DNA of 64,000 nt, from the NCBI RefSeq assembly GCF_017571465.1, contig NZ_JAGETV010000009.1, positions 1-64,000 on the forward strand, in the 5' to 3' direction. Positions 1 to 64,000 of the stretch are shown here, piece by piece. Made by a program: the position numbers and the translations under genes. The stretch's first letter is position 1, and each line of letters starts with the position of its first letter. This DNA comes from Thiomicrorhabdus marina (lineage in GTDB: Bacteria; Pseudomonadota; Gammaproteobacteria; Thiomicrospirales; Thiomicrospiraceae). The notes beneath the pieces were generated by a model. The model had not been told where the DNA came from and searched no databases. It saw nothing but the letters and a program-made list of their open reading frames with translations.

Positions 1-60
1 ACCCTTTTTTTCACTTTTTTCGCAAAAATAACAAAAAAATTCAAAAACAGTGCCAACCCG
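1..60 (-). promoter_or_regulatory. A/T-rich tract, possible UP element of an off-window promoter
   Basis: Read on the minus strand, the last 60 bases before the left edge are runs of A and T (for example GCGAAAAAAGTGAAAAAAAG) ending in GGGT exactly at the window boundary. Such tracts directly upstream of a -35 box are typical of rRNA promoters, and in Pseudomonas tyrS lies just before an rRNA operon. It is an inference that a leftward rRNA operon starts just outside; no -35 or -10 box is inside the window. Confidence 0.3.
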
Positions 61-85
61 TCCTTTATACCCACAAACTCACACC

Positions 86-106
86 TTATCCACAGAGTTT
101 TCCACA
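86..106 (+). promoter_or_regulatory. Two DnaA-box-like 9-mers
   Basis: TTATCCACA at 86-94 matches the strong DnaA box exactly and TTTTCCACA at 98-106 fits the relaxed consensus. They share orientation, 12 bases apart start to start. A third, one-mismatch relative lies at 65-73. They could mark part of an origin, or DnaA control of a promoter to the left. With dnaA/dnaN/rpmH absent, the origin reading is weak. Confidence 0.4.
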
Positions 107-158
107 AAACTAACTCATACCTACCCTTTCACTCACACATTCTCTAACCCAGAAATGC

Positions 159-187
159 AAAAAGCCGCTTATTCATAGCGGCTTTTA
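159..187 (-). terminator. Terminator of tyrS
   Basis: A perfect ten-base stem (AAAAGCCGCT / AGCGGCTTTT) with a seven-base loop lies just past the tyrS stop codon. On the minus strand the 3' arm runs into a short T tract, as an intrinsic terminator should. Confidence 0.75.
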
Positions 188-210
188 TACAGAGAGCGAT
201 GATTTAGCTG

Positions 211-1401
211 TTAACTAATCGTTACACGGGCAAATTTACGCTTCCCAACTTGGTATACCGAAGTGGTATTAGCAGGAATAACTTGACGCGAGTCATCAAC
301 TTTTTCTCCATTGATTCGTACTGCACCCTGCTTAGTCATACGGTGTGCTTCAGAAGTGGTTTGCACCAAACCGGATTCTTTAAGTAAGTTCGCTAACGGC
401 AACTCACCTTCAAGGGTTACTTCAGGCATATCATCTGGAATAGCATTTTTAGAGAATTTGGTTTCAAAATCTTTTAGTGCAGATTCAGCCGCTTCTTTAT
501 TATGGAAACGCGCAATCAATTCCATTGCTAGTTTGACTTTAACGTTACGCGGGTTTTCACCATCGGCTACAGCTTGCTTTAAACCTTCAATCGTTTCCAT
601 TGATTCAAAAGACAGTAATTCATAGTAACGCCACATTAATTCATCAGAAACCGACATGACTTTACCGAACATATCATTCGGTTCATCTTTAATACCGATG
701 TAGTTACCTAGTGACTTAGACATCTTCTGCACACCATCCAAACCTTCAAGAATTGGCATGGTTAAAGTACATTGCGGTTTTTTACCGTAGTGCGATTGCA
801 GAGTTCGCCCCATTAATAGATTGAACTTCTGGTCAGTACCACCTAATTCAATATCGGCATCCATCGCGACGGAATCGTAACCTTGAACCAATGGATATAG
901 GAATTCATGAATCGCAATTGGCGTACCAGACTTATAACGATCTTCAAAATCGTTACGCTCCAGCATACGAGCAACGGTTTGTGTCGCCGCCAGCTTGATC
1001 ATATCCGCCGCAGACATTTCACCCATCCACTCTGAGTTAAACATGACCGTGGTTTTTTCCGGATCAAGAATTTTGAAGACCTGCTCCTTATAAGTCTCGG
1101 CATTCTTTTCAATATCTTCCGCTGACAATGGTGGACGCGTCGCACTTTTACCGGTTGGGTCACCAATCATTGCCGTAAAATCACCGATTAAGAACAATAT
1201 TTCATGCCCTAAATCTTGGAACTGCTTCAACTTATTAATTAGAACGGTGTGACCTAAGTGCAAATCCGGTGCTGTAGGATCAAAGCCGGCTTTCACTCGT
1301 AACGGCTTGCCGCTTTCTAATTTTTCGATTAATTCTTTTTCAACCAGAATCTCTTCTGCGCCACGCTTAATAATGGCTAATTGTTCTTGTACTGTTTTCA
1401 T
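211..1401 (-). CDS. tyrS: Tyrosyl-tRNA synthetase
   Basis: Class I aminoacyl-tRNA synthetase that charges tRNA-Tyr with tyrosine in the cytoplasm. The protein has 396 residues. The HIGH signature appears as HLGH at residues 48-51 and the second ATP-binding motif as KMSKS at 226-230. The C-terminus (about 335-396) is an S4-like RNA-binding domain. The KMSKS form and ~400-residue length fit the TyrZ/Pseudomonas-type clade rather than E. coli TyrS, which has KFGKT and about 424 residues. The gene is monocistronic: a terminator follows and 98 bases separate it from pyrD upstream. No strong ribosome-binding site precedes the ATG, but the N-terminus fits the family. Confidence 0.97.
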
Positions 1402-1499
1402 TTCTATTCAAATCAAATTTAGTTTTTTTAAAATTCTGTAAACCTATACCGCGCTGCGAGAAAAATCCAACAACACAGAGATTGCCCAAAAAGACTTTG

Positions 1500-2444
1500 C
1501 TAACCGCACAACACGGTATCTGTATTTAGTTGCAACTTGCCTGTCATTTCCGCAACTGAATTGTAACCATGCTGCTGCATATATTTGGCAATGCCTTTAT
1601 TCACCTTTTTTACAATCAAAGGATCTTTCGCCACCGCAGTACCGATCGCCACCATCGACGCGCCGGCAAGGAAAAACTCAATTGCATCTTCGGCTGATGC
1701 AATCCCGCCTAAACCGATAATCGGAACATTATGCTGTTTTGCAACCTGATAAACCTGATGCACTTTTAATAACGCAACCGGTTTAATCGCCGGCCCAGAC
1801 AAACCACCTTGGTTATTCCCTAAAGTCGGCTTGCGTGAATGCACATCAATCTGCATGCCCATTAAGGTATTAATCGCAGAAAGCGCGTCCGCTCCGGCAT
1901 CAATCACTCGGCGCGCACCTTCGGCAATATCGGTTTGGTTAGGCGATAGCTTCACAATCAGCGGTTTAGTCGTATTAGCACGACAGGCCTCAACCACGCG
2001 GGCAGCCATCTCAGGATCATTACCAAAAGCGGCACCACCTTTTTTAACGTTTGGACAAGAGATATTAATCTCCATTGCCGGCAGTGCAGTTTGATCAAAT
2101 AGACGAACCACTTCGGCATATTCTTCAATCGAAGAACCGGAAACGTTAATGATATATTGCGTATCGCTCATATTCAGTTGCGGCAGATATTTCTCAATCA
2201 CTTCGCGCGCACCCGGGTTTTGTAAGCCAACAGAGTTCAATAAACCGCTCGGCGATTCCATCACTCGTTCCGGCTTATTGCCCAATTTTGGCTCAAGCGT
2301 AGTGCCTTTTAAAAACACCGCACCGACATCCTTATTGGAAAAGCCATAGACAGACGGGTATTCTATGCCGTATCCTGCGTTACCCGAGGCCATGGCCACA
2401 GGTGATTGGCATTGCATGCCGCAAATATTGACTGACAAATCCAT
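1500..2444 (-). CDS. pyrD: Dihydroorotate dehydrogenase, class 1 (1B-like)
   Basis: Oxidises dihydroorotate to orotate in pyrimidine synthesis. The 314-residue FMN TIM-barrel has the class 1 active-site loop NISCPNVKKGG with catalytic Cys130; class 2 enzymes use Ser. The C-terminal phosphate-binding stretch IIGLGGIASAEDA is present. Most gammaproteobacteria use membrane-linked class 2 PyrD, so a class 1B type is less usual. The class 1B partner PyrK, an Fe-S/FAD electron-transfer subunit, is not adjacent or elsewhere in the window. AGGAAG seven bases before the ATG sets the start. The gene is divergent from trmL with only 18 bases between start codons, so at least one promoter must lie inside the other gene. 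Confidence 0.93.
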   Translation of the reverse strand: MDLSVNICGMQCQSPVAMASGNAGYGIEYPSVYGFSNKDVGAVFLKGTTLEPKLGNKPERVMESPSGLLNSVGLQNPGAREVIEKYLPQLNMSDTQYIINVSGSSIEEYAEVVRLFDQTALPAMEINISCPNVKKGGAAFGNDPEMAARVVEACRANTTKPLIVKLSPNQTDIAEGARRVIDAGADALSAINTLMGMQIDVHSRKPTLGNNQGGLSGPAIKPVALLKVHQVYQVAKQHNVPIIGLGGIASAEDAIEFFLAGASMVAIGTAVAKDPLIVKKVNKGIAKYMQQHGYNSVAEMTGKLQLNTDTVLCG

Positions 2445-2462
2445 ACAGATGACTTCCTAATT

Positions 2463-2930
2463 ATGTTGCATATTATTCTTTATGAGCCGGAGATCCCACA
2501 AAACACTGGCGCTTTAATCCGCCTAAGTGCCAATATGGGCGCGCATTTACATCTAATCCACCCAATCATGTTCGATTTAAGTGAAAAGAAAGTACGCCGT
2601 GCCGGCCTTGATTACGGTGAACTGGCCAATGTTCATGAACACGCCAATCTACAGGCTTGCCTTGATGCCATTCAACCGAATCGGGTTTTCGCCCTCACCA
2701 CAAAAACCACTCGTTATTATACCGATGAAAAATTTGTCGACGGCGATGCGTTTTTATTCGGGCCGGAAAGCCGTGGACTTCCGAAAGAAGTTATCGAAAG
2801 CCTACCATTTGAACAGCGCCTGACTATTCCAATGGTGCCGGGCGGTCGTAGCCTTAACCTAGCGAATGCAGTATCAGTAATGGCCTATGAAGCATGGCGA
2901 CAGCTCGACTTTAATATGAGCCTAAATTAA
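2463..2930 (+). CDS. trmL: tRNA (cytidine/uridine-34 2'-O)-methyltransferase TrmL
   Basis: SPOUT methyltransferase that 2'-O-methylates the wobble base of two tRNA-Leu species. The protein has 155 residues, normal for the family. The knotted SAM-binding site is visible as FGPESRGLP at 99-107 and the IPMVPGGRSLNLANAV motif at 122-137. The N-terminus MLHIILYEPEIPQNTG matches the family, which fixes this ATG although no Shine-Dalgarno sequence precedes it. In E. coli trmL lies beside the secB-gpsA-cysE end of the yibN cluster; here it faces gpsA tail to tail and cysE is absent. Confidence 0.95.
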   Translation: MLHIILYEPEIPQNTGALIRLSANMGAHLHLIHPIMFDLSEKKVRRAGLDYGELANVHEHANLQACLDAIQPNRVFALTTKTTRYYTDEKFVDGDAFLFGPESRGLPKEVIESLPFEQRLTIPMVPGGRSLNLANAVSVMAYEAWRQLDFNMSLN

Positions 2931-3068
2931 GTTTGGGCGAAAAACGTCCTCACTCTGTGTTGCAAATCGTTCATTTAGACAAACTAAACATCACTCTTTG
3001 CGCCTTGATTGAGAAAGTTTTTCATCCCAAATACAAAAGTCTAAGCACTCAAAACCGATTTATAAAAG

Positions 3069-4085
3069 TTATTCGGCTTCCGCTTTACCATCTCGCGCCA
3101 ATAAAGCTTGTGCCGCTTGCTGAGGGCTAATATCACCTTCAATTAGACGATATACCTGCTGCATAATCGGCAAGTCTAGTTCCAATTTTTCCGACAACTG
3201 ATGTACCGCACGAACCGCTTTGACCCCTTCGACAACCTGACCGATATTTTCAATCACCGCGTCGACTTGCGCACCGGCTTGCGCCAGTTGATAACCGAAA
3301 CGACGATTACGCGATAAATCATCGGTGCAGGTCAAAACCAAATCGCCTAAACCAGCCAAACCCATCATGGTTTCAGTGTTACCGCCAAGCGCCTGACTTA
3401 GACGCATCATTTCCGCCATACCACGTGAGATTAAAGCGGCACGGGCATTTGCGCCTAAGCCTAAGCCGTCCGAAACACCGGTGGCAATCGCCATAATATT
3501 CTTATAAGCGCCACCCACTTCAACACCAACCACATCGTCCTGAGTGTAGATACGAAAATTATCATAGTGAAACGCTTGCGCCCAAAAATCCGCTTCATCG
3601 CTGCTTTTGGATGCGCTGACCATCGCAGTCGGCAAACCATGCGCCACTTCTTCGGCAAATGTCGGGCCGGACAAAACCGCTAAAGGTGTATCTTGTCCCA
3701 AAACCTCTTTCGCCACTTTATGCAACAGCAGAAGCGAATCCGGCTCAAAACCTTTGGTTGCCCAAGCAATATGCGGACGTTGGACAGCAAGCAACGGTTC
3801 CAACTGTTGCAGCACTTCACGAAAGACATGACTCGGCACCACCAATAAAACGCCATCGACTTCAGAAACCGACTTGGCTAAATCAGCAGTAACCTGCAAG
3901 CTTTCCGGAAACGGACACCCTTTCAAGTAACGCGCGTTTTCACGGGCAGTGCGTAATTGCTTGGCACTCGCCTCGGAATGACTCCAAAGCGTGACCGAAT
4001 GACCAACACGCGCTAGGTGAATCGCCAAAGCGGTTCCCCAAGCACCGGCACCCAAGACCGCAATCTTTTGCATGGTTTGATTCAT
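3069..4085 (-). CDS. gpsA: Glycerol-3-phosphate dehydrogenase [NAD(P)+]
   Basis: Reduces dihydroxyacetone phosphate to sn-glycerol 3-phosphate for phospholipid synthesis. The 338-residue protein starts with a Rossmann motif GAGAWGTALA (12-21). The catalytic lysine is in EVGGAYKNIMAIATG (Lys195), with a second conserved lysine at 111 (WATKGFEP). It is the last gene of the run rhodanese-grxC-secB-gpsA, 15 bases after secB. A second ATG four codons in (MQKIAVLGAG) would match many family N-termini; the sequence does not settle which is used. Confidence 0.96.
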   Translation of the reverse strand: MNQTMQKIAVLGAGAWGTALAIHLARVGHSVTLWSHSEASAKQLRTARENARYLKGCPFPESLQVTADLAKSVSEVDGVLLVVPSHVFREVLQQLEPLLAVQRPHIAWATKGFEPDSLLLLHKVAKEVLGQDTPLAVLSGPTFAEEVAHGLPTAMVSASKSSDEADFWAQAFHYDNFRIYTQDDVVGVEVGGAYKNIMAIATGVSDGLGLGANARAALISRGMAEMMRLSQALGGNTETMMGLAGLGDLVLTCTDDLSRNRRFGYQLAQAGAQVDAVIENIGQVVEGVKAVRAVHQLSEKLELDLPIMQQVYRLIEGDISPQQAAQALLARDGKAEAE

Positions 4086-4100
4086 TGAGCGCGTGAAACC

Positions 4101-4550
4101 TTATTGAGCAGTCGGTTGTTCACCTTGCTGGCTTTGCAGATGGCTATGGTACATCGCATCAAAGTTAACCGGCTCAAGCAATAGCTGCGGGAAACCACCA
4201 CGCTGCACCAGATCGGAAACCACTTCACGTGCGTAAGGGAATAGTGTGTTCGGACAACCGGCACCCAGCAAATACCCCACTTCCGCATCTTCAAAACCTT
4301 TAATGGTAAAAATACCTGCTTGCTCAACTTCGCAAAGGAAAGCAGTTTTATCTTCTACCTTAGTGGTTGCCGTTACACGAACGACAACATGGTAGACATC
4401 ATCACCTAACTTTGAACTTTCAACATTCAAATCAACCGACAACTGTGGCTGAAAATCAGTGGTAAAAAGTTCTGGAGTATTCGGAGACTCGAAAGAGATG
4501 TCTTTGGTATAAATTTTTTGAATCGAAAACGCTTGTTCTTGTTCAGACAT
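4101..4550 (-). CDS. secB: Protein-export chaperone SecB
   Basis: Cytosolic tetrameric chaperone that keeps preproteins unfolded and delivers them to SecA. The 149 residues show the family N-terminus ([19 protein letters not shown]) and the C-terminal [15 protein letters not shown] segment. AGGAACC five bases ahead of the ATG fixes the start. It lies between grxC and gpsA as in E. coli. A hairpin between grxC and secB may reduce read-through. Confidence 0.96.
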
Positions 4551-4619
4551 AATGGTTCCTAAAAAATTAAATTTTCACCTTTGCAGGCACATAAAAATTT
4601 CGCTTCGCTACAAAGCACA

Positions 4620-4643
4620 AAGGCAAGCGTTAAAGCTTGCCTT
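4620..4643 (-). terminator. Hairpin between grxC and secB
   Basis: Perfect nine-base stem AAGGCAAGC / GCTTGCCTT with a six-base loop, downstream of grxC on the minus strand. Only a short T run follows, so it may attenuate rather than fully stop transcription into secB. Confidence 0.5.
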
Positions 4644-4671
4644 AAAATTCAATAAACGGTTACTTATGATC

Positions 4672-4926
4672 TTAGCCGTTAAGTAGCTGATCAAGCTGAC
4701 CACTCTTATCTGCAGCAGACAGATCGTCAAAACCGCCAACATGTGTTTCACCGATATATATCTGCGGCACAGTGTTACGACCCGTTTTGGCTTCCATTGC
4801 CGCCCATGCATCACGGTCATTACCGATGTCGATAGTTTCGTACTGTACACCTTTACCATCTAAAAGGCGCTTTGCCATATTACAAAACGGGCAGCTTCGG
4901 GTTAGATAAATCGTTACTTGAGGCAT
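4672..4926 (-). CDS. grxC: Glutaredoxin 3
   Basis: Small glutathione-dependent dithiol oxidoreductase, 84 residues. The active site CPFC is at 12-15 and the cis-proline loop appears as NTVPQIYIG. The GGFDD motif for glutathione binding is present. AGGAGC seven bases before the ATG sets the start. It follows the rhodanese gene by 29 bases and precedes secB, the same order as E. coli yibN-grxC-secB-gpsA, so a shared transcript is likely. Confidence 0.95.
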   Translation of the reverse strand: MPQVTIYLTRSCPFCNMAKRLLDGKGVQYETIDIGNDRDAWAAMEAKTGRNTVPQIYIGETHVGGFDDLSAADKSGQLDQLLNG

Positions 4927-4955
4927 ATTCTGCTCCTTTGTCGCAACCGAACTTT

Positions 4956-5405
4956 TTAGCTGCTTTGCTTTTTTTTGTTTTTTTTTGAACGCTCTTTACC
5001 AACAGGTAAACCGGCTGCTTTCCATGCAGTAATACCGCCGCGTAAGTTATTCACCGCGGTGTAACCGTTTTTCACCAACGTCATCGCTGCGCGAGAAGAA
5101 CGTCCTCCGCTGAGACAATAAACCAAAATCGGCGCATCCTTATCTTGCGGAAGTTGATTCACCTTGCCAGCTAGATCACCAACCGAAATATTGGTCGCAT
5201 TGCCAATATAACCGTCGCGGTACTCGCCAGATGAACGCACGTCCAAAACAAAGGCATCATCATTATACAAACGGATCGCTTCATCGGCGCCGATTGTCTT
5301 AAATCCAGCTAATTTATCGCCAACATAGCTATAAACCAACATCGCAATTACAACGATTAAAGCAATAAACAGCAAGTACTGTTCTTGCACAAATTCACTA
5401 AACAT
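4956..5405 (-). CDS. Membrane-anchored rhodanese-like protein (YibN type)
   Basis: A single rhodanese domain (about residues 35-137) behind one N-terminal membrane segment (about 10-28). The active loop is CLSGGRSS with nucleophile Cys97, so persulfide carriage or sulfurtransfer is plausible; the substrate is unknown. The C-terminus is a short lysine-rich tail. It heads the grxC-secB-gpsA run and corresponds by position and architecture to E. coli YibN. AAGGGAAAG precedes the ATG. It is divergent from gpmI with 64 bases between starts. Confidence 0.88.
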   Translation of the reverse strand: MFSEFVQEQYLLFIALIVVIAMLVYSYVGDKLAGFKTIGADEAIRLYNDDAFVLDVRSSGEYRDGYIGNATNISVGDLAGKVNQLPQDKDAPILVYCLSGGRSSRAAMTLVKNGYTAVNNLRGGITAWKAAGLPVGKERSKKNKKKQSS

Positions 5406-5438
5406 TCACTTTCCCTTGCTAGAGTGGAATCAAACCAC

Positions 5439-5467
5439 GTGATTTTAACAGTGTAAATCGCTACAAT
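5439..5467 (+). promoter_or_regulatory. Possible gpmI promoter
   Basis: TACAAT at 5462-5467 is a good -10 box; 17 bases upstream GTGATT (5439-5444) is a weak -35. A transcript from here would begin near 5474, downstream of the first gpmI ATG at 5470. Confidence 0.35.
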
Positions 5468-5469
5468 AA

Positions 5470-7083
5470 ATGGAATTTATAGAAAAATTAAATGGTACCG
5501 AAAAAATGGGTCAAGAACTGAAGCCAAAAATCAAAATCAAACAGCGCCCGACAGGGCTGATCATCTTGGATGGTTGGGGACATCGTGAGGAACGCGAACA
5601 CAATGCTATCGCGCAAGCCAATACGCCAAACTTCGATAAATTAATGGCGAACAACCCAAACACCTTGATCAGTACTTCAGGCATGGATGTTGGTTTACCG
5701 AGCGGCCAAATGGGTAACTCAGAAGTGGGTCATACCAACCTAGGTGCCGGCCGAGTGGTTTATCAGGAACTAACCCGCATTCAGAAAGATATTGATGATG
5801 GCCGTTTTTATAATAACAACGCGTTGCACAATGCGGTTGATAAAGCAATTCAACGAGACCGAGTAGTACACATCATCGGCTTGCTATCAGACGGCGGTGT
5901 ACACTCGCACATCGCGCATATTAAAGCTGCACTAAAACTTTCTTCCGAGCAAGGCGCAAAAACTGTTCTGCATATTTTTGCTGACGGCCGTGATACTGCA
6001 CCACAAAGCGCCCCTAAATACATTGCCGAAATCGAAGCATTTATTGCCGAACTTAAAGGCGATGTTAGCATCGGCTCAATTATCGGCCGTTTCTATGCGA
6101 TGGATCGCGATACTCGCTGGGACCGAACTGAAGCGGCTTATAGTCTGATTGCCTGCGGCAAATCGGAATTTAAAGTAGAGTCGGCACAGGAAGCAATTGA
6201 CTTAGCTTATGCGCGCGGCGAAACCGATGAATTTATTCAACCGACGTCAATCCTAAACAAGAAAGGCAAGAAGAGTAAAGTCAAGGACGGTGATTCCGTT
6301 ATTTTCATGAATTTCCGCTCTGATCGTGCTCGTCAATTGACTCGTGCCTTTATCTTAAGCGACTTTGCCGAATTCCACCGTTGTGCAACACCGTTACTTT
6401 CTGCATTTGTGACCCTAACCGAATACCATAAAAACTTCGAGAATTTCGGCGCGACTATTGCATATCGTCCAACCAACTTGAAAAACACTTTTGGCGAAGT
6501 CATCGCCAACTACAAGCTACGTCAACTACGTATTGCCGAAACCGAAAAATACGCGCATGTCACTTTCTTCCTAAACGGCGGCGTTGAAGCACCATACCGT
6601 GGTGAAGATCGTATTCTGATTCCTTCGCCAAAAGTTCGCACCTACGATCTGCAACCGGAAATGTCGGTACCTGAACTGACCGAAAAATTGGTTGAAGCGA
6701 TTGGTTCAGGAACTTACGACACTTTCGTTTGTAATATCGCTAACCCGGATATGGTCGGACACAGCGGTATTCTTGAAGCTTGTATCAAAGCAGTGGAAGC
6801 GGTTGACGAAGCGCTAGGCAAAATTCTAGACGCCATCGAAAAAGCCGGCGGCCAATGCATTATCACCGCTGACCACGGCAATATCGAAATGTTGCAAGAC
6901 CCTGAAACTGGCGAGCCATTCACTTCGCACACTACTTTCCCGGTTCCACTTGCATACTTCGGGCCGAAAAAAGTGGCACTACGTGACGGAGGTCGACTAC
7001 CCGATGTTATGCCAACCTTACTGGACTTGATGGAAATCCCTCAACCAGAAGAAATGGACGGCGTAAGCTTAATTGCGAAATAA
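5470..7083 (+). CDS. gpmI: Phosphoglycerate mutase, 2,3-bisphosphoglycerate-independent
   Basis: Interconverts 3- and 2-phosphoglycerate in glycolysis and gluconeogenesis through a Mn-dependent phosphoserine. Counted from the first ATG it has 537 residues, about 20 more than usual. The catalytic serine is in MGNSEVGHTN (Ser84); metal ligands lie in LILDGWGHRE-like (30-40) and TADHGNIEML near the C-terminus. The ATG at 5506 gives 525 residues and fits the promoter better, because the -10 box abuts the first ATG. Neither start has a good Shine-Dalgarno sequence. Divergent from the rhodanese gene, as in E. coli. Confidence 0.95.
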   Translation: MEFIEKLNGTEKMGQELKPKIKIKQRPTGLIILDGWGHREEREHNAIAQANTPNFDKLMANNPNTLISTSGMDVGLPSGQMGNSEVGHTNLGAGRVVYQELTRIQKDIDDGRFYNNNALHNAVDKAIQRDRVVHIIGLLSDGGVHSHIAHIKAALKLSSEQGAKTVLHIFADGRDTAPQSAPKYIAEIEAFIAELKGDVSIGSIIGRFYAMDRDTRWDRTEAAYSLIACGKSEFKVESAQEAIDLAYARGETDEFIQPTSILNKKGKKSKVKDGDSVIFMNFRSDRARQLTRAFILSDFAEFHRCATPLLSAFVTLTEYHKNFENFGATIAYRPTNLKNTFGEVIANYKLRQLRIAETEKYAHVTFFLNGGVEAPYRGEDRILIPSPKVRTYDLQPEMSVPELTEKLVEAIGSGTYDTFVCNIANPDMVGHSGILEACIKAVEAVDEALGKILDAIEKAGGQCIITADHGNIEMLQDPETGEPFTSHTTFPVPLAYFGPKKVALRDGGRLPDVMPTLLDLMEIPQPEEMDGVSLIAK

Positions 7084-7104
7084 CTTCCAATTAATGCCTT
7101 TTGT

Positions 7105-7141
7105 AAGACCACTGCGGGCACAAATCCGCACTGGTCTTTTT
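7105..7141 (+). terminator. gpmI terminator
   Basis: Stem of seven plus five base pairs with one C/C mismatch (AAGACCA...TGGTCTT outside, TGCGG...CCGCA inside), followed by a T run. Confidence 0.8.
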
Positions 7142-7218
7142 GCGTTTTTATAGATCGCACACTAAACTCTATTCCATTAGCACTTGCTTATGGAAATTCA
7201 TTAACGCAATCGATACAA

Positions 7219-7248
7219 TTGCCTTTTATTGTGCATCCAAAGTATAAT
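7219..7248 (+). promoter_or_regulatory. gltBD promoter
   Basis: TTGCCT (7219-7224), an 18-base spacer, then the perfect -10 TATAAT (7243-7248). The predicted 5' leader to the gltB ATG is about 100 nt; I see no recognised riboswitch in it. Confidence 0.7.
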
Positions 7249-7353
7249 CTCGCGCCCAAATTTTATTTTTAAACGCGTCAAAATAAATAAATCGCTTACA
7301 AATCAATGCACTAAGCGGCATTCCGGTAAGCAGATGACAAACAGGAACTGATT

Positions 7354-10300
7354 ATGAATCCACTACAATCGCACGCAGGCCTGAATCTGAAAGGCCTCTA
7401 CTCGCCAGAGTTTGAAAAAGAGAACTGTGGTTTTGGTTTGATCGCCAATATGGACGACAAACCAAGCCACTGGGTAGTTCAAACTGCTATCGAATCTCTG
7501 GCCAATATGACTCACCGTGGTGGTGTTGCCGCGGACTGTTGTACCGGTGACGGTTGTGGACTTCTAATCAAAAAACCTCAAGCCTTCTTGAGCGCGGTTG
7601 CCGAAGAACAAGGCTTCCAGCTAAATGCTCTGTATGCAGCAGGGATGATTTTCCTAAACCAAGACCAAGCGAAAGCAGAGACAGCCCGTTCTACTTTAGA
7701 AGGTTTTCTAACAAGCAAAGGTCTTGATGTTGTCGGTTGGCGTAAAGTTCCTGTTAACTCGGCAGTTCTTGGTGAACAAGCAGCGGGCATGGAACCGGTT
7801 ATCGAACAGATTTTCGTTAATGCTCCAGAAGGCATGGCCGAAGGCGATTTCAACCGTTTACTATTCACTGCACGCCGTAAAACAGAGATGGAAATCGAGC
7901 CACAAGACGCGACTTTTTACGTGGCTTCATTAAATTCTCAGTTGCTGGCTTACAAAGGCTTGGTGATGCCTCGAGAACTGCCAAAGTTCTACGTCGACCT
8001 AGAAAACGAAGCATTTGCCTCTTCTGTTATCTCTTACCATCAGCGTTTCTCGACCAACACCACGCCTCAGTGGCGCTTGGCACAGCCATTCCGCTTCTTG
8101 GCGCACAATGGTGAATTGAACACCATCAAAGGTAACCGTAACTGGGCATTGGCGCGTCAAAAGAAATTCGCTACGCCATTGATTCCTGACCTAGGCGAAC
8201 TAAAACCGTTAGTTGCACAAACCGGCTCTGACTCGAACTCACTGGATAACATGATCGAAGTTTTGACCATGGGTGATATGCATATTTTCCAAGCGATGCG
8301 ATTACTGGTTCCGCCTGCGTGGCAGAACATTCCGCATATGGACCCAGACAAAAAAGCATTCCTAGAGTACAACTCCATGCACATGGAACCTTGGGACGGC
8401 CCGGCAGGTATGGTACTGAACACAGGTAAATACGCAATTTGTGGTGTTGACCGTAACGGTCTGCGCCCAACGCGTTACGTTATTACTAAAGACCGTCACA
8501 TCACTTTCGCTTCAGAAATCGGTGTTTACAACTACGCACCGGAAGACGTGGTTGAAAAAGGCCGCTTGAAGCCAGGCCAAATGATTGCGGTTGACCTTGA
8601 AAACGGTGAACTACTAAAACCAGAAGTCATCGACGATCAGTTGAAGAGCCAAAAACCATATCGCGAGTGGATGGATAAAGGTTACATGCAGCTTGAAGAG
8701 AAGCTGAATGCCGACCAGCCAACCGAAAACTGGGACGAGAAAACTGCTGATACTTATCAGAAATATTTCCAAGTCACGTTTGAAGAGCGTGACGCTGTTA
8801 TCCGTGTACTAGCCGAAGATGGTCAAGAGCCGACGGTTTCTATGGGTGACGATGCGCCGTTCCCTGTTTTCTCAAAAAATACCCGAAACCTATACGACTA
8901 CTTCCGTCAGATGTTTGCGCAGGTAACCAACCCGCCAATCGATCCGCTACGTGAAAACATCGTCATGTCTTTGAACACCTGTTTCGGTCGTGAACTGAAC
9001 ATGTTCGAAGAAGGTCCAGAGCATGCACGTCGTCTTGAAGTGAACTCTCCGGTACTGAGTCCTTCAATGATGCAGCAGTTAATGAGTCTAGAAAGCGAAG
9101 ACTACCAGCACGAAATTATTTCTCTGCACTATAACCATGAAGAGAAAGGTCTTGAGCAAGCCGTTAAAGATGTTTGCACAGCCGCAGAAAAAGCGACTGC
9201 AAGCGGCAAAACACTGCTTGTACTAAGTGATAAGAACATCGAAAACGGTCTGACTACGATTCCTGCGTTAATGGCGACAGGTGCGGTTCACCACCACCTA
9301 ATTAAAGTCGGCCTACGTACCGAAGCGAATATTATTGTTGAGACCGGTACCGCACGTGATCCGCATCACTTCGCAGTACTATTCGGTTACGGTGCGACTG
9401 CGGTTTACCCATACCTAGCGTATGAAGCAATCGCTGATCTACAACGTACTAAAGAGCTTGACCCAGAAGTGAGCATGGCGAAATACATCGCTAACTTCCG
9501 TAAAGGCGTTAACAAAGGTCTATTCAAGATCATGTCGAAGATGGGGATTTCAACCATCACGTCTTATCGTGGCTCACAACTGTTTGAAGCAGTCGGTCTA
9601 AGCACGGGGATCGTTGACCTTTGTTTCATCGGTACACCATCGCGTATCGAAGGTTCGGATTTTAACCACCTAGAACTAGACCAACGTCGTCTAGCGTGGG
9701 AAGCATTCAACCCGCGTAAAGCACTAAAACAAGGCGGTATCTTCAAGTTTGTACACGGTGGCGAATACCACGCCTTCAACCCAGATGTTGTAAACAGCAT
9801 TCGCGACGCAGTACAAACCGATAACCAAGCGAAATACGACGAGTTTAAGAACCTAGTAAACAATCGTCCGGCAATGACGATTCGTGACCTACTGACTTTC
9901 AAAGACGATATCGCTTCTATCGATATTTCTGAAGTTGAGCCAATTGAGTCAATCTTCAAACGTTTCGACTCAGCGGGTATCTCTTTAGGCGCCCTATCAC
10001 CGGAAGCACACGAAGCCCTAGCAACCGCAATGAACCGTCTAGGCGCTCGCTCTAACTCAGGTGAAGGTGCCGAAGACCCAGCGCGCTACGGCACTGAAAA
10101 GATGTCGAAGATCAAACAGATCGCATCAGGTCGTTTCGGTGTAACCGCGCACTACCTACGTAATGCTGAAGTACTACAAATTAAAGTAGCACAAGGTGCG
10201 AAACCGGGTGAAGGTGGTCAGCTACCTGGTCACAAGGTTAATCAGATGATCGCAACGCTGCGTCATTCGGTTCCAGGTGTAACGCTAATTTCACCTCCGC

Positions 10301-11844
10301 CGCATCACGATATCTACTCAATCGAAGATTTGGCGCAGCTGATTTTCGACTTGAAACAAATTAACCCTGAAGCACTGGTTTCTGTGAAACTGGTTGCTGA
10401 GCCAGGTGTTGGTACCATCGCGGCCGGTGTTGCGAAAGCTTACGCCGACCTTATCACCATCTCTGGTTACGATGGTGGTACCGGTGCATCACCGATGTCA
10501 TCGGTTAAGTATGCTGGTAACCCATTCGAAATGGGTCTAGCCGAAGCACACCAAGTACTGCGTGCTAACGACCTACGTGGCCAGGTTATCGTTCAAGCGG
10601 ACGGTGGTCTGAAAACCGGTCTAGACGTAATCAAAGCGGCAATCCTAGGTGCAGAATCATTCGGTTTCGGTACCGTACCGATGATTGCACTTGGTTGTAA
10701 ATACCTACGTATCTGTCACTTGAATACGTGTGCGGTAGGTGTGGCAACACAAGACAGCCGTCTACGTAAGGAACACTTCATCGGTCTTCCTGAAATGGTT
10801 ATGAATTACTTCAAGTTCGTAGCGGAAGAAACCCGTGAATGGTTGGCAAAACTAGGGGTACGTACTCTTGGCGAGTTAGTTGGACGTGTTGATTTGCTTA
10901 AGATGATTGACGAGCCGCTAACCGAGAAACAGAAAAACATCGACCTATCGGCATTCATGACCGACGGCGGCGTTCCGGCTGATAAACCACACACTGTTCA
11001 AGTTGAGCGCAATATGCCATGGGATAAAGGCTTCATCGCTGAAACCATGGTCGAAGAAACGCTACCGGCTATCCAAAACAAAACTGGTGGTACTTTCACA
11101 TTCGATCTAGTGAACACAGGCCGTTCAATCGGTGCGCGTGTTGCCGGTGAGATTGCTAACCTATACGGTAACAACGGCATGAAAGATGCACCGATTACTC
11201 TAAAACTAACCGGTATCGCCGGTCAGTCGTTCGGTGTGTTCAACGTTGACGGTCTAAACCTTCACCTAGAAGGTGATGCCAACGATTACGTTGGTAAAGG
11301 TATGGCCGGTGGTGAAATCGTAGTTCGCCCACCAGCAGGTTCGGTTTTTGATCCTAAGACTACGCCAATCGTTGGTAATACCTGTTTATACGGTGCGACC
11401 GGCGGTAAGCTGTTCGCAAACGGTACCGGTGGTGAACGTTTCGGCGTTCGTAACTCAGGTGCAGTAGCGGTAACAACCGGTCTTGGTGATCACGGTTGTG
11501 AATATATGACTGGCGGTACGGTAGTATCGCTTGGCCCTGTTGGTGTTAACTTTGGTGCCGGTATGTCAGGTGGTATGGCGTTCATTCTTGATCAAGAGCG
11601 CACACTGCCGGATCAAATCAACCCTGAAATGGTTGAAGCAATCCGCATCGATACCGAACAGACAGAAGCCTACCGTCATTACTTGCGTGAGTTGATTGAA
11701 GAGTATGTCGAGAAAACCGGCAGCGCTTGGGGTCAAGAGGTTCTAAATAACTTCAGCCGTATGATTCGTGATTTCTGGCTAGTTAAATCGCGAGCTATTG
11801 ATATCGAACATCTATTCGATCTATTCGCGAAACAAGCTGACTAA
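7354..11844 (+). CDS. gltB: Glutamate synthase large (alpha) subunit
   Basis: Large subunit of NADPH-GOGAT, which makes two glutamates from glutamine and 2-oxoglutarate. The 1,496-residue length is normal. An N-terminal class II glutamine amidotransferase domain follows a propeptide, with the nucleophile expected at Cys25 (ENCGFG). The FMN-binding synthase domain spans roughly 800-1200 and carries the [3Fe-4S] cysteines 1115, 1121 and 1126 (CKYLRICHLNTC). The C-terminal GXGXG beta-helix (about 1240-1450) has repeated glycine motifs. AGGA precedes the ATG. It forms an operon with gltD 21 bases downstream. Confidence 0.98.
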   Translation: MNPLQSHAGLNLKGLYSPEFEKENCGFGLIANMDDKPSHWVVQTAIESLANMTHRGGVAADCCTGDGCGLLIKKPQAFLSAVAEEQGFQLNALYAAGMIFLNQDQAKAETARSTLEGFLTSKGLDVVGWRKVPVNSAVLGEQAAGMEPVIEQIFVNAPEGMAEGDFNRLLFTARRKTEMEIEPQDATFYVASLNSQLLAYKGLVMPRELPKFYVDLENEAFASSVISYHQRFSTNTTPQWRLAQPFRFLAHNGELNTIKGNRNWALARQKKFATPLIPDLGELKPLVAQTGSDSNSLDNMIEVLTMGDMHIFQAMRLLVPPAWQNIPHMDPDKKAFLEYNSMHMEPWDGPAGMVLNTGKYAICGVDRNGLRPTRYVITKDRHITFASEIGVYNYAPEDVVEKGRLKPGQMIAVDLENGELLKPEVIDDQLKSQKPYREWMDKGYMQLEEKLNADQPTENWDEKTADTYQKYFQVTFEERDAVIRVLAEDGQEPTVSMGDDAPFPVFSKNTRNLYDYFRQMFAQVTNPPIDPLRENIVMSLNTCFGRELNMFEEGPEHARRLEVNSPVLSPSMMQQLMSLESEDYQHEIISLHYNHEEKGLEQAVKDVCTAAEKATASGKTLLVLSDKNIENGLTTIPALMATGAVHHHLIKVGLRTEANIIVETGTARDPHHFAVLFGYGATAVYPYLAYEAIADLQRTKELDPEVSMAKYIANFRKGVNKGLFKIMSKMGISTITSYRGSQLFEAVGLSTGIVDLCFIGTPSRIEGSDFNHLELDQRRLAWEAFNPRKALKQGGIFKFVHGGEYHAFNPDVVNSIRDAVQTDNQAKYDEFKNLVNNRPAMTIRDLLTFKDDIASIDISEVEPIESIFKRFDSAGISLGALSPEAHEALATAMNRLGARSNSGEGAEDPARYGTEKMSKIKQIASGRFGVTAHYLRNAEVLQIKVAQGAKPGEGGQLPGHKVNQMIATLRHSVPGVTLISPPPHHDIYSIEDLAQLIFDLKQINPEALVSVKLVAEPGVGTIAAGVAKAYADLITISGYDGGTGASPMSSVKYAGNPFEMGLAEAHQVLRANDLRGQVIVQADGGLKTGLDVIKAAILGAESFGFGTVPMIALGCKYLRICHLNTCAVGVATQDSRLRKEHFIGLPEMVMNYFKFVAEETREWLAKLGVRTLGELVGRVDLLKMIDEPLTEKQKNIDLSAFMTDGGVPADKPHTVQVERNMPWDKGFIAETMVEETLPAIQNKTGGTFTFDLVNTGRSIGARVAGEIANLYGNNGMKDAPITLKLTGIAGQSFGVFNVDGLNLHLEGDANDYVGKGMAGGEIVVRPPAGSVFDPKTTPIVGNTCLYGATGGKLFANGTGGERFGVRNSGAVAVTTGLGDHGCEYMTGGTVVSLGPVGVNFGAGMSGGMAFILDQERTLPDQINPEMVEAIRIDTEQTEAYRHYLRELIEEYVEKTGSAWGQEVLNNFSRMIRDFWLVKSRAIDIEHLFDLFAKQAD

Positions 11845-13275
<1,431 letters not shown>

Positions 13276-13285
13276 TTTTCTCTCT

Positions 13286-13333
13286 GTCATTCTCGTGTTT
13301 ATTCTGCGAAGCAGGCCTCGACACGGGAATCTC
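13286..13333. repeat. REP-like imperfect palindrome
   Basis: Outer arms GTCATTCTCGTGT (13286-13298) and ACACGGGAATCTC (13321-13333) pair over about ten bases with one mismatch; a small CTGC-GAA-GCAG hairpin lies between. The outer arms resemble the GTCATTCCCGC type of bacterial intergenic palindrome. Only one copy was noticed in this window. Confidence 0.4.
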
Positions 13334-13343
13334 AAGCCTTACG

Positions 13344-13381
13344 AAAAAGCCCAAGTTGCAGAAATGCACTTGGGCTTTTTT
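13344..13381 (+). terminator. gltBD terminator
   Basis: Thirteen-base stem AAAAAGCCCAAGT / ACTTGGGCTTTTT with an inner GCA/TGC extension and a terminal T run. The 5' A run also gives a T run on the minus strand, so it may serve the convergent DsrE-like gene too. Confidence 0.85.
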
Positions 13382-13460
13382 CACTAGAATTGACCCATCC
13401 TAAATAGCGCTAACACATTTTCAGGATGTGGCAAATTAACTTTACTTTTTAAAGTAAAAA

Positions 13461-13976
13461 TCAGTCATACACCGGAACAAGCTGATACCCTTGAGCTTGC
13501 CAGCCCATTACCGACAAAAACCCTGAACGAACGGCTTTGATACCTGGCAATAAGGTATCATTATCAACATTAAAAGCCCGGGTAGCTGCTGAGCAAACTT
13601 CCATCTTAACCCCCAGACTTACCAGTTTTTCAATTTGTGCAGCGATATTTTTTAAAACCGGGGCATATTCTAGCTCAACGTCTTCAGCAGGCTTAGTTGT
13701 AATAAACTTGACTGCGCTGGCAATAAAAATAATACGTTGATGCGGTTCAACACCTTCTTTAATCAAATTTTGCCGATTGGATTCTATTCCTTTTAAATAA
13801 ACTAACATGGCTTTTGGATTAGATTTTCTAATGTCATAGATGACATGCATGGTTTTTAAACCATTCATAGCTTCTTTGTTGTTTAAATTTTCTGCATAAA
13901 CCTGCTGAGAAAAAAAGCCCAATAAAAAAACTAATAATATTTGTAACGGCGCGGCAAAAAAACGATGAATCAGCAT
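13461..13976 (-). CDS. Exported DsrE-like protein
   Basis: A 171-residue protein with an N-terminal signal peptide (hydrophobic core about 10-23, likely cleavage after VYA28) and a DsrE/DsrF/TusD-like alpha/beta domain. Cys128 in KMEVCSAATRAF sits where this superfamily often has its sulfur-carrying cysteine. DsrE relatives carry or sense persulfide; an exported version probably acts on periplasmic sulfur, but the function is not shown. The start is ATG 13976 rather than the upstream TTG at 13988, because GGAG lies six to seven bases ahead of the ATG inside that TTG extension. It stands alone, convergent with gltBD. Confidence 0.7.
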   Translation of the reverse strand: MLIHRFFAAPLQILLVFLLGFFSQQVYAENLNNKEAMNGLKTMHVIYDIRKSNPKAMLVYLKGIESNRQNLIKEGVEPHQRIIFIASAVKFITTKPAEDVELEYAPVLKNIAAQIEKLVSLGVKMEVCSAATRAFNVDNDTLLPGIKAVRSGFLSVMGWQAQGYQLVPVYD

Positions 13977-14211
13977 CCTATTCTCCAATAAATTTAAGCT
14001 TAACTGGTTGTTTTCTAAATTTTAAGCTTCACATTATGGTGCAAGCCTTACATAGTTGCCAATTAGCTTTTTTTATCTAAAACTAGATTAAACGCGACAA
14101 ATCATATCTTTTCTTTCAACCTTGCCCCTTAATAGTTCAGCAAATTGATCGCAGCTATGATTTAATTTTTTGAACCCCTTCTTAGCGAACCATCCAAATA
14201 GAGAAACAAAA

Positions 14212-14694
14212 ATGGATCACAAACCTAGCGTATCCGATCACTTACAAAACCTTTTTCAAAACCAAGCAGAAAGTAGCTTAATTGTCTTAGTTAATGCACT
14301 ACGTTTATTCTTTATCGTCTTTATGGTCATCTATTTAATGGTGTGCCTGTTTAGCATTACAGACAAACTATTTAGCTTCATAATGGCACAAGGTGCTCTG
14401 GATTTTCTTTCTATGAAAATCTTACTTACTGATGCCCTTTTCACCTTGATCGTACTGGCGATAGTCAAGGCTTTGTTTATCAACGACAGCTTTTCCTACG
14501 CCTTGACCTTTTTGGAAATCGCCTTTGTTGTAATTATTCGAAAACTGATTTTGCTCGAAACCATACCGGAAGAGAATTGGACATTATTGATTCTTGGTCT
14601 GATTTCCACCTCTTTCTTTATCCTAATCATCTATATCCACAACCTAAAACGCCGTTGGGATAATTTGGATAAACAAGAGAAAAACAAGAGCTAA
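14212..14694 (+). CDS. PsiE-like four-helix integral membrane protein
   Basis: A 160-residue protein with four hydrophobic segments (about 25-48, 66-88, 93-112 and 120-143). The stretch ALTFLEIAFVVIIRKLIL resembles the phosphate-starvation-inducible PsiE family (PF06146); the biochemical role of PsiE is unknown. ATG 14212 is preferred over the in-frame TTG at 14170, which would add residues not expected for the family. No phosphate regulon genes are nearby, and I see no Pho box. It is monocistronic, divergent from the DsrE-like gene. Confidence 0.6.
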   Translation: MDHKPSVSDHLQNLFQNQAESSLIVLVNALRLFFIVFMVIYLMVCLFSITDKLFSFIMAQGALDFLSMKILLTDALFTLIVLAIVKALFINDSFSYALTFLEIAFVVIIRKLILLETIPEENWTLLILGLISTSFFILIIYIHNLKRRWDNLDKQEKNKS

Positions 14695-14850
14695 AACTTA
14701 ACAGACTAACGCGTTACTTTCCTGTCTTGGGCAAACCGTTAATTAATAAATATCATTTTTCCGGTGCTCCTTAAGAATACACATACCTCATAAACTTAGG
14801 GCACCTAAAAACCGAGCATGCCGATACAAGAGGCATAACAAGTAAATTTC

Positions 14851-14866
14851 TGGCACTCTACATGCT
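14851..14866 (+). promoter_or_regulatory. Sigma-54 promoter
   Basis: TGGCAC-TCTAC-ATGCT: the invariant GG (14852-14853) and GC (14864-14865) are exactly ten bases apart, as RpoN requires. It lies 46 bases before the start codon of the small protein at 14912. An imperfect inverted repeat at 14763-14805 (GGTGC...GCACC outer arms) and a second at 14818-14836 (ATGCC...GGCAT) lie upstream, where an enhancer-binding activator would bind. Confidence 0.65.
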
Positions 14867-14911
14867 TAATTTTTCTTGCCGATAACTTGAATATCAAGTA
14901 GGAGAATTATC

Positions 14912-15157
14912 ATGAAAAACAGTATATTGAATCGCCAGAATTGTATTTTGAAAGTCTGCGGTAAACATGGATTGGTGTTTAAAGCGCGGCATGATGATAT
15001 TGAGTATTTACAGCATATAGCCGAGGAATTATTGGCTGTGCAGCAGTCCGATTTCACCAGTTATGAAATCCACATCAGTACACATGCTAATGAAGAAATG
15101 ACCGAGCCGGAGCATTTATTGCATATCGACGCAGAGCAATTGCGTTACAACTATTAA
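14912..15157 (+). CDS. Small uncharacterised protein, first of a paralogous pair
   Basis: An 81-residue soluble protein I cannot assign to a family. Residues 12-24 (ILKVCGKHGLVFK) and the following YLQ...LL...F..YEI pattern recur in the 74-residue protein at 26595: shared V.GKH.LVFK, a histidine a few residues later, YLQ, LL and a final Y-x-I. AGGAG seven bases before the ATG is a strong ribosome-binding site. It follows the sigma-54 promoter and is 23 bases ahead of a short-chain dehydrogenase gene, so the two are probably co-transcribed and switched on by an RpoN activator. No membrane segment or signal peptide is seen. Confidence 0.7.
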   Translation: MKNSILNRQNCILKVCGKHGLVFKARHDDIEYLQHIAEELLAVQQSDFTSYEIHISTHANEEMTEPEHLLHIDAEQLRYNY

Positions 15158-15180
15158 AACGAAATAAGAGACCGTCAGGA

Positions 15181-15888
15181 ATGAGAAAAATTGTTATAAC
15201 CGGTGGTAATAAAGGTATCGGCTTGGCACTCAGTGAGAAGTTCGTCAATAACGGTGATTTTGTTACTATCGTGGCACGCGATTTCAGCAATCAGGAAACT
15301 TTCATTTATCAAAAACACCCGCATGTCCGTTGTATTGAATTCGACTTGAGCAATATCGCCGAACTGCCGAAATTGGCCGAGCAGATAGACGAAGTAGACG
15401 TTTTAGTGAACAACGCCGGCTATCTGCAACAGCTCACCTATGCAGACTATCCCGAACAAAACCGTGACTACTCTTTAAACCTTAATCTAATTGCACCGGT
15501 AGAGCTGACCAAACTTCTGGCTGGCAAACTCTCGTCAGCAAACAAAATCGGTCGTGTCGTCAATAATGCCTCCATCGCTGGTCAAATTGGGCATCCTGAT
15601 ATTTGGTACGGCATCGCTAAAGCAGGATTGATAAACGCGACCAAAGCCTTTTCTAAAGCTTTTCAGGATCAGATAATCGTAAATGCCGTGGCACCAAGCC
15701 CAACTGAAACCGAACTACTCAATAATATTCCCGAACAGCGTCAGCAGGCATTTTTACGTAATACTATTTCCGGTCGTTTTGCTACCGCGCAAGAAGTTGC
15801 AGACACCCTGTTTTGGCTCGCTACCGACAGCCCGCAGTATATCAATGGCATCTGTATTGATATCAACAACGGAGCCAATACTCGCTAG
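15181..15888 (+). CDS. Short-chain dehydrogenase/reductase
   Basis: Classical SDR of 235 residues. The cofactor motif TGGNKGIG is at 7-14 and NNAG at 77-80. The catalytic Ser131, Tyr143 and Lys147 are intact (YGIAK). The C-terminus ends with the usual GICIDINNG segment. The substrate cannot be predicted; FabG-like and small-metabolite reductases share this layout. It follows the small protein in the sigma-54 transcript. Confidence 0.85.
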   Translation: MRKIVITGGNKGIGLALSEKFVNNGDFVTIVARDFSNQETFIYQKHPHVRCIEFDLSNIAELPKLAEQIDEVDVLVNNAGYLQQLTYADYPEQNRDYSLNLNLIAPVELTKLLAGKLSSANKIGRVVNNASIAGQIGHPDIWYGIAKAGLINATKAFSKAFQDQIIVNAVAPSPTETELLNNIPEQRQQAFLRNTISGRFATAQEVADTLFWLATDSPQYINGICIDINNGANTR

Positions 15889-15922
15889 ACGGTTGGCCCG
15901 CTTATTTAGGACGGGTCACAGA

Positions 15923-15957
15923 AATAAAAAAAAGCCGCATATCAATCTAATGCGGCT
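15923..15957 (-). terminator. Minus-strand intrinsic terminator
   Basis: AGCCGCAT (15933-15940) and ATGCGGCT (15950-15957) form a perfect eight-base stem. The adjoining run of ten A's (with one T) lies on the left, so only the minus-strand transcript has a 3' U tract. No annotated minus-strand gene ends here, which points to an unannotated leftward transcript. Confidence 0.7.
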
Positions 15958-16294
15958 AATCAATGAGCAGGAACTCAAAATTGTTAAAAACAAGACAAAG
16001 GTGTCATCAAAAAATACTAAGAAAACACTGAACAAATCCTCAGTAGCGAGATGTTACAAAGAGTAAAACCTAACAACGAGGCTGCTTTTTGAAAGCCTCA
16101 CCCAAAGGCAGCCTGCAAAAAGTTATTTGAGCTTGTTCAGAGTTACCCTAACTGCCATTTAGGCATTGTGAAGCACAGAAAACTTGCCAGAGTTTGGCAA
16201 AAGGGAACACTCTTACATTCGATTTAAGCCAAGATTTACTCTTAGTTAAATTTTTCATCTTTATCCCCCTTTCTCTCTCCAAGCCCTTGCAGAC
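15958..16294 (-). ncRNA. Putative leftward small transcript with 36-residue ORF and structured 3' part
   Basis: Between the promoter-like boxes at 16301-16328 and the terminator at 15923-15957, a minus-strand RNA of about 370 nt can be drawn. It starts with a short ORF (16148-16258) behind a strong ribosome-binding site. Its 3' part is bounded by CTGAACAA / TTGTTCAG arms (plus-strand 16028-16035 and 16133-16140). Inside are two mutually exclusive stems: AGGCTGC/GCAGCCT (16079-16085 with 16108-16114) and GAGGCT/AGCCTC (16078-16083 with 16094-16099). No known RNA family is recognised. All this is inference from sequence signals. Confidence 0.35.
16148..16258 (-). CDS. Putative small ORF, 36 residues
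   Basis: A reading frame of 36 codons, ATG at 16256-16258 and TAG at 16148-16150. AAAGGGGG lies six bases ahead of the ATG, one of the better ribosome-binding sites in the window. The peptide begins MKNLTKSKSWLKSN, is basic, and has two cysteines near its end (VFCASQC). It matches nothing I know. The support is the combination of promoter-like boxes, ribosome-binding site and downstream terminator on the same strand. Confidence 0.4.
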   Translation of the reverse strand: MKNLTKSKSWLKSNVRVFPFAKLWQVFCASQCLNGS

Positions 16295-16300
16295 AACACA

Positions 16301-16328
16301 AGTATTTTTCACGACAACAAATTAACAA
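16301..16328 (-). promoter_or_regulatory. Possible promoter for the leftward small transcript
   Basis: On the minus strand TTGTTA (16328-16323), 16 bases, then AATACT (16306-16301). The match to the sigma-70 consensus is four of six bases in each box. It lies about 45-70 bases upstream of the small ORF. Confidence 0.35.
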
Positions 16329-16741
16329 CCCCTCTATAGTAGCGATTTGGGGTAGAAAGACGCTAATTGAAAATGTTAAACGACTTAATAGCTAAATTCT
16401 TTAACGGCGGAAACTAGAGAAAATCGAGAATTTACAGAAGAGGCAAAGAAAGGTTTAAAACAATAACCCAGGACAAGGATTTGCCCCGAGATACTGCTTT
16501 AAAGTTTAAGCGAAGATTGATTAAAGGAAAGCCACTCTTGCAAACGAATAAATCCGTCAACTCAAGCGAACTGTCCCGATTACTGATAGTCAATAAATTC
16601 AATCCGTTGCAAATCTTAATCGGAATTCATATGGATTGCCAATAAATCCTATAAATTAGAATGATAGATTTTTACTAGTGGCAGAGTTCAGGCAATAAGT
16701 TGATAATTCAAACAGTTAGATTTTTAACCCTTAGAGAAACT
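16329..16741. other. Gene-poor gap upstream of the ChaN-like gene
   Basis: About 410 bases without a convincing gene. A plus-strand frame from ATG 16373 to TAA 16645 is open except for one TAG at 16415-16417; it lacks a ribosome-binding site and I recognise no family. The region is A/T-rich with no tRNA, repeat or clear terminator. The ChaN-like promoter should be within its last 100 bases, but I see no strong -35/-10 pair. Confidence 0.4.
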
Positions 16742-17788
16742 ATGCAGAAAACGAAATTCGTCGGCCTCTTGATATTCACCCTAGTGCTCTCAACACTCGC
16801 CTTAAGCGGTTGCCAAAGCTTGCCAACAACACAGCAAGTCATTACAGAGTCAGAAACCAACGCAACCCTTAGACACGCTTACGACTTCAGAATCATCGAA
16901 ACTGATAGCATCAAGGCATTATCCATTTCCGAACTCGCCACACAACTTACCGATAACGATGTTATTTTTATCGGCGAATATCACGGTAATCAGGCTTCGC
17001 ATCTTCTACAGATGCAGTTACAGGCGGCACTTTATGACTTAAAGCCGCAACAAGTACTGAGCATGGAACAGTTTAATCGTGACCAACAAACGATTCTCAA
17101 TCGTTATCTGGATGATGAAATCGGTGAAAAGTACCTAATTAACCAAGCGCCGACTTGGCCGAACTATGCCGCTTCCTATAGACCGATGATTGAGTTCGCC
17201 AAACAGCATTTTATCCCCGTGATCGCCGCCAATGCCAGTGCAGATATCGTGCGCTGTATCGGTAGCTATGGAGAAGGTTATGAAACCTTACTGCCGGAAA
17301 ACCAACGCCAATGGATTGCGCAAGATCCTTATCTGAATGACAAAAACTATCAGCAGAAATTTTACGACTTTATGGATTCAATGCGGACACTACCGGCAGA
17401 CCGCAAAGCCAATAGCTACGCCGCTCAGTTAGCACGCGACAACACCATGGCCGAGTCGATTCTAAAAGCACTGAAAGATTATCCTGAACATCAAGTAATC
17501 CACCTCAACGGTAGCTTCCATAGCGAATCTTCACTTGGAACCGTCGCTTTATTAAAACAGCGTCGTGCAGATTTAAAAATTGCTGTGATAACACCTGTTC
17601 GCATTGATATTGGCGCGAGGATTAACTGGACAGATGACGATCTAAAACTTGGCGATTATCTCTATTTTGTCAGCCCGCAACCCGTCGATTACCGTAATAA
17701 CGCCCATAAAATGCAAGCTCGCCAAGCACAATTCGCCAATGCTAAAGAGAAAACGAAAAAATGCTATGTGCCTGCGGTTAGCAACTAA
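16742..17788 (+). CDS. ChaN-family lipoprotein
   Basis: A 348-residue lipoprotein with lipobox LSGC (Cys24) and a ChaN domain (PF04187, formerly DUF399). IGEYHGNQASH (77-87) carries the conserved Glu and His residues, and the C-terminal HLNGSFHSES supplies the second His motif. The Campylobacter relative ChaN binds haem pairs and is linked to iron acquisition; whether this one binds haem is inference. The start is ATG 16742, with AGAG ahead, because the longer TTG frame from 16700 would put an unusual extension before the signal peptide. The 3' end overlaps the convergent ldhA by 11 bases. Confidence 0.8.
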   Translation: MQKTKFVGLLIFTLVLSTLALSGCQSLPTTQQVITESETNATLRHAYDFRIIETDSIKALSISELATQLTDNDVIFIGEYHGNQASHLLQMQLQAALYDLKPQQVLSMEQFNRDQQTILNRYLDDEIGEKYLINQAPTWPNYAASYRPMIEFAKQHFIPVIAANASADIVRCIGSYGEGYETLLPENQRQWIAQDPYLNDKNYQQKFYDFMDSMRTLPADRKANSYAAQLARDNTMAESILKALKDYPEHQVIHLNGSFHSESSLGTVALLKQRRADLKIAVITPVRIDIGARINWTDDDLKLGDYLYFVSPQPVDYRNNAHKMQARQAQFANAKEKTKKCYVPAVSN

Positions 17789-18767
17789 CCTGATTGACTA
17801 GCTCTTGACCGTTGATAAACATCTGAATATTGTCGCGGGTGGTTTCGGAGATATGTCTTAACGCTTCTTCAGTAAAGTAGGCTTGGTGACCGGTAACCAG
17901 AACATTCGGAAAAGTCAGAAGACGTTCAAACACATCATCTTGGATAATTTCGCAGGAGTGGTCTTCAAAGAATAACGCCCCCTCTTTTTCATACACATCC
18001 ATGCCAAGGTAACCAATCTGTCCTGACTTTAAACCATCCACCAAAGACTGGGGTTCCATCAAAGCACCGCGTCCGGTATTAATCAACATCACGCCTTTTT
18101 TCATGCTTGCGATGCTTTCGGCATCAATCATATGATTGGTTTCATCCGTTAACGGGCAATGTAAAGTAATGATGTCGCTGCGCTCGAAAAGATCTTGTAA
18201 TGGAACTTGTTGCAACCCCAATTCATCACATGCTTCACATAAAAAAGGGTCATAGACCAACACTTCGCAACCAAACGCCTTCATTCGCTCACCGACTAAG
18301 CGGCCAATTTTTCCGGCACCGATTACTCCGACGGTTTTGCCATGAAAGTCAAATCCAAGCATTCCATTAAGCGCAAAGTTTCCTTCTCTTACACGGTTAT
18401 AAGCCTTGTAGAGTTTTCGGCTTAGCGCCAACATCAACCCAATAGTATGTTCGGCAACGGCATAGGGTGAATAGGCCGGCACACGAGTCACCTTAATACC
18501 GAGTCTCTCAGCCGCCGCCAAATCAACATTATTAAATCCGGCACAGCGCAGAGCGATTAACTTAACACCATAATCAGCCAAACGCTGCAAGATTTTTGCA
18601 TTCAATTGGTCATTAACAAAAGCAGTGATGGCATCTGCGCCTTGTGCATATACCACCGTATGCTCGTCCAATACAGGTTCAACATAATTGATCTCCCATT
18701 CAGACGGAAGAACTTGACATAGCTGCTGTCGATCATAAATTTTGCAGCTAAAGGAGACGACTTTCAT
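17778..18767 (-). CDS. ldhA: D-lactate dehydrogenase (D-2-hydroxyacid dehydrogenase)
   Basis: NAD-dependent reduction of pyruvate to D-lactate. From the ATG at 18767 it has 329 residues, the same as E. coli LdhA. The NAD motif GAGKIG is at 150-155, and the catalytic Arg233 (NTGRG), Glu262 (YEKEG) and His294 (TGHQAYFT) line up. The ATG is chosen over the TTG at 18779 because GGAG sits seven bases ahead of it. A paralogous 2-hydroxyacid specificity is possible, but FHGKTVGVIG and the C-terminal segment fit LdhA best. It suggests fermentative or overflow metabolism of pyruvate. Confidence 0.9.
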   Translation of the reverse strand: MKVVSFSCKIYDRQQLCQVLPSEWEINYVEPVLDEHTVVYAQGADAITAFVNDQLNAKILQRLADYGVKLIALRCAGFNNVDLAAAERLGIKVTRVPAYSPYAVAEHTIGLMLALSRKLYKAYNRVREGNFALNGMLGFDFHGKTVGVIGAGKIGRLVGERMKAFGCEVLVYDPFLCEACDELGLQQVPLQDLFERSDIITLHCPLTDETNHMIDAESIASMKKGVMLINTGRGALMEPQSLVDGLKSGQIGYLGMDVYEKEGALFFEDHSCEIIQDDVFERLLTFPNVLVTGHQAYFTEEALRHISETTRDNIQMFINGQELVNQVSC

Positions 18768-18971
18768 AGGATGCTCCAAACGAAAAAACGAGATTCGTTT
18801 CAGTGTAACGAAACACGCTATCTCATCATTGAAAAATTCAATTTAAAATCCCGAAAATTAATCCTAAGCAACTGTTTTTAATCAAAATTATCGAGTTAAA
18901 TTTCCATACCTTTAAACGCGTGATTCAGAGCGTTATTATCAAAGTAGTTAACAATGCCAACCTGATAGGTA

Positions 18972-21299
18972 ATGCCAATGTATACGCCAGATCATAATGC
19001 CAACTATTGGTTAAAAATATTCGCCTCAATCTTTTTTATTACTAGCCTGTTCGCTACTTCAGCACTTGCCGAATCGGTTCAGCCCGGTACCGTGATTTAT
19101 AAAACTTTAGAAGGCCAGGATGCCAAGGATTTGAAAGCCTTTAATGCTTTATTACATAGTCAAGGATTAGTATCAGAACGGACATTGGACGGCTCTGGAA
19201 TCACCATCGCTACATTTGACCATCCCGGACGAGAAATTGCGGTCGCCAATATTCTCAAACACAGTGGCTATGTTGAATTTGCCGAAGCGGATTTCGCCTT
19301 TGCTCCAACGCTTGAACCGAATGACAACTTTTTCGATCTGCAATGGCATCATCAAAACATCAATAGCCCTCTAGCTTGGGATGCGACCACGGGCAGTAAT
19401 AGCGTTCTGGTCGCAGTTTGCGACACCGGTTTCGATACCGATCATCCTGACTTGCAGAACAACCTACGCCTCGACTTAGCCTATAACGCCCAAGAAAATA
19501 ATACTTATATAGAAGATGTTGCCGGCCACGGAACCGGAACTGCGGGAACCCTTGGCGCCGTCGGGAATAATTCGATTGGTGTTGCCGGCGTTAATTGGGA
19601 TGTCGATATTATTCCGGTGCGCATCGCTATCAGCGATTCCAATAGCTCAGCCTATATTTCCACCATGGCAACCTGTATCGAGTACGCGGCAGACAAGGGC
19701 GCCCGAGTGGTCAATCTAAGTTACGGCGGGATTGAATCCGCGACCATCAATGCTGCCGCACAATATCTACGCGACAGCAACGGCTTATTATTTATGTCCG
19801 CAGGCAACAGCGGCAATGAATACCCTAGCTATCCTGACTATGTCAGTTTTGTCGGCGTCGGCGCGACCGACCAAAATAATCTCAAAGCCGACTTCTCGGA
19901 CTGGGGAAATTATGTTGATATCACCGCGCCCGGTGTCGATATCGCGACCACTTATTTAAACGGCGAATATATTTACTACTCGGGCACTTCTTTCTCATCA
20001 CCAGTAACCGCAGGAGTTGCTGCATTGATGGTTGCTGCCAACCCGAGCTTGACGCCAAATGAAATCGAACAAGGTCTATTTTCTAGCGCCGTTGATCTTG
20101 GTGTAGCCGGTGATGATAATGTCTATGGTCATGGCTTGGTCAATGCCTCCGGTGCAGTGCAATATGCAATGAATGTTGCAACTGTTTTTCCTCCAACAGC
20201 AGTAATAACCACCAACCAAGATTCGCTGCCATTCGGCTCTACCTTTGAATTTAGCGCAGCAAATTCTACTGACACGGATGGTTCTATAGTCGACTACCAA
20301 TGGAGTTTTGGGGACGGCACAAGCGCCGAAACGGCTACCGTTGAGCATACTTACGCCACTTCCGGCGCTTATCAAGTCAATCTAACCGTTACCGATAATG
20401 ACGGACTCAGTGACTCTGCATCGGTAATCGTTCAAGTCACCAACGAGATTCCAAGTGTACAAATTCAAGCTTCAACACAATCCGGTTTAGCTCCGCTTGA
20501 AGTCAATTTCACCTCAAATGGCACAGCCGATAGCGATGGTACGATTGAAAACTATAGCTGGGACTTCGGTGACGGCAATACTGCAAGCGGAAGCAGTGCA
20601 AACCATATCTATCAAAATGCTGGTCAATATCTCGCAACCTTAACGGTCACCGATAATGGTGGCGCACAAAATTCGGCGAGCCTCAGCATAGAGGTGATTG
20701 ATCCCTATCAAATCATTGCGCCTAGCAACTTATCAGCAGAGGTTACAGAACAGACGGTAACGCTTGTATGGCAAGACAATAGTAATAATGAAAGCGCGTT
20801 TGTTATCGAAAGAGCAATGAAAGTTCGCGGTAAATACACTTTTGAGGTCATTGCCGAACAACCTTCCGACAGCACCAGCTTCATAGATGAAAACCTTGAG
20901 TTAGGGACTTATCAATACCGAGTCACAGCGCGCAATGCGTATGACAGTTCCAGCACCGATGCAATTTTGGTAAAAGTGGAAATTTTAGCGACCGACCCAA
21001 CCCCTGAACCGCCTCCAGTTCCGGCAACCTTGCTGGCACCAAGCAACTTAACCGCGAGTACCAACGGCACGTTAGTCACCTTAAATTGGAGTGATAACAG
21101 CGATAACGAAACCGGCTTTATTATCCAGCGTTCCGAAAAAGTACGTGGCAGTACAAGCGTTGCAACTTTCGAAGTTGAAACAAATGCCACCGAATTTATC
21201 GACAACCCCGGTGTCGGCAGCTTCAGCTACCAAGTACAAGCCTATAACAATGAAGAAAGTTCAGATTTCAGTAATAGTGTCAGCGTAAGATTAAAATAA
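18972..21299 (+). CDS. Secreted subtilisin-like serine protease with PKD and FN3 domains
   Basis: A 775-residue exported protease. The signal peptide ends near ALA33; a short propeptide-like region (about 36-115) precedes the S8 domain. The triad is Asp151 (AVCDTGFD), His186 (GHGTGTAG) and Ser340 (SGTSFSSP), with oxyanion Asn279 (SAGNSGNE). Then come two PKD domains (about 405-490 and 493-577; YQWSFGDG, YSWDFGDG) and two FN3-like domains that both begin APSNL (about 583-670 and 688-775). These tails usually bind polymers or surfaces. ATG 18978 is an alternative start, better spaced from AGGT. No dedicated secretion genes are adjacent. Confidence 0.9.
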   Translation: MPMYTPDHNANYWLKIFASIFFITSLFATSALAESVQPGTVIYKTLEGQDAKDLKAFNALLHSQGLVSERTLDGSGITIATFDHPGREIAVANILKHSGYVEFAEADFAFAPTLEPNDNFFDLQWHHQNINSPLAWDATTGSNSVLVAVCDTGFDTDHPDLQNNLRLDLAYNAQENNTYIEDVAGHGTGTAGTLGAVGNNSIGVAGVNWDVDIIPVRIAISDSNSSAYISTMATCIEYAADKGARVVNLSYGGIESATINAAAQYLRDSNGLLFMSAGNSGNEYPSYPDYVSFVGVGATDQNNLKADFSDWGNYVDITAPGVDIATTYLNGEYIYYSGTSFSSPVTAGVAALMVAANPSLTPNEIEQGLFSSAVDLGVAGDDNVYGHGLVNASGAVQYAMNVATVFPPTAVITTNQDSLPFGSTFEFSAANSTDTDGSIVDYQWSFGDGTSAETATVEHTYATSGAYQVNLTVTDNDGLSDSASVIVQVTNEIPSVQIQASTQSGLAPLEVNFTSNGTADSDGTIENYSWDFGDGNTASGSSANHIYQNAGQYLATLTVTDNGGAQNSASLSIEVIDPYQIIAPSNLSAEVTEQTVTLVWQDNSNNESAFVIERAMKVRGKYTFEVIAEQPSDSTSFIDENLELGTYQYRVTARNAYDSSSTDAILVKVEILATDPTPEPPPVPATLLAPSNLTASTNGTLVTLNWSDNSDNETGFIIQRSEKVRGSTSVATFEVETNATEFIDNPGVGSFSYQVQAYNNEESSDFSNSVSVRLK

Positions 21300-21335
21300 G
21301 CTCTGAAGCCTTTAGACAAGATTTTAAGTAATCAA

Positions 21336-21369
21336 AAAAGCCCCATTGGAACACTCCAAACGGGGCTTT
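21336..21369. terminator. Bidirectional terminator between subtilase and TRAP gene
   Basis: AAAAGCCCC / GGGGCTTT outer stem with an inner TTGGA / TCCAA stem. T runs follow on both strands, matching the convergent genes on each side. Confidence 0.85.
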
Positions 21370-21392
21370 AAGTTTTTAAGTAATCGGTTTTT

Positions 21393-22499
21393 TTATAGAT
21401 TACGTGCTTTCAAGAAAGCAAACTCAGATACATTCGTCCACTTAGAAACCTGTTCTTTAAAGGCTTTCTGCGATGCCCAAACTTTTTCTGATAGCGCATC
21501 GGCCTTGGCTTCTTCTTCAACAACTTGCTCAGAAATTGTTTTCAGTTCTTTCAGTACGTCATCTGGGAAATGACGTAACTCAACATTATGTTCATTCACC
21601 AAAGTCTGTAGCGCCTGCTGGTTACGCGCAGTGTATTCCGCCAACATATCCGCGTTCGCAACTTTAATTGCATTACGAACAATACTCTGCAAATCAGCCG
21701 GCAACTCGTTGAATGCTTTCTCGTTGATCATACATTCCATTGTGGTGCCCGGTTCATGCCAGCCCGGCGTGTAGTAGTATTTAGCGACTTTATAGAAACC
21801 GAACGCCAAATCGTTATATGGTCCGACCCATTCGGTGGCATCAAGTGCGCCAGACTGCAATGACGGGAACAATTCGCCACCCGGCAAGGTAACCGGAATG
21901 CCACCGGCACGTTTTAGCACTTCGCCGCCTAGACCGGGAATACGCATTTTCAGACCTTTCAAATCCGAAACCGAATTAATCTCTTTATTGAACCAGCCGC
22001 CCATCTGAGTACCGGAGTTACCGCCTGGATTCGGAATCAAACCGAACGGCTTATAAGCCTCTTCCCAAAGCTCCATACCACCACCGTAGTATAACCACGC
22101 ATTCATTTCTTGCGCGGTTAAGCCAAACGGTACCGAAGAGAAAAATGCCGCCGAAGGAATTTTACCTTTCCAATAGTAAGCACCCGCGTGACCTAGCTGT
22201 GCATTCCCTTGAGAAACGGCATCAAACACTTCGAAAGCTCCGACCAATTCACCTGCACCATAGACTTTAACTTCGATGCGCCCGCCGGACATTTCATTAA
22301 TCAGTTTGGCGATATTATTGGCACCGGTGCCTAAGCCCGGGAAGTTTTTCGGCCAAGTGGTGACCATTTTCCACTTGTAGGTTTTTTGCGGTTGCATCGC
22401 TGCTGCCGCTTGTGTGTTCTCTTCATTCGATCCACAAGCCGTCAAAGCGGTAGCGGCCGTTGCCCCTGCAATCGCGCCTAAAAGCTCTCTGCGTTTCAT
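21393..22499 (-). CDS. TRAP transporter substrate-binding protein (DctP family)
   Basis: A 368-residue solute receptor for a TRAP transporter. The N-terminus MKRRELLG carries twin arginines like a Tat signal, and LTAC (19-22) is a lipobox, so it may be a lipoprotein exported folded. YGAGELVGAFEVFDAVSQGN and the central EWVGPYND segment match the DctP/TakP branch that binds organic acids through a conserved Arg (MRIPG). ATG 22499 is chosen over TTG 22520 because AGGA lies eight bases ahead. The DctQ and DctM membrane subunits are not in the window, so it is an orphan here. Confidence 0.9.
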   Translation of the reverse strand: MKRRELLGAIAGATAATALTACGSNEENTQAAAAMQPQKTYKWKMVTTWPKNFPGLGTGANNIAKLINEMSGGRIEVKVYGAGELVGAFEVFDAVSQGNAQLGHAGAYYWKGKIPSAAFFSSVPFGLTAQEMNAWLYYGGGMELWEEAYKPFGLIPNPGGNSGTQMGGWFNKEINSVSDLKGLKMRIPGLGGEVLKRAGGIPVTLPGGELFPSLQSGALDATEWVGPYNDLAFGFYKVAKYYYTPGWHEPGTTMECMINEKAFNELPADLQSIVRNAIKVANADMLAEYTARNQQALQTLVNEHNVELRHFPDDVLKELKTISEQVVEEEAKADALSEKVWASQKAFKEQVSKWTNVSEFAFLKARNL

Positions 22500-22659
22500 T
22501 AAAAATTCCTTTGTATTCAAAAAAATATCTGCCCCATTTTAAGCAAAAAACTAAGCGCGAATAATTTTTTTAACGATAGCGAAAGCGTAGCACTGCATGC
22601 TAAGCGGTGGCTCTTTATAATATTTCCTTACAAAAACTACGTTTTACGGTATTCAGATC

Positions 22660-25338
22660 ATGCGACTTTTGCCTAAGCTGACCATCAGTTTTTTGCTGAT
22701 TGGCCTCATTCCTCTTCTTATTTTCGCCGCCATTGCGATCCAACAAGCCGACCAAGGTTTAAAAACCCTTGCCGAACAGCAACTTTCCTCGATTCGAGAC
22801 AATAAAAAAGCCTCCATTGAACGCTATTTCGATACCGTCAAACGTGAAGTCATTACGCTTGCCGACACTCAAGTCATTCTGCAGGCAATGTTTTATTTAC
22901 CAACACAAATCAAAACCTATCAGACACTGGCACAGAATTTAACCGATAACGAACGACAAACCATTCGCCAACAACTCCTGCAAAAACTGCAAGATGAACT
23001 CAGTAGCTCGGGCGAAAAATCAAAACTGCAAAGTTATATTCAAAGTCTAGACGATACCGGCCTGTTAATTCAGCAAGACTACATCGTCAACAACCCTCAC
23101 AACAGCGAACAGCGATGGAAATTACAGAAAGGCCAGAGTCAATCCGCCTACCATGCCATCCACGCCTCAATGCAGCCGGTCGTGCACAAATTTATCACTA
23201 ACTCGGCTTTTAAGGATCTGTACTTAATTGAAAAAGACTCCGGTCGAGTGCTGTATTCAGTCAATAAAAAAGTTGATTTAGGTGCGTCACTCCAACAAAC
23301 AGTGTGGCGAGACAGCAGTCTGCAAAAAGCCTGGCAAAGGGGGCAACAACTGCAAGCCGACCAAACCGCTTTTATCGACTTCGCCCACTACTTACCAGCC
23401 GGAGAACAGCCGGTCGCATTTATGGTAGTGCCAGTAGTGTTTGAAAGCAAAACCATTGGTCTGTTAGCGGTCGAGTTTTCTTACCAACAACTAAATGCAA
23501 TTATGACGGATCGTTCCGGCATGAGCACCAGCAGTGATACCTTTATTATCGGTGCCGATGGGCTTATGCGTACCGACTCTAGCCTAGACCCTAAACATTC
23601 GGTACTTTATTCATTTAATCAAGCTAAACAAGAAGACACTCACCATGCCTTTGAGCAAGCCATTCAACAACAGACTGGCATCCAAACCGGTAGCAGTTTC
23701 AAGGGTTCACAGATGCTCAGTGCCTATACTCCGATTGAAATTGAAGATACCCATTGGGCGTTAATTGCGGAAATGTCTCAAGAAGAAGCCTTCGCCAGTT
23801 CTAACGCTCTACAACAACTCGGTCTATGGATGATTGTTATCGCCCTAATGCTAATTAGCGCCATTGCCATTGCTTTTGCACGCAGTATCTCGCGCCCGAT
23901 TCATCAACTGGTTGACAGCATGAAAAACGTGCAAGACAACAGTGACTTCAGTATTCGGCATCATAATAACGGCAAGGATGAAATCGCTGAAGCTGCGCAA
24001 GCTTTCAACCATCTACTGCAAAGTCTAGATAGCGCATTTAAAGAAATTCGTCAGGTAATGCACGCTATAAGCGAAGGGAACTTTCAGCTACGCATCCAAA
24101 GTGAACTACATGGTGACTTGGAACAACTAAAACAAGATATTAACGCCTCCGCAGCCAGTGTCGACACCACGATGCAAGCACTATCTAACGTAATGCTTGG
24201 TATCGCTGATGGCGATTTCTCAGTGCGCCTTGATGAGCGTGTGCAAGGCGAATTAAAACAGCAGGTCGACCAAGCGATGCAGCAGATGGATATTGCCGTA
24301 CACACCATTACCGATGCTATGGAATATGCGGCTAAAGGCGTATTCTCGCATCGCGTGACCGGAAATTTAAAAGGCGATATGGTCAAACTGAAAACCTCGG
24401 TCAATCAATCGCTTGAAGAGATTCAAAGCGCGATTGATGAAATTACCGACTCGGCGCAAGCAATGGCGCGTGGCGATTTAACACAGATGATTAACGGCAA
24501 CTACGAGGGGGAACTACAAGAACTACAACAGGCGTTAAACAGTTCTATTGTTCACCTTTCAGAGATGGTGCAGACCATTCGTCAGGCATCCAATACCGTT
24601 TCACATGGCGCCAACGAAATTTCTTCGGGTAGTCGAGATTTAAATCAACGTACTCAAGAGCAGAGTGAATCACTCGTGCAAACTGCATCGTCAATGGAAG
24701 AGATGACCGCTTCGGTACAAAGCAACTCGGAAAACGCCAACCGAGCGTCACAGTTAGCAGAAGACGCCAAACTGAAAACCCAGCAAGGTGTTGATGTCAT
24801 GCAACAGACGATGAACGCCATGCAGGACATCGAAGCCGCCAGTAAAGAGATCAGTGAGATTATCAGCCTAATTGACAGCGTTGCCTTCCAGACCAACCTA
24901 CTGGCTCTGAATGCCGCCGTTGAAGCTGCGCGCGCTGGCGAAGCCGGTCGAGGTTTTGCCGTCGTTGCCGGTGAAGTGCGTAATCTCGCCGGACGCTCAG
25001 CAGATGCCGCCAACCAAATAAAACAATTGATTAACAATACCGTTGAACATATCGAAAACGGCACTAACTTGGTCAATAACTCCAATACTTCCTTACAAGA
25101 AATTAACCAAGCAATTCAGACCGTCAACGACATCGTTGCGGAAATCAGTATTGCCACCGCCGAACAAGCCGAGGGCATCAGTCAGGTCAACCGCTCCATT
25201 AGCGATATGGATTCAACGACTCAGAACAATGCTCAACTGGTCAAGGTGCTCAGCGATCATGCAGTCGATGTTGACCAACAAGCCTCCGATCTAGAAGAAA
25301 CCGTCTCCGGCTTTCAAATCCAACAGCATTTGAAATAA
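22660..25338 (+). CDS. Methyl-accepting chemotaxis protein with large periplasmic sensor and several HAMP domains
   Basis: An 892-residue transmembrane chemoreceptor. TM1 is about residues 8-28 and TM2 about 386-410, giving a ~355-residue periplasmic sensor that looks bimodular (Cache-like). After TM2, three or four HAMP-like units follow (about 408-620: repeated G.F..R and GDL motifs). The signalling hairpin tip is [20 protein letters not shown] (about 743-762). No C-terminal NWETF-type CheR-binding tail is present. TATAAT at 22616-22621 is a probable -10 box. The ligand is unknown; the divergent TRAP binding protein might feed it, which is speculation. Confidence 0.93.
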
Positions 25339-25354
25339 CCCCTTACGATCAAAA

Positions 25355-25380
25355 AAGCCAGCATAAAGCTGGCTTCTTAT
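25355..25380. terminator. Bidirectional terminator
   Basis: AAGCCAGC / GCTGGCTT, eight base pairs with a five-base loop. On the minus strand it is followed by six T's, on the plus strand by a broken T run; it separates the convergent chemoreceptor and cbpA genes. Confidence 0.8.
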
Positions 25381-25398
25381 TTTGACGAAAGCGATCAA

Positions 25399-26313
25399 TT
25401 AAGTAACTGGTTCGCTTTTTTCGCGTGGGTTGTATTGCCCCATCTGTTCAGCCATCTGCTCATACAAAGCAATCTGGTCAGGTGTTTCCGCCGGCGGCGT
25501 ATGAATCTGCACGACCACATACTGATTCCCCGGTTCTTTCCCCAAACCTCGGCCTTTAATGCGCATTTTTGAACCAGACTGAGTACCCGCTGCAATCGAC
25601 ATACGTACAGTGCCTTTTAAAGTCGGAATATCAACTTTCGCACCTAACGCCGCTTCCCAAGGCGTAATCGGCAAATCGACATAGACATCTTTGTCTTCAA
25701 CACGGAAATCGGTATGTTTTTGCAAATTGATTTCGATAATAACATCACCGTTTGGACCACCGTTCATGCCTTGGTAACCCTTTTCTTTGACACGAATTTT
25801 CTGATCCTGCAAAACACCGGCAGGAATGCGCACCTTAATCGGCTTAGTATCATACGAATAGCTGTGCGAATCTTTATGCCCAACTTCGACATTAATGGTT
25901 CGTTCAGCACCGTTAATCGCTTCTTCTAGGGTTAGCATTACTTTGACATGCTGATCCTCACCTTTGCGTGGACGCGCTTGGCGATGTCCGCCGCCAAAAC
26001 CGCCAGCGCCTCCGCCGAAGCCACCTTGGCCGAACATATCGCCAAAAATGTCACCAAAGTCTGCACCACCGAAGCCGCCGCCAAAACCACCCGCTCCGGC
26101 ATTTTGATAATCGGAACCAAACTGGTCGTACATGCTACGTTTTTCCGCATCACTTAACGTTTCATAAGCTTCGGAAATTTCTTTAAACTTGGCTTCGTCA
26201 CCAGTCTTTTTATCTGGATGATATTTTGCCGCAAGCTTGCGGTAAGCGGTTTTGATCTCCTTATCGCTGGCAGCCCGAGACACACCTAATATTTGATAAT
26301 AATCTTTGCTCAT
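25399..26313 (-). CDS. cbpA: DnaJ-class co-chaperone, CbpA type
   Basis: A 304-residue type II Hsp40 that stimulates DnaK. The J domain has HPD at 32-34; a Gly/Phe-rich linker (about 70-115) follows, then two C-terminal beta-sandwich domains. There is no cysteine zinc finger, which separates it from DnaJ. ATG 26313 is used rather than TTG 26322; AGGA is ten bases ahead. A heat-shock-type promoter lies at 26353-26380. CbpM, the usual CbpA modulator, is not adjacent. Confidence 0.9.
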
Positions 26314-26352
26314 GCAATTCAATTCCTACTAAATTCTTTTTCCTGTGCCGTT

Positions 26353-26380
26353 TATATAGGCGCGCTCCTTGCTTTTCAAG
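26353..26380 (-). promoter_or_regulatory. Sigma-32-like promoter of cbpA
   Basis: On the minus strand CTTGAAA (26380-26374), 13 bases, then CCTATATA (26360-26353). The -35 matches the heat-shock consensus exactly and the spacing is right; the -10 keeps the leading CC and trailing TA. The predicted leader is about 35 nt. Confidence 0.55.
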
Positions 26381-26489
26381 CTTTATAACCGATAAATCCA
26401 CGAAACAGCCGATTTACAGGCTTTTTACGCAACAGGCTGCACGCGTTTCGTCTTGCTAGCGCACCAAATTAGTACCGCTAAGCATTTAC

Positions 26490-26558
26490 TTAGGGAAACA
26501 CAGAATAAGTACTCATTGACTTCAGCGAGGAATTTGGACTTGTTCTGCGTTTCCTTAG
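26490..26558. repeat. Hairpin repeat, copy 1
   Basis: A 69-base element whose ends, about 20 bases each, are inverted repeats (GGAAACACAGAATAAG and CTTGTTCTGCGTTTCC). The centre holds CATTGACTTCAGCGAGG. A second copy is at 59040-59118. Copy 1 has about three mismatched pairs in its stem and lies between cbpA and the small gene at 26595. Confidence 0.75.
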
Positions 26559-26594
26559 TATTACGCAATACAATTGTCATAACTCAAACAAGCA

Positions 26595-26819
26595 ATGATT
26601 GCTAAGGTTAAGAGAGCTCCCGAATTAAGAATGCAGATGAAGACACCATTTATTTTAATTGTCCACGGCAAACACCGACTCGTGTTTAAAACGGCACATC
26701 AAAATCGCGATTACCTGCAACAGATGGGAGATACACTGCTACGCCAAAAAGACAGTAATTTTCTCGACTACCAAATCATCACCGCTGATAACGTACGTCA
26801 AATCTTGACCAGTGCTTAG
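26595..26819 (+). CDS. Small uncharacterised protein, second of a paralogous pair
   Basis: Up to 74 residues. The segment FILIVHGKHRLVFK matches CILKVCGKHGLVFK of the protein at 14912, and H...YLQ...LL...F..YQI continues the similarity. The function is unknown. The start is uncertain: ATG 26595 has no ribosome-binding site, and ATG 26631 or 26637 would give a 60-62-residue protein closer to the conserved core. TACAAT at 26569-26574 may be a -10 box. Unlike its paralogue it has no sigma-54 site and no partner gene; a terminator follows directly. Confidence 0.6.
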   Translation: MIAKVKRAPELRMQMKTPFILIVHGKHRLVFKTAHQNRDYLQQMGDTLLRQKDSNFLDYQIITADNVRQILTSA

Positions 26820-26842
26820 GACAACACGAATAGCAGGCATAA

Positions 26843-26874
26843 AAAAACCCGCAAGACAAAACTAGCGGGTTTTT
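26843..26874. terminator. Bidirectional terminator
   Basis: Ten-base stem AAAAACCCGC / GCGGGTTTTT, T runs on both strands. It serves the small gene and the convergent TonB receptor operon. Confidence 0.85.
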
Positions 26875-26897
26875 ATGAATGAATAAATAGCTAGCCG

Positions 26898-29057
26898 TTA
26901 AAAATCGACACGCATATTCAATTTGATATTACGCCCTTGCGCCAAAATGTAACCCTTATAAGTATCTAGGAAATCAACATAAGCGCGATCAAACAGGTTC
27001 TCCACAGCAAAATTCAGATACACTTTTTCTCTACCTTGAGTGGCAATTTGCGCACTATAACGCAAATTCCATAGCGCATAACCTTTGGTTGAGGCCGTAC
27101 CGATAGGCATACTGTCAAACTGCGAGAAAGGCTCATATTGGCCGGCTGCATCCTTGCCTGCAACTAGCTTAGTTTCCAAAGCCAACTTCTGCTTACGTAA
27201 TGCTTGCCAGTCAGGTGCGAAATAGCTATTTTTCAATAACAGGTTATTGGCAGGAATCAAAGGCAGATCACGCGATTGGTTCTGATCTCGGCCTTGAATA
27301 ATTTCCATTGCCATACCCGTGGCAAACTGCTGATTCCAGCGGTGGTCAATATTAAACTCGAACCCGCGAATCACGGCATCGGTCTGCTGTGCTTTCATCA
27401 CCTGTAGCGTCGCACCGCTCTCTTCGGACGTCGTAGTTACATAGCTACCGTCTGGGTTAACTTCATTTTCCAGATAGATATAGTTATCAACCATATTTTG
27501 ATAAACCGTTGCTACCATCTGCGTTTGACCGTTATCCCAACGTAATGACAGGTCTGTATTCAAAGCGGTTTCAGCTTCTAAATCCGGGTTACCGATTTGA
27601 TAGGCTTGCACGCCGCCATGCTCACCGCCGGCATAGAGTTCAAAAATGCTCGGCGCACGAAAGCCACGTGCAATATTCCCTGCCAAACTCCAATCGTCAT
27701 TCAAACGATAAGTTGCCCCAAGAGATCCTGACCAAACAGCAAAATCACGTTCGTTATTGCTTTCATCGAAAATCCCTTCGTCAATGAAGTGTTCGTTACT
27801 GTCATTTGCCGGCGCATAAACATCATGCCAATCGTAACGCGCTCCAAACTGCACCAGCCAACGGTCGTAATCCGCTTCTTCAAATAGATACACTGCTTTT
27901 TTATCGACATCGGCACTTGGCGTTAAGTGACCACTTAATAAACGCTGTTCTTTTTGCGAAACCTCAATACCGATTTCCCCTTCAAAATCGCCGATTTTTG
28001 GGTGTTCAGCAGCTAGCTTCCAATCATGACGCTCAACTTGTAGATCCAGATAATGCTCAGTGCCCTTATCCTCCTCCATGTTTTCATATGGCAAATCATG
28101 CGAAGCTTCGCGAGTATTTTTAGTAAAACTCCACGACGGTTTAATAACCCAATCGCCTTGGAAAACTTCCGCCGCTAATTGCGTTTCCTGATTTTCTAAC
28201 ATCTGCCCAGCCGCAACCGCTTCAAAAGAATCGCCGCCTTCGTAATGAATCCCTAGATAGTTCTGCTTGGCGTGCCAAACACTATGACGGAGCGTCACTT
28301 GCCCCCAATCTTCTTGATAACCTAAGCCGATATTAGCCGCACGATTCTGAAAGTTCGTATAAGGCACTTCACCGACAAACAGCGGACGACTGTCCGCAGG
28401 CGCTCCCGGAACCGGATTGTTCGCCGTATCGGCATTCGGCACTTGATAGTTATCACCCTTACGAATCGACGCTCCGACTGTTATTGCAAACTTATCGGAA
28501 CCGGCGCCCATTTTCACGCCTTGGTGAATTTCGCTGTTATTGCTGTTGTATTCAATGGTCGCCGAACCTCTAGCTTCTTGGCCGAAAGGCATCTCCGGCG
28601 CTAATACATTCACCACACCGCCAAGCGCTTCCGAACCGTACAACACACTTTGCGGGCCTCTAACCACTTCGATTCGCTCTGCCAGATATGGATCAACATT
28701 CGGTAAGTGACGCGTTCCGTAAGCTTGATAATCAGTACTGGCACCATTCGATAAGACCTTGACGCGCTCGCCGGTCATACCGCGAATCACCGGTTTACCG
28801 GACTGTGCGCCAGCCGATAAATTATTCACACCCGGCGTGTTTGCTAACATTTCGCCTAAGGAACCACTTTCCAGCTCGGCTTTCTCATCGCCATTCAAAC
28901 TATCAATTTGTGACGGCACCACAAAGGCTTCGTGTTCGTGAATCGGCGAAGCCGAAATCGTAATATTTTTAAGAGTCGTCGCATCTTCTGCATAGACAGC
29001 AGGAACGAATGAACCGCTTGCAATCGCCAATGCCAGCGTTAATTTATTTAATCGCAT
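26898..29057 (-). CDS. TonB-dependent outer-membrane receptor (ZnuD-like)
   Basis: A 719-residue beta-barrel receptor. The signal peptide ends at VYA23; a TonB-box-like segment (LKNITISAS) follows, then a plug domain (about 45-155: PVIRGMTGERVKVL, RIEVVRGPQSVLYG) and a 22-strand-type barrel ending in Phe719. The plug motif and layout resemble the zinc receptor ZnuD more than siderophore receptors, and HEHE near the mature N-terminus could bind metal; the substrate is still inference. It is the last gene of a minus-strand run from fetA. Confidence 0.85.
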   Translation of the reverse strand: MRLNKLTLALAIASGSFVPAVYAEDATTLKNITISASPIHEHEAFVVPSQIDSLNGDEKAELESGSLGEMLANTPGVNNLSAGAQSGKPVIRGMTGERVKVLSNGASTDYQAYGTRHLPNVDPYLAERIEVVRGPQSVLYGSEALGGVVNVLAPEMPFGQEARGSATIEYNSNNSEIHQGVKMGAGSDKFAITVGASIRKGDNYQVPNADTANNPVPGAPADSRPLFVGEVPYTNFQNRAANIGLGYQEDWGQVTLRHSVWHAKQNYLGIHYEGGDSFEAVAAGQMLENQETQLAAEVFQGDWVIKPSWSFTKNTREASHDLPYENMEEDKGTEHYLDLQVERHDWKLAAEHPKIGDFEGEIGIEVSQKEQRLLSGHLTPSADVDKKAVYLFEEADYDRWLVQFGARYDWHDVYAPANDSNEHFIDEGIFDESNNERDFAVWSGSLGATYRLNDDWSLAGNIARGFRAPSIFELYAGGEHGGVQAYQIGNPDLEAETALNTDLSLRWDNGQTQMVATVYQNMVDNYIYLENEVNPDGSYVTTTSEESGATLQVMKAQQTDAVIRGFEFNIDHRWNQQFATGMAMEIIQGRDQNQSRDLPLIPANNLLLKNSYFAPDWQALRKQKLALETKLVAGKDAAGQYEPFSQFDSMPIGTASTKGYALWNLRYSAQIATQGREKVYLNFAVENLFDRAYVDFLDTYKGYILAQGRNIKLNMRVDF

Positions 29058-29143
29058 TATTTCTGTTTCCCAAAAAATAAACCTTTCACAAACCCTAGGG
29101 CTTACGAAACAGTCAAAAAATGTTAAATCTGGTTAATTAATTT

Positions 29144-29506
29144 TCAGACAGAAAAGAATGGCGGCGCACGACTTTGAAAAGCAGAATAGAATGCAGGCGG
29201 AGGAGTGAAACGATATACCGGCAGTTGATAAATCGGCGGTTGAAATTTAGGCAGTTGAACAACAAACGGTGATGCATCAATGCGCGGGTCAGCGGCTTTC
29301 TCAACCGCATCACACAACTGAGTATGCTCATGAAAAGGGTGTACGCTTGAGTGCAAAACCGAAATGGTCTGCGCCACCAAAAACAGCGTCAATACAGCAA
29401 GCCAAGACACATAATTTAAACGCAAATTACCGACTCGGCGCTGCTGTAGCCAGTGCGCTAAGCTCAACAAATTCTGATTGTCGGCGATATGTGTCGGCTG
29501 TTTCAT
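29144..29506 (-). CDS. Small His/Cys-containing membrane protein (DUF2946-like)
   Basis: A 120-residue protein with one hydrophobic segment (about 33-52) followed by an outside-facing HSSVHPFHEHTQLC motif rich in His plus one Cys, then a proline-rich tail ending RAPPFFSV. This layout resembles DUF2946-type proteins found beside copper or zinc genes; the assignment is tentative. It starts 12 bases after the fusion gene stop with no clear ribosome-binding site, which suggests translational coupling, and lies 86 bases before the TonB receptor gene. A metal-binding or delivery role is inferred from motif and neighbours. Confidence 0.55.
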   Translation of the reverse strand: MKQPTHIADNQNLLSLAHWLQQRRVGNLRLNYVSWLAVLTLFLVAQTISVLHSSVHPFHEHTQLCDAVEKAADPRIDASPFVVQLPKFQPPIYQLPVYRFTPPPAFYSAFQSRAPPFFSV

Positions 29507-29518
29507 AAATTCAAATTA

Positions 29519-30802
29519 TCATTTGTGTTCAGTTATTTTATACAAGTCGTCAAATAGCTCAGCAATTTTTTCACGATGGTGTGCTTCCATCCAATCAGTA
29601 CCGCCAAATAAGGCGTAGCGAATCTGGCCTTGAGCGTCGATTAAATAACTGCTTGGATAGGCGAAAACCTGCCAATCCTTAACCGCTTGCCCTTGCGGGT
29701 CAAGTAGTATCGGGAAATTCAAAGTGAAGGTCTTCTCAAATTCGGCAATCGCTTCTTTCGACTCCCCCAAATTAACCGCCAGTATTTCAAACAGCTTGCC
29801 ATCCAAACTCTGTTTCAACATCGCCATCGACGGCATTTCATGCACGCACGGCGGACACCAGCTGGCCCAAAAATTAACCAACACCACTTTACCCTGCATA
29901 GCCTGTAAATTAACCGAGTGGCCTTCGGTATCGAATAATTGCAACGGCAGTTTCTGCTTGCCTTGATAAGGTTTTAACTGCAACGAACGGGTCTGTTGCG
30001 ATTGCGCTGTGTCGCTCGAATGACTGAGTCGTCTTGACTGCTGCAGATATGGCACTTGCCAACGCATCGCTTCAATTAAATAGTCGGCAAACTGTTTGGA
30101 GATTTGCTTCTCGACCGGCATCGCATCAGGGCGAAAATAAAAACGGTCGCGAACTTCCGGAATCAGCTGCACAAAGACATCACTGCCTTGTTTCTCTAGC
30201 GCGCTTTGCAATTCCGGCAAACGCCAACGGAGCGAAGTCAATTCCCCTTGCACAATGGAAATCGGCAGATTGGCATTTTCCACCTGCGGCCAAAATTCAG
30301 CTTTTTTACCCGGTTCAGGCGTATTCAAATAAAGGTTGGGGTTAAGTAGCAACATTCCCATAAAACGGATTGGCTGCTCTAATTGCATCTTTTCGGCCGC
30401 TTTTAATGCCAAAATCCCGGCTTTATTCGGCGCAATCAACCAAATAGGTAAATCGACATGAGCCATGTCAGCGATTAGCGTCGTAATCCACTGTACCGAG
30501 ATCTGTTCAAAAGCACTGACTGTCGGCGCAAGAAACAGCGCCTCATAAGGGTTGAGTAGCGTCACTTCGATGCCCCTTTCGGCAAACTGTTGTGCTAGCT
30601 CTCGCTCCTCTGCTAATAACCCATTTTCCGAAGGAAGCCATAACACTTGTGCATACGCTTTTCCTTCCGGCACGGCGGTGTAGACAGGAATTTCCATTTC
30701 ACCGACTTCAAGCACCGATTCCTGCCATTGCACAGCCTGAGCCTGGGTAGTCGTAAGCAGGAAAATAAAGCCTAAAAACACTCTAGAGAATAATCGTTGC
30801 AT
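29519..30802 (-). CDS. Exported fusion: alpha/beta-hydrolase-like domain plus TlpA/ResA thioredoxin
   Basis: A 427-residue protein with a signal peptide (to about AQA23). Residues 40-250 look like an alpha/beta-hydrolase fold (strands YAQVLWLP, PIWLIAPNKAG), but the nucleophile elbow reads IAPNKAG instead of GxSxG, so it is probably not an active esterase. Residues 280-425 are a TlpA/ResA-like thioredoxin with WCPPC at 315-319 and the cis-proline in AYPSSYLID. It abuts fetB directly. A periplasmic disulfide-reducing or metallochaperone-maturing role is plausible. I know no characterised protein with this fusion. Confidence 0.8.
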   Translation of the reverse strand: MQRLFSRVFLGFIFLLTTTQAQAVQWQESVLEVGEMEIPVYTAVPEGKAYAQVLWLPSENGLLAEERELAQQFAERGIEVTLLNPYEALFLAPTVSAFEQISVQWITTLIADMAHVDLPIWLIAPNKAGILALKAAEKMQLEQPIRFMGMLLLNPNLYLNTPEPGKKAEFWPQVENANLPISIVQGELTSLRWRLPELQSALEKQGSDVFVQLIPEVRDRFYFRPDAMPVEKQISKQFADYLIEAMRWQVPYLQQSRRLSHSSDTAQSQQTRSLQLKPYQGKQKLPLQLFDTEGHSVNLQAMQGKVVLVNFWASWCPPCVHEMPSMAMLKQSLDGKLFEILAVNLGESKEAIAEFEKTFTLNFPILLDPQGQAVKDWQVFAYPSSYLIDAQGQIRYALFGGTDWMEAHHREKIAELFDDLYKITEHK

Positions 30803-31612
30803 CTATTTTTTCGCCTTAACCAAGACATCAAGGTGTAGTCGTTGACGCTCATCAAACAATTTTCGTGAAGCGAGCTCCACGGCAATCAGAGTACCGGCTG
30901 CTGTCGAAGTCGCTATCAATAACATAATCATAATCTGGTATTTAACCGCTTCCAGAGGGTCAGCACCGGCTAAAATTTGCCCCGTCATCATCCCTGGTAA
31001 GGAAATAATTCCCGCTGCCACCAGCATATTAATCACCGGAATCATTGCCGCATGCAGACTTTGTTGTTTAATGAATTTCATCGACTCTTTAGCCGTATAA
31101 CCCAGTGCCAACTGCGCTTCAATTTTACTTTTCAACTGGCGAGCATTACGTGTCAGATTATCCAAACCGACACCAATCGCGGTCATACTATTGCCAAGCA
31201 ACATACCCAAAAGCGGAATTGCATACTGTGGTTGATACCAAGGTTCCGGTTTAACCACAAGAGTCAAAACTAACACCAACAGAACCAAGGCAGTCATGGA
31301 AAGTGATAGCAGACCAATTAAGACACTACGGTATTTTTGGAAACGATACTGTTGTCGTTTAGCGATTTCATAACCGGCAGCCAACAGCATAATCAAGCCA
31401 ACCAACGTCACCCAAATTGCGCTATCAGCATTAAAAACCCAGCTCAGCCAGATTCCCATAAATGACAATTGCACGACAGTACGGATATTCGCCCAGTAAT
31501 ATTGACGCACGTGACTGAAACCCTGCAACCACAAAACGGCACCCATTAAAATTACCAAAACCGACAGCATCGCCAAGTCCCAGTAACTAATTAAAATCAT
31601 TTCCGTCTGCAT
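30803..31612 (-). CDS. fetB: FetB-type ABC exporter permease (UPF0014)
   Basis: A 269-residue inner-membrane protein with about seven hydrophobic segments. ISLPGMMTGQILAGADP is the family signature, and NSMTAIGVGLDNL is also typical. With FetA it forms an ABC exporter that in E. coli helps iron homeostasis under oxidative stress. Two bases separate it from fetA, and its stop abuts the next gene, so the run is tightly coupled. The ATG lies close to the fetA stop. Confidence 0.9.
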   Translation of the reverse strand: MQTEMILISYWDLAMLSVLVILMGAVLWLQGFSHVRQYYWANIRTVVQLSFMGIWLSWVFNADSAIWVTLVGLIMLLAAGYEIAKRQQYRFQKYRSVLIGLLSLSMTALVLLVLVLTLVVKPEPWYQPQYAIPLLGMLLGNSMTAIGVGLDNLTRNARQLKSKIEAQLALGYTAKESMKFIKQQSLHAAMIPVINMLVAAGIISLPGMMTGQILAGADPLEAVKYQIMIMLLIATSTAAGTLIAVELASRKLFDERQRLHLDVLVKAKK

Positions 31613-31614
31613 GC

Positions 31615-32223
31615 CTAGCTCTCCGTCGCGTAGAGTTCTTCAATCGAGCAGCAGTACGTCGGACATGCAAGGCGCTCGCGTTGCGCTTGATCATGACTGA
31701 TCCAGATTGCTGCAGCTTGGTTTTGTTGCAGATAATCTTGCAAAAGCGCTTCAACTTTTAAGGTACTTGTCGGGTCAAGATTGGCACTAGTTTCATCCAG
31801 TAACAAAACTTTTGGCTGAAATTGTAACCCTCGTAATAATGCCAAACGCTGTTTCTCACCACTAGAAAGTTGATCAACATGTTGCTGCAAAATACTATGC
31901 TGTAATCCGACCTTTGCTAAATCGTTCTCGGTTGGCACTTGTTCAAAATGTTCTGCAACCGTATCCAGCCACCACGCTGTTTCCGCCGGGAAATACATCA
32001 CTTGCCGCCGCCATTGCGGCGCACTGATGCTGTACATATCCTGCTGCTGTAAAGAGACCGAACCTTGATGCTCAATCAAATCCGCAACCGCTTTTAACAA
32101 ACGCGATTTACCGCTCCCGGAAGGCCCATACAAAAGCCAAAGCTGCTCGGCCTCTATCTGCCAAGAAACCGGTTTAGACATGCCTTTAGCCTGTAGATTC
32201 GTTATCTGTAATAAAGCAGACAT
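31615..32223 (-). CDS. fetA: FetA-type ABC exporter ATPase
   Basis: A 202-residue ATP-binding subunit. Walker A is GPSGSGKS (33-40), the signature LSSGEKQRLALLRG and Walker B VLLLDE, with the switch His in WISHD. Short length and pairing with a UPF0014 permease identify it as FetA/YbbL-like. ATG 32223 is chosen over TTG 32229; AGGA is eight bases ahead. It is the first gene of the five-gene minus-strand run fetA-fetB-fusion-small membrane protein-TonB receptor. Confidence 0.88.
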   Translation of the reverse strand: MSALLQITNLQAKGMSKPVSWQIEAEQLWLLYGPSGSGKSRLLKAVADLIEHQGSVSLQQQDMYSISAPQWRRQVMYFPAETAWWLDTVAEHFEQVPTENDLAKVGLQHSILQQHVDQLSSGEKQRLALLRGLQFQPKVLLLDETSANLDPTSTLKVEALLQDYLQQNQAAAIWISHDQAQRERLACPTYCCSIEELYATES

Positions 32224-32345
32224 CTGCAATTCCTGTTTATGTAATGGGCTTAGAACAAACTGAAGTTTTGCTAATCAAGGCATTTGAAGCCGCAGTTAAA
32301 ATCCAAAAGCTTTTGAGGTTTTGACAATCGCGGCACTCAGAGCGA

Positions 32346-32365
32346 CGTTTAGTTTCATCTAAACG
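32346..32365. promoter_or_regulatory. Palindrome upstream of fetA
   Basis: CGTTTAG-TTTCAT-CTAAACG, perfect seven-base arms, between uvrD and fetA. There is no T run on either side, so it is not an obvious terminator. It could be an operator for the metal operon or the uvrD 3' structure; it does not match the Fur box. Confidence 0.3.
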
Positions 32366-32406
32366 AGCGATTGAGTAACAAAGAGTGTCGAAATCATCAA
32401 AAACTT

Positions 32407-34665
32407 TTAACGACGTTCTAAGCGGGCATATGCCATAACTAACCATTTGGAACCGAATTCAGTAAAGTTCACTTGAATTCGCGCATGTTCACCGCTGCCT
32501 TCGTAGTTGAGAACAATGCCGTCACCAAACTTGGCATGACTAACGCGATCACCGACGGCATAACCGGTTTCATTAACCTTAGAACTACTGCTAAAACCAG
32601 AATCACGTCCCATCTGCGAAGTTTGTTGTACCTTTCCGCTCAAACGAACTTCATGCAGACATTCCGACGGAATCTCCTTAATAAAGCGTGACATCATCGG
32701 AAAAAACTCTGAACCATGCAATCGACGGCGTTGTGCATGGGTAATGATTAACTGCTTTTCGGCACGAGTGATGCCAACGTAAGCCAAACGACGTTCTTCT
32801 TCAAGACGCGCTCGGTCTTCTTGCGATTGTTGTGACGGGAACAGCCCTTCTTCAACCCCAACCATAAACACCAGCGGGAATTCCAAACCTTTAGCCGAAT
32901 GTAAGGTCATTAGCTGCACACAAGATTCCCAAGCGTCTGCCTGCTGTTCACCGGCTTCCAATGCGGACTGCGCAAGGAAAGCTTCCAAAGTATTTTCTTC
33001 CGGTTGCTCAAGATTAATGGTGCCGTCATATTGCGCTGCCTTGTCGTCAGCTTCCATGACCGATTGCTCGGAGCTAATGCCATTGGCTTGTTGCTGCTTA
33101 GCGCGATTATCAAACTGCGCCGCGGCACTAATCAATTCATCCAAGTTTTCCAGACGACCTTGTCCCTGCTCGGACTTATCTTTTTCAAAATGCTGCTGCA
33201 AGCCGGACAGTGAAATGGTTTTGACCAACTGCTGTTCCAAGTCCTGTTCATGCAAGGCATCGGTTAAATTTTCAATTAAATCGACAAAGCCTTGTACCGA
33301 GGTTTTAGCACGCGCTTTAAGTGAATTATCCAGCAACGACTGGCTCGCTTTCCACAAAGAAATTTGCTGATCGCGTGCGACCACACGAATCGCATCGGCG
33401 GTTTTCTGACCAATGCCACGCGGCGGATGGTTATAAACACGTTCAAAGGCAGCATCGTCATCGCGATTAACCACTAAACGCAAATACGCCAACACATCTT
33501 TTACCTCGGCGCGGTCATAGAATCGCAAGCCACCATAAACGCGATACGGAATCTGCGCTTGCATCAACGCCTGTTCAATCATTCGCGATTGCGCATTAGA
33601 ACGGTATAACACCGCCACTTCATCGCGTTTACCGCCGTGCTCAACCCACTTTTCAATCTGCGCGGTCACATAACGCGCTTCGTCAAATTCATTAAACGCC
33701 TCATATAAAAGAATCGGATCGCCTTCATCGCCGGCGCTCCACAACTGTTTACCCATGCGCGTGTCGTTATTGGCAATCAAGGTATTGGCTGCTTTCAAAA
33801 TCGTTCCGGTTGAGCGGTAATTCTGCTCCAGACGAACCATTTGGGTATTGGCAAAATCTTGATCAAATTGACGGATATTTTCGACCTTCGCACCGCGCCA
33901 ACCATAAATCGACTGATCATCGTCACCAACCACAAAAAGCTTACCGCTGGCGCCAGCTAAAACTCTTAACCAAGCGTATTGCAAACTATTAGTATCTTGG
34001 AATTCGTCCACCAAAATATGACGATAGCGCGCTTGATAATGCGCCAAGATATGCGGCTTTTTCAGCCACAATTCATGTGCGCGCAGTAACAGTTCGGCAA
34101 AATCAACCAGCCCCCCGCGCTGACAAACTTCTTCATAGGCTTTATAGATTTCCACCAACTTAGCAACATAAGGATTGTGGCCGATGTCAATATGATGCGG
34201 ACGACGACCTTCTTCTTTTTCACCGTTAATAAAGGACTGTACCTGCTTAACCGGCCATTGATTTTCGTCTAGCTCCATCGATTTTAATAAACGCTTAACG
34301 ACGCGTTTCTGGTCATCAGCATCGAGAATTTGGAAACTATTCGGCAAGTCGGCATCCAGATGGTGTTGGCGCAAAATACGATAAGCGATACCGTGAAAAG
34401 TCCCCATGGTCAAGCCGTTTGCTTGATGGCCGATCAAATTCTCGATACGGCCGCGCATCTCATTAGCCGCTTTATTAGTAAAAGTCACCGCTAACACATT
34501 ATAAGAAGAGTACCCCATCACTTCGGTCAGCCAAGCAATGCGGTGTACCAAAACGCGTGTTTTACCACTGCCGGCGCCTGCGAGAATTAAGCCGTGACTT
34601 TCATCCAAAGTCACCGCTTGCCGTTGCGCGTCATTCAAATCGTCTAATATATGTGAGATATCCAT
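32407..34665 (-). CDS. uvrD: DNA helicase II (UvrD)
   Basis: Superfamily 1A 3'-5' helicase for nucleotide excision and mismatch repair. From ATG 34665 it has 752 residues. The N-terminus MDISHILDDLNDAQRQAV matches UvrD. Walker A is AGAGSGKT (29-36), motif II VDEFQDTN, motif III GDDDQSIYGWRGA, and motif VI YVGITRAEKQL. The C-terminal YAVGDRVSHAKFGDG to GSKWLVMAYARLE is the Tudor-like RNA-polymerase-binding tail. AAGGG five bases ahead of the ATG overrules the upstream in-frame start. No SOS box was found in its upstream region. Confidence 0.96.
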   Translation of the reverse strand: MDISHILDDLNDAQRQAVTLDESHGLILAGAGSGKTRVLVHRIAWLTEVMGYSSYNVLAVTFTNKAANEMRGRIENLIGHQANGLTMGTFHGIAYRILRQHHLDADLPNSFQILDADDQKRVVKRLLKSMELDENQWPVKQVQSFINGEKEEGRRPHHIDIGHNPYVAKLVEIYKAYEEVCQRGGLVDFAELLLRAHELWLKKPHILAHYQARYRHILVDEFQDTNSLQYAWLRVLAGASGKLFVVGDDDQSIYGWRGAKVENIRQFDQDFANTQMVRLEQNYRSTGTILKAANTLIANNDTRMGKQLWSAGDEGDPILLYEAFNEFDEARYVTAQIEKWVEHGGKRDEVAVLYRSNAQSRMIEQALMQAQIPYRVYGGLRFYDRAEVKDVLAYLRLVVNRDDDAAFERVYNHPPRGIGQKTADAIRVVARDQQISLWKASQSLLDNSLKARAKTSVQGFVDLIENLTDALHEQDLEQQLVKTISLSGLQQHFEKDKSEQGQGRLENLDELISAAAQFDNRAKQQQANGISSEQSVMEADDKAAQYDGTINLEQPEENTLEAFLAQSALEAGEQQADAWESCVQLMTLHSAKGLEFPLVFMVGVEEGLFPSQQSQEDRARLEEERRLAYVGITRAEKQLIITHAQRRRLHGSEFFPMMSRFIKEIPSECLHEVRLSGKVQQTSQMGRDSGFSSSSKVNETGYAVGDRVSHAKFGDGIVLNYEGSGEHARIQVNFTEFGSKWLVMAYARLERR

Positions 34666-35149
34666 GAAACCCTTGATCCGTATAAAGTTGATTACGCTTA
34701 TCACAAACAATACCGTGATTTGGCATTTTACCGAGCGCGCTTAATTTTTGTTACCAAAATCAACTTGGACTAAAAATAATAGAGCATATCCTACGCTAAT
34801 TTAATTTTTTTTGCTGGGCTCAGGCGTTATCAAAAACCAGTAAAGCGGCTTAGGAAGCCGCGGACTTTATTATCAAAGGAAGTCAAATCTGCGTTATGTT
34901 GAGCGAAAACAGGCCTTTATTACAGGCAATAAAAAATAAACAGATGTACTTGCTATTTAAAACAAATTAATGTAATAATTAACGGATTCAAAAAATCAAT
35001 TGATTCAAAAACCCCAAAAACATTCGTTTTTGAATCCGAAATAGTCAATTCAGACAAAAGCTCCGCATTACTTTTCCCCAATCCAACAAAAACATAATTT
35101 GTGGGTCAGGTGTACTTGCGCAAGGAGCTCCATAAGAGAAGGAGAAATC
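34666..35149. other. Intergenic region between uvrD and trxA
   Basis: About 480 bases, A/T-rich. It holds the divergent promoters of uvrD and trxA, although I see no strong consensus boxes. It also holds a tight hairpin GCGGCTT-AGG-AAGCCGC (34845-34861) without a T run, and the long inverted repeat at 34983-35038. A 24-codon frame from ATG 34896 has no usable ribosome-binding site. No tRNA or protein gene is seen. Confidence 0.5.
34983..35038. repeat. Perfect 12-base inverted repeat with a third, direct copy
   Basis: CGGATTCAAAAA (34983-34994) and TTTTTGAATCCG (35027-35038) are perfectly complementary. Between them GATTCAAAAA recurs in direct orientation at 35002-35011. Upstream of trxA by about 110 bases, it could be a regulator-binding array or a hairpin in a long leader. 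Confidence 0.6.
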
Positions 35150-35464
35150 ATGATTTCAACAAGCGACGCGAATTTTGAAGCGGAAGTGCTACAGTCAGAC
35201 GTACCGGTATTGGTAGACTTTTGGGCCGAGTGGTGTGGTCCTTGTAAAATGATTGCACCGATCCTAGACGAAATTGCAGCTGAATTCGACGGCCGTGTTA
35301 AGGTTGCGAAACTAAACATTGATGAAAACCCAACGACTCCACCTAAATACGGTGTTCGTGGTATCCCAACGCTAATGCTTTTCAAAGGCGGCGAAGTGGA
35401 TGCAACTCAAGTTGGTGCACTTTCTAAGTCCCAATTGGTTAGCTTCTTAAACGATAACCTTTAA
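35150..35464 (+). CDS. trxA: Thioredoxin 1
   Basis: A 104-residue cytoplasmic dithiol reductase. Active site WCGPC at 28-32; the cis-proline is in [15 protein letters not shown] 35150 has AAGGAG seven bases ahead, so the in-frame TTG at 35099 is rejected. It precedes rho as in E. coli. A hairpin (CTTCTGG/CCAGAAG, 35476-35504) lies between them without a following T run. Confidence 0.96.
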
Positions 35465-35597
35465 TTTTTTTCCGTCTTCTGGGCATACTAAATGTGTCCA
35501 GAAGTGAATTTCCTCTCACTTACTCTTCTATTTATATCAACTTCAGCTACGGCTGCTCCTCACAGCTAATGCACTTAACTCAATCGAAAATAGACCT

Positions 35598-36854
35598 ATG
35601 CATTTATTAGATTTAAAAAAACGCTCAGCGGCAGAATTAATTGACTTAGCGACCTCGATGGGCCTAGAAAACTTGGCGCGTTTGCGCAAGCAAGACATGG
35701 TTTTCGCTATCCTTAAAGCTCACTCGAAAAAAGGTGAGGACATCTACGGTGAAGGTGTTCTAGAAATCCTACCGGATGGTTTTGGCTTCTTACGTACCGA
35801 AGACAGTTCTTATCTTGCCGGTCCTGACGACCTATACGTTTCACCTAGCCAGATTCGCCGTTTCGGCCTACGCAAAGGTGACACTATTCAAGGTAAGATT
35901 CGTCCACCAAAAGAGAGCGAGCGTTATTTCGCACTTTTGAAAGTTGAGAAAATCAACTTTGAAGACCCGGAAGTCGCACGTAAGAAAATCGCTTTTGAAA
36001 ACCTAACACCACTGCACTCAAATGATCGTTTACGCATGGAACTAGGTAACGGTTCAACAGAAGATATTACGTCACGTATTATCGACATCGCATCTCCATT
36101 CGGTAAGGGTCAGCGTGGTCTAATCGTAGCGCCGCCAAAATCCGGTAAAACGGTTATCCTGCAACAGATGGCTCAGTCTATCGCTGAAAACTATCCTGAC
36201 TGCTACCTAATCGTTCTACTGATTGACGAACGCCCGGAAGAGGTAACGGAAATGCAACGTACCGTTAAGGGAGAAGTGATTTCTTCGACCTTCGACGAAC
36301 CGGCTGCTCGCCACGTTCAGGTTGCGGAAATGGTAATCGAAAAAGCCAAGCGTTTGGTTGAACACAAAACGGATGTAGTGATCCTGCTTGATTCGATTAC
36401 TCGTCTGGCGCGTGCTTACAACACGGTTACTCCGGCATCCGGGAAAATTCTATCCGGTGGTGTGGATGCTAACGCACTACACCGTCCGAAACGTTTCTTC
36501 GGTGCGGCACGTAATATTGAAGAAGGTGGTTCTTTGACCATCATCGCAACGGCACTAATCGAAACTGGCTCGAAAATGGACGAGGTTATCTTTGAGGAAT
36601 TCAAAGGTACCGGTAACATGGAACTTCATCTATCACGTAATATCGCCGAGAAACGTACCTTCCCTGCGATTAACATCACTAAATCCGGGACGCGTAAAGA
36701 AGAGCTGCTTATGGATCAGGAAGAATACCAAAATATTTGGGTACTTCGTCGATTCATGGGCGGCATGAACGAAGTCGAAGCGATTGAAACCTTGATCGAT
36801 CAGATGAAAGTTGCCAAAACCAATGCAGAGTTATTTGGCGCAATGAAGCGCTAA
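35598..36854 (+). CDS. rho: Transcription termination factor Rho
   Basis: Hexameric RNA-dependent ATPase that ends transcription. The 418 residues match E. coli (419). The N-terminal cold-shock-like RNA-binding domain has DGFGFLR at 60-66; Walker A APPKSGKT is at 178-185 and Walker B VVILLDS follows near 260. The Q/R loop and [21 protein letters not shown]-type secondary site are intact. The 133-base leader after trxA may host autoregulation, as known for E. coli rho; no specific element is recognised. Confidence 0.98.
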
Positions 36855-36891
36855 GCCCTTGATTAATTGCAAATAAATTAAAAAAAGAAGC

Positions 36892-36919
36892 TTGCATTTA
36901 TAGCTTTAATCCCTATAAT
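36892..36919 (+). promoter_or_regulatory. rpmE2 promoter
   Basis: TTGCAT (36892-36897), a 16-base spacer and the perfect -10 TATAAT (36914-36919), about 45 bases upstream of the start codon. Confidence 0.7.
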
Positions 36920-36963
36920 GCACGTTTCTTTCGAAAGTAACTAATTATTAATGGACCGTCATC

Positions 36964-37215
36964 ATGAAAGCAGACATTCATCCAGAATATAAAGACGTAG
37001 TTTTCCAAGACATCTCAACTGGTGAGACTTTCCTTACTCGTTCGACTCTTGAAAAAACTTCTGGCGAAACCATTACTCTAGACGGTAACGAATATCCGCT
37101 AGTACGTATTGAAGTTTCTAGCGCTTCTCACCCATTCTACACTGGTCAACAAACTATCGTTGATACAGAAGGTCGTGTTGAGAAGTTCAAACAAAAATAC
37201 GGTCGTCGTCGTTAA
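36964..37215 (+). CDS. rpmE2: Ribosomal protein L31, type B
   Basis: An 83-residue large-subunit protein. [16 protein letters not shown] and the length identify the zinc-free type B form: the CxxC zinc ligands of type A are absent. Type B often replaces type A under zinc limitation; here it sits in the rho-adjacent position usual for rpmE and may be the only copy, which the window cannot show. It has its own promoter and terminator. Confidence 0.94.
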
Positions 37216-37240
37216 TTCACGACTCGATTCGATTTTTGTT

Positions 37241-37267
37241 AAAACGCGGTTTATACCGCGTTTTTTT
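37241..37267 (+). terminator. rpmE2 terminator
   Basis: AAAACGCGGT-TTAT-ACCGCGTTTT, ten base pairs, followed by more T's. Confidence 0.9.
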
Positions 37268-37348
37268 ATGCCCAAAATTTGATTCCAACGCTGGAAAAAA
37301 CCGTAAAACCTGCTTAAATAAGACAATATCGTCTAATTCAGGTCTTCC

Positions 37349-38155
37349 ATGAAAACGTTTTTTGCCTTTCTCGTTTCTCTATTGCTTGTACAAAATGCCG
37401 TTGCGGCACAACAAAGCTGCAATAATCTCCAACCTGACCTATGGGTTGAAGCACAATATGCAATAAACGGTTCGACCATTGTCATTCAAAACCAACGTGT
37501 CCACCTTATCGGCCTGTATGCGCCGCAAAAGGAACGTACCTATAAATTCCACACTCCCGGCGAACCACTCGCCAAACAATCGCAAAACCACCTAAACACT
37601 CTGCTTGCCAATCATGATTTGAAAATAGGTATTGTCTACGACACAACCAAAATGAATAAAAACCGCGTTCAGCAAGCACATGCTTTTTTTGAAGATGGTA
37701 CTAGCCTGAATGCCGAGATGATTCGTTCCGGCTTTGCTATCAATCGCGTGCAAAACGACAATGTGCGTTATTCCAAATGCTACTTTGCTGCCGAAAAAGA
37801 AGCTCGCGATAACAACTATCAGCTATGGGATCAACTGAAAAAAAATCCACAGAGCCATTTCCCGCTAGTAAAAAGTAGCGAAGTCTACGCCGAAGACCAA
37901 GGGTTTCGCATTGTGCAAGGCGAGGTTAAAGAAGTGCTGAAAAGCAGTACCTACTATTTGATTAACTTCGATACCACCGGCATTCGCATCCCGAAAAAAG
38001 CTTGGGATAAATTTGATTACGCCAAACTGCAAGCACTGCAAGGCAAGATCATCGAAGTGCGTGGTTACAACTATCTCTACAAAGGTAATATGTTTATGGT
38101 GGTCGAACATCCATACGCCTTTAATGTCTTTAATCCACTCAATAACAGTAATTAA
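37349..38155 (+). CDS. Exported staphylococcal-nuclease-like protein
   Basis: A 268-residue protein with a signal peptide (to about AVAA20). Residues 35-165 follow the thermonuclease (SNc) pattern: QRVHLIGLYAPQ, PGEPLAKQSQNHL, QAHAFFEDGTSLNAEMIRSG and the AEKEAR...LW end. Candidate catalytic Arg (QRVHL), Glu (GEPLA) and Arg (NRVQQ) are near the expected places, but spacing around the Glu differs from the S. aureus enzyme, so activity is uncertain. Residues 180-260 form a second, OB-like part. It could degrade extracellular DNA or RNA. Monocistronic. Confidence 0.75.
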   Translation: MKTFFAFLVSLLLVQNAVAAQQSCNNLQPDLWVEAQYAINGSTIVIQNQRVHLIGLYAPQKERTYKFHTPGEPLAKQSQNHLNTLLANHDLKIGIVYDTTKMNKNRVQQAHAFFEDGTSLNAEMIRSGFAINRVQNDNVRYSKCYFAAEKEARDNNYQLWDQLKKNPQSHFPLVKSSEVYAEDQGFRIVQGEVKEVLKSSTYYLINFDTTGIRIPKKAWDKFDYAKLQALQGKIIEVRGYNYLYKGNMFMVVEHPYAFNVFNPLNNSN

Positions 38156-38292
38156 AGCGTGACCAATTAGCTACAGTAAGCACACGATAAATAATCTCAA
38201 TCCTCCCTTCATGGCGAAAGTTTTGTAAACACTCTGCTATCGGCTAAAATACCTCGGTTTAAAAATTTACCGATACTAAGAAGGGCCTGAAC

Positions 38293-39357
38293 ATGGCAGA
38301 ACTACAAAACGATCGTTTCTTACGCGCACTATTAAGAGAACCAGTTGACCGCACGCCAGTATGGATGATGCGTCAAGCAGGTCGTTATCTGCCTGAATAT
38401 CGTGCAACCCGTGCGCAAGCCGGTTCTTTTATGGATCTTTGCCGCAATGCGGAATTAGCTTGTGAAGTGACTCTTCAGCCACTAGAGCGTTTCCCTCTGG
38501 ATGCGGCAATCCTGTTCTCAGACATTCTGACTATCCCAGATGCAATGGGTCTAGGGCTGCGATTTGAAACCGGCGAAGGGCCTGTGTTTGATAAGCCGGT
38601 GCGCACCATGGAAGATGCCAAAAAACTGTATGTGCCAGACATGGGCTCAGACCTTCAGTACGTGATGAATGCGGTGAGCACCATTCGTAAAAACCTAAAC
38701 GGTCGTGTCCCGCTAATCGGCTTCTCTGGTAGCCCGTGGACACTCGCAACTTACATGGTAGAAGGCGGTTCTTCAAAGACTTTCTCGAAAGTCAAAGCGA
38801 TGATGTACGATGAGCCAAAAACCCTGCACCACATCCTAGATGTACTAGCGGAATCGGTTATCCAATATCTAAATGCACAAATCGAAGCCGGTGCTCAAGC
38901 GGTACAGATTTTCGACACTTGGGGCGGCGTACTGACTCCACGTGACTACAAAGAGTTCTCGCTAAACTACATGCACAAAATCGTTGACGGTCTAAAACGT
39001 GAAAACGATGGTCGTAAAGTGCCGGTGATTCTATTCACCAAAGGCGGCGGTCAATGGCTAGAAGACATGGCGGCGACAGGCTGTGATGCGCTTGGCCTAG
39101 ATTGGACGACTGATATCGACGTTGCTCGTGCGCGCGTTGGCGATAAAGTTGCACTACAAGGCAATATGGATCCCTCAATGCTATACGCTTCACCAGAACG
39201 TATCCGCGAAGAAGTAGCACAAATTCTAGCGAAATACGGCAAGGGTTCAGGCCATGTATTTAACCTGGGCCACGGCATTCACCCAGAAGTGAAACCGGAA
39301 AATGCAGGGGCATTTATAAATGCGGTGACTGAGCTATCAGGCCAATACCACTCTTAA
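38293..39357 (+). CDS. hemE: Uroporphyrinogen decarboxylase
   Basis: Converts uroporphyrinogen III to coproporphyrinogen III in haem synthesis. The 354 residues equal the E. coli length. The N-terminal [16 protein letters not shown] signature holds the substrate-binding Arg residues, and [13 protein letters not shown] is the second signature; the C-terminal NLGHGI is present. AAGGGC precedes the ATG. Two hairpins follow, the second a strong terminator. Confidence 0.97.
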
Positions 39358-39392
39358 AGATTAAGACGCCTGAAATTGCCCCTCTCTATGTT

Positions 39393-39435
39393 GGGGCTAG
39401 GGCTCATTTAGTGATACTAAACTTCGCCCTAACCC
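39393..39435 (+). other. Nested hairpin downstream of hemE
   Basis: Outer stem TAGGGC/GCCCTA extended by GGG/CCC after a mismatch; inner stem TTTAG/CTAAA. There is no T run, so its role is unclear: mRNA 3'-end stabiliser or an intergenic palindrome. Confidence 0.4.
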
Positions 39436-39480
39436 GCCTTGATAGGAACAACTTCAGTTTGTCTTAAAAAGATATGTACG

Positions 39481-39520
39481 AAAAAACGCCCAGTAGATTG
39501 ATTTCTACTGGGCGTTTTTT
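39481..39520. terminator. hemE terminator
   Basis: A perfect 17-base stem: AAAAAACGCCCAGTAGA, loop TTGATT, then its exact complement ending in six T's. A degenerate copy is found at 39857-39897. Confidence 0.9.
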
Positions 39521-39563
39521 GTTACTATCAAAAGATTAGATTGATATTTCGACGACGCAAAAG

Positions 39564-39857
39564 ATGAACAAAATTGCCTTACTGACAATCCCGTTATTAT
39601 GGAATATTCCGGTTTATGCTGAGCCTGTAACGCTTGAAGGCAAAGCAGTTATTCAGCTTAAATATCCAAATAACTTTATTGAAACAAAACGCTTTATTCA
39701 TCAAGGGATAAAAACGGATCACAACGACTGTGAATTCAAAAACAAAATCCGACTAAAACCGGGAGAACGTCTTTCTTGGAAACGAATTGCCTATAATCCG
39801 GAAACCTGCCAAGCACTGATCATTGAAGGCAATTACAAAGACACAAGCCATAAATAA
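39564..39857 (+). CDS. Small secreted protein, uncharacterised
   Basis: A 97-residue protein with a signal peptide (cleavage likely after VYA19), so a ~78-residue mature protein. Cys56 and Cys83 could form one disulfide. No family is recognised. It lies between a strong terminator (39481-39520) and a decayed duplicate of it (39857-39897) that overlaps its stop region, as if the gene had been inserted by or with a duplication. The ribosome-binding site is weak. Confidence 0.6.
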   Translation: MNKIALLTIPLLWNIPVYAEPVTLEGKAVIQLKYPNNFIETKRFIHQGIKTDHNDCEFKNKIRLKPGERLSWKRIAYNPETCQALIIEGNYKDTSHK

Positions 39858-39897
39858 AAAAACGCCCAATGGATTGGTTTCTACTGGCCGTTTTACT
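39857..39897. repeat. Degenerate copy of the hemE terminator
   Basis: Same order of blocks as 39481-39520: AAAAAACGCCCA, GATTG, TTTCTACTGG, CGTTTT. Several substitutions break the stem (CCCAATGGA no longer pairs fully with TCTACTGGC). The similarity goes beyond that of unrelated terminators and reflects duplication. Confidence 0.65.
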
Positions 39898-39953
39898 ATA
39901 AGCGCGAGTCAATTTTTAACACCGTATTTGGGGTTTGCAGTAGCTCGTCCTGG

Positions 39954-40223
39954 CTATAAAGCTTTGAATTCTTCCGGCATATCAATGTCCTCATCATTAA
40001 ACAAGAACTTCTGCATCTCTTCTAATAAAAAGCTACGCGCTTTCGGGTCAAGGCTTGATAGGCGGTATTCATTGATTAGAATCGTTTGTTGACCTAACCA
40101 CTGTTTCCACGCTTCTTTAGAAATTGAATTAAAGACTTTCTCGCCCAATTCACCCGGGAATGGAGCAAAATCTAAACCGTCTAATTCTTCGCCTAATTTG
40201 GCACACATTACTTTACGAGACAT
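39954..40223 (-). CDS. yggX: Fe(II)-trafficking protein YggX
   Basis: An 89-residue protein of the YggX family, linked to iron handling and protection of Fe-S clusters from oxidation. The [15 protein letters not shown] and [11 protein letters not shown] motifs match. The conserved N-terminal Cys7 is present. It lies 15 bases downstream of mutY, the same pair as in E. coli, and is co-transcribed with it. Confidence 0.95.
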
Positions 40224-40238
40224 TCAAATGCCCTCCTA

Positions 40239-41318
40239 TTAATAATCTTGTAATTGTTTAACCAATTTTTGCACTGGAGCCGGAATCCCCAGCTTTTCAT
40301 CTAACAAGTCTTGCATGCTTACCCAGCGACCAGACTCATTCTCGTCAGCTGCATAATTTGCGCTTGGCTCGGCAATAAGTTGAGATTGCTGAGAAAAGAC
40401 CGGCGTAATATCCAGATGATAGTGCGAAAACGTATGTCTGAATTCCTGCCATTTTAACAAACTTACCGAAGGACTAAACCGGCTTTGCACTTTGTCTTCA
40501 CACGCTTGCCAAGTTTCCAGTTGCGGAAACGACCAAAGCCCCCCCCAAATGCCTTTTTGCGGACGCTCTTCCAGCCATAAACTGCCGTCGGCTTGTTGCA
40601 GAATCAACAGATAAGCTTGGCGCACCGGCTTGTCTTTTTTCGGTTTCTTAAATGGAAAATCGGCCACTCGATCTTGCGCAAAGGCCTGGCAACCGGCCGA
40701 GATCGGACAATCAGCGCATTGCGGTTTAGAGCGTGTACAGAAAGTCGCCCCCAAATCCATAATCGCTTGCGTATAGTCGGCATAACGTTGCGGTGGCGTC
40801 AGTTGAGCCGCTCTTTCCCATAACCAATTTTCTGCCGCCTTCTCGCCCGGCCACTTTTCCAATGCATAAAAACGCCCAAGCACCCGCTTTACATTACCAT
40901 CTAAAATCGGATGGCGCTTGCCACAAGCAATCGACAGAATCGCTCCGGCAGTGGAGCGACCAATTCCGGGTAAGGCGACCACTTCATCTAAGGTATCGGG
41001 AAACTCTCCGTCATATTGCTCAACAATCAATTGCGCCGCTTTATGCAAATTACGGCCGCGCGCGTAATAGCCTAATCCCGCCCAATGCGCCAAAACTTGT
41101 TCTTGTGTGGCTGCGGCCAAATCCTGCACGGTCGGAAACGATTGCATAAATTTTTGATAATACGGAATCACCGTGGTCACCTGCGTCTGCTGCAACATAA
41201 TCTCGGAAATCCATACGCGGTAAGGATTAATATCCTGCTGCCACGGCAGGTCATGACGGCCGTAATCATCAAACCACGCTAATAAACGCTGATAAAACTG
41301 TTCTGGCTGCAAACTCAC
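40239..41318 (-). CDS. mutY: Adenine DNA glycosylase MutY
   Basis: Removes adenine opposite 8-oxoguanine. From a GTG start at 41318 it has 359 residues. Catalytic Glu39 (SEIMLQQTQV) and Asp140 (LDGNVKRVLGR) are present, with the helix-hairpin-helix LPGIGRSTAGAI and [4Fe-4S] ligands Cys194, 201, 204 and 210. The C-terminal NUDIX-like domain (about 230-355) reads 8-oxoG. GAGG is seven bases before the GTG, while the TTG at 41324 is almost inside the ribosome-binding site. Operon with yggX. Confidence 0.95.
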   Translation of the reverse strand: MSLQPEQFYQRLLAWFDDYGRHDLPWQQDINPYRVWISEIMLQQTQVTTVIPYYQKFMQSFPTVQDLAAATQEQVLAHWAGLGYYARGRNLHKAAQLIVEQYDGEFPDTLDEVVALPGIGRSTAGAILSIACGKRHPILDGNVKRVLGRFYALEKWPGEKAAENWLWERAAQLTPPQRYADYTQAIMDLGATFCTRSKPQCADCPISAGCQAFAQDRVADFPFKKPKKDKPVRQAYLLILQQADGSLWLEERPQKGIWGGLWSFPQLETWQACEDKVQSRFSPSVSLLKWQEFRHTFSHYHLDITPVFSQQSQLIAEPSANYAADENESGRWVSMQDLLDEKLGIPAPVQKLVKQLQDY

Positions 41319-41345
41319 AGACAATCCTCTATTTCCAATTTCGGC

Positions 41346-41351
41346 TATAAT
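41346..41351 (+). promoter_or_regulatory. -10 box of trmB
   Basis: Perfect TATAAT in the context GGCTATAATGCGCC, 53 bases before the trmB ATG. No clear -35 at 17 bases. Confidence 0.5.
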
Positions 41352-41404
41352 GCGCCAATTAAAAAATCGATATTGTACCCAAAAGCGTTACTTAGGAATT
41401 GAGC

Positions 41405-42166
41405 ATGAGCGATCACAGCCACGACAAGCCAACCGATTTAGAAGCCGTCAATACAGAAAATGCTGCGACGGAAGAACAAGCCAAGCCAGAAAAGTATAAC
41501 GAGCGTATTCGTAGCTTTGCCCGTCGTCAAGGACGTTTGACCAACGCTCAAGAGCAAGCTCTTGAAGATCACTGGAATGCGTTTGGGCTAGAAATAAACA
41601 ATGGAATGCTCAATTTAACCGAGGTCTTTGGACGTGAAGCACCAACCATTGTTGAAATCGGTTTCGGAATGGGGAAAAGTTTGGCGGAAATGGCGGAAGC
41701 AAATCCGCAAAACAACTATATCGGCATTGAAGTTCACAAGCCGGGTGTCGGTGCGCTACTGAAGTTAGTTGAAGAGAAAAACCTCAGCAATGTGCGCGTC
41801 TTTAATCACGATGCGATTGAAGTCTTAGAAGACTGCATCCCTAAAAATGAACTGTCTGGGGTTTATCTATTTTTCCCTGACCCTTGGCATAAAAAGCGCC
41901 ACCACAAACGTCGTATTCTGCAACCGGCTTTTGCCGCGACCATCGCGCAACATCTTAAAATCGGCGGCCAATTTCATATGGCGACCGACTGGGAAAACTA
42001 CGCCGAGCATATGATGGAAGTGATGAGCGCAGCGCCGAACTACCGAAACATCAGTGGCGACCAACAGTTTACCCCACGCCCGGATTATCGCCCGCTAACC
42101 AAGTTCGAAGCGCGTGGCCATCGCTTAGGACACGGCGTTTGGGATTTAATTTTCGAACGCGTTTAA
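41405..42166 (+). CDS. trmB: tRNA (guanine-46-N7)-methyltransferase
   Basis: A 253-residue SAM-dependent enzyme that methylates G46 in the tRNA variable loop. The EIGFGMGKS motif binds SAM, and [17 protein letters not shown] is the family hallmark. ATG 41405 has AGGA eight bases ahead, so the TTG at 41399 is rejected. The first 30 residues are a charged, poorly conserved extension. Divergent from mutY. Confidence 0.96.
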
Positions 42167-42180
42167 GCGTTCACACTCGT

Positions 42181-42215
42181 AAAACCGCCTGAGAAGTCAC
42201 TTCCAAGCGGTTTTT
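42181..42215. terminator. Bidirectional terminator between trmB and AsmA-like gene
   Basis: AAAACCGC / GCGGTTTT outer stem and GAAGT-C-ACTTC inner stem, with T runs on both sides. Confidence 0.8.
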
Positions 42216-42231
42216 CTTTGCCGGTTAGTTT

Positions 42232-43371
42232 CTACTGTCCGTCTTGCTTTAATAACTCTTCGGCGCTATAAGGTTTGATTTCAATCGCACCATTTTGCCA
42301 TTGCCAACGATATTCGCCATTTACCATTTGCCACTTAGGGTCATCTTTCTGCAACATTGGTAAGGCCAAATGTTTTGACCAGTTTGGCAAGTCAAGCTTA
42401 CTGGCAGTCATCTCACCTTGCAGATTTAACTCAGCACCAAAATATCCGGTGAAATTGGTCTGCACATCGCCATTCAAGCCGGAAAGCTGCAACTGTTCCA
42501 CCTGAATACGCTTATTGCGCAAGTTTAATTTCATCACCGACCCTTTGGTGGTCAAATGCACTTCCGGTGTAGCATATTCTTCTTTCAATTCAACTTTAAC
42601 CAAGCCCTGCCAATTATTAAATTGGAAATTCTGCAAGCTCGGGTCTATTTCTAGCGCTGTAGTCATCCGAAAAACAATGGTACGCGGCGACAAACTATGG
42701 TGATAGGCAAAGTCACCACGTAGTTCAAAAGCCTGATCCGGTTGAATATCCAAAGCAAACAGATTCAGTTTTTGCAGTTCAACCTGATAATGTTCCTGCT
42801 GGTCATCAAGCTGTAAACTTGCATTAGTCACCACTAAACTCTGTAAACTCCAAGGCAACTCAATTTGATTAGCTTGTGCTTGTGCAACAAAAGGCATATT
42901 TACCGATAAACCATTGGCATGCTGTGCACGCGGCAACATCGGCAGCAATTTACTGATATGCGGCAAATCCGACCAGTTATCCTGCCCTTGAGCATTCTTT
43001 ACCAATTGCAATTGCGGTTCAACCAGCTCAACGGTTTTCACCTGCAAGCGCTTATTCAGCAGTAATTCCCAAATCGACAGTTCAATTTCAACCTGTTTAA
43101 TAGTCAGCTGCGGAGGTTCATTTTCATAGCCTTTTGGCTGTGAGAGGATCGACTTGCCGACCGAAAAGGTAAACGGCAGAACCGAGACATCAATACTGCC
43201 TTCGATTTTAAAATCGCGACCGGTGTAGTCAGTGACCTCCTTCTCGATTTGCGGCTTATAGCCATTAAAATCGATAAAACTGACAGCCCCAACAAACGCC
43301 AAAAAAATCAGTAGCGGAATAATCGCTAAAACCAAAACCAAGCGTTTAATCCATTTCTTTGTCGGGTGCAT
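42232..43371 (-). CDS. AsmA-family protein
   Basis: A 379-residue protein with one N-terminal membrane anchor (about 10-33) and an AsmA-like periplasmic region: IDFNGYKPQIEKEVTDYTGRDF-type start, then VELVEPQLQLVKNAQGQDNW. AsmA proteins are bridge-like lipid-transport or outer-membrane-assembly factors; this one is shorter than E. coli AsmA (617), so it would not span the periplasm in the usual way alone. It lies 54 bases after hemW and may be the last gene of rph-rdgB-MFS-hemW. Confidence 0.8.
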   Translation of the reverse strand: MHPTKKWIKRLVLVLAIIPLLIFLAFVGAVSFIDFNGYKPQIEKEVTDYTGRDFKIEGSIDVSVLPFTFSVGKSILSQPKGYENEPPQLTIKQVEIELSIWELLLNKRLQVKTVELVEPQLQLVKNAQGQDNWSDLPHISKLLPMLPRAQHANGLSVNMPFVAQAQANQIELPWSLQSLVVTNASLQLDDQQEHYQVELQKLNLFALDIQPDQAFELRGDFAYHHSLSPRTIVFRMTTALEIDPSLQNFQFNNWQGLVKVELKEEYATPEVHLTTKGSVMKLNLRNKRIQVEQLQLSGLNGDVQTNFTGYFGAELNLQGEMTASKLDLPNWSKHLALPMLQKDDPKWQMVNGEYRWQWQNGAIEIKPYSAEELLKQDGQ

Positions 43372-43425
43372 ATTTTTATCCTATCAATGGCTATGAAACT
43401 GCCGGCAATTTTAACAGCAATATCA

Positions 43426-44574
43426 TTACAAAAAAGCGCTGACCACGTTATTTAAATAGACTTTACCGCGTTTAGTAAGCGACAAATGCTCTTCCTCTAA
43501 ACAAATCCAGTTTTGTTGTGACAGTTTATGCAGATAAGGCTCCAACATCTCCATATCCAAACCGGTATGCTGTTTAAATAATGAGAGCTCAAAACCGTCT
43601 TGCAGACGCAATGCATTGAGCATAAATTCAAACAAAATTTCTTTGTCATCGACTTCGGTGGTGCGCCCGAACTGACCGTTTTGAATACCGCTGACATAAC
43701 CGCCCGGCGAGGCCGGCATTTGCGTACGCAGCACTCGGCCTTCCGGAGCCATGGTAATTTTGCCGTGCGCGCCTGCACCCAAACCGATGTAATCGCCAAA
43801 CTGCCAATAATTCAAGTTATGACGGCACTGCTTGCTCTCTTGCGCATAGGCAGAAACTTCATAATGCTGATAACCTGCATCGGCGATAACCTTCTGACAT
43901 GCTTCTTGCATTTCCCAAGCCGCATCGTCATCCGGCAGAGGCGGCGGCTGCTTAAAGAACGGCGTGTTCGGCTCTAACGTTAGTTGATAATGCGATAGGT
44001 GCGGCGGTGAAAATTCAAGCGCTTGCTCGACATCGGCAATGGCCTCTTCTAGCGACTGGTTCGGCAAAGCAAACATCAGATCTAAGTTGAAATTATCAAA
44101 TCCGGCATCCTTCGCCGCTTGAATCGCGCGTTTGGCTTCACCAGAAGAGTGAATCCGTCCTAACGCTTTGAGTTTCTCGCCATCGAAGCTTTGAATTCCC
44201 ATCGACAAACGGTTAATACCCGCTTTGCGGAACATCGCGAATTTTTCAAAATCCACCGTACCGGGATTGGCTTCCAAAGTAATCTCAATTTGCGGATTAA
44301 AACCGAGTAGCGCACGTGCTTGCGATAGAAAACGATTAATGCCCTCTTCGGAAAACAAGCTGGGCGTACCGCCACCAAAGAAAATGCTCTTAATTGGCCG
44401 CCCCCAAATCTGGGGTAAGGTCTGCTCCAACTGCTTGAGCATGGCATCAATATAGGCGCTTTCGTCCAATTCTTGTTTCAGAGTGTGCGAATTAAAATCG
44501 CAATAGGGACACTTCTGAATGCACCATGGATAGTGCACATATAGACTGAGCGGTAGAGGTTGAGAAAATTGCAC
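43426..44574 (-). CDS. hemW: Radical SAM haem chaperone HemW
   Basis: A 382-residue radical SAM protein. The [4Fe-4S] motif CIQKCPYC has Cys18, 22 and 25. HNLNYW fits the HNxxYW haem-binding motif that separates HemW from coproporphyrinogen oxidase HemN. It delivers haem to membrane proteins in characterised relatives. The GTG at 44574 has GGAG five to six bases ahead and gives the family N-terminus (LSLYVHYPWC); the TTG at 44586 is rejected. Often annotated as HemN-like. Confidence 0.93.
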   Translation of the reverse strand: MQFSQPLPLSLYVHYPWCIQKCPYCDFNSHTLKQELDESAYIDAMLKQLEQTLPQIWGRPIKSIFFGGGTPSLFSEEGINRFLSQARALLGFNPQIEITLEANPGTVDFEKFAMFRKAGINRLSMGIQSFDGEKLKALGRIHSSGEAKRAIQAAKDAGFDNFNLDLMFALPNQSLEEAIADVEQALEFSPPHLSHYQLTLEPNTPFFKQPPPLPDDDAAWEMQEACQKVIADAGYQHYEVSAYAQESKQCRHNLNYWQFGDYIGLGAGAHGKITMAPEGRVLRTQMPASPGGYVSGIQNGQFGRTTEVDDKEILFEFMLNALRLQDGFELSLFKQHTGLDMEMLEPYLHKLSQQNWICLEEEHLSLTKRGKVYLNNVVSAFL

Positions 44575-44590
44575 TCGAGCTCCCAAATAG

Positions 44591-45811
44591 TTAATGCGAA
44601 TGAGTTAAATGCTGAAAAGATGGTCGGCGGTGCAAACTCCACCACAAGAGTACGGCAATCACCAACATGGCTGCTTGTGCTAAAGCCATTGCCAATAAGC
44701 TGTGTTCTACCCAAGGCACGACAAGTGCGGTAACCAAAGCCGCAGTACCCATCTGCATCAAACTTTGCAACGACGCCGCCATACCGCGCTTGTTCGGCAA
44801 ACAATCCAAACCGAGCACACTTAAACCGGGATTGGCCAGTGCAAAACCGAGCGCATAAACACTCAACGGCGCAATTGCCCAAAACGCACTGGTATCACCA
44901 ATTAAATGGATACTGCTATTGATGGCAATCGCTACAAATGCTATCAGTAAAGCTTGCGAGACCAATTTAATCGGTAACGTTTTTTCAGCAAGACGGTGCG
45001 ATAGCATCGAGCCCAGCAAAATTCCGCCGACCATCGGGATAAACAATCGCCAAAAATCTTGCTCCTGCCAGCCTAAATGCTCATAAATAAGGCTGGCCGA
45101 AGAGGCGACATAGATAAAAAAGCCACCAATCAACAAACCTTGCAATAGCGCTAAACGCAGAAACAATGGATGTTTTAAGGTATCAGTGTAAGAACGCAGC
45201 AGCTGTTTCGGATGAATCGACTGCACGTGCTCTGGGTCTTGAGTTTCAGCAATCTGCCAGGCAAACATCAGCCACAACACCAACGCATAAAACGCTAAGA
45301 AATAAAACACCGAACGCCAACCGAAATGTACCTCTAAATAGCCACCAATAATCGGAGCGATTGCCGGTGCCACCGTAAACAACATCATCACTACAGCTAA
45401 TGCGCTCTGCGCCCGAGCACCCGAAAAATAATCGCGAATCATGGCGCGACTGGCAACCAAGGATCCTGCGGCCATAATACCTTGAAGGGCACGTCCGATT
45501 AACAGATGCTGGTAATCTTGAGCCAAAGCGCACAATAGTGCAGCACCGAGATAACCGAGTAAGCTAATCAGCACGATTTTACGCCGTCCAAAACGATCAG
45601 CTAAAGGTCCCCAGATCAAGGTCGCCAAAGCAAAGCAACCTAGATACACCGCCAAACTTTGAGTTAAAACATGACGGCTAACATCCAGTTCAGCTTCAAT
45701 TGCCGGAAAAGACGGCAGATAAGTATCAATTGAAAACGGCGCCAACATACTGACCACCGCAACTACAGTAATCAACCATAATGGCGAAATAGCCGTTTTC
45801 TGGATACTCAT
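44591..45811 (-). CDS. MFS drug efflux transporter, Bcr/CflA family
   Basis: A 406-residue, 12-helix major facilitator. PFSIDTYLPSFPAIEAEL in the first helix region is the Bcr/CflA signature, and GPLADRFGRRK is MFS motif A. Helix 5 contains TVAPAIAPIIGGYL, the antiporter motif C. The substrate is unknown; relatives export bicyclomycin, sulfonamides or chloramphenicol. It lies inside the rph-rdgB-hemW run, one base after rdgB. AGGAGC precedes the ATG. Confidence 0.9.
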   Translation of the reverse strand: MSIQKTAISPLWLITVVAVVSMLAPFSIDTYLPSFPAIEAELDVSRHVLTQSLAVYLGCFALATLIWGPLADRFGRRKIVLISLLGYLGAALLCALAQDYQHLLIGRALQGIMAAGSLVASRAMIRDYFSGARAQSALAVVMMLFTVAPAIAPIIGGYLEVHFGWRSVFYFLAFYALVLWLMFAWQIAETQDPEHVQSIHPKQLLRSYTDTLKHPLFLRLALLQGLLIGGFFIYVASSASLIYEHLGWQEQDFWRLFIPMVGGILLGSMLSHRLAEKTLPIKLVSQALLIAFVAIAINSSIHLIGDTSAFWAIAPLSVYALGFALANPGLSVLGLDCLPNKRGMAASLQSLMQMGTAALVTALVVPWVEHSLLAMALAQAAMLVIAVLLWWSLHRRPSFQHLTHSH

Positions 45812-45812
45812 G

Positions 45813-46418
45813 TTAAGCTCCTCTGTGAAGCTGCATTAGCAAAGCGTTCAACGCTTGAGCACGATGACTGACTTGGTTTTTCTGTTCTTTGCTCAATTCT
45901 GCTGACGCTTTGCCGAACTCATCAACCCAAAAAACCGGATCATAGCCAAAACCGCCGTCACCACGTTTTTCGCGCAAAATTTCACCGTACCAACGACCTA
46001 GGCCAATAATCGGCGTCGGATCTTCAGCATGCGCAACATATACCATCGCACAGTAATAGCTGGCTTGGCGTTTATCATCAGCAACATCTTGCATATCCGT
46101 CAACAGTTTCTGCAAATTGCTTTCATCAGAAACCTGTTGCACTTCACCTTCCGAGTAGCGCGCCGAATAGATGCCCGGTTTGCCGTTCAATGCGCTGACC
46201 TCAATGCCCGAATCATCGGCAATCGCCGGCAGGCCGCTTTTTTCCGCAGCAAAACGCGCTTTCAAAATCGCATTCTCGATAAAACTTAAACCGGTTTCGT
46301 CAGCTTCGTCGCTAAAAAACTCGCTCTGCGGCACAATATCAAAGCCATATGGCGCAAGGATTTCGCTCATCTCTTTGAGTTTTCCTTTATTGCCGCTGGC
46401 TAAAACCACCTTTTGCAT
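45813..46418 (-). CDS. rdgB: dITP/XTP pyrophosphatase RdgB
   Basis: A 201-residue house-cleaning nucleotidase that removes deaminated purine nucleotides. [17 protein letters not shown] is the canonical N-terminus, with the phosphate-binding SGNKGK at 8-13. [20 protein letters not shown] holds the metal site and GFGYDPVF the base site. GGGAGC six to seven bases ahead of ATG 46418 lies at the end of rph, one base from whose stop it begins, so translation is coupled. Confidence 0.96.
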
Positions 46419-46419
46419 T

Positions 46420-47154
46420 TCAAGCTCCCAAAGCGTCACGTTGCATCTGTGTCAATTCACCAATGCCTTTCTGACCCAGCGCCAACATTGCTTGCAACTC
46501 ATCCATCGAATAAGGCGCGCCTTCTGCCGTACCCTGAACTTCAATAAAGTGGCCGCTGTCGGTCATCACTAGGTTCATATCAGTCTCAGCAGTCGAGTCT
46601 TCAGCGTAATCCAAATCCAAAACCGGCGTACCTTGATAAACACCAACCGAAATTGACGCCACCTGCTGTACCATTGGCGATTCGCTCAACAAACCGTCCG
46701 CCAACAGTTTTTCAATCGCCATCGACAAGGCCACATAACCGCCGGTGATCGATGCTGTGCGAGTTCCGCCGTCGGCCTGAATCACATCGCAATCGACATG
46801 AATGGTGCGTTCGCCCAGTTTTTTCAAATCCACTGCCGCGCGTAATGAACGGCCAATCAGGCGCTGGATTTCCTGAGTACGACCGCTCTGTTTACCAGCG
46901 GTGGCTTCACGACGCATACGCGAACCTGTCGAGCGCGGCAACATGCCATACTCAGAAGTGACCCAACCTTGACCTTGACCACGCAACCAAGGCGGTACAC
47001 GCTCTTCGACACTGGCATTGCAAATTACTTGCGTATCACCAAACTCAATCAATACCGAACCTTCGGCGTGCTTGGTAAAATCCTTGGTGATTTTGACTTG
47101 GCGCAGTTGGTTTGCCGCTCGACCACTTGGGCGCAGACTCTCGCTATTACTCAT
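46420..47154 (-). CDS. rph: Ribonuclease PH
   Basis: A 244-residue phosphorolytic 3'-5' exoribonuclease for tRNA 3' maturation. [19 protein letters not shown] and [15 protein letters not shown] are family signatures, and the catalytic Asp pair is in LDLDYAEDS. It heads the rph-rdgB-MFS-hemW run and is divergent from yicC, as in E. coli. It is full length. Confidence 0.97.
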
Positions 47155-47235
47155 TATTAATCCTTCGAAACATATAGAATGACGGCATTATAAACGATTC
47201 GGTTTAGCCATAGTCGCTGCCTAAATGGAAACAAA

Positions 47236-48135
47236 ATGGATTCAAAGCAACCTGTATACAGCATGACCGCTTTCGCCCGCAGTCAACATCAACTACAAGA
47301 CGAAAATTCACAGACCCAATTCAGCTGGGAATTACGTTCGGTCAATCAGCGCTACTTGGAAATCAATTTCCGCATTAACGATAATCTTCGTTATCTGGAA
47401 ATGCCGATTCGCGAGCAACTGAAAGCCAATTTTGCACGCGGTAAGATTGACGTCAGCTTAAGCATTAAACAGAGTAATGCTGCCTCTTTACAGCTCAATT
47501 CCGCCACCTTGCAAGCGCTGAATGAGGCGATTTGCGAAGTGCAGCAGCAACTCCCAGAAGCGACCGCTTTAAATCCGTTGGAACTTTTGCAATGGCCGGG
47601 TGTCTTGCAAGAGCAAGATGACTCTTTCGCCGAACAAGAGAAGGATTTGCAACACGCTTTATTGGCTGGATTAGAACAAACCATCGCCGATTTAAAAGCA
47701 CATCGCGCTCGTGAAGGTGACGCATTGAAAACGATGATTGAACAGCGTTGCGAGGCGATTGAAAAAATTCTGGCCAATCTACAACCGATTCTAAGCGACA
47801 TTCAGCAGAACCAAGTCATGAAGATTCGCCAACGTTTAGAACATCTACAAGCCAATGTTGAAGAACAGCGTCTGCATCAAGAAATTGCATTATTGGCGCA
47901 AAAAATCGACGTCGCCGAAGAATTGGATCGTTTAGCCGTACAAGTGAAAGAAGTACGTCATGTTTTGCAGAGTGGCGAACCGATTGGTCGTAGATTGGAT
48001 TTTCTAATGCAAGAACTGAATCGCGAAGCCAATACACTAGGCTCTAAATCGGTTGATTCACGAACCAGCCAAGCCAGCGTCGATTTAAAAGTCCTAATCG
48101 AACAAATGAGAGAACAGGTGCAGAATATCGAGTGA
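47236..48135 (+). CDS. yicC: YicC/YloC-family endoribonuclease
   Basis: A 299-residue protein. The N-terminus (SMTAFARSQ, ELRSVNQRYLEINFR) and C-terminus (GRRLDFLMQELNREANTLGS) are both diagnostic of YicC. E. coli YicC has been shown to cleave RNA and affect sRNA turnover. GGAAA seven bases ahead sets the start. Divergent from rph. Confidence 0.95.
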   Translation: MDSKQPVYSMTAFARSQHQLQDENSQTQFSWELRSVNQRYLEINFRINDNLRYLEMPIREQLKANFARGKIDVSLSIKQSNAASLQLNSATLQALNEAICEVQQQLPEATALNPLELLQWPGVLQEQDDSFAEQEKDLQHALLAGLEQTIADLKAHRAREGDALKTMIEQRCEAIEKILANLQPILSDIQQNQVMKIRQRLEHLQANVEEQRLHQEIALLAQKIDVAEELDRLAVQVKEVRHVLQSGEPIGRRLDFLMQELNREANTLGSKSVDSRTSQASVDLKVLIEQMREQVQNIE

Positions 48136-48224
48136 GTAATAAACTGGCTTTATAAGCCTTTACCAATACACTTTGGGCAAACTTCTCACTTACTGACAAA
48201 CTTACCCAAAATCAAGGGCGAAGA

Positions 48225-48253
48225 TTGAATTTTGCCAATAACCGCAGTATAGT
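48225..48253 (+). promoter_or_regulatory. Promoter of the small membrane protein gene
   Basis: TTGAAT (48225-48230), 17 bases, TATAGT (48248-48253), 45 bases before the start codon. Confidence 0.6.
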
Positions 48254-48298
48254 TTGCCTGTTACAAACATCCTAATTGTTTACTGAGGCGCAGGAACT

Positions 48299-48514
48299 AT
48301 GAGTAACTTAACAAAAATGCTACTGGTTTTGGTCATTACAGTAGTAATTCCATTAGCCGTACTACTTGGTATTTGGGCAGATATTTTGCCGCAATCTCTA
48401 CAAGTAGCGATCGGTCTTGCAGGCGTTGTTTTGACAATCGCTTACATTGTTGGTGGTAACCTTTTACTTATGTGGAGCGACATTAAAACAGGTCGTTACT
48501 CTAAGAAATCTTAA
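48299..48514 (+). CDS. Small two-helix membrane protein, uncharacterised
   Basis: A 71-residue protein with two hydrophobic helices (about 6-27 and 35-59), a short loop and a basic tail (RYSKKS). It has its own promoter, a good ribosome-binding site (AGGAA) and a strong terminator, so it is likely expressed at a fair level. I recognise no family; the context (yicC before, PBP1A gene after) gives no functional clue. Confidence 0.75.
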   Translation: MSNLTKMLLVLVITVVIPLAVLLGIWADILPQSLQVAIGLAGVVLTIAYIVGGNLLLMWSDIKTGRYSKKS

Positions 48515-48537
48515 GCAACACTTAAGTTTTACTACCT

Positions 48538-48562
48538 AAAACCCGGCTCTGCCGGGTTTTTT
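48538..48562 (+). terminator. Terminator of the small membrane protein gene
   Basis: AAAACCCGGC-TCT-GCCGGGTTTT, ten base pairs, followed by T's. Confidence 0.9.
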
Positions 48563-48813
48563 GTTTTCTACACAACGAGACGCTAAACAGCGCTTTATCT
48601 GGAAAACGCCGCTTTATCGATAAGTTGAAAATCCAACAACAAAAGCTCGCAAGCGAAACGCAGAAACCGCTATAATTATCAGCACTTAAAATGCTTTGAC
48701 AATATTACTCGCGGCTTTCAAAAAGTGTCGAGGCTTCTCGTCATATTTCGCAATATTCAGGTACTTTGGGCTTGAAAAGCAGACATTTAGCGATTGATTA
48801 AACTGAGTAGACA

Positions 48814-51384
48814 ATGAGTAACGATAAGCCATCTGTTAACGATAACGACATGCCGTCAATTGGCTCAGCAAAGGACATCATGGGCGACACACCACGCAAA
48901 TCCACTGCCAGCAAAACCACTCGTAAACGCGCACCGGCAAAAGCACCTGCATCTAAAAAACGTACCGCTACCAAAAAACCTGTAGCTCGTCGTGGCCGCC
49001 CATCGAAAAAGCCCCAAAAGCCGCCGTTTTTCAAACGCGTCTTTAAATACTTTTTCTGGTTTAATTTCGTCAGTTTCTTTGTCGCCTTACCCTTAGCGGC
49101 CGCGAGTTTTTATTATTTGACTGTTTATCCGAGCTTACCGGAAGTCAGCGAGCTAAAAGAAGTGACTTACCAAGTTCCGTTACGCATCGTTACCCAAGAC
49201 GACAAGTTGATTACCGAAATCGGTACCAAGAAACGTGTACCACTTGAATATCACGAAATTCCGGAGCGCATGACACAAGCAATTATTGCCGCCGAAGACG
49301 AGAACTTCTTCGAGCATGGCGGCGTTGATTTTAAAGGTCTGGCGCGTGCGGTTTACCATCTAGTCACCACTGGTGAGAAAAAATCCGGTGGTTCGACCAT
49401 CACTATGCAGGTGGCACGTAACTTCTTCCTAACTAAAGAGAAGACCTATCTACGCAAGCTAAATGAAATCGTACTTTCCTACAAAATCGAGAACGAGCTG
49501 TCGAAGCAGGAAATCATGGCGCTCTATCTGAACAAGATTTTCCTTGGCTACCGTTCCTACGGTGTTGCTGCCGCCGCGCAAACTTACTACGGTAAAGAGC
49601 TAAGCGAATTGGATATCAACGAATACGCGATGATTGCCGGCCTACCGAAAGCGCCGTCGGCCTATAATCCGATTCGCAATGCCGCACGTGCCAAACTGCG
49701 TCGTGACTATGTACTACGCCGTATGAATGAATTGAATTTCATTACTGACGAAGAGATGCAAAAAGGTCTGGCGGTTGACGTTCATGCCGAGTTGCATGGC
49801 CCGATTATCGAAGTCGAAGCCGACTATGTTGCCGAACAGGCGCGTGCATTCGTATTGGAACGTTTCGGAGAAGAAGCATTGCAAAATGGCCTAACCATTG
49901 TCACCACTTTGGATAGTGCTTTACAGAAACGCGCTACATCTTCCATACGCGAAGGCTTGCAAGATTATGAACGCCGCCACGGTTATCGCGGTGCGATTCA
50001 AAATGTCGATTCCGCATTGTTAAATGACACCGAAATGCTTCTGCAATTAATGCAGGACACCACTAATTATGGTGACTTATTGGTGGCCGCAGTAACCGGT
50101 TTCAATAAAGGCGAACCAAAGATTCTGATCGAAAACGGCGATACTGCACAACTGCAATTTACTGACATGAAATGGGCGGCGGAATACATCAGCGTCAACC
50201 GCAAAAAATATGCTCCAAAATCAGCCAAAGACATCTTAAAAGTCGGTGACCTTATCTATGTACAAAAACTCGATAAACGCTGGCAATTAGCACAAGATCC
50301 GCTAGCGGAATCAGCATTAATCTCGATGGACAGCAATAGCGGCCGCATCCTTGCACTGGTCGGCGGTTATGATTACTTCCGCAGTAAGTTCAACCGCGCC
50401 ACTCAAGGAAAGCGTCAAGTCGGCTCGAATATCAAACCATTCCTATATTCAGCTGCTCTAAACGAAGGCATGACGGCAGCGACAACCATCAATGATGCAC
50501 CAGTGGTTTTCCATGACCGCAATTTAGAAGATTACTGGCGCCCGGAAAACTACTCCGGCCAATACTATGGCCCGACGCGTTTGCGTAAGGCTTTGGCGCT
50601 GTCACGTAACTTAGTTTCGATTCGCCTAATGCAACGAATCAGTATCAATACCGCGGTCGATTACTTTAAAAACTTCGGCTTCCCCGCAAGCGAACTGAAT
50701 GCGCACAAAAATTTATCGTTATCGCTTGGTGCAGTGGAATTAACACCTGAACAAGTGGCACGCGGTTATGCAACCTTCTCTAACGGCGGTTACCTAATTG
50801 AACCGTATTTAATTGATGAAGTTCGCGATTTTAACGGCGATTTGCTATATAAAGCCGATCCGAAAAAGGTTTGTAAGAGCGCCAGTTGCCAAGGTCAAAA
50901 CAATGCACCGCGCGTTATCGAAGAACGTAATGCATATATTATGAGTAGCATTATGCAGGACGTTATTGCTTACGGTTCCGGTAAACGTGCTCGTGCGCTA
51001 AAACGTGAAGACATCGCCGGTAAGACGGGTACCACCAACGACCAGAAAGATGCATGGTTCTCCGGCTTTAACCCGAATATCACTACCACCGTTTGGTTCG
51101 GTTTCGATAAACCATCGACGCTAGGTCGTTATGAAGTTGGCGGTCGAGCTGCACTACCGATTTGGATGGATTACATGCAACTCGCATTGCAAAATCAACC
51201 AAACCAACCGCTGCAAATGCCATCGGGTATTGTGCAAATTCCAGTCAGTAAAGAAACCGGATTAGCTGTCACACCAGATAATCCGGACGCACTGTATGAA
51301 ATTTTCCGCGAAGAACGCGCGCCGGAAATTCCGAAAGTTTCTACCCGTCAGATTGAAACCTTAACTGATGAATTATTTGACTAA
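48814..51384 (+). CDS. mrcA: Penicillin-binding protein 1A
   Basis: Bifunctional peptidoglycan synthase of 856 residues. After a basic cytoplasmic tail (28-70) and one membrane helix (about 80-103), the GT51 glycosyltransferase has catalytic Glu161 (AAEDENFFEHGG). The transpeptidase has Ser538 (GSNIKP), SRN and KTGT at 737-740. The tail is unusual: Lys/Arg/Ala/Pro-rich with RGRP (60-63), like histone H1 tails or an AT-hook. Its stop overlaps the next gene by one base. TATAAT at 48671-48676 may be its -10 box, giving a leader of about 130 nt. Confidence 0.95.
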   Translation: MSNDKPSVNDNDMPSIGSAKDIMGDTPRKSTASKTTRKRAPAKAPASKKRTATKKPVARRGRPSKKPQKPPFFKRVFKYFFWFNFVSFFVALPLAAASFYYLTVYPSLPEVSELKEVTYQVPLRIVTQDDKLITEIGTKKRVPLEYHEIPERMTQAIIAAEDENFFEHGGVDFKGLARAVYHLVTTGEKKSGGSTITMQVARNFFLTKEKTYLRKLNEIVLSYKIENELSKQEIMALYLNKIFLGYRSYGVAAAAQTYYGKELSELDINEYAMIAGLPKAPSAYNPIRNAARAKLRRDYVLRRMNELNFITDEEMQKGLAVDVHAELHGPIIEVEADYVAEQARAFVLERFGEEALQNGLTIVTTLDSALQKRATSSIREGLQDYERRHGYRGAIQNVDSALLNDTEMLLQLMQDTTNYGDLLVAAVTGFNKGEPKILIENGDTAQLQFTDMKWAAEYISVNRKKYAPKSAKDILKVGDLIYVQKLDKRWQLAQDPLAESALISMDSNSGRILALVGGYDYFRSKFNRATQGKRQVGSNIKPFLYSAALNEGMTAATTINDAPVVFHDRNLEDYWRPENYSGQYYGPTRLRKALALSRNLVSIRLMQRISINTAVDYFKNFGFPASELNAHKNLSLSLGAVELTPEQVARGYATFSNGGYLIEPYLIDEVRDFNGDLLYKADPKKVCKSASCQGQNNAPRVIEERNAYIMSSIMQDVIAYGSGKRARALKREDIAGKTGTTNDQKDAWFSGFNPNITTTVWFGFDKPSTLGRYEVGGRAALPIWMDYMQLALQNQPNQPLQMPSGIVQIPVSKETGLAVTPDNPDALYEIFREERAPEIPKVSTRQIETLTDELFD

Positions 51385-52268
51385 TGAACTGGACTGAACT
51401 GGCGGTAAAAATCTCAGCCCAGCTCGAACAAGAGCTAGAGATTTATACTGCCAAAAACATTGCCGGTGGCGATATCAGTCAGGCGTTTAAGTTACATACC
51501 AATCAGGGAAATTTTTTCCTGAAAACCAATCTGGTTAGTCATTACGATATGTTCCGTAGCGAAATGCTGGGCCTGCAAACCATTGCCGATAGCAACAGTA
51601 TTCTGGTGCCTAAAGCGATTGCCAGCGGCACTTTTAAGAACCATGCATGGTTGCTATTGGATTTTGTCGAGATGAGCAGCCGTGGCGATGATTTCCAACG
51701 CGGTCGCGATTTAGCGTTAATGCATCATCACCTAAACGATTCCGCGAAGCCATTCGGTTGGCAAGAAGACAACTTTATCGGTCTGACTCCGCAACGCAAT
51801 GACTGGTGCAGTAACTGGATTGAGTTCTACGGGCAAATGCGTCTTAAGCCGCAAATTCAAATGGCACGCGAACGCGGCATATCATCGTCAACGGCTGACC
51901 GAGGTTATCAACTGATCGACAAACTGGATTTCTGGTTTCAGGATTATCAACCAAAAGCGTCCTTACTACATGGTGACCTATGGGGCGGAAATAGCGCTTT
52001 CAATAGCGACGGCGATGCGATGATTTTCGATCCGGCCAGCTACTACGGCGACCACGAAACCGATATCGCCATGACCGAACTTTTCGGCGGTTTCAGCAAT
52101 GCTTTCTATGACGGTTATAAAGAAGTATTCCCCTTAGATAAAGGCTACGCTAAACGCAAAAACCTCTATAACCTGTATCACCTCCTTAATCATTTCAATC
52201 TGTTTGGCGGCCATTACCAGCAGCAAGCCGACAATATGATTCAGACACTATTGGCGCAAGCCAAATAG
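51384..52268 (+). CDS. Fructosamine kinase family protein (YniA-like)
   Basis: A 294-residue aminoglycoside-phosphotransferase-like kinase. AGGDISQAFKL is the nucleotide loop, LLHGDLWGGN the catalytic loop and MIFDPASYYGDHETD the metal site. Relatives phosphorylate ketoamines for deglycation; E. coli YniA has limited characterisation. The ATG overlaps the mrcA stop as TAATG, so translation is coupled and the pair forms an operon; any functional link is unclear. Confidence 0.88.
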   Translation: MNWTELAVKISAQLEQELEIYTAKNIAGGDISQAFKLHTNQGNFFLKTNLVSHYDMFRSEMLGLQTIADSNSILVPKAIASGTFKNHAWLLLDFVEMSSRGDDFQRGRDLALMHHHLNDSAKPFGWQEDNFIGLTPQRNDWCSNWIEFYGQMRLKPQIQMARERGISSSTADRGYQLIDKLDFWFQDYQPKASLLHGDLWGGNSAFNSDGDAMIFDPASYYGDHETDIAMTELFGGFSNAFYDGYKEVFPLDKGYAKRKNLYNLYHLLNHFNLFGGHYQQQADNMIQTLLAQAK

Positions 52269-52280
52269 CTTCCGTATAAT
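52251..52280 (+). promoter_or_regulatory. adk promoter
   Basis: TTGGCG (52251-52256), 18 bases, perfect TATAAT (52275-52280), about 48 bases before adk. The -35 lies inside the preceding gene. Confidence 0.6.
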
Positions 52281-52282
52281 AG

Positions 52283-52975
<693 letters not shown>

Positions 52976-52997
52976 TCGTACTTCAGCCCAAACGAAG

Positions 52998-53022
52998 AAA
53001 GGCGCTCATTGAGCGCCTTTTT
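52998..53022 (+). terminator. adk terminator
   Basis: AAAGGCGCTC-ATT-GAGCGCCTTT, ten base pairs, followed by T's. Confidence 0.9.
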
Positions 53023-53098
53023 TGCTTTTATAAACAGTTTTTTAAAGCGTTATGAAAGAAGTAAATTTTTAACAATGGATTTGCTTCTCGCAATAGCT

Positions 53099-53413
53099 TT
53101 AAAGCCATTGCGGTGTTAGCAACGGCATTAACTGCAACTGTAAGTTTGCGCTTGGCAGTTCAGAACGCAGGTGCTGATAGATTGCCTGCGCTTCGTCACA
53201 CTGAATAGTCACCTCCAAAAGCGTCTTGTCTTTATAACCAGACACCTGCTCGGTAATGTTTTCCAGTGGATAAGTATGCGCCTGCACCGGCAATGCGACA
53301 AACGTCAACTCACGGTGTGCATAACTTAACAAGGCGTCGGTTACCCCGTCGTAAATGTCGCTGTCGAACTGCAAGCGGAAGATGCATTGTTCAAAGTGTT
53401 GTGGCAGACTCAT
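53099..53413 (-). CDS. DUF3240-like protein of the RND efflux operon
   Basis: A 104-residue soluble protein, one base after the RND pump gene. It looks like DUF3240, a small family known from heavy-metal RND operons; the fold is thought to be ferredoxin-like, similar to PII-type trimers, but function is not established. A metal- or pump-sensing role is a guess from position. Last gene of the minus-strand efflux run. Confidence 0.6.
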   Translation of the reverse strand: MSLPQHFEQCIFRLQFDSDIYDGVTDALLSYAHRELTFVALPVQAHTYPLENITEQVSGYKDKTLLEVTIQCDEAQAIYQHLRSELPSANLQLQLMPLLTPQWL

Positions 53414-53414
53414 C

Positions 53415-56400
53415 TTATTTCTCCCCCGCTAATTCAGCTTGCGGTGTTGCCACCTTATTAAAACGACGATAGATAATCGGCAAAATCAATAGCGTCAGTA
53501 AGGTCGAACTAATCAAGCCACCAATTACCACAATCGCCAGTGGGCGCTGGATTTCCGAGCCTGGACCTTCGGCAAACACCAATGGTACCAAGCCTAAAGC
53601 GGCAATCGATGCCGTCATCAATACCGGACGCAGACGACGCATAGCGCCTTGCACCACAACATCCGCTAAGGCCATACCTTGTGACAACAATTGGTTAAAG
53701 TAACTAATCATCACCACCCCGTTCAAGACCGCGATACCGAGCAGGGCGATAAAGCCGACCGAGGCTGGAACCGAAAGATATTCACCGGTTATCCACAGCG
53801 CCATGACGCCACCGATAAGCGCGAACGGTACGTTGGCCATCACCATCACCGCTTGCGGAATTGAGCTAAAGGTACTAAATAGAATCAAGAAGATTAAGCC
53901 CAGCGCAATCGGCACCACAATACTTAATGTCTGTGCGGCACGTTGCTGATTCTCGAACTGACCGCCCCACTCGAAGTAGTAACCGGCCGGAATCGACAGT
54001 TCACGCGCCTTAGCTTTGGCTTCTTCAACAAAACCAACCAAGTCGCGACCGGAGACATTCGAGACCACAACCGCAAAACGTTTGCTCTGCTCACGTTGAA
54101 TCGAGACCGGACCTTCAACTTCTTCGGCTTTGACTAGCTGATTCAACATTACCGTATGCATACCCAGTGGGCTATTGATCGTCATCGGCTGTTGCAGCAT
54201 CGCCAAAATCGAACTCTTCTGTGCTTCGCCAGCACGCACAATCAATGGAATACGACGCACGCCTTGGTATAGATAACCAACTTCCATACCGTTGATTTGC
54301 ACACGCAACAGCTCTTCAACCTGCGTGACGCTCATGCCCAATTTACCGGCCATAATCGGGTCAACATTCAGTTGTAGATAGCGCAGGCCATCGTTGGTCG
54401 GGGTAAAGACGTCTTGCGCACCGTCGATGCCTTCCACCATTTTTACCATTTCCTTCGCGACTTCGTTCAGCTCTTGCGGATTATCTCCAAAAATCTTAAT
54501 CGCCACGTCACCACGCGCACCGGTCAACATCTCATCAACACGCATCTGAATCGGCTGAGTAAAGGCGTAATTCACCCCCGGAAAATTAGCTTCCAACGAC
54601 TGACGAATCGCTTCAATCAATTCGTCTTTGGTTTCCATGCGCCACTCTTGTTTCGGCTTCAGAACCAAGAAAGAGTCGGTATCATTCAAACTCATCGGAT
54701 CCATACCGATTTCATCCGAGCCGACACGCGCCACAATGCGTTGAATTTCCGGCACCTCTTGCATCAAGGTCTTCTGGATAAGACGATCCAGATTGGTTGA
54801 TGCATCCAAACTGACCGACGGATTCTTTTCAATCTGCAAAATAACATAGCCTTCATCCATTTGCGGAATAAAGGTTTTACCGACCTGCGTGAACCCGAGC
54901 ACCGCTACCGCCAAGCCAAACAGCGCCGCCAACACCACGGTTTTATCATGCGCCAAGGCCCATTTTAGAATCGGTTGATAAACGGCAGAAATCTTACGAA
55001 TCAGCCACGGCTCTTGGTGCTGCGGCTTACCTAGAATAAACGACGACAAGGTCGGAATCACCGTCAGCGACAGTAGCAACGACGCACCCAGCGCGAAGAT
55101 AATAGTAATCGCCACCGGCACAAACAGTTTTCCTTCCAGCCCAGACAGAGTCAGCAGCGGCAAGAATACCGTCATAATAATCAGAATCCCGGAAATAACC
55201 GGCACCGAGACCTCTTTCAAGGCACGGAAAATAATGTGCATCTTAGGCAGGCGTTGCCCTTGTTGTAAGGCTTTTTCTTGATGCGAGACGATATTCTCGA
55301 CCACCACCACGGCGGCATCGACCAACATACCGATAGCGATTGCCAAACCACCCAACGACATCAAGTTAGCCGACAGACCGAACCAACGCATCAGGATAAA
55401 GGTACTTAACGCCGCTAGCGGTAGAATCAAGGCGACCGCCAGAGCCGCGCGGACATTTCCTAGAAAAACCAATAGAACCAGCAGTACCAAAACCACTGCT
55501 TCCGCCAGTGCTTTGGAAACCCCGAAAATCGCCGTATTGACCAAGTCGCCACGGTCGTAGAAGACGCTGATTTCAATGCCTTTCGGAAAGGCCGGTTCCA
55601 GTTCCGCCAAACGGTCACGAATGCCCGTCACCACTTCACGCGCATTGGCACCTCGCAACGCCATTACCAAACCTTGCACCGCTTCCGCTTCGCCGTTTTG
55701 CGTGACCGCACCGTTGCGATAAATCGAATCAACTTCAACCTTCGCAACGTCTTTCAGGTAAATCGGCGCACTATTACGGTAAGCGATAATCAACTGTTCA
55801 ATCTGCTCAATCGATTCCAAACTGCCTTGAGTTCGAACCAACAGCACTTCTTCACCTTGGTTCAAACGACCGGCACCATCGTTACGGTTGTTTTGCTGTA
55901 GCACTTCAATCAACTGCTCGACACCGACTTGGTAAGTCGCCAGTTTTTGGTAATCCGGTTTCACCGCATAGACGCGTGCTAAACCGCCAAGCACGTTGAC
56001 ATCGGCAACACCCGGCACCGAACGGAGCGCAGGACGAATCACCCAGTCCAACAAGTCGCGTTTTTCCATATTATTGAGCGCATCGCCCTCAATGGTGAAC
56101 ATAAACACATCACTTAACGGCGTTGATAACGGTGCCATACCGCCGGTGATTCCCGGTGGTAAATCTGCATTACCGAGACGCTCGGCAACCTGTTGACGCG
56201 CCCAGTAGATATCAGTGCCTTCTTTGAAATCGATGGTAATATCCGCCAAGGCGTACTTAGCCAAAGAACGCAAAACCTCTTGATTCGGCAAACCGAGCAG
56301 TTCCTGTTCAAGCGGCGCAATCACGCGCTGTTCAACTTCGGACGGAGTCATCCCTGGCGCTTTGAAAATCATCTTTACCTGCGTCGGCGAAACATCCGGA

Positions 56401-56516
56401 AAAGCATCAATTGGAATTTTTTGGAACGCTTGCCAGCCTGCGCCGACCAGCACGAGAACAATCAGCAACACCAAAGTGCGCTGAACGAGAAAGAATTGTA
56501 GAAAACGACTTAACAT
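53415..56516 (-). CDS. Heavy-metal efflux RND pump (CzcA/CusA family)
   Basis: A 1,033-residue inner-membrane proton/metal antiporter. The N-terminus (KIPIDAFPDVSPTQV) is typical of the HME class. TM4 reads AIGMLVDAAVVVVEN with Asp400 and Glu407, not the DFG...DGA...EN of Zn/Co pumps. The periplasmic region lacks the methionines of the CusA copper site at the places I can align (LNDTDSFLVLKP where CusA has Met). That fits the broader HME3-type group; I cannot name the ion. Partners are the adaptor and outer-membrane factor upstream. Confidence 0.9.
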   Translation of the reverse strand: MLSRFLQFFLVQRTLVLLIVLVLVGAGWQAFQKIPIDAFPDVSPTQVKMIFKAPGMTPSEVEQRVIAPLEQELLGLPNQEVLRSLAKYALADITIDFKEGTDIYWARQQVAERLGNADLPPGITGGMAPLSTPLSDVFMFTIEGDALNNMEKRDLLDWVIRPALRSVPGVADVNVLGGLARVYAVKPDYQKLATYQVGVEQLIEVLQQNNRNDGAGRLNQGEEVLLVRTQGSLESIEQIEQLIIAYRNSAPIYLKDVAKVEVDSIYRNGAVTQNGEAEAVQGLVMALRGANAREVVTGIRDRLAELEPAFPKGIEISVFYDRGDLVNTAIFGVSKALAEAVVLVLLVLLVFLGNVRAALAVALILPLAALSTFILMRWFGLSANLMSLGGLAIAIGMLVDAAVVVVENIVSHQEKALQQGQRLPKMHIIFRALKEVSVPVISGILIIMTVFLPLLTLSGLEGKLFVPVAITIIFALGASLLLSLTVIPTLSSFILGKPQHQEPWLIRKISAVYQPILKWALAHDKTVVLAALFGLAVAVLGFTQVGKTFIPQMDEGYVILQIEKNPSVSLDASTNLDRLIQKTLMQEVPEIQRIVARVGSDEIGMDPMSLNDTDSFLVLKPKQEWRMETKDELIEAIRQSLEANFPGVNYAFTQPIQMRVDEMLTGARGDVAIKIFGDNPQELNEVAKEMVKMVEGIDGAQDVFTPTNDGLRYLQLNVDPIMAGKLGMSVTQVEELLRVQINGMEVGYLYQGVRRIPLIVRAGEAQKSSILAMLQQPMTINSPLGMHTVMLNQLVKAEEVEGPVSIQREQSKRFAVVVSNVSGRDLVGFVEEAKAKARELSIPAGYYFEWGGQFENQQRAAQTLSIVVPIALGLIFLILFSTFSSIPQAVMVMANVPFALIGGVMALWITGEYLSVPASVGFIALLGIAVLNGVVMISYFNQLLSQGMALADVVVQGAMRRLRPVLMTASIAALGLVPLVFAEGPGSEIQRPLAIVVIGGLISSTLLTLLILPIIYRRFNKVATPQAELAGEK

Positions 56517-56523
56517 AGCTGGC

Positions 56524-57645
56524 CTATTCTTCCTCTGAAGCGCTTAACGCCAATTTAATTGCTGTCGTTCCTTCGGTAATCAAAGGCGTTGCCGCATCAA
56601 ATTTGTCAGCGGTGAAATACATATTTTCAGCATCCATTTGCAAAATTTGCACGGCTTGGGTTGCCACTTTTTGTGCACTCGGCTGAGTAAACACGACCGT
56701 CTCACCCTCAAACTGCGCCACCGAATTAATCGGCGCACGATACGCCTGCGCTTGCTTAGTCAAAAAACGTACGCTGACCGACTGACCCGGCAGAATCTTG
56801 CGCTGCGGATTCGAGAAAATCACATGCACTTCAAAGGTCTGAGTCAGCTCATCGATTTGGTTTTCCAAATGACGGATTTCGCCCTGTTCGCTAAATCCAT
56901 CGACCGCAACCGTCATACCTTCTTCAAGTTGGGCGCGCATACTGACTGGCACTCGAACATCCAACACAATCGGGTCAATGGTGCCCATGCTGAATAACGC
57001 CTGATTAGCGATAAGACGCTGCCCTAGACGAATCTGCATTTCATCCAACTGCCCAGCAACCGGTGCGCTGATATTCAGCTTACTGCCCTGAGTTTTATTG
57101 GTTTTCAGCAGTTTATCCATCCGCGCTTGGTCAAAACCGGCCAGACGCAAAGTCTCTTTTTTCTCGGCCAGCTGCGAACGTAATTGCGTCACCAATGCTT
57201 GCGCCGCTTGTAGCTGCTTGGTTGATGTCACCCCACTGGCATTCAGCTGTTTGCTACGTTGCAAAGATTTATTGGCAACTTGCAATTCGGTCACAACGCC
57301 CAATAGTTCGGTCTGCATTACCACCAATTGCGCACTGTCCAATACCGCAATCACTTCACCTTCGGCCACTTCACCGTGCACACGGCGTAACTCGACCACT
57401 TGGCCGTCAATCGGGCTATTGAAATTCTGCATGCTATGAATCGGCATCATCGCAATCGCCTGCATCGGCATACTCGGCACTTGCGAAACCGCTTGCGCTT
57501 GCGCGGTTTGAATACCCATCGCTTGCCACTGCTGCGAGTTCAATTGAATATTGGCGTTTTCCGCCTGAGCACCGCCAAAGCCGAATAGGGTTAGTCCCAC
57601 AAACAGTACGCTGTGTAATGGCAATGATTTGTTTAAATTGGTCAT
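56524..57645 (-). CDS. RND efflux periplasmic adaptor (membrane fusion protein)
   Basis: A 373-residue adaptor of the CzcB/CusB type. The signal peptide ends near AQA28. A lipoyl-like half (SPIDGQVVELRRVHGEVAEG), a coiled-coil hairpin (about 110-165), the second lipoyl half (ISAPVAGQLDEMQIRLGQRL) and beta-barrel parts follow in order. ATG 57645 has GGAG six bases ahead; the first in-frame ATG at 57684 would overlap the preceding gene. Seven bases separate its stop from the pump gene. Met-rich stretch MPMQAIAMMPIHSMQ near the mature N-terminus could bind metal. Confidence 0.88.
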   Translation of the reverse strand: MTNLNKSLPLHSVLFVGLTLFGFGGAQAENANIQLNSQQWQAMGIQTAQAQAVSQVPSMPMQAIAMMPIHSMQNFNSPIDGQVVELRRVHGEVAEGEVIAVLDSAQLVVMQTELLGVVTELQVANKSLQRSKQLNASGVTSTKQLQAAQALVTQLRSQLAEKKETLRLAGFDQARMDKLLKTNKTQGSKLNISAPVAGQLDEMQIRLGQRLIANQALFSMGTIDPIVLDVRVPVSMRAQLEEGMTVAVDGFSEQGEIRHLENQIDELTQTFEVHVIFSNPQRKILPGQSVSVRFLTKQAQAYRAPINSVAQFEGETVVFTQPSAQKVATQAVQILQMDAENMYFTADKFDAATPLITEGTTAIKLALSASEEE

Positions 57646-57661
57646 TTTCGACTCCACTCGG

Positions 57662-58924
57662 TTACTTATAGGCGACAAGGACATGGCCGTTGATTTGGTT
57701 CAAATTGGCTACCGACTTAGCAATTTCCACGGTAACAAGCGCCAGCTGTTTGCTGACTTCTAGGAAACTTTGCTGTGCGCGAATCAAGGATTCGATATTC
57801 ACGGCGCCCAACTGATAGGCCTTTTCCATCATCTGTAATTTGCTTTCACCAAGCGAGACATTCTGTTGCAACAAAACATACTGCTGACGCAGCTGCTCGA
57901 CATGTTGCAATGCTTCTTGAGCTTGTACTTGTAAATCCAGCTGCGCTTGCGCCAAGGTCACGCGGCTATTAGTCAGGTTGACTTGCTCTTCGGCAACGGC
58001 AATCTGTTTTTTCTGATCCATTCCTAATGGAATCGATAGTTGCGCCACCAAAGTGCTGTGATCGGAGCCCGGCGCTTGATCGTGAATTGCGCCGAAGTAA
58101 ACGCTTGGCGCGATGGCTTGCTCGGCCTTCGACTTGCCGACCTGAGCTTGCGCTACCTGCATTTGCGCTTGTAGCCAAGCCAGATAGGGATGTTGCTCGG
58201 CGTTTAAAATTTGTTGCGGGTCTTCCGAAGTATTCATCGGTACCTGATCGGTTTTGGTCCACTGCTTGAACTGTTTAGCTGCCAACTCGAATTGAAAACG
58301 CGCGTTCTCTTTGGCGGTTTCCAACTCTACCGCTTTGGATTGCGCCATCACTAAATCCAGCTCGGTCGCGTCACCAGCTTTCTTTTTCAACTGCACTTTG
58401 TTCAGCAATTCTTCAGCTTGCTGATATGCGCGATCTGCGGCATTTTTTTGCACTTCGGCGCGGCGATATTGCCAGCTCACATCACGCAATTTTCCAGAGG
58501 CTAACCAACGAAGATAGTTCTGCTGAGCACCATTCAGCGAGCGGGTTTGCTCAGCAAGATTCTGCCACGCTTGTTGCTGTTTCGGGAGTTGCACGGTTGC
58601 TTGCGCACCGACTTCATAATTACGTACACCGTCATCGCTCAGAAGCGCATCGTTTTCATGTTTCAGATGCAGCGAAAGGTCATCACTAATCCAACGTTCG
58701 GCTTGATTTTTATACTGTTTCGCCAATTCACTGGTTGATTGCTGTTGCATCTGCTGTGGTTGCGTCTGCATCACTTGATCGACTAACTTGGCATAGTCGG
58801 CACTGACTTCACTGGCCGCGAGAGTTTGCCCGCTAAAGCCGATAGAAATCAGCCATAGCAGAGACCAGCTAGGGTACTTTAGAAATGGTTTCTGCATGAA
58901 ATCACTCATTCTTTTGGTTGGCAT
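57662..58924 (-). CDS. Outer-membrane efflux factor (TolC/CzcC-like)
   Basis: A 420-residue TolC-superfamily protein with a signal peptide (to about LAA37) and two long helical repeats rich in Gln and Ala, the usual alpha-barrel pattern. It is the exit channel for the RND pump encoded next. ATG 58924 is preferred (GGAA six bases ahead) over the TTG at 58951; ATGs at 58909 and 58897 are alternatives. Upstream, 115 bases contain part of a repeat and the end of the sensor kinase gene. Confidence 0.85.
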   Translation of the reverse strand: MPTKRMSDFMQKPFLKYPSWSLLWLISIGFSGQTLAASEVSADYAKLVDQVMQTQPQQMQQQSTSELAKQYKNQAERWISDDLSLHLKHENDALLSDDGVRNYEVGAQATVQLPKQQQAWQNLAEQTRSLNGAQQNYLRWLASGKLRDVSWQYRRAEVQKNAADRAYQQAEELLNKVQLKKKAGDATELDLVMAQSKAVELETAKENARFQFELAAKQFKQWTKTDQVPMNTSEDPQQILNAEQHPYLAWLQAQMQVAQAQVGKSKAEQAIAPSVYFGAIHDQAPGSDHSTLVAQLSIPLGMDQKKQIAVAEEQVNLTNSRVTLAQAQLDLQVQAQEALQHVEQLRQQYVLLQQNVSLGESKLQMMEKAYQLGAVNIESLIRAQQSFLEVSKQLALVTVEIAKSVANLNQINGHVLVAYK

Positions 58925-59039
58925 TTTTATTCCGGGATTATGAAAATCCAAGACGAATTATAAAAATGGAAGCTGAATTGAAGCTGAAAATGAATTCATT
59001 CTTCGACCGAACGGTCTTTAATTTTTGATAATTACTTGG

Positions 59040-59118
59040 TTAAGGAAGCGCAGAATAAGCCCCCATTGACTTCAGCGAGGTGTTTGAAGCCATTTGAACT
59101 TGTTCTGCGCTTCCTTAA
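59040..59118. repeat. Hairpin repeat, copy 2, forming the 3' end of the sensor kinase gene
   Basis: A 79-base element whose 20-base ends pair with a single mismatch (AAGGAAGCGCAGAATAAG / CTTGTTCTGCGCTTCCTT). The centre CATTGACTTCAGCGAGG is identical to copy 1 at 26490-26558; copy 2 has ten extra bases in the loop. The kinase stop codon (59072-59074) and its last 14 codons lie in this element. Confidence 0.8.
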
Positions 59119-60439
59119 AGCAAACCTGTACTTTTAAACCACCAAATGACGAATGACTAAAATGCAATTTGGCTTTATAAGCTTCTGCCAACTGCTTGAC
59201 AATCGATAAACCAATACCATGCCCCGGCTTAGTTTCGTCAGTACGGAAACCACGCATTTCTAAGCGATGGAGCTTATCATCAGATACTCCGGGACCATCG
59301 TCTTCAATACTTAAGCCGTGCTCATCGATCTTACAATACACGTTGCCATGCGCCCATTTATAAGCATTATCGAGCAAATTACCGAACAGTTCGAAAGCAT
59401 CTTCCTGCTCCATCAGCAACTGCGCATCCTGAGCAAAATCACAATGCAGTTGAATGTTTTTCTGCTGATACAGCTGAGAGAAACTATTCTGCAAATCAGT
59501 GACCAAATCTTGCAACGGCAAAGGCGCAATAACCTGATTTTGAGCGAAACGTTCTGCTTTCAATTCTCTCTCAATCAATGCAAGAATCAATTGGCTCTGC
59601 TGCTTAAGTTGCTCTCTCAGTTGCGGGTATTGCTGAAGATTTTGATCCTCAATCAACTGAAAAATCAGGTTAAGAGGCGTTTTCAAACTGTGCGACAAAT
59701 TGGAATTATGCTGGCGTGACTGCTCAAACTGCAGACGCGACTTTTCCAATGCCAGTTGTAAACTGTTCAATAACGAATGCACTTCCTGCGGATAACTCGC
59801 TTTATCTAACTCTAGACTCTGACCAAGCTGAAATGCCTGCAATTGTTGCTCAAGCGGATTCAAACGATTGAAGGCACGCCTTAATAACCAGCGATGCAGG
59901 AAATACAAACTCAGTAAAGCAAACAAAGTAAATAATGCGAACAGCAAGTCATAGCGTAATACCATCTGCTGGATCGGTGAATGATTTTCGGCAATGTAAA
60001 TCCGCAGTTTCTGACCATCTAAAAGCATACTTTCCGAGCGAACCAATAACACATCCCCCATTGGCCCCTTGGTTTCATAGATGTCGACGATGTTATCACT
60101 GGCTTTTTCTAACATTCTGAAACCATTCAACGACGGCGAATAGAGCGTATCCTTCGGTGTTTGAATAACATAGTAATGACCTGATTGCGGTGTCATATAA
60201 ATCGGGCCGATACTGGAATGATCCATCATCCACAAATCGCCGGAACGCACTAAATGGTCAGCAACGAGATTTTTATCATGCTCTAAGCGCGTCAAAACAT
60301 AGGATTCGCTAATGGTGTGCAATGCCGTTTGCGACAGCCACCAAAAAACCCCGAAAATGGTAACCAAGCTGAACGTTAAGGTGACGAAAAGTTGCTTTTG
60401 AATCGACGTAGAACCGGTTGCTGAAGAGCGGAACAACAT
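59072..60439 (-). CDS. Sensor histidine kinase (PhoQ-like)
   Basis: A 455-residue membrane sensor. TM1 is about 16-39, a ~125-residue periplasmic domain follows, TM2 is about 164-184. The phospho-acceptor is His250 in SHSLKTPLN, the PhoQ-type H box; ATP-binding boxes are NLLDNAYKWA, EDDGPGV and GHGIGLSIVKQLAEAY. ATG 60439 is chosen, since the longer frame would overlap the regulator gene. The terminal KEAQNKFKWLQTPR and stop codon come from a repeat element, so the native C-terminus has been replaced. Pairs with the regulator upstream. Confidence 0.9.
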   Translation of the reverse strand: MLFRSSATGSTSIQKQLFVTLTFSLVTIFGVFWWLSQTALHTISESYVLTRLEHDKNLVADHLVRSGDLWMMDHSSIGPIYMTPQSGHYYVIQTPKDTLYSPSLNGFRMLEKASDNIVDIYETKGPMGDVLLVRSESMLLDGQKLRIYIAENHSPIQQMVLRYDLLFALFTLFALLSLYFLHRWLLRRAFNRLNPLEQQLQAFQLGQSLELDKASYPQEVHSLLNSLQLALEKSRLQFEQSRQHNSNLSHSLKTPLNLIFQLIEDQNLQQYPQLREQLKQQSQLILALIERELKAERFAQNQVIAPLPLQDLVTDLQNSFSQLYQQKNIQLHCDFAQDAQLLMEQEDAFELFGNLLDNAYKWAHGNVYCKIDEHGLSIEDDGPGVSDDKLHRLEMRGFRTDETKPGHGIGLSIVKQLAEAYKAKLHFSHSSFGGLKVQVCFKEAQNKFKWLQTPR

Positions 60440-60452
60440 AAACACCCCCGAA

Positions 60453-61133
60453 CTAATTCGATTTAGGCGGCACAAATTTGTACCCCATACCGCGCAGGGT
60501 CTGAATAGGCTCTTTGCCAATCATCTTCCGCAATTTACGAATATAAACTTCAATAACATTCGATTCTCGATCTTGATGTTGGTCGGAAATACGTTCCGAC
60601 AGCTGGTCTTTAGAAAACACCCGATTCGGGTTAGCGAAAAAGAATTGCAGCAGACGAAATTCAGTCAAGGTTAAATTAAAATGTTCCGCACCAACGTGTA
60701 ACGTTTTGTCATTCAAATCTAAACTTAAGTCGCCAAATTGAATGTTGTCTCGGCTGGCAGTATCAAGGTTGCGGCGCGCCAAGACTTCTAAACGCGCCCA
60801 TAATTCTTCAAATTCAAAAGGCTTACCAAGATAATCGTCGGCGCCGCTTTTCAAGCCGGCCACTTTTTCTTGCCAACTGTCGCGCGCGCTCAAAATCAAT
60901 ACCGGAACCCGTTGATTAACCCCTTCTTCGGCACGCAGTTGCTGGAGCACTTGCAAACCGCTGATATCCGGCAAGCCCAAATCGAGAATCACCGCGTCAT
61001 AGCCAAACTCCTGCAAGTTAAACAGACCATCCGTACCGCTATCGGCAATATCGACCAAAGCACCTTTTTCACTTAAACGCTGCTGCATCTTTTCCAGCAA
61101 CAACGTTTCATCTTCAACCAGCAACAATTTCAT
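60453..61133 (-). CDS. Response regulator, OmpR/PhoP family
   Basis: A 226-residue transcription regulator. The receiver has acidic Glu7/Asp8, phospho-acceptor Asp51 (VILDLGLPD) and Lys in YLGKPF; the C-terminal winged helix (about 128-222) ends RGMGYKFVPP. It overlaps no neighbour and is 13 bases ahead of the kinase start. Likely targets are the ABC exporter genes before it and the RND genes after it, all on one strand; that is inference. Confidence 0.92.
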   Translation of the reverse strand: MKLLLVEDETLLLEKMQQRLSEKGALVDIADSGTDGLFNLQEFGYDAVILDLGLPDISGLQVLQQLRAEEGVNQRVPVLILSARDSWQEKVAGLKSGADDYLGKPFEFEELWARLEVLARRNLDTASRDNIQFGDLSLDLNDKTLHVGAEHFNLTLTEFRLLQFFFANPNRVFSKDQLSERISDQHQDRESNVIEVYIRKLRKMIGKEPIQTLRGMGYKFVPPKSN

Positions 61134-61209
61134 GGCAGCTTACCTAACAATCATTCAATAGAAATGCAGTTTATAAACTTTGCCGCCATCCTACAATCGG
61201 ACATTTGCA

Positions 61210-61917
61210 TTAAATAACTTGGTCGGACTCAACCTGACTAGTATCGATTTTTCCTTCGTTAATTTTCAAGATTTTATCGCAATACGGCAGCAAACGTTCA
61301 TCATGGGTAACCATAATAATCGCCACTTGCTGTTCCTTGGCTATCTGGCGCAGCAGTTTAGCGACACTATGCGCGCGTTCAATATCCAAAGCGGCGGTCG
61401 GTTCATCGGCCAGAATAATCTGCGGTTCGGTTGCCAAGGCACGGGCAATCGCCACCCGCTGATTTTGCCCGCCAGATAAATCGCTCGGCATGGCATGCAA
61501 CTTTTCGCCCAAGCCCAGATAGTCCAATAATTGCGTGGCACGCTTGCGAATCACCGCTTCCGGCTCTTTATTGGTTTGCGGAAGCAAGGAGACATTCTCC
61601 AACACATTCAAAAAGGGAATCAGGTAATGCGCCTGAAAAATAAAGCCGATTTTTTCACGGCGAATCGTTCGGGCATCTTTGGTCGTCCAACGATCTGCAT
61701 AAACTTGCGTGTCGCCCAACCAAATTTCACCGCCACTGGGTTCCAAAACACAGCCAATCATCATTAACAAAGTGCTTTTTCCGGCACCGCTCGGCGCAAT
61801 TAACGCCGCCAGTTCGCCACGCTGTACTTCAAAACTTGCCCCTTTGATTACCTCAACCGCATTATCACCCTGGCCGTAGGTTTTCTGCAGATTTTCGATA
61901 CGAATACCTGTGCTCAT
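61210..61917 (-). CDS. ABC exporter ATPase (DevA/LolD/MacB-like)
   Basis: A 235-residue ATPase. Walker A is APSGAGKS, signature LSGGQNQRVAIARAL, Walker B IILADEPTAALD and the switch His in MVTHD. GFIFQAHYLIPFLNVLENV is typical of MacB/DevA/LolD ATPases, which drive mechanotransmission rather than channel transport. Two bases separate it from the permease gene. The regulator gene starts 76 bases downstream. Confidence 0.9.
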   Translation of the reverse strand: MSTGIRIENLQKTYGQGDNAVEVIKGASFEVQRGELAALIAPSGAGKSTLLMMIGCVLEPSGGEIWLGDTQVYADRWTTKDARTIRREKIGFIFQAHYLIPFLNVLENVSLLPQTNKEPEAVIRKRATQLLDYLGLGEKLHAMPSDLSGGQNQRVAIARALATEPQIILADEPTAALDIERAHSVAKLLRQIAKEQQVAIIMVTHDERLLPYCDKILKINEGKIDTSQVESDQVI

Positions 61918-61919
61918 CG

Positions 61920-63068
61920 CTAACCTCCTATTGCCGAAGCCGGGTCGGCTTTCATAACTTTATAAACGCCGACTAAAGAAGCCAAAAACGAGGCGGTCAA
62001 AATAATCGCAAATAACAATAAAGAATCATTCCACATAAGCACCACGCGCTTTGGAAATTGGGCGTAAATCAAATGCGCGAAAATATTCCCGAAGACAAAA
62101 GCGATGGCGCCAAGCAGCAAGGTTTCCTGCATAATCATTTTCACCACCATTCGGTTAGGAATGCCGATAAGCTTCATAATCGAAATCTCTTTAATTTTCT
62201 CCAAGGTCATGGTGTAAATAATCAAGCCGATAATAATGCCGCTGACCAAGACTAAAATTGCGGTAAACAGGCCAATCTGTTTGGAGGAACGCTCAATGAC
62301 GTTACGACTGAGGATGGTCGCTTGTTGCTCATGGGTATAAGCGGTCAAATGCTTCCAAGTTTCTATCTGCTCGGCCACTTCTTGCGCGCTATAGCCGGGG
62401 CGAACCTTGGCCACCACGGTATTCACCAATTGGGTATTTTGCCCAAGCAGACCTCGTGCACGGTCGTTGCGGATTCTTGGATTGGAATAAGAGAATTGCA
62501 CATTCTGGGCGTCTTTAAGACTGATATACACCAACGGATCGCCACTTGAAGAAACGCTGCCCTGCACCACACCGACCACATGATAGGTATCGCGCCCTAA
62601 TGCAATCTGTTCGCCGAGTTGAAAACCGGTTTTATCAGTGACCACCATCTCAAAATGCTGTGCCCGTAAACTTCGCCCGGCAAGGATGCGCTGCGCAGGA
62701 ATAACCTGAAAATCACCCGCCGGATCAAAACCGACAGCCATAACTCGAACGGCTTGTTGCTGACGGTTGTAGAGTTGAATATTTTGTAACGTCAGGGCGG
62801 CGGTTTTATCAACCCCATCCAGAGCGCGCAGAATATCTTGAGTGTCTTGATGCAAGCGTGACGACTCGGCAAAAGGCCCCAACGTCTGTTGTTGCACCAC
62901 CCATAAATCAGCATTGATATCTCGCAGCAACATCCGCGCATCGTCGGCCATGCCGCGATAGACGCCGATCATAATCAACACAATCCCCAACAGCATTCCG
63001 ACGCCCATTGCCGTCACCAAAAACTTGCTCAGTGTATGGCGAATATCTTTATAGGCGAGATTAATCAT
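61920..63068 (-). CDS. ABC exporter permease (DevC-like, FtsX/MacB fold)
   Basis: A 382-residue protein with one N-terminal helix (about 15-38), a ~210-residue periplasmic domain and three C-terminal helices (about 265-290, 312-335, 345-368). That 1+3 layout and the TMTLEKIKEISIMKLIG motif define FtsX/MacB/DevC-type permeases. Its ATG overlaps the adaptor stop as ATGA. With the adaptor and ATPase it should form a tripartite exporter of the DevBCA kind; the substrate is unknown. Confidence 0.88.
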   Translation of the reverse strand: MINLAYKDIRHTLSKFLVTAMGVGMLLGIVLIMIGVYRGMADDARMLLRDINADLWVVQQQTLGPFAESSRLHQDTQDILRALDGVDKTAALTLQNIQLYNRQQQAVRVMAVGFDPAGDFQVIPAQRILAGRSLRAQHFEMVVTDKTGFQLGEQIALGRDTYHVVGVVQGSVSSSGDPLVYISLKDAQNVQFSYSNPRIRNDRARGLLGQNTQLVNTVVAKVRPGYSAQEVAEQIETWKHLTAYTHEQQATILSRNVIERSSKQIGLFTAILVLVSGIIIGLIIYTMTLEKIKEISIMKLIGIPNRMVVKMIMQETLLLGAIAFVFGNIFAHLIYAQFPKRVVLMWNDSLLLFAIILTASFLASLVGVYKVMKADPASAIGG

Positions 63069-64000
63069 GGAAAGACTCGCGCGCCGTTAAACAGCGGTTT
63101 TTTGCTTTTATCCGGCACAATCAACACACTGTCTGCATTAAGTTGCGGGTTATCTTGCTTAGCCAATGCGAATGCTTGAGGATTGGCGGCCGCAATCGTC
63201 AATGGCACAAACTGAGCACGGCCGTCTTGCTTCAGCCAAACGCCCTGTTGCTCCTTATGCATACTCAACACCTTATTCGGCAGAATCCATACATCCGGCA
63301 AAGTATCGGTATGAATCTTCACCTGCGCCTGCTCAAACAGAAACGGTGGCGGCAAATCCGACTGAAAACCGATATACACCACGCGCTCCAAGGTGACTGC
63401 ATCGCTCTGTGCATCAATCCGTTTTACAAACCCTTGATACTGCTGCTTAGATTTTGAACGCAGGACAATTTCAGCCAGTTGATTCAGCGCTAATTTGCCG
63501 CTAACCCGTTCATCAATATAAGCCTTGACCCATAAGGATTGCGGTTCCAATACTTTAAAAATTGCCTGTCCTGGAACAACGCTCTCGCCAGCTTCCGCCA
63601 AACGTTCAACCACAAATAAATTTTCCGGCGCATACAGCTTCAAATTATTCAGTTTGACCTCGATTACCTCAAGGCTTTTCTCGATTCGCTGCAGCTCCGC
63701 TTTGACTAAAGTCAAACGGGTGCGCGCACTTTTCACAGCGATCTCGGCTTGCATCATCGCCGACTCACTTTGATCGAAAACCGCTTGCGAAATCATCTTA
63801 CGTTTCAGCAATGATTTATTGCGATTATGCGCCAATTTCGCTAAATCATAGCGTTCTTGATCCAACTCTATATCTTGAAGATTGGCTTTTACTTCCAGAC
63901 GTGTCTTACTCTGCAAGGCCTGCATTTCGCCCAGTGTCGCGGTTAATTCAGCCGCATCCAGTTGCGCCAATAATTGACCTTTTACCACCTTGTCGCCTTG
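63065..64000 (-). CDS. ABC exporter adaptor, HlyD/DevB-like (partial, runs off right edge)
   Basis: At least 311 residues; the 5' end lies beyond 64000, since the frame stays open to the edge (reading QGDKV before KGQLLAQLD). Visible parts are a lipoyl-like half (KGQLLAQLDAAELTA), a coiled-coil hairpin (about 120 residues), the second lipoyl half (LKLYAPENLFVVERLAEAGE) and the beta-barrel region. It is the periplasmic adaptor of the exporter whose permease overlaps its stop. No TolC partner is next to it, but the RND outer-membrane factor is in the same block. Confidence 0.85.
   Translation of the reverse strand, partial: QGDKVVKGQLLAQLDAAELTATLGEMQALQSKTRLEVKANLQDIELDQERYDLAKLAHNRNKSLLKRKMISQAVFDQSESAMMQAEIAVKSARTRLTLVKAELQRIEKSLEVIEVKLNNLKLYAPENLFVVERLAEAGESVVPGQAIFKVLEPQSLWVKAYIDERVSGKLALNQLAEIVLRSKSKQQYQGFVKRIDAQSDAVTLERVVYIGFQSDLPPPFLFEQAQVKIHTDTLPDVWILPNKVLSMHKEQQGVWLKQDGRAQFVPLTIAAANPQAFALAKQDNPQLNADSVLIVPDKSKKPLFNGARVFP

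Follow-up and report, generated by a model that had tools for sequence, protein, structure and literature searches.

A RAPP-bearing small gene next to a ZnuD-like receptor gene in Thiomicrorhabdus: a candidate zinc-responsive upstream ORF

The window, a 64,000-nucleotide stretch of DNA from Thiomicrorhabdus marina, carries on its minus strand a row of five open reading frames (ORFs), which raises the question of whether they act together on one metal or merely lie side by side. The ORF list confirms all five at the positions described in a sequence-only reading of the window, with gaps of 2, 0, 12 and 86 nt, and this spacing allows their co-transcription. The row comprises three modules, namely fetA-fetB, a pseudo-hydrolase/TlpA fusion and a small protein-receptor pair, and appears to be a set of adjacent genes more than a single conserved system. 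We think it probable that the small gene encodes a zinc-responsive nascent-chain regulator of the ZnuD-like receptor and has its own promoter, with stalling and zinc binding as predictions.

The first two genes, on the minus strand like all features below, encode a FetA-like ABC ATPase (31615-32223; ABC_tran, 1.8e-24) and a FetB-like permease (30803-31612), which belongs to the broader UPF0014 family (PF03649, 258 bits, 8.9e-77, over the Pfam cut-off); matches to the NCBIfam FetA and FetB models are far under the curated cut-offs (142 against 292 and 149 against 410 bits). The third gene (29519-30802) encodes an α/β-hydrolase-fold domain fused to a TlpA/ResA-like domain, with structural models of high confidence (pLDDT 93.5 and 94.0) and Foldseek matches to ResA (2.7e-13) and dienelactone hydrolase (1.3e-10). 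The Ser of the nucleophile elbow is missing from all 37 fusions compared, and WCPPC is kept in all 37. By its ResA fold match and WCPPC the fusion has the thioredoxin fold with CxxC expected of TlpA/ResA proteins, and it falls short of both the ResA and the TlpA NCBIfam cut-offs. In another genus it adjoins genes that we take, from their sequences, to be MsrAB- and SelO-like (the gene names phosphoglucomutase and LysE are assumed in the same way), away from the receptor and fetAB. A scan for Fur boxes found three fusion-gene upstream regions with at most 5 mismatches, against 0.3 expected.

The small protein and its spacing

The fourth gene (29144-29506) encodes a protein of 120 aa, in which the stretch HSSVHPFHEH singled out by the sequence-only reading is indeed found. 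It is part of a predicted metal-binding motif, H52..H56-P-F-H59-E-H61..C65 (29312-29353), which is preceded by a hydrophobic N-terminal segment recognized by eye and followed by R113-A-P-P116 (29159-29170), a motif known from published ribosome-arrest peptides, four residues ahead of the stop codon. We aligned 38 family sequences from 36 genomes, two of which supply a second copy, and 33 sequences from across the class. The motif has the pattern HxxxHPFHxHxxxC; H52, H56, H59 and C65 are invariant in the family, and H52 and C65 also in the class-wide set. APP is invariant in the 38 family sequences and R is present in at least 90% of them. Of 66 homologues, 63 have an exact RAPP within their last 16 residues, against 0.018 expected, a count to be read with the reservation that the class-wide profile contained the RAPP columns, so that the homologues found are biased towards RAPP, and that relatives are not independent samples.

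Exactly 47 residues lie between the motif Cys (C65) and the Arg of RAPP (R113) in all but one of the 38 family members, with a spacer identity of 17%, and the length ahead of the motif Cys varies from 38 to 70. Among 27 class-wide homologues scored, 26 have a spacing of 46-49, and one class homologue has 89 under the scoring rule used. Of 369 gammaproteobacterial genomes sampled, 45 have a match to the small-gene profile (35 of 271 sampled genera); a search of plasmids with one homologue gave no match.

The Pfam search with the window protein returned no match, DUF2946 included, and the CXXC of that family is absent from it, a single conserved Cys with His residues being present instead. A link to DUF2946 is indicated by a profile-profile match across the C-to-RAPP stretch (E 6.4e-7) and by one homologue (G227) that passes the Pfam cut-off (25.6 versus 23.7 bits), its near relative in genome G080 falling just short at 23.4 bits; a few class-wide members (L163-L165, L167 and L169) have CxxC at the motif position. 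Weak matches to DUF2607 were obtained for 8 of 38 family homologues (best 1.8e-4) and 7 of 33 class-wide ones (best 2.0e-4), the one shown in detail scoring 22 bits against a Pfam cut-off of 24; the class-wide search for DUF2607 itself yielded 1 of 274 genomes.

The receptor and its probable metal

The small gene is directly 5' of the receptor gene in 36 of 38 genomes having the receptor at E 1e-60, and an outer-membrane receptor gene is next in 29 of 30 class loci, two of them within the genus. These labels come from a script (6 TonB and 15 Omr-like), from blastp labels (6 more TonB) and from inspection by eye (two Omr-like genes, L146 and L150), the Omr-like label resting on shared motifs; we infer that the Omr-like genes are the same protein as 'omr' of PMC9817125. 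For the ten TonB receptors outside the family, all partial sequences under the ZnuD cut-off, ZnuD is the best match, and Zur-type and ZnuA-type genes, under their NCBIfam cut-offs, lie beside two loci. The window receptor (26898-29057; TonB barrel 1.6e-46, plug 6.6e-22) stands between ZnuD and the heme receptors. It reaches 158 bits with the NCBIfam ZnuD model, whose cut-off is 950, and 222 bits with the heme-receptor model TIGR01785, more than with ZnuD and still under the cut-off of 317; heme-receptor models also outscore ZnuD for the two sister-genus receptors tested. Its best solved relative is ZnuD (9.1e-28). Conserved H117 (38/38) and H480 (37/37) align with H100 and H499 of the high-affinity site reported for ZnuD (PMC4557270), where an Asp precedes H100 in place of the Arg116 of the window receptor. 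The ZnuD paper attributes an earlier annotation of ZnuD as a heme transporter, which was wrong, to motifs that the two have in common, so these two His residues do not decide between the substrates.

The Zur box gave no match within 3 mismatches in the 64-kb window. Upstream of small-gene homologues it was found exactly in genome G043, where this is the sole exact match in the genome, and with one and two mismatches in G036 and G059; a reversed control pattern outnumbered the box in five of six genomes, which leaves 2-mismatch sites in them indistinguishable from chance. The best Fur boxes 5' of the small gene have 3 (G049) and 5 (L038) mismatches.

By sequence comparison, zinc is the likeliest of the three metals or cofactors considered (zinc, heme and copper). 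It is unlikely that the small gene is an arrest-peptide regulator whose receptor imports heme or copper, sensed by the peptide. The higher heme-receptor score, the uninformative His pair and the copper sensing of the related CruR would suit such a substrate, but the class-wide partners are ZnuD-like, Zur-type and ZnuA-type genes accompany two loci, ZnuD is the closest solved structure, one Zur box is exact, and the motif is rich in His with a single Cys. Of the sequence-only reading, a metal receptor, in our analysis probably for zinc, with a metal-motif small protein tied to it, is supported.

A periplasmic zinc chaperone was our own first reading of the small protein, dropped after the literature on RAPP was considered. 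A stable, membrane-anchored periplasmic carrier that takes zinc over at the receptor and delivers it to an ABC importer, with RAPP as a docking tail, appears slightly less plausible again than a heme or copper substrate. It would account for the His/Cys motif and the constant pairing with receptors, and an HxH near the receptor N terminus, whose two positions are His in 30 and 32 of 38 sequences, could be its partner in hand-over. However, a stretch between motif and RAPP that keeps its length with so little identity suits the geometry of the ribosomal tunnel and not a folded carrier, and arrest at RAPP has been shown for ApdA and ApdP (PMC7897499, PMC10951233) and deduced from mutants for CruR (PMC9426467). 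A role as an arrest-peptide regulator suits the small protein better than one as a buffer.

Conservation of the row, promoter and leader

The proposal that exporter, thiol protein and importer form a single system had been tied to conservation of the gene set outside this strain, which holds in part: the five genes form an uninterrupted row in six of 32 Thiomicrorhabdus genomes (the window and five other species), and no such row occurs in 28 genomes from the rest of the family. The six belong to one clade, and one of them, the closest relative (G024), has a broken fetB. In 12 other Thiomicrorhabdus genomes having all three modules these are separated by opposite-strand genes, and three genomes of the genus lack a fusion orthologue. 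That the five genes are one functional operon moving or buffering a metal across the periplasm is therefore very improbable, since the short gaps and the contiguous clade are outweighed by the split modules, the absence of the fusion in some genomes and its distance from the receptor in other genera, the broken fetB and a separate -10-like element before the small gene. Instead, fetAB and the fusion probably serve separate functions and came to be contiguous in one Thiomicrorhabdus clade.

The -10-like element is TATAAT, found 5-10 nt 5' of the small-gene ATG in 16 of 38 cases with exact starts, in 10 of 24 small genes with mechanical ORF starts and in none of 77 control genes, which kept mechanical starts. 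Thirteen of the 38 starts were set by eye to the homologous start after the upstream regions had been viewed; six of them were off by 1-2 codons in a first count (15/38) and were corrected for the second. The GATAAT of the window itself (29515-29520, 8 nt 5' of the ATG) is not significant alone (p 0.48), and no enrichment of a -35 element was seen in the TATAAT homologues (2.76 versus 2.92 expected). On the sequence evidence, the element suggests a separate promoter for the small gene. A palindrome 5' of the small gene, ACCAGGCCTGGT, was considered as an operator and rejected, since some relatives carry up to 718 copies of it in a genome, too many for an element particular to this locus.

The leader 5' of the receptor (29058-29143) holds an 11-bp hairpin (29084-29109), and a terminator-like hairpin with a U tract lies 3' of the receptor (26836-26880; -15.6 kcal/mol, z -4.87). 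Across the family, leaders have more structure than controls do (mean z -1.32 versus -0.13), in a set that includes four leaders of more than 200 nt whose receptor starts may be wrong, and the receptor ribosome-binding site is less accessible than in shuffled sequences (0.20 versus 0.365, 24 tested). The folding of the window leader is unremarkable (z -0.37), and its ribosome-binding site is no more hidden than in shuffles (0.43 versus 0.30). A hairpin conserved between the small gene and the receptor was also sought and given up, as the window sequence fails to align with its relatives.

Proposed regulation and related systems

We propose that the small gene acts as an upstream ORF that regulates the receptor, and not as a transport component. 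The hydrophobic N-terminal segment would direct the growing chain to the membrane, and the ribosome would pause at RAPP, as published RAPP peptides suggest. During the pause HxxxHPFHxHxxxC, 47 residues back and just out of the tunnel, could meet metal. Without zinc the pause would last, and the paused ribosome would either unfold the leader or prevent termination, so that the receptor is made; bound zinc would relieve the pause and lower receptor synthesis, in parallel to what has been published as a proposal for copper and CruR. A promoter of its own, just 5' of the small gene, probably drives the pair, and in the clade with contiguous genes read-through from fetA-fetB-fusion could contribute.

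The closest parallel is CruR (bp2923), a copper-responsive DUF2946 upstream ORF of Bordetella pertussis (PMC9426467), which is likewise small, reported to be exported, ends in RAPP and precedes a TonB receptor gene. It also has a fixed distance from metal motif to RAPP (45 residues from CXXC, 48 from the first Cys), but it has CXXC and copper where the window protein has HxxxHPFHxHxxxC and probably zinc, and it is separated from the receptor by 162 nt rather than 86. A place at the head of the operon is expected of CruR-type genes; the window gene follows the fusion after 12 nt, a -10-like element precedes the gene in relatives, and the loci are split in 12 genomes of the genus. CutF of Rhodobacter capsulatus (PMC9973294) is similarly described as an exported nascent metal sensor with a proline-rich C terminus that controls the next gene through a leader stem-loop; it differs in its CxxxC copper motif, a multicopper oxidase downstream and pausing enhanced by metal. 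The CutF-like proteins surveyed in that paper already include clusters whose motifs consist of Cys, of His or of both, and TonB-like neighbours occur among them; the His-only clusters there precede HupE/UreJ genes. ApdA and ApdP are likewise encoded by small upstream ORFs and carry RAPP close to the C terminus (PMC7897499, PMC10951233, PMC10987492), but they are tied to protein localisation and lie 5' of secDF2, with no metal motif mentioned in the parts of these papers considered. The word 'zinc' does not occur in the main texts of PMC9426467, PMC9973294, PMC10987492 and PMC10951233, which is said of these texts and not of the literature. A link between DUF2946 and zinc is already in print, as the czr/zntA zinc efflux operon of Caulobacter, which Zur activates, starts with a DUF2946 gene, CC2720 (PMC4176598); this is efflux activated by Zur, and in the portions considered no arrest-peptide role is proposed. 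ZrgD (DUF2607) of the Vibrio zrgABCDE operon is comparable as a small protein of unassigned function in a zinc-starvation operon (PMC9817125), with the difference that the DUF2607 match detailed above is under the Pfam cut-off.

Whether this extends to a family is, in our estimate, evenly balanced: zinc-sensing ribosome-arrest peptides, in 35 of 271 sampled gammaproteobacterial genera, would control outer-membrane zinc receptors, both ZnuD-like and porin-like, through zinc binding by the nascent chain, as a second layer beside or instead of Zur, and ZrgD of vibrios may belong to them. Most descriptions of zinc control in Gram-negative bacteria centre on repression by Zur. With a zinc-responsive arrest peptide, if real, the cell would sense the metal through the growing protein itself and could adjust receptor synthesis immediately. 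A small gene without a name, matched in 45 of the 369 gammaproteobacterial genomes sampled, would gain a role and ZrgD-type proteins a possible function, and the RAPP mechanism, described for copper and for protein export, would reach a further metal.

Gene order around the small gene

The sequence-only reading had described a five-gene metal and redox operon on the minus strand, and the positions and, broadly, the families of its genes were confirmed: the ORF list contains fetA (31615-32223), fetB (30803-31612), a fusion gene (29519-30802), a small gene (29144-29506) and a receptor gene (26898-29057), spaced by 2, 0, 12 and 86 nt, and domain searches identified an ABC ATPase, a UPF0014 permease, a TlpA-type C-terminal part of the fusion protein and a TonB receptor. 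The small protein gave no match at all in the Pfam search. A hairpin resembling a terminator is located downstream of the receptor gene.

To see how far this gene set extends, 95 genomes (the own genome of the window, G000, 31 of the same genus, 28 others of the family Thiomicrospiraceae and 35 of the class Gammaproteobacteria) were searched for the fusion, the receptor and UPF0014, and the corresponding stretches were mapped. The set extends beyond this strain, being contiguous in 6/32 genus genomes (G000, G011, G013, G023, G024 and G031). The 28 genomes from the rest of the family all lack it, because no fusion match lies there between nearby receptor and UPF0014 matches. Within the genus, two genomes (G019 and G026) have fetAB and the fusion contiguous, with the small gene and the receptor 2.6-2.7 kb away, beyond two opposite-strand genes; 10 of the 32 have all three modules separated with opposite-strand genes in between, three possess both fetAB and the small gene-receptor pair but no orthologue of the fusion, and in 11 a part is missing or the assembly is too fragmented. 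In G036, G043, G051 and G059 fetB lies at most about 10 kb from the pair. In a tree of 25 genomes, built on the receptor, FetB and UvrD sequences themselves, the six contiguous genomes form one clade with G019 and G026 (support 1.000), therefore a single origin of the contiguous arrangement with later interruption is the simplest history. The five genes are three modules, and the row is a set of neighbours, of which the unannotated small gene is the most interesting member.

In the closest relative, the single-contig genome G024, the fetB frame is broken (locus L032, about 6325-6926), and fetA, the fusion, the small gene and the receptor have full-length frames. The two opposite-strand genes inserted in G026 (L033, 2542-4852; identical layout in G019, L034) encode proteins that by eye are glycine/proline-rich or repeat-like, in an otherwise contiguous row. 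A palindrome resembling the cyanobacterial HIP1, ACCAGGCCTGGT, is present in up to 718 copies per genome in some relatives (e.g. G018, G030 and G015), in intermediate numbers in others and in 0-2 copies in the clade of the window (one in G000), and its reversed control was found 0 times in every genus and family genome searched. In 19 loci, 28/45 copies lie outside ORFs, despite 88.6% coverage by ORFs of at least 100 aa.

Two predicted models of the fusion (pLDDT 93.5 and 94.0) comprise a TlpA/ResA-like domain and an alpha/beta-hydrolase-fold domain. All 37 members retain WCPPC and lack the nucleophile Ser in the elbow (Asn in 32, Gly in four, Asp in one), and the protein probably acts as a thiol oxidoreductase in the periplasm, its partner domain being non-catalytic. 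It is found elsewhere adjoining unrelated genes; the own genome carries a second copy, 31% identical (L071, G000:C81:99209-100414), whose neighbours by eye resemble an ABC importer.

The small protein as a predicted arrest peptide

At E 1e-60 the receptor was found in 38 genomes (24 genus and 14 other family), and the small gene lies immediately 5' of it in 36; in G035 and G042 it was not found. Four His/Cys positions and the terminal APP are invariant across 38 aligned small proteins. The profile matched 45/369 class genomes, in 35/271 genera (E 0.01), and the gene after the small gene encodes an outer-membrane receptor in 29 of 30 class loci, the remaining one reaching a contig end. Twelve of these receptors are of the TonB type (two from the genus); the other 17 belong to a second type, provisionally called Omr-like from shared motifs. 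A second small RAPP gene follows the receptor in G053 (L097, 1188-1529) and G057 (L099, 1051-1392).

Stalling at RAPP has been established experimentally for ApdA and ApdP (PMC7897499, PMC10951233). Bordetella CruR is a small DUF2946 protein encoded 5' of a TonB receptor gene; in the model of its authors, arrest at RAPP is relieved by copper perceived at CXXC, and altering the 45-residue spacing by five residues strongly reduced the copper effect (PMC9426467). According to a 2024 paper, direct demonstration of arrest was still lacking for CruR and CutF (PMC10987492). Exact RAPP occurs near the C terminus in 63/66 homologues of the small protein vs 0.018 expected by shuffling, a count to be read knowing that the profile used in the class-wide search contained RAPP. 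From the motif Cys to the RAPP Arg the distance is exactly 47 residues in 37/38 family sequences (46 in one), although mean pairwise identity in the spacer is 17% and the stretch before the Cys ranges from 38 to 70 residues. Class-wide, 26 of the 27 sequences scored (L158 left out) have a distance of 46-49, and one has 89; among 14 DUF2946 proteins, the nine with both motifs have 43-46 residues after CxxC. When their profiles were compared, the two groups matched each other at E 6.4e-7, a score helped by three DUF2946-like rows within the small-protein alignment. By analogy, the small protein is predicted to work like CruR. It has no CXXC and does not reach the Pfam cut-off, and for these reasons we keep it outside the CruR/DUF2946 membership.

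TATAAT occurs within 24 nt upstream of the ATG in 15/38 small genes (0.92 expected) vs 0/77 control genes; with exact starts, it is found in 16/38 (0.77 expected), each time 5-10 nt from the ATG, and in 10 of the 24 genes whose starts were mechanical. The window has GATAAT 8 nt upstream, alone not significant, and no -35 enrichment was seen in the TATAAT-bearing upstreams. This layout (window 29507-29520 and homologues) predicts a nearly leaderless transcript, perhaps activator-dependent. The intergenic leaders before the receptor show stronger structure (mean z -1.32, n=36) than the upstream regions of control genes (-0.13, n=77), and in the 24 leaders tested the receptor ribosome-binding site is more hidden than when the leader is shuffled (0.20 vs 0.365); the window's own leader has neither property.

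Zinc and the apparent Zur regulon

Zinc is favoured by the class-wide partners of the small gene, namely ZnuD-like receptors and Zur- or ZnuA-type genes. ZnuD is the best match of 10 TonB receptors outside the family (below the ZnuD cut-off; partial sequences). A ZnuA-family gene follows the Omr-like gene in L143 (Pfam, 9.1e-8) and, by eye, in L146 and L149. In L162 and L168, Zur-type and ZnuA-type genes are divergent from the small gene, the former matching the Zur model best, yet below cut-off, and the binding proteins matching AztC, MntC and ZnuA models below cut-off. ZnuD is also the best solved relative of the window receptor, and in G043 the single exact Zur-box match lies upstream of the small gene, with a one-mismatch site beside zur/znuA. 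Against zinc, or neutral, are the absence of a Zur box from the 64-kb window, the higher score of the heme model than of the ZnuD model for the window receptor, the conserved receptor His, which fail to separate zinc from heme receptors, and a reversed control pattern that outnumbers the Zur box in 5/6 genomes.

In Caulobacter, a DUF2946 gene has been reported at the head of a Zur-activated zinc efflux operon (PMC4176598), therefore the connection of the wider group with zinc has some precedent; the receptor-linked His/Cys branch is the part not seen in the papers examined.

On contig C36 of the own genome (L192, L224), a Zur-type gene, a COG0523-type GTPase gene and a gene for a lipoprotein-like product with HEHEE at its end are found with Zur-type boxes between them. 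Since Zur-type boxes, each with two mismatches, precede the GTPase gene (cobW by Pfam) and the His-containing lipoprotein-like gene, the genome apparently has a Zur regulon from which the small gene-receptor locus is excluded, and arrest control could substitute for Zur at this locus.
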